From a virus, in IMG/VR virus record IMGVR_UViG_3300001849_000217, positions 1 to 37,858 of that record: 37,858 bases of DNA; one strand, written 5' to 3'. Within the stretch, counting starts at the first letter, position 1; the number at the start of each line of letters is the position of its first letter. Under the pieces are notes generated by a model. It saw only the letters and a list, made by a program, of their open reading frames with translations, was not told the DNA's origin and made no database searches. Below, piece after piece: positions 1 to 37,858 of this stretch. Both the position numbers and the translations under genes were made by a program.

Positions 1-1009
1 GTTTGTCGCGTCGTCGGACAGCGCGGGCAACTGGACGGTGATTGCCTACCAGAAGGCCAGCGGACAAGCTGTTGTGTCATCTGGTGGCGGTGGCTCGCCG
101 TCGCAGCCGCAGGGCCGGATCACACTGACGACCGCGACGCCAGTGCTAACGTCGACCGTGAGCGGGGCGGCGACGGTGTATTACACGCCGCATATCGGCC
201 AATACGTCCCGCTGTACAATGGGTCGACGTGGACCATGACAGATATCGGCGGCGAGCTGAGCCAGGCCACGACAGATGCCACTAAATCACCGGCCGCGTG
301 CGCGACGAACAGCAATTATGACTTGTTCGTGTGGTTGGACGGCAGCACGTACCGGTGCACGCGTGGTCCCGCGTGGACGTCGGACACGGCGCGCGGCGCG
401 GGTGCCGGCACGACCGAGCTTCAGATGCTCAATGGAATCTGGACCAACAAAAACGCAGTAACGAACGGGCCGGCGGCCAATCGCGGTACGTACGTCGGGA
501 CGATCCGCACAAACGGATCAAGTCTAGTTGATTGCATTATGCCGACCGCGAGCGCGAACGGCGGCACTGCGGGCGTAATCGGTATTTGGAACGCCTATAG
601 CCGCTCCGGTTGGACGGCAATGAATTTGGATTCCACGGACTCTTGGAGTTACACGACCGGCTCGTGGCGGCAATCCAACAACTCCGCCAACATGCAAACG
701 TCATGGATCACAGGCATCGCGGGCGACACGACGCTTGCTGTCGGCAACTGTTGGTGTACTGGGTCGGGCAACGGTCGTCTTGGAATTGGGTTTGACACGG
801 TATCTGCCCCGAGCGGCATCACCACTGCCGCAGTCGGACAAACCGGGAGCATCGTCGGCTCGACGACACTGCCAATGCGCGCGCCGATCGGCTGGCATTA
901 CTTCGCCTTGCTGGAATATGGCACCACGTCGCTGGTCTTCTACGGCGACAACGGGACGTTCGCATCGTCCGCCGTTCAATCTGGGCTCATCGTCAGCGGG
1001 ACGTTCTAA
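1..1009 (+). CDS. Tail fibre protein, C-terminal part (5' truncated by the window edge)
   Basis: The frame is open from base 2, and a GTG at 38 is only an internal codon, so this is the 3' part of a longer gene. A short Gly-rich linker (GGGGS-like) leads into a domain of about 280 residues. Its pattern (GRITLTT, VYYTP, YDLFVW, TRGPAW, NRGTYVGTIRT) is one I recognise from alphaproteobacterial tail-fibre C-termini. It is rich in Ser, Thr, Gly and aromatic residues, as in beta-structured trimeric fibres that bind the host surface. The stop TAA overlaps the ATG of the next gene (TAATG). It may be the end of the fibre that starts at 36202, but the frames do not match across a direct join. The fibre role is likely; receptor binding is inferred. 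Confidence 0.75.
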   Translation, partial: FVASSDSAGNWTVIAYQKASGQAVVSSGGGGSPSQPQGRITLTTATPVLTSTVSGAATVYYTPHIGQYVPLYNGSTWTMTDIGGELSQATTDATKSPAACATNSNYDLFVWLDGSTYRCTRGPAWTSDTARGAGAGTTELQMLNGIWTNKNAVTNGPAANRGTYVGTIRTNGSSLVDCIMPTASANGGTAGVIGIWNAYSRSGWTAMNLDSTDSWSYTTGSWRQSNNSANMQTSWITGIAGDTTLAVGNCWCTGSGNGRLGIGFDTVSAPSGITTAAVGQTGSIVGSTTLPMRAPIGWHYFALLEYGTTSLVFYGDNGTFASSAVQSGLIVSGTF

Positions 1010-1533
1010 TGGCTCTCACAGAAGCGATTGAAATTGTATGCCCCATTCACGGCGTTGCGATCGGCAGTCGCAACGACAGAAGGACGTGGCGCATCGACTA
1101 CAAGCCGGAAGCGACGGAACAGCAAAAAGCCGCTGCGCAAGCGGTCTTGCTTGCGTTCGACATCGACGCCCCGACTGCGGCCATGGTCGATGCCGAACGC
1201 GACCGGCGGCTGAATGCGTTTGCGTTCGGCGGTCGCCGATATGATTTTGACCCGGACAGTCAAACCAACATGACGGGAGCCGGCACGCTGGCGCTGGCCG
1301 CGATCATCTCGGGCAAACAGCCGGGTGATCTCAGATGGGCGGACCCAGATCGCGACTTCGGCTGGATCGCTGCCGACAACACTTTGGTGGCCATGGATGC
1401 GCAAACGACGATGGCGTTTGCGCAGGCGGCCGCGCACTGGAAATCGTCGCACATCATGATCGGGCGCGCGCTCAAAGACGCAACCCCAATTCCTGCGGAT
1501 TTTGCAAATGACGCACATTGGCCTGCACCGTGA
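1009..1533 (+). CDS. DUF4376 domain protein (tail-fibre-associated)
   Basis: This 174-residue protein ends in a DUF4376-like region. The visible blocks are DAERDRR near residue 63, GTLALAAIISGKQPGDLRW near 95, FGWIAADN, MDAQT and the closing RALKD. The N-terminal 60 residues are a variable head. Members of this family commonly lie directly downstream of tail-fibre genes, where an assembly-chaperone or small tail-protein role is suspected but not shown. The start ATG overlaps the fibre stop by one base, which suggests translational coupling. The exact role is unknown. Confidence 0.75.
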   Translation: MALTEAIEIVCPIHGVAIGSRNDRRTWRIDYKPEATEQQKAAAQAVLLAFDIDAPTAAMVDAERDRRLNAFAFGGRRYDFDPDSQTNMTGAGTLALAAIISGKQPGDLRWADPDRDFGWIAADNTLVAMDAQTTMAFAQAAAHWKSSHIMIGRALKDATPIPADFANDAHWPAP

Positions 1534-1732
1534 CGTCAAGGCCGCCGCGTTTGTCGATGACCTATCCCGAACCGCCGAGGAAATGCGGCGCAAGCAGCAG
1601 GCGGCCGAGGACGTGTCCGGCGACGTGCGGGAGCAGGTCAACATGCAGGGACGCGCGCTCGTTGCCATGGGGGATGAGATCATCAAGCTCAAGGCTGCGC
1701 TCGGCGCGCTGGCGCGGGAGGCGTCGAAATGA
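1508..1732 (+). CDS. Small coiled-coil hypothetical protein
   Basis: A 74-residue protein read from ATG 1508; a TTG at 1502 is a less likely start. It overlaps the end of the DUF4376 gene by 26 bases and the endolysin start by 4 bases (ATGA), so the cluster is tightly packed. It is highly charged, Ala- and Glu-rich, and probably one long helix with a late heptad-like stretch (IIKLKAALGALAREA). No signal peptide or membrane segment is visible. I do not recognise a family. Its position between fibre and lysis genes would fit a small tail or lysis accessory role, but nothing in the sequence decides it. Confidence 0.55.
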   Translation: MTHIGLHRDVKAAAFVDDLSRTAEEMRRKQQAAEDVSGDVREQVNMQGRALVAMGDEIIKLKAALGALAREASK

Positions 1733-2493
1733 AAATTTCATCTCGTGGCCTCGACATGATCAAAGAATTCGAGGGCTATCACCGCGCGCTGCCGGACGGC
1801 TCGTGCATCCCATACCGTTGCCCGGCTGGCGTCCTGACGATCGGCTACGGCTGCACCGAAAGCGTGCGGGAAGGCATGCGCTGGACCAAGGCGGACGCCG
1901 AGGCGCGCTTGCTCGGCGAACTGGAGAAGCACGAGGCCGCCGTCCAGCGCTACTCGACGACGGACCTCAACCAGAACCAGTTCGATGCGCTGGTGTCGTT
2001 TTCCTACAACCTCGGCACCGAGGCGTTGCGGCAATCGACGCTGCTCAAGAAGGTCAACGCGGGTCAGTGGGAGGCGGCGGGCCAGGAGTTCGGGCGCTGG
2101 ACCAAGGCTGCTGGCAAGGTGCTCCCCGGCCTCGTGGCGCGTCGCGGCAAAGAGGCGGCGCTGTTCCTAGAGCCGATTTCGGCGGCGATCGAGCCTGAGA
2201 TGCCGCAGAAGCTGGACCAGCCGGCGGACACCACACCGAACCCTCTCCACAAGTCCGGAACGATCTGGGGGGCGATCACGGCGGCCTTCGCCACGCTCAT
2301 CCACTACCTCGACGAAGGCACGAAAGCCGTCATTGAGTGGGTCGGCGCGATCGGCGATCTGGAGCCAGTTCGCGAAACCGCGATGAAGATCGGCGGCAAC
2401 GCCAAGGCGATCGGCCTTGGGCTCACGGTTGCCGGGATTGGCATCGTCGTGTCCCGCCGCGTGAAGGCCCACAATGAGGGTAAGGCAGGCTGA
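1729..2493 (+). CDS. Endolysin, GH24 lysozyme with hydrophobic C-terminal region
   Basis: It cleaves peptidoglycan (N-acetylmuramidase). The first 150 residues are a T4/P22-type GH24 lysozyme: Glu15 in the KEFEG block, Cys31 and Thr37 in the YRCPAGVLTIGYG block (the family triad is E, D or C, T), FSYN at 91-94 and GLVARR at 134-139. The Glu-to-Cys spacing is longer than usual, with an insertion around LPDGSCIP. After residue 150 a linker leads to two hydrophobic stretches, about 179-194 and 227-242, followed by basic residues, so the enzyme may be tethered to the inner membrane. There is no N-terminal signal or SAR segment. Spanin genes follow directly. The fold is confident; membrane anchoring is inferred. 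Confidence 0.9.
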   Translation: MKISSRGLDMIKEFEGYHRALPDGSCIPYRCPAGVLTIGYGCTESVREGMRWTKADAEARLLGELEKHEAAVQRYSTTDLNQNQFDALVSFSYNLGTEALRQSTLLKKVNAGQWEAAGQEFGRWTKAAGKVLPGLVARRGKEAALFLEPISAAIEPEMPQKLDQPADTTPNPLHKSGTIWGAITAAFATLIHYLDEGTKAVIEWVGAIGDLEPVRETAMKIGGNAKAIGLGLTVAGIGIVVSRRVKAHNEGKAG

Positions 2494-2495
2494 TC

Positions 2496-2756
2496 ATGGG
2501 ATTTCTGCTGGCCGGTCTCGGTCAATACGGGCTCATCGCGGCATTGATCGCGGGGCTTCTGGTGACTGTTGCAACGTGGCGTACCGTGGACGTGTCCAAA
2601 CAACGGGCCATCGGCGCACAAGCGGCTGTGGCCAAGATCGAGGCGAAAACCAATGAAGCTCTCAACGCTGGCCGCGCGGCTGCCGAAAAGTCTCGCGCTG
2701 CTCCCGTGCCTGTTCCTCGGCGCATGTCAAAGCCCGCCCCAGGCTACGCCGATTGA
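2496..2756 (+). CDS. Rz-like inner-membrane spanin subunit
   Basis: An 86-residue protein with one N-terminal membrane segment (about residues 4-26, LLAGLGQYGLIAALIAGLL) and then a periplasmic helical region rich in Ala, Lys and Glu. This is the topology of an i-spanin, which links the inner membrane to the outer-membrane lipoprotein partner for the last step of lysis. It is much shorter than lambda Rz (153 residues). The gene starts 2 bases after the endolysin stop and its 3' half is overlapped in another frame by the Rz1-like lipoprotein, the classic Rz/Rz1 layout. The call rests on topology and position, not on sequence similarity. Confidence 0.65.
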   Translation: MGFLLAGLGQYGLIAALIAGLLVTVATWRTVDVSKQRAIGAQAAVAKIEAKTNEALNAGRAAAEKSRAAPVPVPRRMSKPAPGYAD

Positions 2757-2943
2757 CCAGATGAAGTTGATCCGGGAATTGCCACGGGTGAAGAATAGCG
2801 CGGCGGCCCCGTGCCGGCTGCAGAAGGAAATTGCGGAACAGCAGAGCTACCTCGCCGCCGTCGAGGCCGCGGCCGCGGGCAAGAGCAAGCCTCCCGTCAT
2901 CGTCGCGCAATGCGGAGCCGATAAGCCGAAGGCGACCTCATGA
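2653..2943 (+). CDS. Rz1-like outer-membrane spanin lipoprotein
   Basis: Read from ATG 2653, the protein has 96 residues with a lipoprotein signal: basic start (MKLSTLAARLPK), hydrophobic core, and lipobox LGAC with the lipidated cysteine at residue 25. It would be the outer-membrane half of the spanin complex. The start lies inside the Rz-like gene in a different frame and the gene runs 187 bases past it. A longer in-frame reading from 2569 puts an unrelated stretch before the signal and is rejected. The mature part has two more cysteines and few prolines, so it is not a typical proline-rich Rz1, but the lipobox and overlap are clear. Confidence 0.75.
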   Translation: MKLSTLAARLPKSLALLPCLFLGACQSPPQATPIDQMKLIRELPRVKNSAAAPCRLQKEIAEQQSYLAAVEAAAAGKSKPPVIVAQCGADKPKATS

Positions 2944-3204
2944 ATGCCTCAACGCCCACACGAATTGCTGATGGAATCGTTCTCGCTCGAAACCGATCGG
3001 CGCTTGACGCGGATCGAGGTGCACCAGGAGCACCGGGAGGAGAGCAACGAGACCTACAAGGAGCGGGCCGACAAGCGCCTCGACGCAATCGAGAAGCGCA
3101 TGTCGCTTCACGAGCGGGCTATCCTGGCCATCGCGGGCATCCTTCAAGTGATCTTGCAAGACAAGTATCCCAAGCTCGCCGCGATCTTGAAGGGGCTGCT
3201 GTGA
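2944..3204 (+). CDS. XhlA-like membrane protein, possible holin accessory
   Basis: An 86-residue protein starting right after the stop of the lipoprotein gene. Residues 12-57 form a strongly charged coiled coil (RRLTRIEVHQEH, RLDAIEKRMS) and the C-terminus is hydrophobic (AILAIAGILQVIL, then AAILKGLL). A coiled coil followed by a C-terminal membrane segment is the architecture of the XhlA/hemolysin family linked to phage lysis. A cytoplasmic coiled coil with a tail anchor is predicted. It may help or replace a classical holin, since no other multi-pass holin is obvious here. The family assignment is tentative. Confidence 0.55.
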   Translation: MPQRPHELLMESFSLETDRRLTRIEVHQEHREESNETYKERADKRLDAIEKRMSLHERAILAIAGILQVILQDKYPKLAAILKGLL

Positions 3205-3281
3205 GCCCGCAATTCAATGTCGGCTTGGCGGTGATTGCGGCGATGGCACTCGGCTCGCTGCTGTATCATCTGGTGTTTTGA
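3201..3281 (+). CDS. 26-residue single-pass membrane microprotein
   Basis: A GTG start at 3201 overlaps the previous stop (GTGA), giving a 26-residue peptide dominated by one hydrophobic helix (LAVIAAMALGSLLYHLVF). It is the last rightward gene before the convergent leftward operon and overlaps its end by 16 bases. Translational coupling plus a membrane segment at the end of a lysis cassette suggests a small holin or pinholin-like peptide. Its size prevents any family call, and it could be fortuitous. Confidence 0.4.
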   Translation: MSPQFNVGLAVIAAMALGSLLYHLVF

Positions 3282-3484
3282 AGCGGCGACTTTCGCGGCT
3301 CACTCATGCGGATGGTCGCCGCGATTGTCTTGACCAGCAGGTCACGCGCCTCAATAATCGACCCCGCCTTGTTCGGGCCGGTCCAGTACAATGAAGGAGG
3401 CTCTGGCCATGGTAGCGTCGACAAGTATTTATCAAGCGCTCTGACCACGCACTCGGCTGTCATTGCTGCATCGTCGTCTTTCAT
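3266..3484 (-). CDS. Hypothetical protein at the end of the leftward operon
   Basis: A 72-residue acidic-start protein (MKDDDAAMTAE) with a central WPEPPSLYW segment. ATG at 3484 overlaps the NusG-like stop by one base; GTG at 3487 is an alternative. It is the last gene of the leftward operon and meets the lysis cassette tail to tail, with a 16-base overlap. A weak imperfect hairpin (3282-3300) lies in this junction without a T-run, so I see no clear terminator. Family unknown. Confidence 0.5.
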   Translation of the reverse strand: MKDDDAAMTAECVVRALDKYLSTLPWPEPPSLYWTGPNKAGSIIEARDLLVKTIAATIRMSEPRKSPLQNTR

Positions 3485-3960
3485 CACGCCGCCTCCACCA
3501 TTGCCTCGTCTACGCGCTGTTCGAAAGTCCTACCGAACATCTCCACGTCGATTACCACCTTGCCGGCCTCCAGCCGCTTGAACAAGACTGAGAGTTCGGC
3601 GCGCGCCCCGCGCTTCATGCGCAAGGCTTGCCCCGGCGTGAACCGCTCCGGTTCGGCCTCGACTTCCGCCAGCACCCGCATGGCGTGAAGCTCTGCTGAT
3701 GTGACGGTGGCATATCGATCACCGATGCGCATCACGCCGACGACAGCGGGCATCAACTCCCTGACGTAGTCCCATTGGTCGAAAATCTTGGCGTCGGCGA
3801 AGGCGTAGCAGGGGAGAACGGCGCGCGTCTCCTTGGATTTCTTGCCATTCCGCACCACGCGCACAGTCTGCTCAGGCGCTCGCGCATCGATGCCGAGGCG
3901 CACAAGCGCCTCCCGTACTACGATCTCGGATCGATACCGCACGCGGAGGGCGTACCACAT
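3484..3960 (-). CDS. NusG/RfaH-family transcription elongation factor (phage paralogue)
   Basis: A 158-residue protein with NusG architecture. The N-terminal NGN domain spans about residues 1-105 (WYALRVRYRSE at the start, an R-rich strand, LPCYAFADAK in the place of the family's P-G-Y-x-F block). The C-terminal KOW-type domain is about residues 106-158 (FTPGQALRMKRGA, then VVIDVEMFGR, close to the NusG pattern of V-x-I-FGR). Such proteins bind RNA polymerase and change pausing and termination. The start ATG overlaps the previous stop (TGATG); a longer reading from 4194 has no family resemblance. The gene sits in the leftward early operon with replication genes. It probably acts on phage transcription, but specificity and target sites are unknown. 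Confidence 0.8.
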   Translation of the reverse strand: MWYALRVRYRSEIVVREALVRLGIDARAPEQTVRVVRNGKKSKETRAVLPCYAFADAKIFDQWDYVRELMPAVVGVMRIGDRYATVTSAELHAMRVLAEVEAEPERFTPGQALRMKRGARAELSVLFKRLEAGKVVIDVEMFGRTFEQRVDEAMVEAA

Positions 3961-4295
3961 CAAGCACCGCCTTTCTGAGCCATTGCGCGTTGCCACGGGA
4001 ACAACACGGCCTGCTCTTTCCCGTAGAACGCCTCCAGCATCATCTTTTCTTGATGCTTGCGGAGGTTGGCGGCGGCCTTGCGCATCATCGCGTCCGTTTC
4101 GGCCTCCAGCGCCTGGCGCCAATCGGCGTCGGACATCTGCGTGATGATGCCCGTGCCGGTATCCACACTGTACATCGGCGGCTTTGCCTGACACGCGACG
4201 AACGTCGCGATCTCCTCATCGAGTGAGGAGGCGTGTATTGCCTGATCCCGCTCGATGCGGGCCATGATGCGGTCTCTGAATTGGTCGGGGCTCAT
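3960..4295 (-). CDS. Hypothetical helical protein
   Basis: A 111-residue protein from ATG 4295, preceded on the minus strand by a strong ribosome site (GGAGGG five bases upstream). A longer reading from 4343 ignores that site. It is mostly helical and charged: MSPDQFRDRIMARIERDQ at the N-terminus, a DADWRQALEAETDAMMRKAAANL stretch (split here around residue 60), and a C-terminal FYGKEQAVLFPWQRA. It is coupled to the NusG-like gene by a one-base overlap, so the two are probably made in similar amounts. No family is recognised. Confidence 0.6.
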   Translation of the reverse strand: MSPDQFRDRIMARIERDQAIHASSLDEEIATFVACQAKPPMYSVDTGTGIITQMSDADWRQALEAETDAMMRKAAANLRKHQEKMMLEAFYGKEQAVLFPWQRAMAQKGGA

Positions 4296-4296
4296 G

Positions 4297-4452
4297 TCAT
4301 CCCTCCTGTTGCAGCAGCCAGCACCCGACGGCGACCATTCCAACCGGCCCCATCATGTGCGTAAACGATATCCACCCGGCGCCCGCCGTCAGGAAGATGA
4401 GCACGGCGCCGACGATGACCTCAGCCGCGCCTATGGCTTCGGTCCAGGTCAT
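4297..4452 (-). CDS. 51-residue membrane protein
   Basis: A small protein with two hydrophobic helices: residues about 9-24 (AAEVIVGAVLIFLTAG) and 31-48 (THMMGPVGMVAVGCWLL). The start ATG overlaps the stop of the preceding 52-residue gene (ATGA) and the stop lies one base before the next gene's start, so it fits the operon perfectly. An AGGA lies about five bases upstream. Two-helix phage membrane peptides of this size are often of unknown function; a role in superinfection or membrane remodelling would be speculation. Confidence 0.55.
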   Translation of the reverse strand: MTWTEAIGAAEVIVGAVLIFLTAGAGWISFTHMMGPVGMVAVGCWLLQQEG

Positions 4453-4607
4453 GCTGTCCTGTTCTTCCGGTATCCGGCTTCCTTGCGGTCGGCCGCTTTC
4501 TTCGCTCCGATGCGCTTAGACACGTCGCGGTAAGCCTTCGCAGGCTCGACGCGAGTCCTGCCGCCTTTGGTGGCGAGCTTTGCTTTGCCGATGGATTTGG
4601 TTGCCAT
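4449..4607 (-). CDS. 52-residue highly basic protein
   Basis: A short Lys/Arg-rich protein (MATKSIGKAKLATKGG, then KRIGAKKAADRKEAGYRKNR), predicted pI very high, with no cysteines and no hydrophobic core. It may bind nucleic acid. The ATGA overlap with the next gene and a weak AAGGG ribosome site support it being translated. It lies in the leftward early operon. The family is unknown; the DNA- or RNA-binding suggestion rests only on charge. Confidence 0.5.
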   Translation of the reverse strand: MATKSIGKAKLATKGGRTRVEPAKAYRDVSKRIGAKKAADRKEAGYRKNRTA

Positions 4608-4611
4608 GTGC

Positions 4612-4896
4612 TTATCCCTTGCGCTTGAGCCGTTGATAGATTGACTCGGCTTCTTTTATCAGTTGCGACTCTGATTTAGACCTGTCCGATACGACGTGCA
4701 TTCCGCGCTCGCTGATTTCCAAAATCGGCGGACTGTCAGGGTACTGGCGTTCTTCCAGCAGTCCCAAATCAAGCAGCGTAGCGATGTCGCTATCACTGGC
4801 TTGCGCCATGACCAGGCCACGCCCAACGGCGGTGATGCCGTCTTCCGTCAATCTTCCAAAAAGCGCATAGGCACTAGCTAAATCTGTCTCTGCCAT
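4612..4896 (-). CDS. Putative small winged-helix-like protein
   Basis: A 94-residue protein. ATG 4896 has AAAGG eight bases upstream; a GTG at 4905 would overlap that site and is less likely. The order of elements (helix DLASAYALFGRLTEDG, then TLLDLGLLEERQY, then strand-like PPILEISERGMHVV) resembles the helix-helix-wing pattern of winged-helix DNA-binding proteins, where a 'LGLLE...LxLTxxG' motif is typical. The C-terminal 25 residues form a charged helix. DNA binding is an inference from pattern only. Confidence 0.5.
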   Translation of the reverse strand: MAETDLASAYALFGRLTEDGITAVGRGLVMAQASDSDIATLLDLGLLEERQYPDSPPILEISERGMHVVSDRSKSESQLIKEAESIYQRLKRKG

Positions 4897-4897
4897 T

Positions 4898-5203
4898 TCA
4901 GCCACCTTTCTTCGCGATCTTGAGGAGAACGAGGTATCCGATCAGGTCTGTGATCGTGTCTTCGCCCGCGTCTCGCCCGCGCATAAGCCGAGACAACTTG
5001 TCGTCGATGCGGACCTTGATTTGCTCGACCGCATCGGCCTTGGAGAAGCATCGCAGCGGGTCGAGCGCGCTGTTGCCGTAGGCGAGGTTTTTCGAGATCA
5101 GCATCGAGGCGATCTCGCCGCAGACTATCTCAACCTGCTGCGCAAATGCGCTCACAGCGTCGCCTGGAGCGGTTGTCTGCTGGAGTGTTAATGTAGCGGC
5201 CAT
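4898..5203 (-). CDS. DUF1599 / nucleotide-modification-associated (Nmad1-like) protein
   Basis: A 101-residue all-helical protein. The diagnostic stretch is in the C-terminal two thirds: KNLAYGNSALDPLR, then DAVEQIKVRIDDKLSRL, then EDTITDLIGYLVLL. This matches the DUF1599 pattern ('YGNS', 'QIKVRxDDKLxRL', 'EDTxxDLxGYLxL'), a family called nucleotide modification associated domain 1. Similar small helical proteins act on nucleotides, but no biochemical role is firm. It is in the same operon as a DNA methyltransferase and a replication initiator, which fits DNA or nucleotide metabolism. Confidence 0.75.
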   Translation of the reverse strand: MAATLTLQQTTAPGDAVSAFAQQVEIVCGEIASMLISKNLAYGNSALDPLRCFSKADAVEQIKVRIDDKLSRLMRGRDAGEDTITDLIGYLVLLKIAKKGG

Positions 5204-5216
5204 CCCTCAAATCCTC

Positions 5217-5459
5217 TTAGAAGCCTGTGGGAACAAGGTTCGCGGGGCATTTGAAAGTCTCACACGGGGCGCTGATCGCCTTGATGCGCACGAACTGGCG
5301 GTTTGCCGTGCAATCGAGCAGGTCGCGCAGGTCGGAAACCTCAATCAGCACTTTCGTGTCATGCCGCTGCGCTTTCGCATGAGCGGCAACTACGGCTCGG
5401 TAGTAGTCCAGGCGTTCCGGCGTCACGATCACCCTCCGATCAAATCCGATATTCCCCAT
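5217..5459 (-). CDS. Hypothetical protein downstream of the methyltransferase
   Basis: An 80-residue protein starting inside the 3' end of the methyltransferase gene (31-base overlap), with GGAG four bases before the ATG. It starts [21 protein letters not shown] and ends in a Cys-containing tail ([14 protein letters not shown]). The mid-part ([15 protein letters not shown]) looks like a strand-helix unit. No family is recognised. Its overlap suggests it is co-translated with the methyltransferase. Confidence 0.5.
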
Positions 5460-6163
5460 GGCGCTCCGATCTCAAGGGCAAGTTGCTTGGGCATTGCGGG
5501 CTGTTCCACGAACAAGTCCGGCTGGCGGTAAGCCTCCTCGATGCGCCGACAGGCGATGTCGAAGTACCGCTCTTCGATCTCGATCCCGATGAACTTCCGG
5601 CCGAGCTTCACACAGGCAACGCCTGTCGTGCCGGAGCCCATGAAAGGGTCGAGAATGGTGTGGCCTCGCGTTTTCTCAATGCACCACGCCATGAGCGGAA
5701 CCGGCTTTTGCGTCGGGTGCTCGCGGGTCTTTGCCTCCGCCATCATTGACATATCGCGAAAGCAGTAGACGCCGTGACCTCGTGAAAACCAGGCCGTCTC
5801 GGCGTCCGATAGAAATGATCCGAATGCTGCGTCAAGGCGCTTAATCCAAATCAGACATGCGCCTTTAGGTAAGCGGTCCGGGAAGTTGTTCCAGCCCCAA
5901 ATGATTTGCTCTCCACCCAGAAGAAATGGGCTTGGATCAAAATCCCGATCGTCCTCGTGTATCGGCGCCCCGTAGTCTTTGCCTGTCCCGCGGCGGGCAC
6001 GGCTGGCTTGTTCTCCCCCGCTAAACCTTGTGCCATTCGTATTAAGCGAAATCCCATAGGGCGGGTCTGTCACCACGGCATCGACCTTCCCGACAGTCGG
6101 CAAAATTTCCCTGCAATCCCCCAGATAGAGCGTGCAGGCACCGATTGTCTCAATCCGGCTCAT
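5429..6163 (-). CDS. Beta-class DNA methyltransferase (N6-adenine or N4-cytosine)
   Basis: A 244-residue S-adenosylmethionine-dependent DNA methylase. The catalytic motif DPPY is at residues 33-36, HPTQKP at 149-154, and the cofactor motif DPFMGSGTT at 172-180, followed by [14 protein letters not shown]. Catalytic motif before cofactor motif is the beta-class order of amino-methyltransferases. A target-recognition segment would lie between residues 40 and 130. No restriction enzyme is next to it, so it is probably an orphan enzyme that protects phage DNA or tunes gene expression. The recognition sequence cannot be read from the protein. The start overlaps the previous stop (ATGA). Confidence 0.92.
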
Positions 6164-6363
6164 ATCTCGCTCTCCAAAATCGAAACCTTCGGCAGTGTGA
6201 TCGGCTGGCCCCGGGAGTCCGTGAGAGGCTTGCGGGGAGGGATTTCTCGCTCGGGAGGGGAAAAGCGCCGGGCAAGCAGCGCGCGGCGTTCCTCGGTCTC
6301 GATCCGCGCCTTCGAGCGCTTGACAGCTTTCCGCCAGTCCAGGCCTTGGCCGCGCTTGGTCAA
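6160..6363 (-). CDS. Small basic hypothetical protein
   Basis: A TTG at 6363 overlaps the preceding stop (TTGA) and gives 67 residues; a further TTG at 6393 would add 10. The protein is Arg/Lys-rich and probably helical in the middle ([22 protein letters not shown]), with a proline-rich C-terminal part ([14 protein letters not shown]). It overlaps the methyltransferase start by 4 bases. There is no clear ribosome site, only a G-rich run upstream, so translation probably depends on coupling. No family is recognised. Confidence 0.5.
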
Positions 6364-6803
6364 TTTTTGCCCCCGGACGCTACTTGCCCCCAATTGCGAT
6401 CCAGGCGCCGACTACGCGCGAGCGCAGCATCCACGCTGCCGTGCTCGCGCGCGGCCGTCTCGCGCCACTCCGCGGCTAGGCGGTAGCGCTCATTCTGGGT
6501 CGACCAGTGGTCCATAAGGCTGCGATCCGGCATCAGATCGGAAACGTTCGAGTAGTTGGCCCCGGCCATGATCCGACGCTTGGCTGCATGGATGCAGTGC
6601 GTGCGCAGAATCGAGGAAAACCCCTCGGTCTCGGCCCGCTTCACCCAAGGGTGGCTATGGAAGTGTGCCGACCATTGCCCGCTGGCGATGATGCGCTTGC
6701 CGTGCAGTGGGTGTCCCGGCTTGACCTCGGCATCGCGTAGCCCGCACACGAACACCCTCGCCATGAAATCCGCCTTGTCCGGCGTCATCTGATCGATTTG
6801 CAT
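6360..6803 (-). CDS. Hypothetical protein of the replication operon
   Basis: A 147-residue protein (ATG 6803; GTG 6806 also possible, both overlapping the previous stop). Visible features are a His-rich stretch [12 protein letters not shown] near residue 48, a Cys-His segment [10 protein letters not shown] near 69, and a basic C-terminal half with [14 protein letters not shown]. The His and Cys residues could bind a metal, but spacing does not match a known finger that I can name. It directly follows the replication initiator gene, so a replication-linked role is possible. Confidence 0.55.
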
Positions 6804-7726
6804 CACGAGAGCCCCATTTCACGGGCGATCTGTTCGAGGTATTCCGAGCTGCCGGGGGCCGGGCCACGGCGCTGCGGGATCGTGATCGGCTTCGGGGTCG
6901 TGTGCCGGCCGTTGCCGTAGCCGCCATCATGGACTTTGGCGAAGCTCGACGGCTGGAGCAGGAATTCGAGATCGGCCCGCCAGCCGCGATCGTTCGTGCC
7001 GGTCAGGAAGCTCGATCGCTCGATGTTGGCCAGGGCCTTCGACCAGCCGTCCGAGCCGTAGTCGCGAAGCCGGGCGACGATCTTGCGCTTCCGGTCGGGG
7101 GTGAACTTTGCCGCCTGGGGCAAGCCGCAGCGAAGGGCGGTTGCGTTGTAGGCCTCGAAAGCTGTCAAAGCCTCGAAAGGGGTCGGACCCCCGCTAGGGG
7201 GTAAGGGGGTATCTTCTTTTTCTTTTAGTCCTAAATCATAGTCCTTAGTCGCGCGTAGAAAACATTGAGTTTTTTCGACGCGACTGGGGGGGTAACTAGG
7301 GGGGGTATCTTGGGTAGTTGCTGGGGTAGCAACTTGGTGGGTTACCCCTACGGGAACCTCATTATCTTCCCGCTCGCATCCCGGATCGGCTTCCCGATCG
7401 GGGCGTTCTTCGGCCTGGGCGGAATGCTTGGAATTGGCTTGCGCGGCTTTCTTACGCTCGATTTCGATCCGGTCGTTGCCGTAGCCGTTTTCATGGCGCT
7501 TGATCTTCCCCGACATCAAGAGTTGGCCCAAAACCTTGCGATATTGGTTGACGTTCATTCCGCCGAGCATCTTGGCGGCTTGACTGTCATCGAGCGGCAC
7601 GCGCCGACCGGTCTCGCCGATGAACATGCATATGCGGATGTAAAGCCCTTCCTGCTCAATCGAGAGCCCGAGGCAGCCAGAGCGCCAAGCGGAAGGGTAC
7701 ATGCGGACGAATGCAGGGCCGCTCAT
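6803..7726 (-). CDS. Replication initiator-like protein, DUF1376 N-terminus
   Basis: A 307-residue protein. Residues about 8-95 match the DUF1376/YdaU type (YPSAWRSGCLGLSIEQEGLY, a helix pair, then MSGKIKRHENGYGNDRI), a winged-helix-like domain found at the N-terminus of phage replication proteins. A low-complexity linker (about 95-170) leads to a C-terminal domain (AFEAYNATALRCGLP, RKRKIVARLRDYG, WRADLEFLLQPSSFAKV) like that of phage O-type initiators. It probably binds the phage origin and recruits the host helicase. The ATG has AGGAGG seven bases upstream. No helicase loader gene is obvious next to it. Confidence 0.75.
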   Translation of the reverse strand: MSGPAFVRMYPSAWRSGCLGLSIEQEGLYIRICMFIGETGRRVPLDDSQAAKMLGGMNVNQYRKVLGQLLMSGKIKRHENGYGNDRIEIERKKAAQANSKHSAQAEERPDREADPGCEREDNEVPVGVTHQVATPATTQDTPPSYPPSRVEKTQCFLRATKDYDLGLKEKEDTPLPPSGGPTPFEALTAFEAYNATALRCGLPQAAKFTPDRKRKIVARLRDYGSDGWSKALANIERSSFLTGTNDRGWRADLEFLLQPSSFAKVHDGGYGNGRHTTPKPITIPQRRGPAPGSSEYLEQIAREMGLS

Positions 7727-7800
7727 GCCACGGCCTCCTGACGACGACGGAACGGGGAAAATCTAGCGCTTGCCTTGTCATCGCCGAATTTGTTGCGCAT
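7723..7800 (-). CDS. 25-residue leader ORF before the replication gene
   Basis: An ATG at 7800 with GGAGG four bases upstream opens a 25-codon frame (MRNKFGDDKASARF..., Arg-rich end) whose stop overlaps the start of the replication gene (ATGA). The ribosome site is one of the best in the operon. It may be a translated leader that couples or tunes expression of the initiator, or a real microprotein. It is too short for a family call. Confidence 0.45.
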   Translation of the reverse strand: MRNKFGDDKASARFSPFRRRQEAVA

Positions 7801-7832
7801 AGTACCTCCGTTCCTGAAGTCCGACCTTGTTT

Positions 7833-7865
7833 GAACCCCGCCGCGCAGGCCGCCCGGCGGGGTTC
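7833..7865 (-). promoter_or_regulatory. GC-rich perfect hairpin in the leftward leader
   Basis: An 11-bp perfect inverted repeat (GAACCCCGCCG at 7833-7843 with CGGCGGGGTTC at 7855-7865, 11-base loop) lies 32 bases before the leader ORF of the leftward operon. No T-run follows on either strand, so it is not a complete intrinsic terminator. It may be a pause, attenuator or processing site. Confidence 0.5.
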
Positions 7866-8124
7866 GCCGTTGAATGGTCCGGTGGACGCGCCGATTTGAC
7901 GGTACGGGATTGACCTACCTGCTCCCGCATCGACGCTCTCTGCTGGACGCCACCGGTCGCCCAGGCGTGATGAGCAGGCAGGCAACTGAAACTCAGTCAC
8001 ATGGCTGGAGGCGTGGGACCGGTCGGCTGAAATCGCGCTGGAGAGTTGTCGCAAAATCGCCACCACGCCTCCGGCGATGGGGCCGGAGCACGCAAATCAA
8101 CGCTACGGGACTGGAACCAAAAGG
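7866..8124. other. Gene-free stretch in the leftward leader
   Basis: Between the two hairpins I find no convincing gene. Open frames on either strand here lack ribosome sites and family features. The region would be transcribed as untranslated leader if transcription from the Cro-like promoter reads through. It could hold a second promoter for the replication operon, but no good -35/-10 pair stands out. Confidence 0.35.
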
Positions 8125-8159
8125 CCGGGCGCGCGTCAGGTCTGGGGCCGCGCGCCCGG
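8125..8159 (-). terminator. Terminator-like hairpin after the Cro-like gene
   Basis: An 11-bp perfect stem (CCGGGCGCGCG at 8125-8135 with CGCGCGCCCGG at 8149-8159) lies about 40 bases past the stop of the Cro-like gene on the minus strand. On that strand it is followed by CCTTTTGG, a weak T-tract. It may be a partial terminator that separates the regulator from the replication operon. Confidence 0.45.
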
Positions 8160-8196
8160 AAGTTTCCGGCAGGAGATGTTGCCGGGTCTGGGAAAC

Positions 8197-8484
8197 TTAC
8201 GCTGCCGCGCAGGAGGCACGGCGCCGCTTGGGTGCCGACTGCGATGGGAACAGCATGGCCCAATCATCGTCCGACATGCCGAACACCTGCGGGTCGATGG
8301 TCTTCCCGCGGCGCCGACATTCGGCGATCATCTTCACGTGCCATCCTCTCGGGATGTATTCCCTGATCTTCCAATTGCTGACCGCCTCTTGGGTGATCCC
8401 AAGCTGGGCAGCGACGACGGACGGGCCGCCGAGGAACGTGATCAGGCCGTCGATGGTGTCGATTTCGTACATGACCGGTTGCAT
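8197..8484 (-). CDS. Cro-like helix-turn-helix regulator
   Basis: A 95-residue protein with a Cro-type HTH at about residues 12-50: GGPSVVAAQLGITQEAVSNW (helix 2, turn, recognition helix), then REYIPRGWHVKMIAECRRRG. The pattern of a GG-P start, an A-x-x-L-G-I turn and the following IP-x-x-W is that of short phage Cro-like repressors. The C-terminal tail is basic (PKRRRAS). AGGA lies six bases before the ATG. It is transcribed divergently from the XRE repressor and opens the leftward early operon, the position of cro. DNA binding is confident; the lytic role is inferred. Confidence 0.8.
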   Translation of the reverse strand: MQPVMYEIDTIDGLITFLGGPSVVAAQLGITQEAVSNWKIREYIPRGWHVKMIAECRRRGKTIDPQVFGMSDDDWAMLFPSQSAPKRRRASCAAA

Positions 8485-8579
8485 ATCACGTCCTGTTATT
8501 TATCGCAAGCAGGGTGCCGTTATTCGCCGTGGATAACCCAATGTGATATGAGAGGCGAAGCTCGGAGGGCTCAATCCAA
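8485..8579. promoter_or_regulatory. Divergent control region (operators) between Cro-like and XRE genes
   Basis: This 95-base region must hold both divergent promoters. Two kinds of symmetry are visible. CATATCAC (8482-8489) and GTGATATG (8543-8550) form a perfect inverted pair placed symmetrically about position 8516. GTTAT (8519-8523) and ATAAC (8533-8537) form a 19-bp dyad, and a further GTTATT at 8495-8500 repeats its left arm. These are candidate repressor operators. Exact -35/-10 boxes are not clear. Confidence 0.55.
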
Positions 8580-8873
8580 ATGGCGTTGAAGATCGATCCC
8601 GAGGACACCGGAAAGTTGCAGGCGGATGTGGCGCGGCGCCTGATCCGAACGAGGTCCGCGTTGGGATTCGATCAACGGACGTTCGGAGAGCAGGCCGGGC
8701 TATCGCAGCCGCAATACAACCAATACGAGCAAAAGAGACTACTGACACTGCGCGCCGCCTTGCTACTGTGCGAACGCTACAACCTCACGCTCGACTGGAT
8801 TTACCGGGGCGACCCGAGCGGTCTGCCCTATCGAATGGTCGAGGCGATCAACAAAGTGCGCACAGCGGCGTAA
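8580..8873 (+). CDS. XRE-family repressor (CI-like)
   Basis: A 97-residue protein with an XRE/lambda-repressor HTH: helix RRLIRTRSALGF, helix TFGEQAGLS, recognition helix QPQYNQYEQ, then a helix TLRAALLLCERYNL and the typical closing LDWIYRGDPSGLP. It has no C-terminal peptidase domain, so induction would not be by RecA-driven self-cleavage. GGAGGG lies ten bases before the ATG. It is divergent from the Cro-like gene, and together they look like the lysogeny switch. Which of the two keeps lysogeny is inferred from the layout. Confidence 0.8.
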   Translation: MALKIDPEDTGKLQADVARRLIRTRSALGFDQRTFGEQAGLSQPQYNQYEQKRLLTLRAALLLCERYNLTLDWIYRGDPSGLPYRMVEAINKVRTAA

Positions 8874-8894
8874 ACCTACCTGGAGGATATGCGA

Positions 8895-9152
8895 ATGTTG
8901 AAGATCGTTTCCGCAATAGGGTTGATAGTGGCTTGCGCCGGCACTGCAGCGGCTCAGACGCACGTGAACGGCTACACCACGAAGAACGGCACTTATGTTG
9001 CCCCACACGTTCGTTCGGCGCCGAACAGTACGCCGACGGACAACTACGGGGTGCGGCCGAACGTGAACCCGTACACCGGCCAAGCGGGCACCCGCGCGCC
9101 CACGCCGAGCTATGGCGTTCCGCCTCTTCCAAGCCCCTACGCGACGAAGTAG
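8895..9152 (+). CDS. Small secreted protein, likely lysogenic passenger
   Basis: An 85-residue protein from ATG 8895 (GGAGG eight bases upstream; an in-frame ATG at 8889 is too close to it). Residues 1-20 are a signal peptide (IVSAIGLIVACAGTAAAQ, cut after AAA or AQ). The mature part carries the motif VNGYTTKNGTYVAPHVRSAP, then NYGVRPNVNPYTGQAGT, seen in many small secreted proteobacterial proteins of unknown role. It sits right behind the repressor and before a terminator, so it should be made in the prophage state. This is the position of a cargo gene. An effect on the host envelope is only a guess. Confidence 0.75.
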   Translation: MLKIVSAIGLIVACAGTAAAQTHVNGYTTKNGTYVAPHVRSAPNSTPTDNYGVRPNVNPYTGQAGTRAPTPSYGVPPLPSPYATK

Positions 9153-9179
9153 GCACCAGAGACACGGCTGCGACTTTTC

Positions 9180-9209
9180 AACGCCTCAATCACGGGGCGT
9201 TATTTTTTT
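9180..9209 (+). terminator. Intrinsic terminator after the repressor operon
   Basis: AACGCC (9180-9185) pairs with GGCGTT (9196-9201), extended by a G-T pair, and is followed by a seven-T run (9203-9209). It is a standard rho-independent terminator for the repressor and secreted-protein transcript. Confidence 0.8.
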
Positions 9210-9212
9210 GGG

Positions 9213-9241
9213 TTGACGTATCACGGATTGTTATTTACAAC
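9213..9241 (+). promoter_or_regulatory. Predicted promoter for the rightward early operon
   Basis: TTGACG (9213-9218), a 17-base spacer, and TACAAC (9236-9241) match the sigma-70 consensus at 5/6 and 4/6 bases with ideal spacing. It follows the terminator directly and points at the DUF6948-like gene. Transcription would start near 9247-9249. Confidence 0.6.
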
Positions 9242-9248
9242 TCGCCTC

Positions 9249-9325
9249 ATCACCGGGGCGCTGCAACGTCCTCCAATGCCGGGTTTGCCCACCCGGTTCG
9301 CTCACTCCCGCAGCGCCCCGGTGAT
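9249..9325 (+). ncRNA. Highly structured RNA leader element
   Basis: A perfect 16-bp inverted repeat (ATCACCGGGGCGCTGC at 9249-9264, GCAGCGCCCCGGTGAT at 9310-9325) encloses a second hairpin (CCGGGT 9279-9284, ACCCGG 9291-9296). The outer stem begins where the predicted promoter would start RNA, and the element ends 23 bases before the ATG at 9349. It has no T-run, so it is not an intrinsic terminator. It could be a 5'-stabilising structure, a put-like antitermination RNA, a cis-regulator or a separate small RNA. The fold is read directly from sequence; the role is unknown. Confidence 0.6.
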
Positions 9326-9348
9326 CGGACAACAAGAGGCGGCATCAA

Positions 9349-9648
9349 ATGGCAAAAGCACCGACACCACCCAAAGGCAGACCCGTCCTGGTCACTACCG
9401 AATATCGCGGCGTGTTTTTCGGTTACGCCGACGACACGTCAGGCGACACGATCAAGCTCAATCGGGCCCGTAATATCCCGTATTGGGATGCGTCGGTGAA
9501 AGGTTTCCTCGGCCTTGCTGAGAGGGGGCCAAGCAAAGCGTGCCGCGTCGGCCCCGCAGCGGACATCGAGCTTCGCAAAATCACTTGCGTTGCGGAATGC
9601 ACGAAAGTCGCTGTCGAGGCATGGGAGTCGGCACCATGGCGGTCGTGA
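9349..9648 (+). CDS. DUF6948-like phage protein
   Basis: A 99-residue soluble protein: RPVLVTTEYRGVFFGYADDT at the N-terminus, then IKLNRARNIPYW, VKGFLGLAERGP, and a C-terminal ITCVAECTKVAVEAWESAPW. I recognise this as a small family (DUF6948-like) common in phages of Proteobacteria and of unknown role. It is the first gene after the structured leader and overlaps the next gene by 13 bases. Beta-rich in the first half, helical at the end. Confidence 0.65.
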   Translation: MAKAPTPPKGRPVLVTTEYRGVFFGYADDTSGDTIKLNRARNIPYWDASVKGFLGLAERGPSKACRVGPAADIELRKITCVAECTKVAVEAWESAPWRS

Positions 9649-10055
9649 TCCTGCGCGGTCAGATGCCGAGCCTCGCCGACGGCTACGGCTACGGCTACGG
9701 CTACGGCTACGGCTTCGGCGACGGCTACGGCTTCGGCTATGGCGACGGCCTCGGCTACGGCTCCAACTACGGCGACGGCTCCGGCGACGGCTACGGCTCC
9801 GGCTTCGGCTACGGCGTTGGCCGCTACGGCTACAGCTACAGCGACGGCTATGGCGACGGCTATGGCGACGGCGACGGCGACGGCTCCGGCCTCGGCTACG
9901 GCTTCGGCACCGACGACGGCTCCGACGACGGCTCCGACGACGGCTCCGGCCTCGGCCTCGGCCTCGGCTATGGCGACGGCTATGGCGACGGCTCAGGCTA
10001 CGGCCTCGGCTATGGCGACGGCTATGGCGACGGCTCAGGCTACGGCAAGAAATAG
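9636..10055 (+). CDS. Gly-Tyr-Asp repeat protein
   Basis: A 139-residue protein. A 14-residue head (MAVVILRGQMPSLA) is followed by about 120 residues that alternate Gly with Tyr, Asp, Ser, Phe or Leu (GYGYGYGYG, GDGYGDGDGDGSG, DDGSDDGSDDGSG, GYGDGYGDGSGYG), ending KK. In DNA this is a hexamer pattern with GGC every second codon. The ATG 9636 fits the overlap with the previous gene; a longer reading from 9540 adds an unrelated Arg-rich head. The chain is probably disordered; Tyr-Gly and Asp-rich blocks could drive condensation or bind cations. No enzyme motif. The function is unknown, but the conserved-looking head suggests it is a real gene. Confidence 0.7.
   Translation: MAVVILRGQMPSLADGYGYGYGYGYGFGDGYGFGYGDGLGYGSNYGDGSGDGYGSGFGYGVGRYGYSYSDGYGDGYGDGDGDGSGLGYGFGTDDGSDDGSDDGSGLGLGLGYGDGYGDGSGYGLGYGDGYGDGSGYGKK
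9679..10048 (+). repeat. Hexanucleotide-like coding repeat tract
   Basis: Tandem GGCTAC, GGCGAC and related hexamers make up most of the Gly-Tyr-Asp gene. A larger unit near GGCTATGGCGACGGC recurs several times around 9846-9872 and 9964-10031. Such tracts change length by slippage without breaking the frame when whole hexamers are gained or lost. Confidence 0.8.
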
Positions 10056-10071
10056 AGGCGGCACACACACC

Positions 10072-10386
10072 ATGTTCAACTTGGATTGGGAAATTGAGCT
10101 CCAGTTCGCAGGCAAGGTGATCGACGGCGCGTGTTTGTCGGGCAGATGCGAGGTGCTCGGCAACGGCGACATCACCGACATCTCGCTGAATGCAACCAAG
10201 GGGCCACGCGGCTTTGACATCGCCACATCGGTCGACGCTCTGGACCTCGGCGGCCCGGATTTCGAACGCACACTCGCGGCTCAGATCAAAGCCGACTACG
10301 CGCACGTGATCGCGGAGAAGTTCGAGGAATTCTACTCGCACATTCCGGCCACCCGATCCGATCGAAAGCTCAAGGAGGCGGTCTAA
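10072..10386 (+). CDS. Hypothetical protein after the repeat gene
   Basis: A 104-residue protein from ATG 10072; the open frame runs further upstream but only through the repeat tract. It starts with a strand-rich part (MFNLDWEIELQFAGKVIDG, GNGDITDISL) and ends in a helix (YAHVIAEKFEEFYSHIP) and a basic tail. No family is recognised. It sits between the repeat gene and a pair of hairpins in the early rightward operon. Confidence 0.55.
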   Translation: MFNLDWEIELQFAGKVIDGACLSGRCEVLGNGDITDISLNATKGPRGFDIATSVDALDLGGPDFERTLAAQIKADYAHVIAEKFEEFYSHIPATRSDRKLKEAV

Positions 10387-10392
10387 CCCAAC

Positions 10393-10453
10393 ACCATCCC
10401 GGAGGGCTGGGATGGTCAGCGGAGCGGGTCGAGCGGGGTAAGGCCCGCTCCGC
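10393..10453 (+). promoter_or_regulatory. Two adjacent hairpins between early genes
   Basis: ACCATCCC (10393-10400) pairs with GGGATGGT (10409-10416), and GCGGAGCGGG (10419-10428) pairs with CCCGCTCCGC (10444-10453). Both stems are perfect, with only two bases between the hairpins. No T-run follows, so a processing, stability or pausing role is more likely than intrinsic termination. Confidence 0.55.
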
Positions 10454-10483
10454 AATCTCTCATCACGTCAGCGAGTAGGCACC

Positions 10484-10750
10484 ATGCAAACACAGTCAGT
10501 CATCACGACAGCCGAGTGGATCGACAACAATTGGGACGAAGCGCACGCGGCGCTGATGCGCCTTCGGGAATTTGAAACTCTGGAGCGCATGCACGAAGGC
10601 ACGCGCCGAACGCTTCAACTCGCCTTGCGGATGCTGATCGCAGCATCCGAACGCGACGCCAGAATAAAGCCATCAGAGGAGCGAGTGCCGCGCAAGTTCG
10701 GCGCTAGTCCGCGCACGTTCCGAACGGCAGGAAAGATGCGGAGGCCTTGA
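10484..10750 (+). CDS. Hypothetical early protein
   Basis: An 88-residue helical protein (MQTQSVITTAEWIDNNWDE, then EAHAALMRLREFETLERMH, RRTLQLALRMLIAASERD) with a basic tail (RKFGASPRTFRTAGKMRR). No family is recognised. It lies after the hairpin pair and 4 bases before the next small gene. Confidence 0.55.
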   Translation: MQTQSVITTAEWIDNNWDEAHAALMRLREFETLERMHEGTRRTLQLALRMLIAASERDARIKPSEERVPRKFGASPRTFRTAGKMRRP

Positions 10751-10754
10751 CGCC

Positions 10755-10871
10755 ATGGATGAGCAGCAACTCGACGACTTTGCCGAAGCGGTCAAATCGA
10801 TCTCATTCGGCGACGTGGTTGTCTCGATCATTGCGGCATCGCTGATCGCGGCCGGAATAATCCTGTTTTGA
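10755..10871 (+). CDS. 38-residue single-pass membrane protein
   Basis: A short acidic head (MDEQQLDDFAEAVKS) is followed by one hydrophobic helix (VVVSIIAASLIAAGIILF) to the C-terminus: a tail-anchored microprotein. It starts 4 bases after the previous gene. The role is unknown; early-operon membrane peptides can act on the host envelope or on superinfecting phage. Confidence 0.5.
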   Translation: MDEQQLDDFAEAVKSISFGDVVVSIIAASLIAAGIILF

Positions 10872-10981
10872 AACAACGAGTTTGCAGGCGGAGGGAGGGG
10901 TCGTTCCGGTCGGACGGCTAGGGTGTCAACCTTCCTCGGGCGATGTGAACCGGCACTCTGCAATTCAAAAGGACGCGGCAC

Positions 10982-11878
10982 ATGGAACAGGCGGCAAATG
11001 TCTCTCATCCACAAATTCATCGAGCGAACGGCGACGGCAGCGGCGTTGTGCCTGCTGGCAGCGGCGTGCTTCATTATGGGGGTGATACTGGCGGTAATGC
11101 TGTACGCGCTCCCAATGGGGGCGCGGTTGCTCGGCATGTAGCGCGGCTGCCGGGACAGGCAGCGAGCGAAGCCGCAGCGCTTATCTCGATGATCGAGCGC
11201 GCCGCCGCTGACCCTGGCATCGACATCGAGCGCATTGAACGAATGTTCGCGATGTATGAGAGGGCATCGGCGCGGAATGCGAGGGCGGCGTATGATGCCG
11301 CATTCGCAGCGATGCAGCCGGAGCTGCCTGAGATCGACAAGCGCGGAAAAATCATCATCAAGGAAAAGGGCACCGAGAGGATTATTCAAAGCACGCCCTA
11401 TGCGTTGTGGGACGATACGAACCGGCTTATCAAGCCGATCTTGGCCAAGTACGGGTTTGGGATCTCGTTCCGCATCGCGCAAACAGAGTCGCGTCTGACA
11501 ACGACAGCCATCCTTGCGCACTGTGACGGCCATCGTGAAGAGACGCCTTTTTCGTCTCCGATCGATTCCACCGGATCGAAAAACAACGTGCAGGGATGGG
11601 GATCGGCGCTTAGCTACGGCAAGCGCTACGCAGGCACCGCGATCCTCAACATCACGACCAAGGGTGAGGACGACGACGGGAAAGCCGCCGGGCAGGCGCT
11701 TGCCGAGTTCATCAGCGATGAGCAAGTCGCCGAGCTTCAGAAGCTCATCGCCGAGACGAAAACCGACATCACCAAGTTTCTCGAGTTCTGCAACTTCGAA
11801 AGCCTGTCGGATATCCCAGCGGCGCAATTCGCGAAGGCTCGCTCGATGCTCCTCGCAAAGAAGGGGAAGCGCTCGTGA
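10982..11878 (+). CDS. ERF-family single-strand annealing protein
   Basis: A 298-residue recombinase that anneals complementary single strands in homologous recombination. The ERF core runs from about residue 60 to 225: ALISMIERAAADP, MFAMYERASARNARAAYDAAFAAMQ (split), YALWDDTNRLIKPIL, FGISFRI, and SALSYGKRYAGTAILNI. The C-terminus is a helical tail. ATG 10982 has AAGGA eight bases upstream. The first 55 residues are Gly-rich and unlike the family, and another frame there encodes a membrane peptide, so the start is uncertain; yet the conserved ISMIERA block lies upstream of the next ATG at 11189, which supports an upstream start. Its partner exonuclease follows. Confidence 0.85.
   Translation: MEQAANVSHPQIHRANGDGSGVVPAGSGVLHYGGDTGGNAVRAPNGGAVARHVARLPGQAASEAAALISMIERAAADPGIDIERIERMFAMYERASARNARAAYDAAFAAMQPELPEIDKRGKIIIKEKGTERIIQSTPYALWDDTNRLIKPILAKYGFGISFRIAQTESRLTTTAILAHCDGHREETPFSSPIDSTGSKNNVQGWGSALSYGKRYAGTAILNITTKGEDDDGKAAGQALAEFISDEQVAELQKLIAETKTDITKFLEFCNFESLSDIPAAQFAKARSMLLAKKGKRS
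10998..11141 (+). CDS. Alternative-frame membrane peptide overlapping ERF start
   Basis: ATG 10998 (AGG six bases upstream) opens 47 codons with a basic head (MSLIHKFIERT) and a long hydrophobic helix (AAALCLLAAACFIMGVILAV). It lies fully inside the 5' end of the ERF gene in another frame. Its good topology against the odd Gly-rich ERF head makes it a real candidate; both frames may be used. Confidence 0.35.
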   Translation: MSLIHKFIERTATAAALCLLAAACFIMGVILAVMLYALPMGARLLGM

Positions 11879-12513
11879 AGGTCATCGATTGCGAGCAGGG
11901 CTCACCTGAATGGCATGCAGCCCGTGCCGGCCGCGTGACCTCCAGCCGCGTGGCCGACGTAGTACGCCAGACGAAGAACGGCCCATCAGCGATGCGCGAG
12001 ACATATAAGGGCGAGTTGATCGCAGAGCGCCTATCCGGGTTCGTTGCAACCGACGGATACGTCTCGACGGCCATGCAGCGCGGGATCGAGACCGAGGACA
12101 AGGCCCGCGCCTATTACGGGTTCATCAACGACGTGCAGCCTGAGCGCGTCGGGTTCGTGCTGCATCCGACGATCGAAATGGCCGGGTGCTCGCCTGATCG
12201 CCTCGTGCTCGATGACGGTCTGATCGAGATCAAATGTCCGCATTCCAAGGAGCACATTCGCATGCTCAAGGGCGGCGCGATCGAAGCCGATTATGCCAAG
12301 CAAATCCAGTGGCAACTTGCCTGCACCGGCCGCGCGTGGTGCGACTTTATCAGCTACGATGACAGACTCCCCCCCGAGATGTGCATCAAGGTCATTCGCG
12401 TGCACCGCGACGTTGAAACGATAACGGCGTTGGAGTTGGCCGTCAGGCTGTTTCTTGCCGAGATCGAGAAAGAGGTCGCCGAACTTCGCAGCATGTTCAA
12501 GGTCGCCGCATGA
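11875..12513 (+). CDS. YqaJ/lambda-exonuclease-family recombination nuclease
   Basis: A 212-residue PD-(D/E)xK nuclease. Visible motifs: QGSPEWHAARAGRVTSSRV at the N-terminus, GIETED near residue 72, the catalytic block SPDRLVLDDGLIEIK with Asp108, Glu118 and Lys120, and QIQWQLACTG at 143-152. It should resect double-strand ends 5' to 3' and leave single strands for the ERF annealase encoded just upstream; the GTG start overlaps the ERF stop (GTGA). This is the usual exonuclease-annealase pair of phage recombination. A 14-codon frame (12510-12554) coupled to its stop is probably noise. Confidence 0.88.
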   Translation: MKVIDCEQGSPEWHAARAGRVTSSRVADVVRQTKNGPSAMRETYKGELIAERLSGFVATDGYVSTAMQRGIETEDKARAYYGFINDVQPERVGFVLHPTIEMAGCSPDRLVLDDGLIEIKCPHSKEHIRMLKGGAIEADYAKQIQWQLACTGRAWCDFISYDDRLPPEMCIKVIRVHRDVETITALELAVRLFLAEIEKEVAELRSMFKVAA

Positions 12514-12558
12514 GCCTCCCCAAGATCATGCGCGCCGTGAGCAAAACAGGGTGAAACC

Positions 12559-12729
12559 ATGAAAAATATCTGGTGGGCGCTGGCTAATTTTATTGCGGTG
12601 ATGACGTTGTTTATCGCCGCGAGATACGTATTTGGATCGTCATTCAACGCTGATCTGTATGGGGCGGGACTGGTTCTCGGTTACGTTTACGCGAAGCTGC
12701 ACGAGATTGCTGCCGAGAGGTTTTGGTGA
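12559..12729 (+). CDS. 56-residue membrane protein
   Basis: Two hydrophobic segments (residues about 5-22, WWALANFIAVMTLFIAAR, and 34-45, YGAGLVLGYVYA), then a charged end (KLHEIAAERFW). Its stop overlaps the next start (TGATG). It belongs to a run of very short genes after the recombination pair. No family is recognised. Confidence 0.5.
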   Translation: MKNIWWALANFIAVMTLFIAARYVFGSSFNADLYGAGLVLGYVYAKLHEIAAERFW

Positions 12730-12947
12730 TGCATGACATTGGCAAAGCCGGGCCGGTTCATCCAGGCACCTGCAAAGAGTGCCCCTTTTTTAAATCGATG
12801 GGTGAATCCTACGGGGAATGTCGATCAATTACGGTTCCTGATAAATCGAAGCCGTGGGCTGCCGTGGAGAACGAGCGTTTCAGCCGGATGCTCCCGAGCG
12901 ACTGGACCGGCTGCACGCACTGGAAAGCCAACGTGAGGGCAGCATGA
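12729..12947 (+). CDS. Small four-cysteine protein
   Basis: A 72-residue protein from ATG 12729, which overlaps the previous stop. Four cysteines in the order CKECPFF, GECR, GCTHW suggest a small metal-binding fold, probably zinc. The rest is hydrophilic. It overlaps the next gene by 4 bases (ATGA). I cannot name a family; similar short Cys proteins are common in phage early regions. Confidence 0.55.
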   Translation: MHDIGKAGPVHPGTCKECPFFKSMGESYGECRSITVPDKSKPWAAVENERFSRMLPSDWTGCTHWKANVRAA

Positions 12948-13198
12948 CCAACAAACCCATAGACCTTGCGACCTCTCAGGCAGAGCCGCAGAAACGAGCA
13001 TGTTCGGAGTGCAGGCATATCTATCGCGCAAAGATCAGTAGCGATGCCGTGTGCGGCGCGACCGGCAGAGACCTTATTTTTGAGCGAATGAGCGATGTTG
13101 CGGCCTGTGGAAGGCGAGGCCACCTCTGGCAGCCCCGTCCTCCCCGCCTCGGGTTCTTCGCCTGGCTTCGCGTCCTGTTCTTCGGAGAGAGGAAATGA
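12944..13198 (+). CDS. Small four-cysteine protein with hydrophobic C-terminus
   Basis: An 84-residue protein. CSECRHIY at residues 20-27 is a zinc-knuckle-like CxxC, and two more cysteines (VCGATG, ACGRRG) follow, so one zinc site is plausible. The end is proline- then Phe/Trp-rich (LGFFAWLRVLFFGERK) and could touch the membrane. It overlaps its neighbours by 4 bases at both ends, so the three genes form a coupled set. Confidence 0.55.
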   Translation: MTNKPIDLATSQAEPQKRACSECRHIYRAKISSDAVCGATGRDLIFERMSDVAACGRRGHLWQPRPPRLGFFAWLRVLFFGERK

Positions 13199-13326
13199 AC
13201 CGTCAGATGGGCGACTGCGCCATGAACACGCTCGGTCTCGTCTCACACCTTGCGAAGACGATGCGCGACAAATGGGGGATGGAGCACGAAGGCGGCAAGG
13301 ATTTCGATCCTGAGCGATCGAATTGA
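13195..13326 (+). CDS. 43-residue hypothetical protein
   Basis: ATG 13195 overlaps the previous stop and has GGAGAGAGG just upstream, a good ribosome site. The peptide (MNRQMGDCAMNTLG, HLAKTMRDKWGMEHEGG) is helical with a polar end. No family is recognised. Confidence 0.45.
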   Translation: MNRQMGDCAMNTLGLVSHLAKTMRDKWGMEHEGGKDFDPERSN

Positions 13327-13353
13327 CCCCTGGACCAGGTCGATGAGGGACGC

Positions 13354-13587
13354 ATGAGCAATAAATGGAGACCGCTGTCGACGACGGATGAAAAGGAAAT
13401 CGTCGATCGAGTGGTTCTGCTGTTCTGCCCGCACCGGGACGTGACGAACCGAAAACGTATCGAAATCGGATGGGCGCACACAAGCCTTGGGGGCCACCAC
13501 GCATGGGCAACGCATTGGATGGAGCTTCCGGGCGACCCCGATCCAGATGAAGTGGCTCGCATTCTTGCAAATGAAGTTCCAGCATGA
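13354..13587 (+). CDS. DUF551-like small phage protein
   Basis: A 77-residue protein starting MSNKWRPLSTTDEKEI and ending with the block HHAWATHWMELPGDPDPDE. The N-terminal W-x-P-L-S and the C-terminal THWMxLP are the marks of DUF551-type phage proteins of unknown role. It overlaps the Xis-like gene by 4 bases (ATGA). Confidence 0.55.
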   Translation: MSNKWRPLSTTDEKEIVDRVVLLFCPHRDVTNRKRIEIGWAHTSLGGHHAWATHWMELPGDPDPDEVARILANEVPA

Positions 13588-13958
13588 CCGCCCCCATCCT
13601 GACCCTCGAAGAGGGAGCGGCACCGGAAGACTTCGGCCTTCCTGCCCGTCCCATCTGCACAGCACAAGAGGTCGCAACCGCCTTTCGGTGTTCCGCGACC
13701 AAGGTTCGCCGTGCCATCAATGACGGGTCTCTCCCCGCCTTCCGACTCGGCCGGGAACTCAGGATCAAGACGGCGGATGCGGCGGCATGGCTCAAAGCAA
13801 GCTCTACAGCGTCGGGAAGTACAGCCTCGGTCGGCTCAAAGGACGATGGGTCGTCACGTGGCGAGAAGGCCGAACACGACGGCGCTACGATCTCCACGCT
13901 TCCACCCAGGAAGAGGCGAAACGGGCTCTTGAGCGCTTCGCTCGCGGCCAAGCCGTAG
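13584..13958 (+). CDS. Xis-like helix-turn-helix protein overlapping the integrase
   Basis: A 124-residue protein. Residues about 24-70 are a winged HTH of the excisionase/MerR-like type: CTAQEVATAFRCSATKVRRA (HTH), then NDGSLPAFRLGRELRI and DAAAWL. The last 55 residues are Ser/Gly/Lys-rich and overlap the integrase gene by 172 bases in another frame, so they are probably a disordered tail. It lies directly before the integrase, the usual place of a directionality factor that favours excision by bending attachment-site DNA. Role inferred from HTH and position. Confidence 0.72.
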   Translation: MTAPILTLEEGAAPEDFGLPARPICTAQEVATAFRCSATKVRRAINDGSLPAFRLGRELRIKTADAAAWLKASSTASGSTASVGSKDDGSSRGEKAEHDGATISTLPPRKRRNGLLSASLAAKP

Positions 13959-14827
13959 TCCAGGCCGGCCCCGCCACCACCGTGCAAGCCGTTTGGGACG
14001 CTTACATCGCCGATCGCGAGCTTGAGGGGCGCAAGTCCGTCCCCATCCTTAAATTCAACTGGCGGGCGCTCAGAACAACGTTCGCGGGCCTATCCGCCAG
14101 CAAAGTCACGAAGCAACTCTGCCGGGACTATGCCGATGCCCGCCGGGCCGCCGGGATTGCGGAAGCCACCATCCTCACCGAGCTTCGCCGGCTGCGAACC
14201 GCCCTGATCTGGGGCGCGGCAAACAAGATGATCCCGGAAGCCCCGCAAGTCTGGCTGCCGGTCGAGCCCCGCGCCCGCGAGCGCTGGCTGACCGAAGACG
14301 AGGTTCGCAGCCTGATCGACGCCGCAGTGTCCCCGCACCTTCGCCTTTTCATCATCCTCGCCCTGGCCACCGCCGGCCGCAAAGAGGCGATCCTTGGCCT
14401 GACCTGGGCCCGCGTCGATTTGGACCGCCGGCTGATCTATCTCGACGACCCGACGCTCGACCGGACCTCTAAGGGCCGCGCCACCGTCCCCATCAACGAC
14501 ATGGCCCTTGCCGCCCTGACATCGGCCAAGGGCGCAAGTCTTACACCCTACGTCATCGAGTACGCGCAAGGTCGGGTCGCCAGCATCAAGACCGCATGGG
14601 CGGCAACACTCTCCCGCGCCGGCATCGAGCACGCGACCCCGCACGATCTGCGGCGCACCGCGGCAAGCTGGATGGTGATGGCCGGGACGCCGATCGAGCA
14701 GGTCGCCCGCTATCTCGGCCACAGCAGCCCAAGAACGACGTGGAAGGTCTACGGCAAGTTCGCGCCGGATTACCTGCGAACGGCATCTGAGGCCGTGAGC
14801 CTCGATTTACGAAGAAGGATAGGGTGA
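13787..14827 (+). CDS. int: Tyrosine-recombinase integrase
   Basis: A 346-residue integrase that joins phage and host attachment sites. Order: a small N-terminal arm-binding part (residues 1-60, KYSLGRLKGRWVVTWREG), a SAM-like core-binding domain (about 63-160), and the catalytic domain with Arg198 (AGRKEAI), a probable catalytic Lys229, His286 and Arg289 (PHDLRRTAASW), His312 (LGHSS) and nucleophile Tyr322 (KVYGKF). All expected residues are present, so it should be active. Its start is inside the Xis-like gene. Its last 12 codons (EAVSLDLRRRIG) are echoed downstream at 15191-15229. The target site is not certain; a tRNA-Val lies 1.7 kb away. Confidence 0.93.
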   Translation: MAQSKLYSVGKYSLGRLKGRWVVTWREGRTRRRYDLHASTQEEAKRALERFARGQAVVQAGPATTVQAVWDAYIADRELEGRKSVPILKFNWRALRTTFAGLSASKVTKQLCRDYADARRAAGIAEATILTELRRLRTALIWGAANKMIPEAPQVWLPVEPRARERWLTEDEVRSLIDAAVSPHLRLFIILALATAGRKEAILGLTWARVDLDRRLIYLDDPTLDRTSKGRATVPINDMALAALTSAKGASLTPYVIEYAQGRVASIKTAWAATLSRAGIEHATPHDLRRTAASWMVMAGTPIEQVARYLGHSSPRTTWKVYGKFAPDYLRTASEAVSLDLRRRIG

Positions 14828-15189
14828 TGGCCAACTCGACTATTACCAACGACATTCTGTGCAAATTAGCGCACGTGAGCTTCCATGAAGTCTGGAAGGT
14901 CGCGCCAAGACCGAAAAAGCCGACGCATTGGGTCGATGTCGAATTGTCAGGCGCCGACGCGGCCATGCCGCTAGAGGAATTGTCAAAGAAGTACCTCAGA
15001 CCGGCCATGACGACGCTGGCAAATCAGCTGTTCGACGTGCGCGGCGACGCTTATTTCTACCCGGTAAAAGTACCTCTAGGGGTGAGGGGAGCTTGCATCC
15101 GGTTTGGCGACACGCACATGTTGGTTTACGAGGTGCAATCACTCGACGATTTCAAGAGGACGTTTCGGTTTGCGGTGGCGTACTGCTGA
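14827..15189 (+). CDS. Hypothetical protein inserted at the integrase 3' end
   Basis: A 120-residue protein (ATG 14827 overlaps the integrase stop; GTG 14824 is an alternative). It mixes strands and helices (HEVWKVAPRPKKPTHWVDVE, GDAYFYPVKVPLGVRGACIRF, DTHMLVYEVQSLDDF). Family unknown. Its codons look less GC-rich than those of the integrase. It is bracketed by two copies of the integrase end, which suggests it arrived as a cargo gene by recombination. Confidence 0.6.
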   Translation: MANSTITNDILCKLAHVSFHEVWKVAPRPKKPTHWVDVELSGADAAMPLEELSKKYLRPAMTTLANQLFDVRGDAYFYPVKVPLGVRGACIRFGDTHMLVYEVQSLDDFKRTFRFAVAYC

Positions 15190-15190
15190 T

Positions 15191-15229
15191 GAGGCCGTGA
15201 GCCTCGATCTGAGGAGGAAAGTGGGATGA
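15191..15229 (+). pseudogene. Remnant of an integrase C-terminus
   Basis: These 39 bases encode EAVSLDLRRKVG and a stop, almost the same as the true integrase end EAVSLDLRRRIG at 14789-14827. A 19-base stretch (TGAGGCCGTGAGCCTCGAT) is identical at 14788-14806 and 15190-15208, while the rest differs at codon level. It looks like the old integrase end, displaced by insertion of the gene at 14827-15189. The following 60 bases hold only tiny frames (7 and 15 codons). Confidence 0.75.
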
Positions 15230-15289
15230 TGACGAGGAAGCGCCTATGACCATCGCAGACGACATCAAGACCAGAAAGGCGAGGAAGGT

Positions 15290-16099
15290 ATGAGCGAGAG
15301 CACTGAAATTGTCGTGGCGGATGGGGACCGCACGTTTTCGCCGTCGACATACAACAAAATGAGGAAGGCCATTGCTGACTGTGTATCTATAGACGACTGC
15401 ATGAAGGCGCAGAGCGTCGCGGCGGCAATGGCAACTTACTATCAGCAGGTGAATGACCGAGAGGCCGTACGTCAGTTAGAGGAAATCAGGCTGCGCGCTT
15501 GGAGGCGAATGGCCGAAATCGTGTCTAGAGTCGATGTGTCTAAATGTTCGACACAGAAGGCCATGGCTCAAAAGGTCAGGGATGAGCTAGGAGTCGATGC
15601 CACATCGATGTTGTCGGATAGCCGCATTATACAGTTGATCAAGCTAGCCGGTGTCCCCGAGCGCAATTTTGAAAAAGAACTAGCGGCTAGCGGCGCCTCG
15701 ATTGACGCTATTATCCGAAAGGCGCACCCGAACGCGATACGGGAACGCCAGGAGGCTCAGGACCGGCAACGACAATGGGAGCAGCAAGCCGAGGAACGCA
15801 GCCGAAAGTCTGCGGAGGCTGCAAAAAATGAGGCTGACAAGGAGCAAGTCGAGACGGCCAAGAAGGCCGCCGCCATCCTTGCAATGGTCAAAGAGAACGC
15901 CATCATTGAAGCGCCTGAAGTCGGTTTGACGCTTTCGCCGAAGGTCCGCGACGGGCTCGTCAGCTTTTCTGTCATGATGGACAAAAAGATGCATGAGCAA
16001 CTGCGTGACGCTGCGCACGAGCGGCACACGACAATGTGGGCAATTCTTCGGGAGGCCGCAAACTACTGGTTTGTCGTGAACGGTTACGAGAAGGTCTGA
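15290..16099 (+). CDS. Helical protein with C-terminal ribbon-helix-helix-like domain
   Basis: A 269-residue protein. The N-terminal region (SIDDCMKAQSVAAAMATYY, then REAVRQLEEIRLRAWRRMAEIV) follows the 'EIRLRAERRLGE' pattern seen in plasmid and phage proteins near partition or regulatory genes. The middle (about 150-200) is a long charged coiled coil (RQEAQDRQRQWEQQAEERS). The C-terminus (FSVMMDKKMHEQLRDAAHERH, MWAILREAANYW) fits a ribbon-helix-helix. It may be a DNA-binding regulator. The ATG overlaps a 15-codon frame (ATGA). Lower GC than its neighbours. Confidence 0.6.
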   Translation: MSESTEIVVADGDRTFSPSTYNKMRKAIADCVSIDDCMKAQSVAAAMATYYQQVNDREAVRQLEEIRLRAWRRMAEIVSRVDVSKCSTQKAMAQKVRDELGVDATSMLSDSRIIQLIKLAGVPERNFEKELAASGASIDAIIRKAHPNAIRERQEAQDRQRQWEQQAEERSRKSAEAAKNEADKEQVETAKKAAAILAMVKENAIIEAPEVGLTLSPKVRDGLVSFSVMMDKKMHEQLRDAAHERHTTMWAILREAANYWFVVNGYEKV

Positions 16100-16101
16100 G
16101 C

Positions 16102-16292
16102 ATGAGCCAGCACGCAAAGAACGTGATCGAATTCGTCCCCCTCGCATACCGGATGAAAGAAGCCGTGAAGGTGTCAGGAATCAGCAAGGCGAAGCTGTAC
16201 CAAGAGATCGCCGATGGCAAACTGAGATCAGTGAAAAAGGCGGTCGCCGGCTCATTTTACACGATGATCTTGTAGCTTATCTGAAGTCATGA
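16102..16292 (+). pseudogene. AlpA/Xis-like HTH gene with a frameshift
   Basis: From ATG 16102 the frame encodes MSQHAKNVIEFVPLAYRMKE and the HTH VSGISKAKLYQEIADGKL, then loses the family pattern after a run of five A (16234-16238) and stops at 16275. One more base there would give KKGGRRLILHDDLVAYLKS and a stop at 16292, which matches the paralogue at 16816-17001 (KKAGRRLILRTDLEAYLRA). So a one-base loss, or a sequence error, has broken the gene. Unshifted, it would give a 57-residue product without the wing. A programmed -1 shift at this A-run is less likely because the slippery pattern is incomplete. Confidence 0.75.
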
Positions 16293-16403
16293 CTCGGGAG
16301 CAAGTTGGCAAGGTAGTGCTCTCCGGTTCGCAAAACCTCTCGCCGTGCACCGAATCGCGAACCAAGCGCGCACAGCACCCAGAACATGGCCTATCTGCAC
16401 CGG

Positions 16404-16473
16404 AAAAAACCTCATGAATCCAGCAAGCCATACCTTGACATGGTAGTGGCCGGGCGCGCGGATTCAGGAGGTT
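16404..16473 (-). terminator. Probable leftward terminator between convergent genes
   Basis: AACCTCATGAATCC (16408-16421) pairs with GGATTCAGGAGGTT (16460-16473), 13 of 14 positions, around an inner partial stem (GCCA/TGGC, ACC/GGT). On the minus strand the stem is followed by a T-run (six A at 16404-16409 on the plus strand). It would end leftward transcripts from the operon at 17730, where they meet the rightward genes. Confidence 0.6.
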
Positions 16474-16509
16474 AGGTGGGGTCACGAGGTTTTCGTAACC
16501 TGACAGGAT

Positions 16510-16585
16510 GGGGACGTAGCTCAGTGGTAGAGCACTCGCTTGACATGCGAGGGGTTCGCAGGTTCAATCCCTGCCGTCCCCACCA
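16510..16585 (+). tRNA. tRNA-Val (anticodon GAC)
   Basis: A complete cloverleaf: acceptor GGGGACG with CGTCCCC, D-arm GCTC/GAGC, anticodon stem CTCGC/GCGAG with loop TTGACAT (anticodon GAC, reads GUC and GUU), T-arm GCAGG-TTCAATC-CCTGC, and an encoded 3' ACCA. It lies between two inverted HTH genes. It may be a phage tRNA or an integration target carried whole in attP. Confidence 0.93.
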
Positions 16586-16815
16586 TCATTGCGTGTCTTC
16601 CCAAGGTCGACCGCGCAAGGTCGTCAGGTAGCGACGATGCGAAGTATTGCGGGTGGTGGAGAGTTTGCTGGATTTTGCATGTGGGTCTTTCAGAGACCCG
16701 CCAGCCGGTTGAAAGCATCCGGCGATTACGCTACATCGAAGCGGTCGGTGATTTGGCGATTGCTGACGTGAGTTTCTGCGGCTCCCGGCTGGTCACCGGC
16801 GGGCCGCAACTCGTT
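16586..16815. other. Gene-free stretch after the tRNA
   Basis: No supported gene. Open frames here on both strands lack ribosome sites, and one minus-strand frame is the well-known false product of reading a tRNA backwards. The stretch may be part of an attachment-site region. Confidence 0.4.
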
Positions 16816-17001
16816 TCAGGCGGCGCGAAGATAGGCTTCGAGGTCCGTCCGCAGGATCAGCCTGCGGCCAGCTTTCTTGATCGCCTTGAGGCGACCTGCT
16901 GCGATCTCTTCATAGAGCTTCGCCTTGCTGATCCCGGCTGCCTTCGAAGCGTCGGGCATACGGTAGGCGATCGGTGCGGGTTCCACGGCTTGCGTGTCCA
17001 T
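16816..17001 (-). CDS. AlpA/Xis-like helix-turn-helix protein
   Basis: A 61-residue protein: IAYRMPDASKAAGISKAKLYEEIA is the HTH, GRLKAIKKAGRRLILRTDLEAYL the wing and final helix. This is the full pattern of small AlpA/excisionase-like regulators that act on nearby integration genes. GGAGG lies four bases before the ATG. It is an inverted paralogue of the broken gene at 16102, with about 17 identical bases in the recognition helix. The two face each other across tRNA-Val. It could be a directionality factor or regulator of the nearby genes. Confidence 0.75.
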   Translation of the reverse strand: MDTQAVEPAPIAYRMPDASKAAGISKAKLYEEIAAGRLKAIKKAGRRLILRTDLEAYLRAA

Positions 17002-17049
17002 CGTGCCTCCAGTGATTTGGTGGCGAGCGCTGCAAATCAGCGTCGACGG

Positions 17050-17121
17050 ACAACGTTGTGCGCTGGCGGATGACTGTCGGCATCCGCCAAGATCGGTCAG
17101 TCACACACCAAGATCGGTCAG
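17050..17121. promoter_or_regulatory. Cluster of palindrome, inverted repeat and 21-bp-spaced direct repeats
   Basis: ACAACGTTGT (17050-17059) is a perfect palindrome. TGGCGGATG (17064-17072) and CATCCGCCA (17081-17089) form a hairpin with an 8-base loop. CCAAGATCGGTCAG occurs twice (17087-17100 and 17108-17121), 21 bases apart, two helical turns. It sits upstream of the HTH gene. Likely protein-binding sites (operator, attachment-site arms or iterons). Confidence 0.6.
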
Positions 17122-17296
17122 CCCGATGCCTTGCCGATGCCGGCACGTCGAAAAGTGCTCTGGCTGGCATCGGTCGAATGCTCGCGCTTGAGAACCTCAA
17201 GAATTCGTGCCCTATGATTGCTTCGGCGGGTATCGCAAATACCACTGACGCTCATTCTCGCGGACCCACTCTGCGAGGGCTCGATCCCTGTACCGC

Positions 17297-17515
17297 TCAC
17301 TTCTCCGTCTCGACGATGAGCGCCGCCAACTCTCTGGGGTCAAACCCCCAGTTGCTATCGTCGTCGTGAAGCGTCATCGCGCTTTCGTCCAGGGTCATCT
17401 TCACGCCGGCTGCGCGGTCGCTTGTCATGAACGTGATGATGAGTCCGGATAGCCGCTCGATGCGATCCAGCTTTAGAGAACAACCGCATCGCGGGCGTCG
17501 GCAGTCATCGTCCAT
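17297..17515 (-). CDS. Hypothetical acidic protein
   Basis: A 72-residue protein with GAGGAG eight bases before the ATG. It begins with a Cys-containing stretch (MDDDCRRPRCGCSLKLDRIERL), followed by LIITFMTSD and an acidic end (LHDDDSNWGFDPRELAALIVE). No family is recognised. It lies in the leftward set under the RHH regulator. Confidence 0.5.
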   Translation of the reverse strand: MDDDCRRPRCGCSLKLDRIERLSGLIITFMTSDRAAGVKMTLDESAMTLHDDDSNWGFDPRELAALIVETEK

Positions 17516-17553
17516 GGCCCGGACTCCTCATTCACTCGTTGCAATTAGTATCT

Positions 17554-17730
17554 CTAGCCACGGCGCTTCTCCTTTGACTCCCGACCGTCAAGCCAATCTC
17601 GCAGAGCGGATTCGATGATTGCCGTTTTAGACGGCGCCGGGTCTTGGCGCGCTCGCCATTCGTCGAGTCGCCGAAGGATCGCGGGGTCAAGCGCGTAGCT
17701 GACCATCTTCTTGTGTCGCGTCATGTCCAT
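17554..17730 (-). CDS. Ribbon-helix-helix (CopG-like) regulator
   Basis: A 58-residue protein from ATG 17730 (17742 or 17724 are alternatives). After a basic head (MTRHKK), the strand MVSYALDP and helices AILRRLDEWRARQ and KTAIIESALRDWLDG follow the CopG/RHH pattern. RHH dimers bind DNA through the paired strands and often control their own gene. The ATG lies only a few bases past the expected transcription start, so the message may be nearly leaderless. Likely regulator of the leftward genes down to 16816. Confidence 0.7.
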   Translation of the reverse strand: MDMTRHKKMVSYALDPAILRRLDEWRARQDPAPSKTAIIESALRDWLDGRESKEKRRG

Positions 17731-17740
17731 GTGGTGGCAC

Positions 17741-17791
17741 ATTATAGACTTTTACACAAATGTCAACAAGACTCTTGACGCGACCGTCAAG
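17741..17791 (-). promoter_or_regulatory. Promoter and operator of the RHH regulator
   Basis: On the minus strand a perfect TATAAT (17746-17741) is preceded by TTGTTG at 17 bases, and by TTGACA at 14. Upstream, CTTGACG (17774-17780) and CGTCAAG (17785-17791) form a perfect 7-bp dyad, and GTCAA (17762-17766) adds a third half-site. These are likely autoregulatory sites for the RHH protein. Confidence 0.55.
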
Positions 17792-17887
17792 CGGCGATAT
17801 TTGCGTTTTCATCGCAGCAGACGAGCAACGCGGCCAGTATTTTGGCTGCATCGATTGGCCCCGCTGATTTGTAGAGGAAGCCCCTAG

Positions 17888-18109
17888 ATGGAACGCCGAG
17901 CATTGGATGGATATTGGTTCGTATGGCATGACGGTATGGACTGGCCGGACAAACTCTACAACAAAGACATGGCGAAGGATCGGGCGCGTAGGCTGGCATC
18001 CGAAACGCTCGGCCGGACCGTGCATGTTTGCCAGCTGCAATCAGTAGGGACGCTGATGATGCCGCACAACCCTAGCGCATCGGGAGTGATGCGCGAAGAC
18101 GCGGAGTGA
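17888..18109 (+). CDS. Hypothetical small protein
   Basis: A 73-residue protein (MERRALDGYWFVWHDGMDWP, NKDMAKDRARRLASE, VHVCQLQSVGTL) with GAGGA upstream. Trp- and Asp-rich head, helical middle. No family is recognised. It opens the last rightward block and is followed 6 bases later by another small gene. Confidence 0.55.
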   Translation: MERRALDGYWFVWHDGMDWPDKLYNKDMAKDRARRLASETLGRTVHVCQLQSVGTLMMPHNPSASGVMREDAE

Positions 18110-18115
18110 GCCCAG

Positions 18116-18247
18116 ATGTCCGACAGCATGTCTACTGACACACCGTTCGCTTGGTTTTGGTATGACCAGAGCAACGAGCGTTACGAATTTTCGCTGCGCC
18201 GCGAGGACGCTCCGTCGCACGCATTTCCCGTCTACCGCAAACCTTGA
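18116..18247 (+). CDS. 43-residue aromatic protein
   Basis: MSDSMSTDTPFAWFWYDQSN, then ERYEFSLRREDAPSHAFPVYRKP: aromatic and acidic, no membrane helix. It lies neatly between two genes with small gaps. The F/W/Y-rich middle and the PVYRKP end resemble small phage proteins I have no name for. Confidence 0.45.
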   Translation: MSDSMSTDTPFAWFWYDQSNERYEFSLRREDAPSHAFPVYRKP

Positions 18248-18260
18248 GAACGAGGCCGCT

Positions 18261-18716
18261 ATGGCGCGAAAATACGAGATCGACGCAACGACCGATATCG
18301 CCGCTCACATGAGCCAAGTTGCCGACATCGCCCCGATGAGCAAAAACTTCGACATCGTGGACAAGCTCAAGGGCTGGGGCGGTCGGATCACGGTTCAGCA
18401 AGACTTGTTGCAGGATGCGACGGACGAAATCGAATGGCTTCGCACCCACATCCGGGCGCTTATCGAGAACGACCCGAACGACGACGCGGCGGATGCCGTC
18501 ACCGTGCTTGACATTTGGCGCAAGCAGGCACTTGAGCACTTCGGCGAATGGCCCACTCCTGGCGTCGCCGACAACCCCTTCTTGCGCAACAGGATAGATG
18601 AGGCCGTTGCAGCCGAGCGCGAGGCGTGCGCCGTGATTTCCAATCAGGCGGCCGAAAAAATCGGCGAACCAGCAGTCGGGCGGCTTATTGCGGATGCCAT
18701 ATTGAAGAGGGGATAG
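18261..18716 (+). CDS. Hypothetical early/late-boundary protein
   Basis: A 151-residue protein from ATG 18261; the longer reading from 18162 overlaps the previous gene. Two phage-typical elements are visible: NFDIVDKLKGWGG with DLLQDATDEIEWLRTHI (a short coiled segment common in phage hypothetical proteins) and the C-terminal EREACAVI, AAEKIGEPAVGRLIADAI pattern. No enzyme motif. The function is unknown. Confidence 0.6.
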   Translation: MARKYEIDATTDIAAHMSQVADIAPMSKNFDIVDKLKGWGGRITVQQDLLQDATDEIEWLRTHIRALIENDPNDDAADAVTVLDIWRKQALEHFGEWPTPGVADNPFLRNRIDEAVAAEREACAVISNQAAEKIGEPAVGRLIADAILKRG

Positions 18717-18923
18717 GTCAGTCTTGTTACTCAAAAGACTCACGCAACCACTAACGCTAGTGGTCGTATTGACGACACCCACCAAATCACCGTATTGCCA
18801 CATTCGGACGAGCGTCCCGCCTGATTGCGCTGCTGTTTGCGAAGACTGTATGTCAGGACGTTGAGGACGCCCCTGCCCCGACCATCCATCGGGAGCCAAT
18901 TCTAAAGCTATGCCAAAACGCTG
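18717..18923 (+). promoter_or_regulatory. Intergenic region with two inverted repeats and a possible late promoter
   Basis: AGTCTT (18720-18725) pairs with AAGACT (18735-18740), and ACCACTA (18747-18753) with TAGTGGT (18758-18764). Just downstream TTGACG (18769-18774) and TATTGC (18793-18798) are 18 bases apart, a fair sigma-70 candidate. It lies before the packaging genes, so it may control late transcription. No gene seen here. Confidence 0.45.
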
Positions 18924-19124
18924 ATGTTCCGCGACGCCGAGCGCCAAGTCGCGCTCGAATCCGACGACCCGACACCATCCATGCAACGTCTCGCCCTCAA
19001 GTGCGCAAAGCAGCTGAGGGCCGAACGCATTCAATGTGCGAAGTCAGAATATTACCGCGGATGGCACGCCCGCTATCGCGGCGCCCTCGACAACTCACCA
19101 CTCCATGGACCGCATCGGAGGTAG
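18924..19124 (+). CDS. Hypothetical small protein
   Basis: A 66-residue helical protein (MFRDAERQVALESDD, MQRLALKCAKQLRAERIQ, SEYYRGWHARYRG) that ends 1 base before the next gene's ATG, and its 3' end contains that gene's ribosome site. No family is recognised. Composition is protein-like, but the evidence is modest. Confidence 0.45.
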   Translation: MFRDAERQVALESDDPTPSMQRLALKCAKQLRAERIQCAKSEYYRGWHARYRGALDNSPLHGPHRR

Positions 19125-19125
19125 C

Positions 19126-20241
19126 ATGACCCCGCAGCCGAAGCGTGAAATCGCCATCGCCGGATGGGTGCGTAAGCGTCTTTCCGGATACACGCCAATG
19201 GGCAAGTTCTGGATCGTCGTCGGCGTGACTTGCATGGTTGTCGATATGGCCATCGGGTTTCTTGCCGGCAGTGCCCAGGCAACGTTCTGGCACGGTGTTG
19301 GATACGCGACATTGGCAATCGGCTTCGCCTGCCTCCCCGAAGCCGCATACGACGAATTCGAGCAAGGGCGCTGGGTTTCCGCCGTCGTCGTCGGCCTCCT
19401 GTGCATCCCGATCGGTGTCAAAGCCTACGAACAGCAGTTGACCTACTCCGCCGGCATGCGCACGGGCGAGGTGCAGATGACCCGCGTTCAGAACGCCAAG
19501 TATGACGGCGCTCAGGACGGCGTGAAGGAGGCGAAGACCAACCTCGTCATGTGGCAGAAGCAGCTTGCCGACCTGCAATCGCAGGCCCCGTGGGCAGCGA
19601 CCGTCAAAGCGGAAGCGCTGCGGGATGAGCGCGCCACGCTCGACAAGCGCATCGCCGACGAGATCGCAGGGAAGCGCGGCCGAGCCTCAGGCTGCAAGGC
19701 CGAGTGCGAGAAGCTGCAGAACGAACGCAAGATCGTAAACGATCGCATCGCCGCTGCGGAGCAGATGGCGGACCTCAAGCAGCGCATCGACGCGACTGAG
19801 CGCGTGATCGCTGCCGCTCGCGAGAAGGCCGACAAGACCGAGCACAAATCGTCGCTCAACCTTTCGGTTGCCGAGACGACGGCTCAAATCGCCAAGCTGA
19901 TGTGGGGCGCCAAGCCCGAGGATGCCGTTGCTGCGGACGATATCGCTCTGCGATACGCGACGCTCGGCAGCGCCGGCCTAGGGTCGCTCGCCCTCCTGAT
20001 CATGGCGCCTGTTGGGATATTCCTCGGCAATCGCCGTCGAGTGGAAGCCTCCCTCCCCCCCATCGATCCCCGTCCCATGCCGGCACCCATGCCCCCGAGC
20101 GTCCCGCCGAATTCGGCTCTGATGCCCGTGGTCCACCACACGAAGGAATATGTTGTCGACCCTCGACTTGAGAAGTGGCTGCAGACCCCGGAATACCGCA
20201 ACCTCTTCCCGGAAGCCCGTAGCCTCAATGGTGCAGCCTAA
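19126..20241 (+). CDS. Multi-pass membrane protein with central coiled coil
   Basis: A 371-residue protein from ATG 19126 (GGAGG four bases upstream). Membrane helices are at about 28-48, 56-71 and 83-100, then a long coiled coil (about 125-245: RDERATLDKRIADE, CEKLQNERKIVNDRIAAAEQ), a fourth membrane helix at 281-300, and a proline-rich cytoplasmic tail. Two cysteines (Cys190, Cys194) sit in the coiled-coil region. I do not recognise a family. It lies directly before the terminase small subunit, which is unusual for a large membrane protein. Possible roles are superinfection control or host-envelope change; none is shown. Confidence 0.65.
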   Translation: MTPQPKREIAIAGWVRKRLSGYTPMGKFWIVVGVTCMVVDMAIGFLAGSAQATFWHGVGYATLAIGFACLPEAAYDEFEQGRWVSAVVVGLLCIPIGVKAYEQQLTYSAGMRTGEVQMTRVQNAKYDGAQDGVKEAKTNLVMWQKQLADLQSQAPWAATVKAEALRDERATLDKRIADEIAGKRGRASGCKAECEKLQNERKIVNDRIAAAEQMADLKQRIDATERVIAAAREKADKTEHKSSLNLSVAETTAQIAKLMWGAKPEDAVAADDIALRYATLGSAGLGSLALLIMAPVGIFLGNRRRVEASLPPIDPRPMPAPMPPSVPPNSALMPVVHHTKEYVVDPRLEKWLQTPEYRNLFPEARSLNGAA

Positions 20242-20250
20242 AGGTCTCAC

Positions 20251-20694
20251 GTGAAGCAAGGGGTAGAATACTCACTAGAGGTCGCCGAAGAGGTCTGCAA
20301 GCGGGTGGCTACTGGTCGCTCGCTCAACTCCGTGTGTGATGACCCTGATATGCCGAGCAAAAACAGCTTCTGGCGATGGGTCAATGAATACACTTGGCTG
20401 CGTGACCGATACGCGCGTGCGCGCGAAGAACGCGCCGAGTTTTTGGCCGAAGAGATCATCGACATTTCGGACACGGAAACGGACGCGGCCAAGGCTCGGA
20501 ACCGGATCGACGCCCGCAAATGGGCCGCTTCGAAGCTCGACCCCAAGCGCTACGGTGACAAGCTCACCCTCGACGGCGATCTCAACGTGAAGATGCCCGA
20601 TGACCAGCTTGAATCTCGCATCGCTTTCCTCCTCGGAAAAGCGGGAGTTGCTGTCCCTGCTGGAGGAAAAGGATCGCCGGAAGAGGCGGCGTAA
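20251..20694 (+). CDS. Terminase small subunit
   Basis: A 147-residue DNA-packaging protein that recognises phage DNA and works with the large subunit. The N-terminal part has an HTH-like stretch (EVCKRVATGRSLNSVCDD, MPSKNSFWRWVNE), followed by RDRYARAREERAEFLAEEIIDISD and ARKWAASKLDPKRYGDK, blocks typical of this terminase small-subunit family. GTG start at 20251. The 3' end overlaps the large subunit start by 95 bases. Confidence 0.85.
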   Translation: MKQGVEYSLEVAEEVCKRVATGRSLNSVCDDPDMPSKNSFWRWVNEYTWLRDRYARAREERAEFLAEEIIDISDTETDAAKARNRIDARKWAASKLDPKRYGDKLTLDGDLNVKMPDDQLESRIAFLLGKAGVAVPAGGKGSPEEAA

Positions 20695-21349
20695 GCTCTT
20701 CGACCTGTACCCCGACGACGGGCCGCTTGCTCGCCACCTCTACCCGAAGCACTTGGAGTTCTTCGCGGGCGGCAAGGACCACATGGAACGCTGCATGATG
20801 GCAGCCAACCGCGTGGGCAAGACGTGGGGCGTCGGCGGATACGAGACGGCGCTGCATCTGACGGGGCTCTACCCGGATTGGTGGCCAGGACGCAGGTGGG
20901 ACAGACCGATCTCGGCATGGGCAGCCGGCGACACACGGGCGACGACACGAGACATCATCCAGCAGGCGATGCTCGGGATCGGCGCTGAGGGCAAAAGTGG
21001 AGAACTGGGAACGGGATTGATCCCCGGCGAGTGCATCATCGGAGAGCCGAGTTCGATGCAGGGCACGCCGGGCGGCGTCGAGACGGTCACGGTTCAGCAC
21101 ACGAGCGGCGGGCGTTCGATCCTGCAGTTCAAGAGCTACGACCAGGGCCGCCGGACGTTCCAGGGCACGAAGAAAGACCTTGGCTGGTTCGACGAGGAAC
21201 CGCCGATCGACGTTTACGAGGAAATGTTGCTGCGCCTGACGGCGACCGTGCCCGGAGAAGACAGCGGCTCGATGATCAACACGTTCACACCGCTGCTTGG
21301 ACTGTCTAAGGTGGCGCTAAAATTCCTCCCGCATTTGGCGCCGCAATAG
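20600..21349 (+). CDS. Terminase large subunit, N-terminal ATPase part (gene interrupted)
   Basis: The packaging motor ATPase. ATG 20600 opens 249 codons: Walker A-like AANRVGKT at residues 68-75, Walker B and catalytic acid LGWFDEE at 194-200, and a coupling-motif-like INTFTPL at 226-232. The frame then hits TAG at 21347, far short of a full-length protein (family members usually exceed 450 residues). The nuclease half continues in another frame from about 21355. The gene is therefore split by a lesion, by sequence errors, or by an unusual decoding event. Confidence 0.85.
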   Translation: MTSLNLASLSSSEKRELLSLLEEKDRRKRRRKLFDLYPDDGPLARHLYPKHLEFFAGGKDHMERCMMAANRVGKTWGVGGYETALHLTGLYPDWWPGRRWDRPISAWAAGDTRATTRDIIQQAMLGIGAEGKSGELGTGLIPGECIIGEPSSMQGTPGGVETVTVQHTSGGRSILQFKSYDQGRRTFQGTKKDLGWFDEEPPIDVYEEMLLRLTATVPGEDSGSMINTFTPLLGLSKVALKFLPHLAPQ

Positions 21350-21354
21350 AATGA

Positions 21355-22140
21355 CGTTTCGTAGAGTGTCGGGTTTCCCCGGCAAAACACCAGACCACGA
21401 GGAATAAAATTTCACGCCTCTGCGTCCAGGCCACATGGGATGATGTCCCTCACCTCTCGGCCAAGACCAAGCAGGAACTCCTCGACGGCATGGAACCCCA
21501 CATGCGGGACGCCCGCACGAAGGGCATCCCCGTCATGGGCGCTGGCGTCATCTATCCGGTTCCCGAGGGCGCGATCACGGTTGAGCCGTTCGACCTGCCG
21601 GAGTTCTGGCCGCGCGCTTACGGCCTCGACGTTGGCTGGAACCGCACGGCTTGCATTTGGGGCGCATGGGATCGGACGGCAGACTGCATCTACCTCTACC
21701 GCGAGCACTACATGGGGCAGGCGGCTCCCGCGGTGCACGCATCCTCGATCAACGCGGTCGAGCCCTGGCTGATGGGCGCGATTGATCCGGCCTCAGCCGG
21801 CGCGAGCCAAGTGGACGGCAAGTCGCTGCGGCGGGAATACGAAAAGCTGGGCCTACATCTGATCGACGCCGAGAACGCGGTAGAGGCGGGAATCCACGCG
21901 ATCTACCAGCGCCTCGTGTCCGGCCGCTTGAAGGTGTTCCGAACGCTCCGCAACTGGCTGAGCGAGTTTCGCATTTATCGCCGTGACGAAAACGGCAAGA
22001 TCGTCAAGGAGAACGACCATCTTATGGACGCCAGCCGGTATCTGGTCATGAGCGGAATGCGGGTCGCGCGCACGGCGCCGTCGTTTGACGATGAGGAAGA
22101 TGCGCGCCGCAGCATCGGCAACAGGACGACCGGCTACTGA
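21355..22140 (+). CDS. Terminase large subunit, C-terminal nuclease part (no own start)
   Basis: Open from 21355 to the stop at 22140 in a different frame from the ATPase half. The family part starts near 21403 (NKISRLCVQATWDDVPHL) and includes DARTKGIP, GLDVGWNRTA, GAIDPAS and NDHLMDASRYLVMSG; the Asp residues in GLDVGW, AIDPA and LMDAS fit the RNase H-like nuclease centre. The first in-frame ATG (21490) lies inside conserved sequence, so this is not an independent gene. A third frame between 21348 and 21404 is also open and protein-like (TFRRVSGFPGKTPDHEE), so two one-base shifts would join all three parts. Confidence 0.8.
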   Translation, partial: RFVECRVSPAKHQTTRNKISRLCVQATWDDVPHLSAKTKQELLDGMEPHMRDARTKGIPVMGAGVIYPVPEGAITVEPFDLPEFWPRAYGLDVGWNRTACIWGAWDRTADCIYLYREHYMGQAAPAVHASSINAVEPWLMGAIDPASAGASQVDGKSLRREYEKLGLHLIDAENAVEAGIHAIYQRLVSGRLKVFRTLRNWLSEFRIYRRDENGKIVKENDHLMDASRYLVMSGMRVARTAPSFDDEEDARRSIGNRTTGY

Positions 22141-24344
22141 TGAGCCCCTTCGGGATGTCTCCCCTGGCCTCCTACGGCCAACCGATGATGGATGAGCCAG
22201 AGCCCGCCGGCTACGAGCACGGGCCGATGGGTGAGATGGGCGAGGCGCCGCATTACGGCGAGGTGATCCCGTTCCCGCTGGCGCCACCGGAGCCCGAGAG
22301 CGTCACCAAGCTCAAGCAGCAGGCGATGCTGCTCATGAAGCTCGCCAAGATGCCGAACGTCGCCGACGCGGTGACGGATGAGGAGTTGGGCAAACTCGGC
22401 TCGATCGTCGTGCGCGAGTTCAGGATCGACGAAGACAGCCGCGCGGATTGGGAGAAGTCCGCACGCCGGGCCATGGACATTGCCCGGCAGAAGGTCGAAT
22501 CAAAGTCCTACCCGTGGGACGGCGCGTCGAACGTCAAGTTTCCGATGCTCACGACCGCGGCGCTGCAGTTCGCGGCTCGCGCCTATCCCGCGATCGTCGA
22601 TGGCCCGCGCATCGTCAAGTGTCAGGTGATGGGCCGCGATCCTGCTGGGCTCAAGGCAGCGATGGCCGATCGCGTTTCGCAGCACATGAGCTACCAGCTC
22701 CTCTACGAGATTCCCCATTGGGAATCCGACATGGACACGGCGCTGCATCAAATCCCGATCGTCGGGTGCGCCTTCAAGAAAGTCTACCCCGACGACGCGA
22801 GCGAGGCTGGCGTCACGTCCGATCTGGCGAGCGCGTTCGATGTGGTCGTGAACCAGGGCGCCAAGTCGCTGAGTCGCGTGCCCCGTATCACGCACGTGTT
22901 CAAGCTCTACCCGCACGAGATCGAGGAACGCATTCGGGAAGGCAAGTTCCGCGAAATCGAACTCACGACCGGCAGCGACGACAGCACCGACTCCGACAGC
23001 CCGCACACGTTCCTGGAGCAGCATCGTTACTGGGACGTGGACAGCGACGGCGTGAAAGAGCCGTGGGTTGTCACGGTTCACAAGGAAACGCAGAAGGTCG
23101 TTCGCATCAAGCCGTGCTTCGACGTTGACAAGATCGTTGTCGATCAGGAGCGCGGCAAAATCCTGCGCATCCCGCGGCGTGACTATTGGGTGAAGATACC
23201 GTTCATCCCGGACCCAGAAGGCGGTTTCTACGATATCGGCTTCGGCAAGCTGCTGGAGGCTATCTCGGACGTGATCGACACCACGATCAATCAGATGATG
23301 GACGCCGGCACGCTGCAGAACTCGGGCGGCGGGTTCGCGGCATCGGGCCTGCAGCTCGGCAAGTCCACGCTCAAGATGAAGCCGGGGCAGTATCCGACCG
23401 TGCCCGGCACCGGCGACGATATCCGCAAGGCGCTCGTGCATCTGGAGCACCCTGGCCCGGCTCCGGTGCTCATGCAGTTGCTGGAGTTCCTGATCAACGC
23501 AGGCAAGGACATTGCCTCGGTCAAGGACATCCTGACGGGCGAGACGCCGACGAACCAGACGGCTACGTCAACCATGGCCGCGATCGAACAGGGGCTCAAG
23601 GTCTTTACCGCGATCTACAAGCGCATCTTCCGGGCTCTCAAGGAAGAATACAGGCTCATCTTCGACATCAACAAAGAGACGCTGAACCAGGCGAAGTATG
23701 TCGCCCTGCTCGATGAGCCAATCGAGGTTGTGGCGCAGGACTACCACGATGACATCGACGTGCTGCCGGTGGCCGACCCGAACACGGTCACGGAGATGCA
23801 GCGCATGGCGAAAGCGCAGTTCGTGATGGAACAGGTTGAAAAGGGAAACCCGTTCATCGACGGCCTCGCGGCGACAAAGCGCGCGCTCGAGGCCGCTCGG
23901 ATCGAGAAGCCGGAAGAACTGCTGAAGCCGCCGCCGCCTGGGCCGCCGCCAGAGGCCGAAGTCGCGTTGCAAGATGGAATTGCCGGCGTTGAACTGAAGC
24001 GCGCGCAAGCTGCGAAAACGGCGATTGAAGGCGTGGTGGCCGCGGCAACGTCAGGGATGGCGGTTCCGATCCCGCTGCAGCCGGAGATGTTGGTCACGCA
24101 GTCTGGCCCGCCGATGGGGCAGCCGCCGCCGCCTGGGCCGATGGGACCGCAAGGAATGCCGCCCCAAGGCATAGGGGGCATAGGGGGCATGGGTGGCCCG
24201 CCGCCGTTCGACCCGATGATGGAAGGTGGCGGCGCGGCGATTCCGCCCGACGACATGGCGCTGATGGCGCAACAGCTCGGCGGCAATATGGGGCCGAGGC
24301 CCGAGGCCGCGCCCGTGCCGCCCGGCCTTGAGGGCCTGCAGTGA
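22140..24344 (+). CDS. Portal protein (P22-like podovirus type)
   Basis: A 734-residue portal that forms the dodecameric DNA gate at one vertex. Recognisable blocks are RQKVESKSYPWDGASNVKFP near residue 118, RVSQHMSYQLLYEIPHWE, HQIPIVGCAFKKVYPD, EQHRYWDVDSDGVKEPW, and the stem-region helices with TGETPTNQTATSTMAAIEQG. The C-terminal 130 residues are Pro/Gly/Met-rich (GPMGPQGMPPQG), a low-complexity tail. ATG overlaps the terminase stop (TGATG). Confidence 0.9.
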   Translation: MSPFGMSPLASYGQPMMDEPEPAGYEHGPMGEMGEAPHYGEVIPFPLAPPEPESVTKLKQQAMLLMKLAKMPNVADAVTDEELGKLGSIVVREFRIDEDSRADWEKSARRAMDIARQKVESKSYPWDGASNVKFPMLTTAALQFAARAYPAIVDGPRIVKCQVMGRDPAGLKAAMADRVSQHMSYQLLYEIPHWESDMDTALHQIPIVGCAFKKVYPDDASEAGVTSDLASAFDVVVNQGAKSLSRVPRITHVFKLYPHEIEERIREGKFREIELTTGSDDSTDSDSPHTFLEQHRYWDVDSDGVKEPWVVTVHKETQKVVRIKPCFDVDKIVVDQERGKILRIPRRDYWVKIPFIPDPEGGFYDIGFGKLLEAISDVIDTTINQMMDAGTLQNSGGGFAASGLQLGKSTLKMKPGQYPTVPGTGDDIRKALVHLEHPGPAPVLMQLLEFLINAGKDIASVKDILTGETPTNQTATSTMAAIEQGLKVFTAIYKRIFRALKEEYRLIFDINKETLNQAKYVALLDEPIEVVAQDYHDDIDVLPVADPNTVTEMQRMAKAQFVMEQVEKGNPFIDGLAATKRALEAARIEKPEELLKPPPPGPPPEAEVALQDGIAGVELKRAQAAKTAIEGVVAAATSGMAVPIPLQPEMLVTQSGPPMGQPPPPGPMGPQGMPPQGIGGIGGMGGPPPFDPMMEGGGAAIPPDDMALMAQQLGGNMGPRPEAAPVPPGLEGLQ

Positions 24345-24571
24345 GAATCGACGCTGACGATTGGGAGGAGTGGCTGGCCCATCCCCTCACGGAAGCGGTG
24401 ATGCGTGTGTGCAAGGTCGCGGCAGGCCGTTCCCGAGAGGAATGGACCGCGATGTCATTCGACCGAGGAAGCTGTGATCCGCTGGAACTCGTGAAGATGC
24501 GAGCCCGCGCGGCTGCGTTTGAGGAAATCACGAACCTGACACCACAGAAAATCGAGGAAGTTCTGGAATGA
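24341..24571 (+). CDS. Hypothetical protein between portal and co-chaperonin
   Basis: A 76-residue protein with GTG start overlapping the portal stop (GTGA) and its stop overlapping the next ATG (ATGA). Content: DDWEEWLAHPLTEAVMRVC, then a helix ELVKMRARAAAFEEI. Small genes of this size and place are common in such head clusters; a head role is possible. No family name. Confidence 0.6.
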   Translation: MRIDADDWEEWLAHPLTEAVMRVCKVAAGRSREEWTAMSFDRGSCDPLELVKMRARAAAFEEITNLTPQKIEEVLE

Positions 24572-24948
24572 AGACCAAAGGCAAGGTCACACCACTACCC
24601 CGCATGATCTTCAACAAGACCGGGATCGAGCCGACGCAATTCCAGGTTTTGATCCGGCCGAGGAAGGACAGCGGCGAGATTGAACTGAAGGGCGGCTTCA
24701 AGCTCTACAAGCCCGACGAGACGCGCGAGCGCGACGAGCATGCCTCGATGGAGGGGGAAATGATCGATCTTTCGCCGCTCGCATTCACGTACGAGGAGTG
24801 GCCAGCGACCGCGCGGAAACCCCGTCCCGGCGATACCGTGATTTTTGCCCGCTACGCCGGGATCACCGTCAAGGGCAACGACGGCGCCGATTACCGGCTG
24901 ATGAACGACAAGGACATCGTGGCCATCCGGGAGGCCGCGCATGTCTGA
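24568..24948 (+). CDS. GroES-like co-chaperonin
   Basis: A 126-residue protein with Cpn10/GroES features: FQVLIRPRKD (strand 1) near residue 25, GGFKLYKPDETRERDEHAS in place of the mobile loop region (about 42-60), then MEGEMIDLSP, RPGDTVIFARYAGITVK at 86-102 and DYRLMNDKDIVAIRE at the end. The GD-V-x-F-x-x-Y and final DI-x-A-I patterns are the strongest marks. Phage co-chaperonins help host GroEL fold the coat protein. It lies between portal and scaffold genes, which supports a role in head assembly. The loop that binds GroEL differs from host GroES. Confidence 0.75.
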   Translation: MKTKGKVTPLPRMIFNKTGIEPTQFQVLIRPRKDSGEIELKGGFKLYKPDETRERDEHASMEGEMIDLSPLAFTYEEWPATARKPRPGDTVIFARYAGITVKGNDGADYRLMNDKDIVAIREAAHV

Positions 24949-25834
24949 CACCGAAGTCCTGGAACAGCCGAAGGCCGAAGCCAACGCTGGCGTCGCGATC
25001 CCCGGCGAAGCCGCACCGACGCCGCAAGCGCAAGAGGGCGGCCACGACGACATCGAGTCTCGTGCCCGGTCCATGGGCTGGCGCCCGAAAGAAGAGTTCC
25101 GCGGGCCAGAAGAGAAGTGGGTAGATCCGGCAGAATTCGTCCGCCGCGGCGAGAACGAATTGCCTGTCCTCCGCGAGCGCCTTCGCGACCAGACGCGCAA
25201 GCTGGCGCAGATCGAAGCCGAGTCCCATGCCAAGCTCGATCGCGTGGCCAAGATGGCGGAAGTGGCTGTGCAGCGCCAACGCCAGGAGCTGATCAGCCAG
25301 TATGAGAGCCTCATGCGCCACGCGGCCGAGAGCGCCGACGTTGGCCGCTACGACCAGTTGCGCCGCGACCAGGCGCAGGCCGTGCGCCAGTTCGATGAGC
25401 ACATTGCCGAGACGACGCAGCAGAGCGGTCCGCCGCAGATGAGCCCGCAAATTCAGGCTCAGGTGACGGCATGGGTGCAGGAGAATCCATGGTTCGACCG
25501 TGATCCGATGTTGCAGGCCGTCGCTAGGCAGCACTCGGTCGAACTCGATCGCTCGATGCCGGGCCTGTCCCTGCAAGAAAACCTGGAGCGCACGCGCAGC
25601 TACGTGGCCGAGAAGTTCCCGGAGAAGTTCGGGCGGCAGCCTCGCGCGTCCGGCGGCGGCGCACAGCCCGGCATGGTCGAAGGCGGTAGCCGCGTCTCGG
25701 CTTCGTCTGGGCCTCGCTCCAAGGGAGCCAGCGATCTGCCCGCCGACGTGAGGAAGGCCGGCGAGCGTTTCGTGTCGCAGGGTCTCTACAAGAACCTCAG
25801 CGAGTACGCTCGCGACTACTACGAACAAGGCTGA
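24941..25834 (+). CDS. Scaffolding protein-like
   Basis: A 297-residue hydrophilic protein: a low-complexity acidic/Pro head (1-35), then SRARSMGWRPKEEFRGPEEKW (a block typical of phage scaffold-like proteins), a long coiled coil (about 75-165), WVQENPWFDRDPMLQ near 180, and a C-terminal tail with a short helix (VSQGLYKNLSEYARDYY). It precedes the coat gene. A scaffold that guides capsid assembly and is lost later is the best fit. Overlaps the previous gene by 8 bases. Confidence 0.75.
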   Translation: MSDTEVLEQPKAEANAGVAIPGEAAPTPQAQEGGHDDIESRARSMGWRPKEEFRGPEEKWVDPAEFVRRGENELPVLRERLRDQTRKLAQIEAESHAKLDRVAKMAEVAVQRQRQELISQYESLMRHAAESADVGRYDQLRRDQAQAVRQFDEHIAETTQQSGPPQMSPQIQAQVTAWVQENPWFDRDPMLQAVARQHSVELDRSMPGLSLQENLERTRSYVAEKFPEKFGRQPRASGGGAQPGMVEGGSRVSASSGPRSKGASDLPADVRKAGERFVSQGLYKNLSEYARDYYEQG

Positions 25835-25841
25835 CACCAGA

Positions 25842-26369
25842 ATGAGCACCGCACAGGTCAACGGCATTTCCCGGCCACAGCAGCAACAGGCCGGGACATC
25901 GGCGCGCGTTCAAGAGCAACGGGCGCAGCGCCGCAGACGGGACGATCAGGGACCGGGCCGCCTCAGAAACTTGGCGATCCAGGGCAACATCGACCCCAAC
26001 TACGAGTATCGGTTCGTCAACGACGATCCCGGCCGCTTGTACCAGCTCACAAAACAAGACGATTGGGACGTGGTGAACGGTTCCGATCTAGAGCCCGATT
26101 CCAAGGATCGCGGTATCGGCTCGAAAGTGGAGCGTGTGGTGGACAAGCGGACGGGCAAAAAGGCAGTGCTTGTTCGCAAGCTCAAGGAATACTACGCGGC
26201 CGACAAACGCAAGGAACAGGCGGCGATCGACGCGACGGAAGCAGTTCTGAGGCGAGGCGCGACGCCAGGGGCCAAGGGCCTTTCGGCAGAGGAAGGCGCC
26301 AGTGCCTACGTGCCAATGGGGGGTATCCAGATCGGAACTCCGGCCGGCGGCAAGCCCTACACACCCTGA
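25842..26369 (+). CDS. Hypothetical head-region protein
   Basis: A 175-residue polar protein (Gln/Arg-rich head, then RFVNDDPGRLYQLTKQDDWD, KVERVVDKRTGKKAVLVRKLKEYY, and a Gly/Ala tail ending in GGIQIGTPAGGKPYTP). The D-W-D-V and KKAVLVRK parts look like a compact beta-rich domain. It lies between scaffold and coat genes and is probably a head component or assembly factor. No family name. Confidence 0.55.
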   Translation: MSTAQVNGISRPQQQQAGTSARVQEQRAQRRRRDDQGPGRLRNLAIQGNIDPNYEYRFVNDDPGRLYQLTKQDDWDVVNGSDLEPDSKDRGIGSKVERVVDKRTGKKAVLVRKLKEYYAADKRKEQAAIDATEAVLRRGATPGAKGLSAEEGASAYVPMGGIQIGTPAGGKPYTP

Positions 26370-26381
26370 GGATAACCCCAC

Positions 26382-26954
26382 ATGCCAAACGCGAATACGC
26401 CGTACGGGCTGCGCCCGGTTCGGCACCGCAACGGCGCCCCCTACAACGGTGCCGCGACTCGTTACGCCGTTCCTGCCAGCGATGGCACGGCGCTCTACCT
26501 CGGTGATCCCGTCATTCTTGCGGGTTCGGCCGATGCCGATGGTATCGCAACCGTGACCAAGGCAACGGCCGGTTCGGGCGCCTACATGCTCGGCCCCGTC
26601 GTCGGCGTGGAGCCGGTGACGCGCGACTCGACCACGTACCGCGCGGCCTCCGAACTTCGTTACGTTTACGTGGCCGACGATCCCGACCTCATTTTCGAGG
26701 TGCAGGAGGATGCCGTTGGCGGCGCGCTCGCGGCGGTCGACGTCGGCCTCAACGCTGACTGGATCGATGGTTCGGGCTCGACTGTGACCGGCCTGTCCGG
26801 CGTCCAGCTCGACACGTCGACCAAGGCGACCACGAACACGCTGCAGCTTCGCATTCTCGGCTTCTCTCAGAAGGTCGATAACGCGATCGGCGCGAACGCG
26901 AAGGTGCTGGTTGCGATCAACCTGCATTCGCTCCGCAACCAGACCGGCGTCTAA
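26382..26954 (+). CDS. Putative capsid decoration/accessory protein
   Basis: A 190-residue beta-rich protein (MPNANTPYGLRPVRHRNGAP, YAVPASDGTALYLGDPVIL, GSGAYMLGPVVGVEP). Proteins starting 'NANTPYGLRPVR' are typical of the position just before phage major coat genes. A role as head decoration protein is likely from context. A GAGGA-like ribosome site lies upstream. High Ala/Gly/Thr content fits a virion surface protein. Confidence 0.65.
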   Translation: MPNANTPYGLRPVRHRNGAPYNGAATRYAVPASDGTALYLGDPVILAGSADADGIATVTKATAGSGAYMLGPVVGVEPVTRDSTTYRAASELRYVYVADDPDLIFEVQEDAVGGALAAVDVGLNADWIDGSGSTVTGLSGVQLDTSTKATTNTLQLRILGFSQKVDNAIGANAKVLVAINLHSLRNQTGV

Positions 26955-26968
26955 GGAGAACCCGAGAT

Positions 26969-27880
26969 ATGGCTGGCGTCATAACGACTGGCAATCATCC
27001 CAAGGCCCTGTGGCTGGGGGTCAACAAGTGGTTCGGCCGCTCCTACGACGAGCACCCCGTCGAGTGGAAGATGATCTTCGACGAGGAGACTTCCGACAAG
27101 AACTACGAGGAGGACGTGCAGACGACGGGCTTCGGCCTCGCGCCGGTCAAGGCGCAGGCTGGCTCGGTGTCTTACGATTCCGAGTCGCAGGGCTACACCA
27201 AGCGATACACCCATGTCGTCTACGGCCTGGGCTACATCGTCACCGAGGAGGAGCTGGAGGACAACCTCTACGAGGAGGTTTCCAAGAAGCGTTCCAAGGC
27301 GCTGGCGTTCTCGATGCGCCAGACGGAAGAGATCGTGGCTGCCAACGTGCTGAACCGCGCGTTCAACACGAGCTATACCGGCGGCGACGGCAAGGCAATG
27401 ATCGTCTCAGATCATCCGACGTTGACGGGCAACCAGTCGAACGTGCTGACCACGGCGGCGGACTTGTCGGAAGCCTCGATTGAAGACCTCTGCATCCAGA
27501 TCATGAACGCCACCAACTCGCGTGGCCTCAAGATCAGCGTGATGCCGCGGAAGCTGATCGTGGCGCCGAACGAGGCCTTCAACGCCGAGCGCATCGTCAA
27601 GTCATCGCTGCAGGCGGGCACCGCCAACAACGACCTGAACGCCATCAAGAACATGGGCATCTTCCCGGATGGCGTGACCGTGAACCACTACCTGACCGAC
27701 ACCGACGCTTGGTTCATCAAGACCAACGTGCCGAACGGCCTGACCCGGTTCACGCGGCGCGCGCTCAAGTTCGCGCAGGACAACGACTTCGACTCGGCGA
27801 ACGCCAAGGCGAAGGCGACGGTTCGTTTCTCGGTCGGCTGGACGGACTGGCTGGGTGTCTATGGCACGCCTGGCGCGTGA
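26969..27880 (+). CDS. Major capsid protein
   Basis: A 303-residue coat protein with AAGGAG upstream. Signature blocks: WFGRSYDEHPVEWKMIFDEE, YEEDVQTTGFGLAPVKAQAG, YGLGYIVTEEELEDNLYEE, ADLSEASIEDLCIQIMNATN, PRKLIVAPNEAFNAERI and GLTRFTRRALKF near the end. The block KNYEEDVQTTGFG and size are those of Mu-like/podoviral HK97-fold coat proteins. No N-terminal delta domain or protease site seen. Main building block of the head. Confidence 0.85.
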   Translation: MAGVITTGNHPKALWLGVNKWFGRSYDEHPVEWKMIFDEETSDKNYEEDVQTTGFGLAPVKAQAGSVSYDSESQGYTKRYTHVVYGLGYIVTEEELEDNLYEEVSKKRSKALAFSMRQTEEIVAANVLNRAFNTSYTGGDGKAMIVSDHPTLTGNQSNVLTTAADLSEASIEDLCIQIMNATNSRGLKISVMPRKLIVAPNEAFNAERIVKSSLQAGTANNDLNAIKNMGIFPDGVTVNHYLTDTDAWFIKTNVPNGLTRFTRRALKFAQDNDFDSANAKAKATVRFSVGWTDWLGVYGTPGA

Positions 27881-27889
27881 GGTGAGCCC

Positions 27890-28306
27890 ATGGCAACCAG
27901 ACTGACCAACTTCCCGAACGGGATCACGTGCGGCGGCGGCAACCAGCGACACTCGCTTGCGGGCGTCGAACTCAAGCTGATTGCCACGTTCGACCCGACG
28001 AGCAGCACGCAGGTGTTGCTTGGCACGCTGCCGATCGGTGCCATCCCAATGGACGTGGTGTCGTTCGGCGGCGGCACCGGCGGCACCAACCCGACTGTCG
28101 ATATCGGCACGTCGGGAACCACGGACCTGTTCGCCAACGAGTTGCGGGCCGACGTGACGCGGAGCGCGATTGCTTCGACCACGGCGGGCACCGGGCTCGG
28201 CACGCAGTTGACGGCCGCGACGCCAGTTTACGGCAAGGTCGGCGGTTCGGCGGCGACCGGCGGCACGGTGAAAGTGGCCATCCGCTTCGTCGTTCTGCCC
28301 GTGTGA
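27890..28306 (+). CDS. Head-associated structural protein
   Basis: A 138-residue beta-rich protein (VELKLIATFDPTSSTQVLLG, VDIGTSGTTDLFANEL, VYGKVGGSAATGGTVKVAIRFVV) rich in Gly and Thr. The final 'GGTVKVAIRFVV' strand block is common to small phage head proteins encoded after the coat gene. Likely decoration or head-completion protein. Starts 10 bases after the coat stop. Confidence 0.55.
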   Translation: MATRLTNFPNGITCGGGNQRHSLAGVELKLIATFDPTSSTQVLLGTLPIGAIPMDVVSFGGGTGGTNPTVDIGTSGTTDLFANELRADVTRSAIASTTAGTGLGTQLTAATPVYGKVGGSAATGGTVKVAIRFVVLPV

Positions 28307-28312
28307 CCATGA

Positions 28313-28337
28313 CCGGCGGCGGGTGATCTGCCGCCGG
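28313..28337 (+). promoter_or_regulatory. Hairpin between head genes
   Basis: CCGGCGGC (28313-28320) pairs perfectly with GCCGCCGG (28330-28337), nine-base loop, no T-run. It could slow or shield transcripts downstream of the coat gene, changing the level of later genes. Confidence 0.45.
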
Positions 28338-28354
28338 CAACTGACGAGGGTCCG

Positions 28355-28630
28355 ATGGATCGCAGGTTTCTACCGAAGAATATCACCAGCGCTACGACAA
28401 CCGCCGTCAAGGCGACGCCCGGAATTCTCATCCGAGTGACCGTCAACAAGCCTGTCTCGGGCTCGACGATCACGATTTACAACAACACGGCGGCCAGCGG
28501 CACGAAGGTGGCGACGATCACCAACTCGACCGATACCAAGCCCTACTATCTCGACTTCGGGTGCTGGTGCGACACGGGTATTACCGTGGTCACATCCGGC
28601 GCTGATGACGTGACGATCACTTACGCATGA
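28355..28630 (+). CDS. Small beta-rich virion protein
   Basis: A 91-residue protein of alternating strands (SATTTAVKATPGILIRVTV, STITIYNNTAASGTKV, PYYLDFGCWCDTGITVVTS) with a C-W-C pair. Fits a single jelly-roll-like decoration domain or fibre head. The stop overlaps the next gene (ATGA). Confidence 0.55.
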   Translation: MDRRFLPKNITSATTTAVKATPGILIRVTVNKPVSGSTITIYNNTAASGTKVATITNSTDTKPYYLDFGCWCDTGITVVTSGADDVTITYA

Positions 28631-28869
28631 GCAACCTTTACCGCCGCGGCGATTTCTATCGCATCTGCGACGAATGCGGGTTCAAGGTGCGGGCTTCCGA
28701 CACGCGCCGCCGGTGGGACAACAAGATCGTTTGCCGCGCGGATTGGGAGCCCCGGCACAGCCAGGACTTCGTGCGCGGCCGGAAAGACAAGATTACCGTG
28801 CCGTCCCCGCGCCCTGAGGCGCCAGATACGTTTCTCGAACCCAACGACGTGACAGCGAGCGATCTGTGA
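28627..28869 (+). CDS. Small zinc-finger-like phage structural protein
   Basis: An 80-residue protein. MSNLYRRGDFYRICDECGFKV holds a CxxC pair; a third cysteine (IVCRADW) lies 25 residues later, with EPRHSQDFVRG supplying a histidine, so a zinc site of type CCCH is plausible. The pattern 'GDFYxICDxCGF...RHxQDF' is common in phages next to head-tail genes. It overlaps neighbours by 4 bases on both sides. Role in head-tail joining is likely but unproven. Confidence 0.65.
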   Translation: MSNLYRRGDFYRICDECGFKVRASDTRRRWDNKIVCRADWEPRHSQDFVRGRKDKITVPSPRPEAPDTFLEPNDVTASDL

Positions 28870-29549
28870 CCACATCGGGATCGACGGACTTCACGCTCAA
28901 TGCTGCCGACGTGGTGCGGTTCGCGCTGAAGAAATTGCGCGTGACGCGCTCGCCATCGGCCGCCGACATGAGCGACGGCATTCAGTCCCTCAATCTGATG
29001 CTCAAGACGTGGCAGATGACCGGGCCGAACCTTTGGCGGGCGACGGAGGGCAGCGTCAATCTGGTAGCGAACCAAGCCGCCTACACGACGGGCGACGTGG
29101 CCAAGGCGTTCCGCATCATCTCGGCGCGGTTCACGCAAAGCGGGCGCGATCTTCCGATGGAAGTGATGACCCGCGAGGAATACCGCGATCTGCCCTACAA
29201 GACGACCACGGGCATCCCGACGCAATACTACTTCGACCCGCAACGCGACGGCGGCACGCTCTACGTCTGGCCAGTGATCGCGGCTATCCCGAACGCGGAA
29301 ACCATCAGCTTCACGTATCAGCGCCGGTTCGAGGATATCGACGCGATCGGCAACAGCCTCGACATCCCGCAAGAGTGGCTGGAGACGGTCGGATATTCGC
29401 TTGCGGCGCGTCTGGTGGGTGACTACTCGCCCGCGGCGGACGCGGTGTCTCACGTCATGGGCATGTCGCAAGTGTTGCTCCAAGCCGCACACTCGGCCGA
29501 TCGCGAGCCCGTGGTGCGGATCGAGCCGGAGCGGAGGTGGGGCCGGTGA
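28866..29549 (+). CDS. Head-tail adaptor, P22 gp4-like tail accessory factor
   Basis: A 227-residue protein with the gp4-type pattern: TLNAADVVRFALKKLRV, DMSDGIQSLNLMLKTWQ, NLWRATEGSVNLVANQAAY, then YRDLPYKTTTGIPTQYYFDP, TLYVWPV, and IPQEWLETVGYSLAARLV. It would bind beneath the portal and close the DNA channel. GTG start overlaps the previous stop (GTGA). The last 30 residues are charged. Confidence 0.8.
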   Translation: MTTSGSTDFTLNAADVVRFALKKLRVTRSPSAADMSDGIQSLNLMLKTWQMTGPNLWRATEGSVNLVANQAAYTTGDVAKAFRIISARFTQSGRDLPMEVMTREEYRDLPYKTTTGIPTQYYFDPQRDGGTLYVWPVIAAIPNAETISFTYQRRFEDIDAIGNSLDIPQEWLETVGYSLAARLVGDYSPAADAVSHVMGMSQVLLQAAHSADREPVVRIEPERRWGR

Positions 29550-31048
29550 GCGATCCGATCCCGATCTCTCTCGGCACCGGCAGCAATCGTGCGCGGTTTG
29601 GGCTTGCGGGCGCCGAGCGGCATATCAACTGCTACGTCGAGCAATTGGGCGATGAAGCGGCGGACCCGAGCGTGATCGTGGCGCACGATGGGCTGTCCGA
29701 CTTTGCGACGATGGCAAGCGCTGGCGTGCGCGGGATGATCGAGGTTGGCGCCTATCTCTACGTCGTGTCGGGCCGGCAGGTGTATCGGGTGGACGCGGGC
29801 GGCGGCGTAACGACGATTGGCGGCATTCCGACCGATGGGCCAGTCTACATGGCGCGGAATCGGCGCGCTGTCCCGCAGATTGGCATTTTGTCCTCCGGCC
29901 TTTTTTACGTGATCGACACGGGTGCCAATACGCTCCAATTGGTGACAGGCGCGACGAGCACGAGCGCCACGCTAACGGACCCCACGCTAACGGACCCCAC
30001 GCTAACGGACCCGTCATTAGGGTCGTCGTCCAGCGCCTGGACCCTGCCGCCGGGATCGTCGCTCACCGTGCTCGACGGGTACGGCATCATTCCAGTTAGC
30101 AACGGGCGGTGGTTCACGACCGGCATCGATGATTTTACGACGATCGATGAACTCGATTTCGGCACGGCCGACAGCAACCCGGATGAGATCGTGCGCGCCG
30201 AGACGCGCGAGGGCGAGGTGGTGCTGTTCGGCACGCGATCGACCGAATGGTGGAAAGACACCGGCGACGTTGATTTCCCCTTCAAGGATGGCCGCGTGGC
30301 GATCGCCGAACTCGGCTGCCTCGCTGCTGGCAGTGTCGCCAAGATCGACCGCACGCTTGCATGGATCGCGCATGACGGCACGGTGCGGCTTATGTCAGGC
30401 TACGACGGGCAGCGCATCTCGACGCATGCGGTGGAACGGGACATCGCGTCGGCTGTGCCGGAGCAGATCACGTCTACGTCATGGGCCGCGCGCGGGCACA
30501 GCTTCTACCAGATCAGTTCGCCTGATTGGACGTGGTGTTGGAACCGCACGACGAACACTTGGAGCGAGCGTCAGAGCTACGGTAACACGCGCTGGCGGTG
30601 CTCGACGGTCTCCAAGTTCGGCACGAAATGGATTGCGGGCGATGCGACGTTGGGCAAGCTCTACACCATGAGCCCTGACGTGGCTGTGGAAGGCAACGCG
30701 CCGCTGGTCATGACCGTGCGCACGCCTCCAGTGCATTCGTTCCCGAACCGTCTCGACGCCTCGGCACTCTACGTGCGGCCGGTGATGGGCGTCGGCACGA
30801 ACACCGGGGTCACGCAAGACGACAACCCGGAACTGATGATGCGGCTGTCATTCGACGGCGGCGAAGTCTGGAACGGGGAGGACCGCGCTTCGCTTGGGCG
30901 GCAGGGTGAACGCATCGAACGGGTCAAGTTCACGCGCCTTGGCCACATCCCTGCTCAGGGCTGCACTTTCGAGTTCTCGATCAGCGCTGCTGTGATCAAG
31001 GGCCTGATCGGTCCTGCGTACCTCGACGCAAAGAAGCTGGCGCCCTGA
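29546..31048 (+). CDS. P22 gp10-like packaged-DNA stabilisation / tail hub protein
   Basis: A 500-residue tail factor (GTG 29546, GGAGG eight bases upstream; a GTG at 29537 is too near that site). Beta-propeller-like repeats: AERHINCYVEQ, GMIEVGAYLYVVSGRQVYRV, DFTTIDELDFGTAD, EGEVVLFGTRSTEWWKDTG, GYDGQRISTHAVE, WCWNRTTNTWSERQS. The Trp/Tyr-rich blocks match gp10-type proteins. A short LTDPT repeat lies near residue 143. It would seal the portal complex with gp4. Confidence 0.8.
   Translation: MSDPIPISLGTGSNRARFGLAGAERHINCYVEQLGDEAADPSVIVAHDGLSDFATMASAGVRGMIEVGAYLYVVSGRQVYRVDAGGGVTTIGGIPTDGPVYMARNRRAVPQIGILSSGLFYVIDTGANTLQLVTGATSTSATLTDPTLTDPTLTDPSLGSSSSAWTLPPGSSLTVLDGYGIIPVSNGRWFTTGIDDFTTIDELDFGTADSNPDEIVRAETREGEVVLFGTRSTEWWKDTGDVDFPFKDGRVAIAELGCLAAGSVAKIDRTLAWIAHDGTVRLMSGYDGQRISTHAVERDIASAVPEQITSTSWAARGHSFYQISSPDWTWCWNRTTNTWSERQSYGNTRWRCSTVSKFGTKWIAGDATLGKLYTMSPDVAVEGNAPLVMTVRTPPVHSFPNRLDASALYVRPVMGVGTNTGVTQDDNPELMMRLSFDGGEVWNGEDRASLGRQGERIERVKFTRLGHIPAQGCTFEFSISAAVIKGLIGPAYLDAKKLAP
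29969..30013 (+). repeat. In-frame 15-bp tandem repeat (three copies)
   Basis: ACGCTAACGGACCCC at 29969-29983 and 29984-29998, and a third copy at 29999-30013 with one change at the end. It encodes TLTDP units in the gp10-like protein. A whole-unit change keeps the frame, so length can vary between relatives. Confidence 0.9.
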
Positions 31049-31176
31049 TGGCGATACCGAACCTCCCGCAGCTGCCAGCCGCATCGACGCCGGTGCTCAA
31101 CGCTGACGGAACGATGAACAAGGTGTGGCTGCAGTTCTTCGCGGCCCTGTTGCTCGCACTGAAGAGGGCTCCATGA
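31048..31176 (+). CDS. 42-residue conserved-looking tail-region protein
   Basis: MAIPNLPQLPAASTPVLNAD, then GTMNKVWLQFFAALLLALKRAP. ATG overlaps the gp10-like stop (TGATG) and the stop overlaps the next ATG (ATGA). A Pro-rich head with 'G...W..FF..L' at the end is typical of short phage proteins placed after tail genes. Role unknown. Confidence 0.6.
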   Translation: MAIPNLPQLPAASTPVLNADGTMNKVWLQFFAALLLALKRAP

Positions 31177-31949
31177 GCGCGTTCGGCGGTTTCATCGACA
31201 AGCTGACTGGCAAGAGCCAGCAGCAGGACATGGACAAGGCCTACGGGCAGTCCAAGGACTACCTGACCAACGGGTATCAGGACGCCGCGACCCAGTACAC
31301 CAACTACGCGAACAAGGCGGCAGGCTACTACGAGCCATGGGCGGCGAGCGGGCGGCGCGCTCAGTCGGCCTATGACGACTCGATCGGTCTCAATGGTGCC
31401 GAGGGCGGCAAGAACGCTCTCACGATGTACCAGAACGCCCGAAATCCCTACCTCGATTGGGAGCAGAACCACGCTCAGACGGCGATGGACCGGGCCGCGA
31501 ACGCCCGCGGCGGCGTCAACACCGGATACAATGCGCTTGCCGTCGCCAGGGCACGGCAGGGCATGGGGTATCAGGACTACGCCAACTGGCAGAACCGTCT
31601 CCAGGGCGCGGGCCAGATGGGGATGCAGGCCGCAGGCCAGCAAGCCGGGATCGCTCAGAACGCAGGCCAGTGGCTCGGCGACGCGCGCATGGGCTACGGG
31701 CAACAGATGGCTGGCAACGCGATCAACTACGGCAACGCGACGGCTGCGAACAAGACCAACAGCGTCAACGCGATCATGAAGGGGCTCGGCGGGCTCGGCG
31801 GATCGGTGATCTCCGGCTTCGCGCCGGGGGCCGGTGGCGCGAGCGCATTCGGCAACATGGGCAACGCGCTGTCGGGCTGGGGCAAGTCCGCTGCTGGCAT
31901 CTGGAAGGGCAACTCCGGCAGCTACGTCGATCCTGGATACATGCCGTGA
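31173..31949 (+). CDS. Ejection/internal virion protein, gp7-like
   Basis: A 258-residue helical protein, Ala/Gln/Gly/Asn-rich (DKAYGQSKDYLTNGYQDAA, ARNPYLDWEQNHAQTAMDRAA, GYNALAVARARQGMGYQDYANW), with a hydrophobic Gly-rich end (GLGGLGGSVISGFAPGAGG). It resembles ejection proteins of P22-like phages, which leave the head with the DNA and form a channel across the periplasm. Family similarity is by composition and place. Confidence 0.65.
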   Translation: MSAFGGFIDKLTGKSQQQDMDKAYGQSKDYLTNGYQDAATQYTNYANKAAGYYEPWAASGRRAQSAYDDSIGLNGAEGGKNALTMYQNARNPYLDWEQNHAQTAMDRAANARGGVNTGYNALAVARARQGMGYQDYANWQNRLQGAGQMGMQAAGQQAGIAQNAGQWLGDARMGYGQQMAGNAINYGNATAANKTNSVNAIMKGLGGLGGSVISGFAPGAGGASAFGNMGNALSGWGKSAAGIWKGNSGSYVDPGYMP

Positions 31950-31963
31950 TGGAGGGCTGACGC

Positions 31964-33274
31964 ATGCCGCCACTGATGCAGCTCCCGGCCTATCAGGCCA
32001 CTCAGGTCGATCCGGGGAACTTCTTCGAGCCGATCACCAACGCGCTTGTCCAGTACCGGCGCGGGATGGATGAGCAGGCGAAACACCAACTGGCGCGGGA
32101 CCAGTTCGGATTGCACGCGCGAGAGGTGAATGCACGACTCGACGATCGGGCCGAAGCAAAGCAGCGCTACCAGACGTTCATGAGCAATCCGGCCAACATG
32201 GCAGACCTTCCCGCTGGGGTTCGGCCGTTCGTCGGCGCGCTCGGCCCGGAAGGGCTGCACTACGGCCTAACCGCTCTAATGCAGACGCGGAACGACGATA
32301 TCGAGCGGCGCAAGGCTGAGGCGGCGATCGATGCGTCTCGCGCAAGCACGGCTACGTCGATGGCCCAACTGGACCAGATCAAGATGCAGACGCCGGAATG
32401 GCGCATGGCGAATGCCCACCGGTTCGGCATCGACGCGAGCACGCCGGAGGGCAAGCAGTTTGTCATCACGGGGAACTACGCGCCGCCGAGCGAGACTGTG
32501 GGGCATGCGCCGGAAGGATCAATACTCTATCGGAACAACCCGAGGACAGGCCAGACGACGTTCCTGACTCCTCCCGGCGGCGGACAACAAGGCCAGTTCG
32601 ACAAAGCCTACGCCACGCACAACGCCCCGAAGAACTACGACGAAGCCGGGAAGGCGTTTAGCGAGGCCCGCGGAACAATCTATACGATCGGCGACCTTGA
32701 GCGCGTGTCGCAGTATGCGACGACTGGATGGGGCGCTAGTCAAATCCTCGAAATGCGGCGCATGGGCGCGCAAGCTGGCATTCCGAACGCCGACAAAATC
32801 CAGCCGGCGGAATTGCTGCAGGCACTCACGCAAAAGTTCGTTCTGCAAGAGGGCCAGAAGCTCAAACCGATGTCGAATTCTGACGTTGAATTCGTCCAAA
32901 AGGGCTTGGCGACTATCGTCAGTGACCCATCGACATTGCCGGTTTTGCTGCCGGCACTGAAGCGCGAGGCCGAGCGAACGGCGTTGGCTCACTACCTGGC
33001 CCAACAAGCATACAGAACGGGGCGCCCGCCAAACACTGAAGCAATCGCTCAAGAAGTCGAGCAGAAGCTCCCCTCGATTATTCGGAATGTATTTCCTGCG
33101 AAGCCCGGCACTGAGCCGCCAGTCGAAGGCTCAGTCAGGGCGCCGGATGGCGCATGGGATATTCCAGACAAAGCACGCCCCGGAACATTCATCCGCGGCA
33201 AGTACGACCCAAAATCAGGGAAGTGGATACACAAAGGGTCTGACGGAAAATCCTATGAAATCGGTGGTTTCTGA
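31964..33274 (+). CDS. Ejection/internal virion protein (436 residues)
   Basis: A large helical protein with no signal peptide: FFEPITNALVQYRRGMDEQA, a charged coiled coil near 45-80, GLTALMQTRNDDIERRKAEAA, a DLERVSQYATTGWGASQ segment, and a C-terminal strand-rich unit (PDGAWDIPDKARPGTFIRGKY, PKSGKWIHKGSDGKSYEIGG). Position after the gp7-like gene fits the gp20/gp16 set of ejection proteins. Confidence 0.6.
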   Translation: MPPLMQLPAYQATQVDPGNFFEPITNALVQYRRGMDEQAKHQLARDQFGLHAREVNARLDDRAEAKQRYQTFMSNPANMADLPAGVRPFVGALGPEGLHYGLTALMQTRNDDIERRKAEAAIDASRASTATSMAQLDQIKMQTPEWRMANAHRFGIDASTPEGKQFVITGNYAPPSETVGHAPEGSILYRNNPRTGQTTFLTPPGGGQQGQFDKAYATHNAPKNYDEAGKAFSEARGTIYTIGDLERVSQYATTGWGASQILEMRRMGAQAGIPNADKIQPAELLQALTQKFVLQEGQKLKPMSNSDVEFVQKGLATIVSDPSTLPVLLPALKREAERTALAHYLAQQAYRTGRPPNTEAIAQEVEQKLPSIIRNVFPAKPGTEPPVEGSVRAPDGAWDIPDKARPGTFIRGKYDPKSGKWIHKGSDGKSYEIGGF

Positions 33275-35466
33275 TGGCTGGGCCAGGGTTGTTTCTGATC
33301 CCACTTGATGCAGACCCATTCGTCGAGCAGGCGCAAGCGCCGGTTCAGCGGCCCGGGCCGATCGTGCGGCCGGGGGAGGAACGCGCCGCACCCCGCGCGC
33401 AAGCACCGCCTCCGCAAATGCGCCAGCCCGTGGCGCCTCCGCCTGCTGTGAACACTCAAGAGCCGTCTTCGGCCGTAGTCGCAGAGCCCGCCGCTGACAG
33501 CCGGCTTAGCCCCTCCGATGCGACAAAAGCATGGGTAACCCTCATGCAAAAGCATGGGGTACCCAATGAGCGTTGGGGCGATCTGGTCGACGAATACTAC
33601 AAGATTGACCGCAATCAGGGGCAGCCATCCGGGCTTCCGCCTGCCCTTGATGCTGATTTGCGCGCGTTTGCCCAGGCATATCCGTCTCTTGGGCGGCAAC
33701 CTGCGCAACAGGCGGCGCCCGCCGAGCGACCGGCACAACCAGCGCGCCCCGCGCCAAAGGAGCTGCAGCCGCCGTTCGATCCGCGCCGGTTTGCCGCGCC
33801 TGGCATTGCCGGATCGACAATCCCGCAACCGCCCGCGGTTCAGCCAGCGGCGCAGCCGGCCGCTCAAGCGCCAGTCGCTCAGCCCCCGGCATTAGTCGCA
33901 GCCGCGCCACAAACGGCACCGCAGCAACAGCCGGCCGCGGCGCCGGCCCCAACGGCCAAGCCATCCAGCGGCCTCACGCTCAAGCCCGTCGAAGGCGACC
34001 CATTCGACCCGTCATGGTCGGACGTGCCGGGGCAAGCGATTTCCAACCTCCCGTCGAGTGCGGCCAAGTTCGCGAAAGACTTGGTGCAGCCGATCCTGCA
34101 CCCGATCGACACGGCGAACGCAGTCGCCGACCTCGGCAAGGGACTGGCGTCCAAGGCGGCTGGCGCACTCGGTGTGGAGCAAGACCCTGCCGAAAAGCAG
34201 AAGCGCGAAGCCGTCGTCGAAGCGCTCGCGGCGCACCTCAAGGAAAGGTACGGGTCTGCGGCCGGTGTCCGCAAGGCTCTGGCAACCGATCCCGTGGGGG
34301 TCATGGCCGATTTTGCCATGGTCCTGACCGGCGGCGGCGCCGTCGCCGTGCGCGGTCCTGGCGTCGTCGGTAAGGTGGGACAGATAGCCCAGACGGCAGG
34401 CTCTATTATCGATCCTCTGACCAACGTCGCCCGCGCCGGACGCGCGGCTGGCAGTACGGTCTCGAATGTGCTTTCAGCGACGACGGGCGCGGGCGCGCGG
34501 TCGTTTGACGAGGCTGTCAAGGCAGGCCGCACCGGCAATCAGGTGTTCGTCGAGAACATGCGCGGCAACGCTCCGCTCGAGCGGGTCGTCGACATGGCCG
34601 AGGGCGCCGTCAACCAGATGGGGAAGGACCGATCGGCCGCCTACAAGGCTGGCATGTCGGCGGTGGGCGCAAACTCGACGCCGGTCAACTTCGACCCGAT
34701 CCGGCAAGCGCTCGATCGCGCCCAGAATATGGTGCAATACAAGGGTATTCAGAAGTCCGACGAAGCGGCGAGCGTGGTCAACCAGATGACCACGAAATAC
34801 AACGAATTCCTGGCAATCCCGAAAGCGGAGCGCAACGCGGAAGCTCTCGACGCGCTCAAGCAGGCGCTCGGCGATATCTGGAAAGACACCAAACAGGGCA
34901 CGACGGCGCGCACCGTCGCCAGCGAGGTCTATACGGCGGCCAAGGCTGAGATCACCAAGCAGGTACCGTCCTACGCCCAGACGATGAAAGACTACTCGGC
35001 GGCGTCGGATGCCATAGGAGAGATGCGTCGCACGCTCTCGATCAACGACAAGGCATCGACGGACACGACGCTACGCAAGCTCCAGTCCGTGATGCGCAAT
35101 AACGTCAACACAAGCTGGGGCTACCGCGAGAAGCTGCTTGACGACCTTGCGCGTCATGCGCCTGACCTCCCGGCGGCGCTCGCGGGACAATCGTTGAACA
35201 CGGCCATGCCGCGCGGGCTTGCTCGGCTCGGGCCCATCAGCGCATTCGGAGCCGCGTGGATGAACCCCGCCATGCTTGCCGTGCTGCCGTTCCAGTCGCC
35301 GCGGCTAATGGGCGAGGCAGCCTATGGCGCCGGGCGGGCGCTCGGCGTCGGCAGCAATGCCTTGGCGTCGGTTGGTCTGTCGCCGGCGCGCGCCTCGAAC
35401 GCGCTCCGGGCGTCCTATCTCGCGAACTACGCGAACAAGCGCGACGACGACAAGCAGCGGAAATAG
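33274..35466 (+). CDS. Large internal virion/ejection protein (730 residues)
   Basis: Residues 1-240 are Pro/Ala/Gln-rich low complexity with a short ordered unit (SDATKAWVTLMQKHGVPNE, then ERWGDLVDEYYKIDRN). The rest is mostly helical: a segment with GLASKAAGALGVEQDPAEKQ, the hydrophobic helix-rich GVMADFAMVLTGGGAVAVRG, then AYKAGMSAVGANS, QALGDIWKDTKQGTTART and a hydrophobic C-terminus. The ATG overlaps the previous stop. Probably delivered into the host with the DNA. A peptidoglycan hydrolase domain is not visible. Confidence 0.65.
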   Translation: MAGPGLFLIPLDADPFVEQAQAPVQRPGPIVRPGEERAAPRAQAPPPQMRQPVAPPPAVNTQEPSSAVVAEPAADSRLSPSDATKAWVTLMQKHGVPNERWGDLVDEYYKIDRNQGQPSGLPPALDADLRAFAQAYPSLGRQPAQQAAPAERPAQPARPAPKELQPPFDPRRFAAPGIAGSTIPQPPAVQPAAQPAAQAPVAQPPALVAAAPQTAPQQQPAAAPAPTAKPSSGLTLKPVEGDPFDPSWSDVPGQAISNLPSSAAKFAKDLVQPILHPIDTANAVADLGKGLASKAAGALGVEQDPAEKQKREAVVEALAAHLKERYGSAAGVRKALATDPVGVMADFAMVLTGGGAVAVRGPGVVGKVGQIAQTAGSIIDPLTNVARAGRAAGSTVSNVLSATTGAGARSFDEAVKAGRTGNQVFVENMRGNAPLERVVDMAEGAVNQMGKDRSAAYKAGMSAVGANSTPVNFDPIRQALDRAQNMVQYKGIQKSDEAASVVNQMTTKYNEFLAIPKAERNAEALDALKQALGDIWKDTKQGTTARTVASEVYTAAKAEITKQVPSYAQTMKDYSAASDAIGEMRRTLSINDKASTDTTLRKLQSVMRNNVNTSWGYREKLLDDLARHAPDLPAALAGQSLNTAMPRGLARLGPISAFGAAWMNPAMLAVLPFQSPRLMGEAAYGAGRALGVGSNALASVGLSPARASNALRASYLANYANKRDDDKQRK

Positions 35467-35467
35467 C

Positions 35468-36199
35468 ATGGCCAACGAGAACGCCCTGATGGGCTGGAGC
35501 CCCACCGTCGTTGCAGAAAGCGCGGAAGACGAGGGATCGCCGTTCCGTCGCCGTCCTCAGTCTGCGATGAACGCGCTCTCAGACGGCTATCTGGCGATGA
35601 TGACGGGTGGACTCGGGCGGGCGGCGTTTTCAAAGCCGACTCCAGGGATGGAATTATATGCGTTCATCGGGCCGTCCGGGGCTCGCCGATTGCAGGAGGC
35701 GGGGCGGATCGCCCCTGGTGCGCCCGGCTCGAAAGAAGCATTGCAAGTCGCGCAAGATATCTGGCGCAAGCACGGGATGGGCTCGCCGGAGCTTCAAGAC
35801 CGCGTGTGGAAAGCAACCGGGTGGGGACACCCGGAGACATTCGGCGGTGTCGCTCCGGGGTCGAAACCGATGACATGGGTCGACACGTCGACAACCACGC
35901 TAAAGCCGGAAATCTGGCAGGCACTAGACCCGGCTCTTGCGAGCGGCAAGTCTGGAGCGAAAACGGGCCGCCTTGGCGATCTTGTTGAACTTCCGGCGGA
36001 CTTGCGAACAGCGCAACCTGCGCTTGCCTCAAAGACAGCGAGTGCCGAGGCGAACAACGGTGGGCATGGTCAAGTCGCATCCCGTAATGACGGAACCATG
36101 TCCGAATACGTCATAGAAATCCTCCGTCGCTATGGCTTGGCCGGTCTGATGGCCGGCGGCGCTGCGGCTAGTGCGCGTCCGTCTCAGGACACCCAATAG
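35468..36199 (+). CDS. Virion-associated protein with LPD-like motif
   Basis: A 243-residue protein from ATG 35468; the longer reading from 35324 runs back over the previous gene. Central part: YAFIGPSGARRLQEAGRIAP, ALQVAQDIWRKHG, then RVWKATGWGHPETFGG. The 'W..TGW' block recalls large polyvalent proteins found in phage virions, where 'TGWFRGADGKWRFEI' is the normal form. C-terminus has a hydrophobic helix (RYGLAGLMAGGAAASA). May be co-injected. The family call is tentative. Confidence 0.5.
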   Translation: MANENALMGWSPTVVAESAEDEGSPFRRRPQSAMNALSDGYLAMMTGGLGRAAFSKPTPGMELYAFIGPSGARRLQEAGRIAPGAPGSKEALQVAQDIWRKHGMGSPELQDRVWKATGWGHPETFGGVAPGSKPMTWVDTSTTTLKPEIWQALDPALASGKSGAKTGRLGDLVELPADLRTAQPALASKTASAEANNGGHGQVASRNDGTMSEYVIEILRRYGLAGLMAGGAAASARPSQDTQ

Positions 36200-36201
36200 A
36201 C

Positions 36202-37858
36202 ATGACCGATTCCGTTGCCGTCTTTCCTCCGGGCTGGCGGCTGACCGATGCGAACGACAACCCGGTGTCGGGTGGGTCGATCGAGTTCTATGACGCTGGC
36301 ACCTCGACGCCCAAGACGGTCTATTCCGACTCGGGGCTGACGAGCTCGCTCGGCGTCTCGATCACGACCGACGCGAGCGGCTATCCCTCCTCCGGCGGCA
36401 ACAAGGTGCTGATCTACACCGGCACGGCTGCCTACAAGGTGACGCTGAAGGATGCGCTCGGGGTTACGCTCGCGAGCCACGACAACGTGAAGGGCGCTGC
36501 TGTTGGTGGCAGCACGGGTGACGGGCTCTGGAATGTGTCGATCGCGGCCGTAGCGTCCACGACCTACACCGTGGTCCCGGCTGATTACGGGACGGCGAAG
36601 GAATTCGACACCGCGGGCGGCAATATCAGCGTCGTGATCCCGACCGCACTCGCTGCCGGCAACGGGAAAACGTTCACCGCGATCCGCAAGGGCAGCTCGA
36701 ACAACCTTACCCTGATCGGCACCGGCGGCGATCTGCTCAACGGCGCCGCGTCGGTCGCGCTGACGGCGACCGGCGACGCGATCACGCTGGCAAGCAACGG
36801 CGCCAACGCGTGGAAGTCTGTCGCGTTCTCGCGCACGGGCTACGCTTCCGGCCTGATCACGTCCAGTATGCTCGATAGCCGGATTACCGGCGGCCTGATG
36901 CGTCTCGGGCAGATCATTGAGTGTCCGTCTGAGACGCCATGGGCTGGCACGTGGACGTGCGACGGCTCGGCGAAATCGCGCACGACCTATGCCGATCTGT
37001 TCTCGGTCATCGGCACGACCTACGGCGCGGGCGACGGCGCGACCACGTTCAACATTCCGGACCGTCGCGGCTACGTCCCGCGAGGTTGGAACAACGGCGC
37101 GGGCGTCGATCCCGACGCGACGACGACGCTGGCGGTGACCAACGTCACGAACAACGGGGCGGGCGTCTGCCGCATCACGGTGGCCAGCACAGCAAAACTC
37201 GAAAGCGGAAACCGCGTTACCATTTCTGGCGTCGTCGGCGCGACCGCGGCCAACGGCAACTGGACCATAACCGTCCAGAGTTCGACGACGTTCGACCTCA
37301 ACGGCTCGGTTTTCGCCGGCACCTATACCTCGGGCGGCACGGTCAACCTCCGCTATGCGCTCAAGACTGGTGGCGCGGTCGGCGATCATGTCGGCTCGTT
37401 CCAGAACGACGCCGTGAAGTCGCACGCGCATAACATTCAGAACTTTCCAAGCTCGACGACAACGGCAGCTACCGGTAGCGCCTTTAACTCCTTCATCTCG
37501 CCGCCTGGACTGTACTACACCGACGCCAGCTCTCCGACGATCACCGAGAACCGCGTCAAGAACGTTTACGTGCATTATGTCATCATCTACGACCTGGCTC
37601 TGTTCGCGGGCGCGTCGTCGAGCGTGAAGACGATCCTAACGACCAGCGGGGCGCCGTCCAGCGGCACGGGGATCGATGGCGATTATGCGTATGATCCGGC
37701 GGCTAAGATCATGTACGGTCCGAAGGCGGCCGGGGCATGGCCTGCGGGCGTGTCGCTGCAAGGGCCGACCGGCGCGACGGGTGCGACGGGTGCGACTGGC
37801 GCAACGGGTGCGACGGGTGCGACGGGCGCGACCGGATCGGCCGGGTCTGACGGCGGCA
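36202..37858 (+). CDS. Tail fibre with Collar domain and collagen-like repeats (3' truncated)
   Basis: Open from ATG 36202 past the right edge: 552 codons without a stop. Residues 1-110 (MTDSVAVFPPGWRLTDANDN, GGSIEFYDAGTSTPKTVYSD, ASGYPSSGGNKVLIYT) are a virion-binding head common in such fibres. Residues about 230-290 (LGQIIECPSETPWAGTWTCDG, TYADLFSVIGTTYGAGDG, FNIPDRRGYVPRGWN) are a phage tail-collar domain. Near the edge a Gly-X-Y collagen-like stretch (GPTGATGATGATG) begins, a trimeric rod. The receptor-binding end may be the fragment at 1-1009. Fibre call confident. Confidence 0.85.
   Translation, partial: MTDSVAVFPPGWRLTDANDNPVSGGSIEFYDAGTSTPKTVYSDSGLTSSLGVSITTDASGYPSSGGNKVLIYTGTAAYKVTLKDALGVTLASHDNVKGAAVGGSTGDGLWNVSIAAVASTTYTVVPADYGTAKEFDTAGGNISVVIPTALAAGNGKTFTAIRKGSSNNLTLIGTGGDLLNGAASVALTATGDAITLASNGANAWKSVAFSRTGYASGLITSSMLDSRITGGLMRLGQIIECPSETPWAGTWTCDGSAKSRTTYADLFSVIGTTYGAGDGATTFNIPDRRGYVPRGWNNGAGVDPDATTTLAVTNVTNNGAGVCRITVASTAKLESGNRVTISGVVGATAANGNWTITVQSSTTFDLNGSVFAGTYTSGGTVNLRYALKTGGAVGDHVGSFQNDAVKSHAHNIQNFPSSTTTAATGSAFNSFISPPGLYYTDASSPTITENRVKNVYVHYVIIYDLALFAGASSSVKTILTTSGAPSSGTGIDGDYAYDPAAKIMYGPKAAGAWPAGVSLQGPTGATGATGATGATGATGATGATGSAGSDGG
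37762..37857 (+). repeat. Collagen-like Gly-X-Y coding repeat
   Basis: Ten Gly-X-Y triplets (seven of them Gly-Ala-Thr) built from a 9-base unit close to GGTGCGACG. The window ends inside or just after it; such a tract often breaks assemblies and can vary in length by slippage. Confidence 0.85.

Follow-up and report, generated by a model that had tools for sequence, protein, structure and literature searches.

What is the role of the long, perfectly paired RNA stem with which an early transcript of this temperate phage appears to begin? Our analysis of the window, i.e. the whole stretch of 37,858 nucleotides (IMG/VR virus record IMGVR_UViG_3300001849_000217), points to a conserved leader RNA of early transcription that acts in cis; its role is most likely put-like, although it is no member of the put family. 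It draws on two related phages, IMGVR_UViG_3300047402_000037 (L002/L028, here L028) and IMGVR_UViG_3300001849_000281 (L027/L117, here L117). As L028 bridges the ends of the window, from 37858 to 1, over about 1.4 kb, the window covers the greater part of a genome that is circular or circularly permuted and measures about 39 kb.

Two regulatory genes diverge in the early region. One is Cro/YdaS-like (8197-8484, minus strand; PF14549/PF15943, below gathering threshold) and opens the opposite early transcript; the other, repressor-like and of the HTH_3 family (8580-8873, plus strand), gives way to different HTH_3 genes in L028 and L117. Leftward lie replication genes, including one for an O/DnaD-like protein. 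The rightward region comprises, in this order, a small gene (8889-9152, plus strand), an intrinsic terminator detected by the terminator scan, which ends the transcript of this gene (9180-9201, plus strand), the promoter and leader discussed below, a DUF6948 gene (9349-9648, plus strand; PF22253, E = 5e-21), a Gly-Tyr repeat ORF, and genes for Erf, a YqaJ exonuclease and an integrase. This gene set gives the transcript that would begin at the leader the content of a lambda PL operon, with DUF6948 as its first gene. The repeat ORF (9540-10055, plus strand) encodes a highly repetitive Gly-Tyr/Gly-Asp sequence without a family match and overlaps the end of the DUF6948 gene. Between integrase and terminase, a complete tRNA-Val (GAC) gene (16510-16585, plus strand) is either phage-borne or part of an attachment site.

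The leader itself is a 77-nt element on the plus strand (9249-9325), in which the 5' arm ATCACCGGGGCGCTGC (9249-9264) pairs with the 3' arm GCAGCGCCCCGGTGAT (9310-9325) in 16 of 16 positions, 45 nt apart. It is the sole pair of fully complementary (100%) arms of at least 13 nt within 120 nt in the whole window. Among 200 genomes simulated at the length of the window by a first-order Markov process, none contained a perfect inverted repeat of at least 16 bp with a gap of at most 100 nt, and 12 contained one of at least 14 bp. The arms enclose an inner hairpin (9278-9297) with a 7-bp stem (9278-9284/9291-9297) and the loop TTGCCC, and the minimum free energy of the whole element, -53.8 kcal/mol, corresponds to a z-score of -6.28, none of 200 dinucleotide shuffles being equally stable. 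The initial annotation, made on the letters of the window, had described just such a stem with a second hairpin inside it, too long to be due to chance, without a T-run and fitting no named class known to the annotator, and our results bear it out on each point. Directly after the stem follows CGGACAACAAG, which contains no T-run, unlike an intrinsic terminator or attenuator, and the scan's only nearby terminator is that at 9180-9201. Rfam 15, searched at the gathering threshold, contains no family matching the leader, the window's only match being the tRNA-Val gene; in a relaxed scan (E up to 5) the leader was likewise without a match save for a chance overlap on the antisense strand from 9329.

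A free-standing small RNA, which had also been considered, is unlikely, because no terminator follows the leader and a Shine-Dalgarno-like GAGGCGG (9336-9342, plus strand) begins only 11 nt beyond the end of the stem, which leaves both this sequence and the start codon uncovered. Three further candidates were rejected: sequestration of the Shine-Dalgarno sequence by GCCTC (9244-9248) in a fold of 9240-9340, as these bases lie upstream of or at the +1 position and are not conserved; a leader peptide from an ATG near 9276, as its reading frame shifts between the phages through indels; and a transient early hairpin involving the 5' arm, which is weak in L117.

In front of the stem, a predicted sigma-70-type promoter, TTGACG-17-TACAAC (9213-9241, plus strand), which would be the equivalent of PL, puts the +1 position at 9248/9249. 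It is weak by consensus, scoring under the cut-off of the promoter tool and going unreported in the scans, and therefore requires independent support. This is provided by the operator-like sequence ATCACGGATTGTTATTTA (9220-9237, plus strand), which overlaps the promoter and matches a second copy, ATCACGTCCTGTTATTTA (8485-8502, plus strand), between the cro-like and repressor genes. Repeats of this kind are shared between the promoter and the phage's own repressor/cro region in L028 and L117 as well, and their sequences differ among the three phages; they measure 18 nt in the window, 25 nt in L028 and 21 nt in L117, with equally good matches in 0, 0 and 4 of 500 shuffles, respectively. The simplest reading of these sequence matches is that the repeats are operators, and that the promoter is an early promoter under control of the phage repressor. 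In the relatives, the promoters read TTGACA-18-TATTGT (L028) and TTGACA-17-CATAGT (L117) and lie at the same distance from the stem as in the window; in all three phages the predicted +1 either coincides with the start of the stem or precedes it by one position. The promoter is present as initially described, and unrelated promoters in two further phages agree with a stem that begins at the predicted start. On the cro side of L028 (11275-11330, minus strand), there is a promoter with the -10 hexamer TATTGT and an operator in common with the right promoter; its predicted start adjoins the cro ATG, whereby cro may be leaderless.

How has this leader been maintained? L028 is nearly identical to the window across 1-7871 and from 9248 on, with a different repressor/cro/promoter region in between, and L117 has a third immunity region and, directly behind the leader, a homologue of gene 10072 replacing DUF6948. 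Similarity to the window restarts at 9248 in L028 and at 9249 in L117, that is, around the predicted +1. Over the 726 bp from 9248 to 9973, window and L028 differ at 12 positions, none of them outside 9265-9317. The two internal loops account for ten of these; the other two, in the 3' arm, convert U-A to U-G and G-C to G-U with pairing kept. As the 656 nt that follow are identical, the two leaders are separate, diverged versions. From L117 the window's leader differs in the internal loops and at one pairing-neutral stem base (9317), with a further difference at 9345, past the element. Among the three phages, the 5' arm has the same letters, the 3' arm varies by 9312 A>G and 9317 C>T with G-U pairs retained, and the inner stem, the apical loop and the 19-nt linker that contains the Shine-Dalgarno sequence show no change at all. 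All 69 of 69 pair cells in the three-phage alignment are standard, and a model built on the leader (R1) scores 130, 125 and 130 bits in the three phages. Two-sided compensatory changes are absent from these three sequences, and covariation consists of the two one-sided wobble changes.

This comparison of sequences establishes the 77-nt element as a conserved noncoding RNA structure at the predicted 5' end of an early transcript. That it serves an early transcript under repressor control as a conserved and structured 5' leader is well supported, the start being a predicted one. It was retained through exchanges on both sides, of repressor, operator and promoter in front of it and of the first gene behind it, so that the fold itself probably has a job, and the invariance of the inner stem and apical loop points to recognition rather than stability alone.

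The early region holds further structured elements. On the opposite early transcript, a conserved element (8000-8096, minus strand) has 17-nt arms (8079-8063 and 8016-8000) 46 nt apart and occurs in all three phages, in a position like that of putR; its fold is less striking than that of the leader (z about -2), and local alignment of the two scores at the level of shuffled sequences, with no sequence in common. An alternative hairpin, CTCCGG/CCGGAG, has one arm in common with its long stem. Directly preceding it, after the cro-like gene, is a terminator-like hairpin, t1 (8120-8165, minus strand), which in L028 is of other sequence, still with a stem and the T-rich tail TCTTTG; in all three phages a terminator-like hairpin separates the opposite early promoter from the replication genes. 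A third conserved noncoding element (10389-10476, plus strand; z = -3.55) lies on the same transcript as the leader and consists of two adjacent hairpins (10393-10416 and 10419-10453). It aligns to L117 with a single 1-nt gap, in the midst of genes that share about 59-75% identity. A further contig (L238), which stems from the window's phage, starts exactly at 10387. Just before a small ORF, there is a strong hairpin at 7833-7865 (minus strand; z = -3.8), of which L028 keeps a 10-bp stem with shifted pairing.

Does the leader belong to the gene behind it? The initial annotation correctly placed it before a DUF6948-like gene and a Gly-Tyr repeat gene, and proposed that the stem be sought upstream of DUF6948 homologues. 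There it is absent at all other readable IMG/VR loci, some of which (L017, L015) have a promoter immediately before the gene, and in L117 the leader precedes a different gene. The link to DUF6948 was consequently dropped, and with it the gene as the partner against which the stem could be refuted: by its distribution, the leader travels with the early promoter of this phage group, not with DUF6948. Two other phages have 13-bp perfect nested stems downstream of DUF6948 (L003, 3653-3710; L014, 3544-3597). Searches for further carriers with the stem pattern gave 57 matches in IMG/VR and 31 in GTDB contigs, which beyond the two relatives (L027/L117, L002/L028) were all judged on reading to be due to chance, and no prophage carrier was among the GTDB matches. 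For the pattern of the 5' arm, 80 of 114 stretches were checked for a pairing 3' arm and yielded no new relatives. Across 397 genomes from a single alphaproteobacterial order, model R1 gave no match, and neither did the protein of gene 10072 in 385 genomes of the class, the leader and both other elements in INPHARED, or the leader in PLSDB. In the searched collections, the leader is thus carried by three phages only. Two apparent further relatives (L116, L238) turned out to be fragments of the window's own phage, and a match to the pattern of the left element (L244), without similarity to the window, was due to chance.

A precedent for an RNA in this position is provided by the put sites of phage HK022. 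The put RNA causes antitermination in cis through the zinc-binding domain of β', without phage proteins. We located putL and putR in HK022 and confirmed them via the annotation of phage O276, which places putR between cro and cII. Of the two sites, each about 70 nt long with two stem-loops, putL follows PL closely, and about 270 nt separate putR from PR (PMC9378689). The likeness to the present phages is considerable: the leader, within the same range of about 70-77 nt, is conserved, noncoding and located at the 5' end (by the predicted start) of a repressor-controlled PL transcript, a second structured element follows past cro on the opposite early transcript (8000-8096), and no dedicated phage protein is evident. 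However, the leader is a nested stem with an inner hairpin in all three phages and put consists of two adjacent stem-loops; moreover, putL and putR are related in sequence, whereas the two elements here are not. A covariance model (R2) built from eight put sites, among them those of O276, which carries HK022 putL/putR, recognizes HK022 putL with 94.9 bits and putR with 66.5 bits, but in the window, L028 and L117 its best match reaches about 12 bits (E = 0.34), away from the leader; conversely, the leader model does not match the put sites. Put sites that lack a put annotation were also noticed (L247, L248, L249, L252, L253), the phages concerned being Enterobacter phage CobraSix, Salmonella phage S9-5, Pantoea phage PdC23 and Erwinia phage phiEt88. 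Of the initial suggestion of a put-like RNA, the position downstream of a repressor-controlled promoter thus stands, and sequence, covariance model and fold speak against it. As judged from these, the leader shares no descent with the put sites; it may nevertheless act like one, a possibility that rests on its position, on its conservation and on the terminator of the opposite transcript.

How could such a leader act? We propose, tentatively and with somewhat less than even confidence, that by analogy to put it promotes processivity. Once about 80 nt have emerged, the nascent leader would fold and act in cis on the very RNA polymerase that has just made it, rendering it more processive, i.e. 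resistant to pausing and termination along the long PL operon. In sequence and fold, such an antitermination RNA would be unrelated to HK022 put, and the 8000-8096 element may likewise serve the replication genes on the opposite early transcript. This proposal is supported by the two elements occupying the positions of putL and putR, and by homology between phages of different immunity regions restarting at the predicted +1. In the plus strand downstream of the leader, up to 20,000, we found no convincing intrinsic terminator, which leaves the need for antitermination on the leader transcript unproven.

The main rival to put-like processivity, improbable in our estimate, is a stabilizing function, whereby the stem at the predicted start would lengthen the life of the early mRNA. 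That 5'-terminal stem-loops can stabilize mRNAs is established, as references within PMC3997798 indicate. As in ompA-type leaders, a 16-bp stem with no more than one unpaired nucleotide ahead of it would impede the removal of pyrophosphate and attack by RNase E from the 5' end. With the stem-loops of ompA and papA, the leader has in common a strong stem no more than one nucleotide from the predicted start: in all three phages, +1 is either the stem's first base or its immediate neighbour upstream, which leaves zero or one nucleotide unpaired, and a pairing of 0.87-1.0 was calculated for the third and fourth nucleotides, although that of the first is weak (0.08-0.5). For stabilization, though, a stem would suffice, yet here the inner hairpin, apical loop and 19-nt downstream linker are also invariant in all three phages. 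The invariant linker, together with the mere 11 nt between stem and GAGGCGG, would suit a post-transcriptional control of the first gene, in which the leader hairpin, like that of the lambda N leader with its RNase III site, is cleaved or bound by a protein just upstream of the Shine-Dalgarno sequence and so sets the translation of this gene. As Shine-Dalgarno sequence and start codon are outside the stem, the first gene is not the same across the phages, and a perfect stem of 16 bp is short for RNase III, we consider this quite unlikely.

The lambda system offers a further parallel in nutL and nutR with the RNase III hairpin of the N leader, which like the elements here are structured RNAs in the PL and PR leaders, before the first gene or past cro. 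In a nut-like site, the inner hairpin in this leader of a lambda-like early operon would correspond to boxB, and the CGCTC that follows it in the window and L028 to boxA, together binding a phage antiterminator protein and host Nus factors. But CGCTC is not conserved (TTCTCAC in L117) and lies 3' of the hairpin, on the wrong side for the order of a nut site, neither operon layout opens with a small N-like gene, and no N-like protein, as lambda nut would demand, was recognized among the scanned early gene products, which makes a nut-like site very unlikely. Finally, the palindrome might be conserved as DNA, being a junction at which immunity cassettes are exchanged by homologous recombination; the phage encodes an Erf recombinase, and upstream homology ends exactly at the element. 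We give this reading scarcely any credence, since the stems are kept while the internal loops diverge and change length between window and L028 despite the 656 identical nt that follow, and since the changes in the stem spare pairing in RNA, by G-U pairs, but break the palindrome in DNA.

Where does this leave put-like processivity in the wider biology of phages? To our knowledge, RNA-only antitermination in phages is essentially limited to HK022-type put sites of enterobacterial phages. In the temperate phages described here, RNA-only processive antitermination might come in a second class, independent of the first, with a nested stem at the 5' end of the PL transcript and, past cro, a partner unrelated to it, both acting on the host polymerase without a phage protein; as it stands, we regard this as unlikely. 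If true, a structurally unrelated element in the same place in unrelated phages would mean that the control of early transcripts by their own nascent RNA arose more than once. Even if the leader were a stabilizer, it would still clearly exemplify a leader RNA that survives the exchange of immunity modules, with a role that a simple reporter can test.
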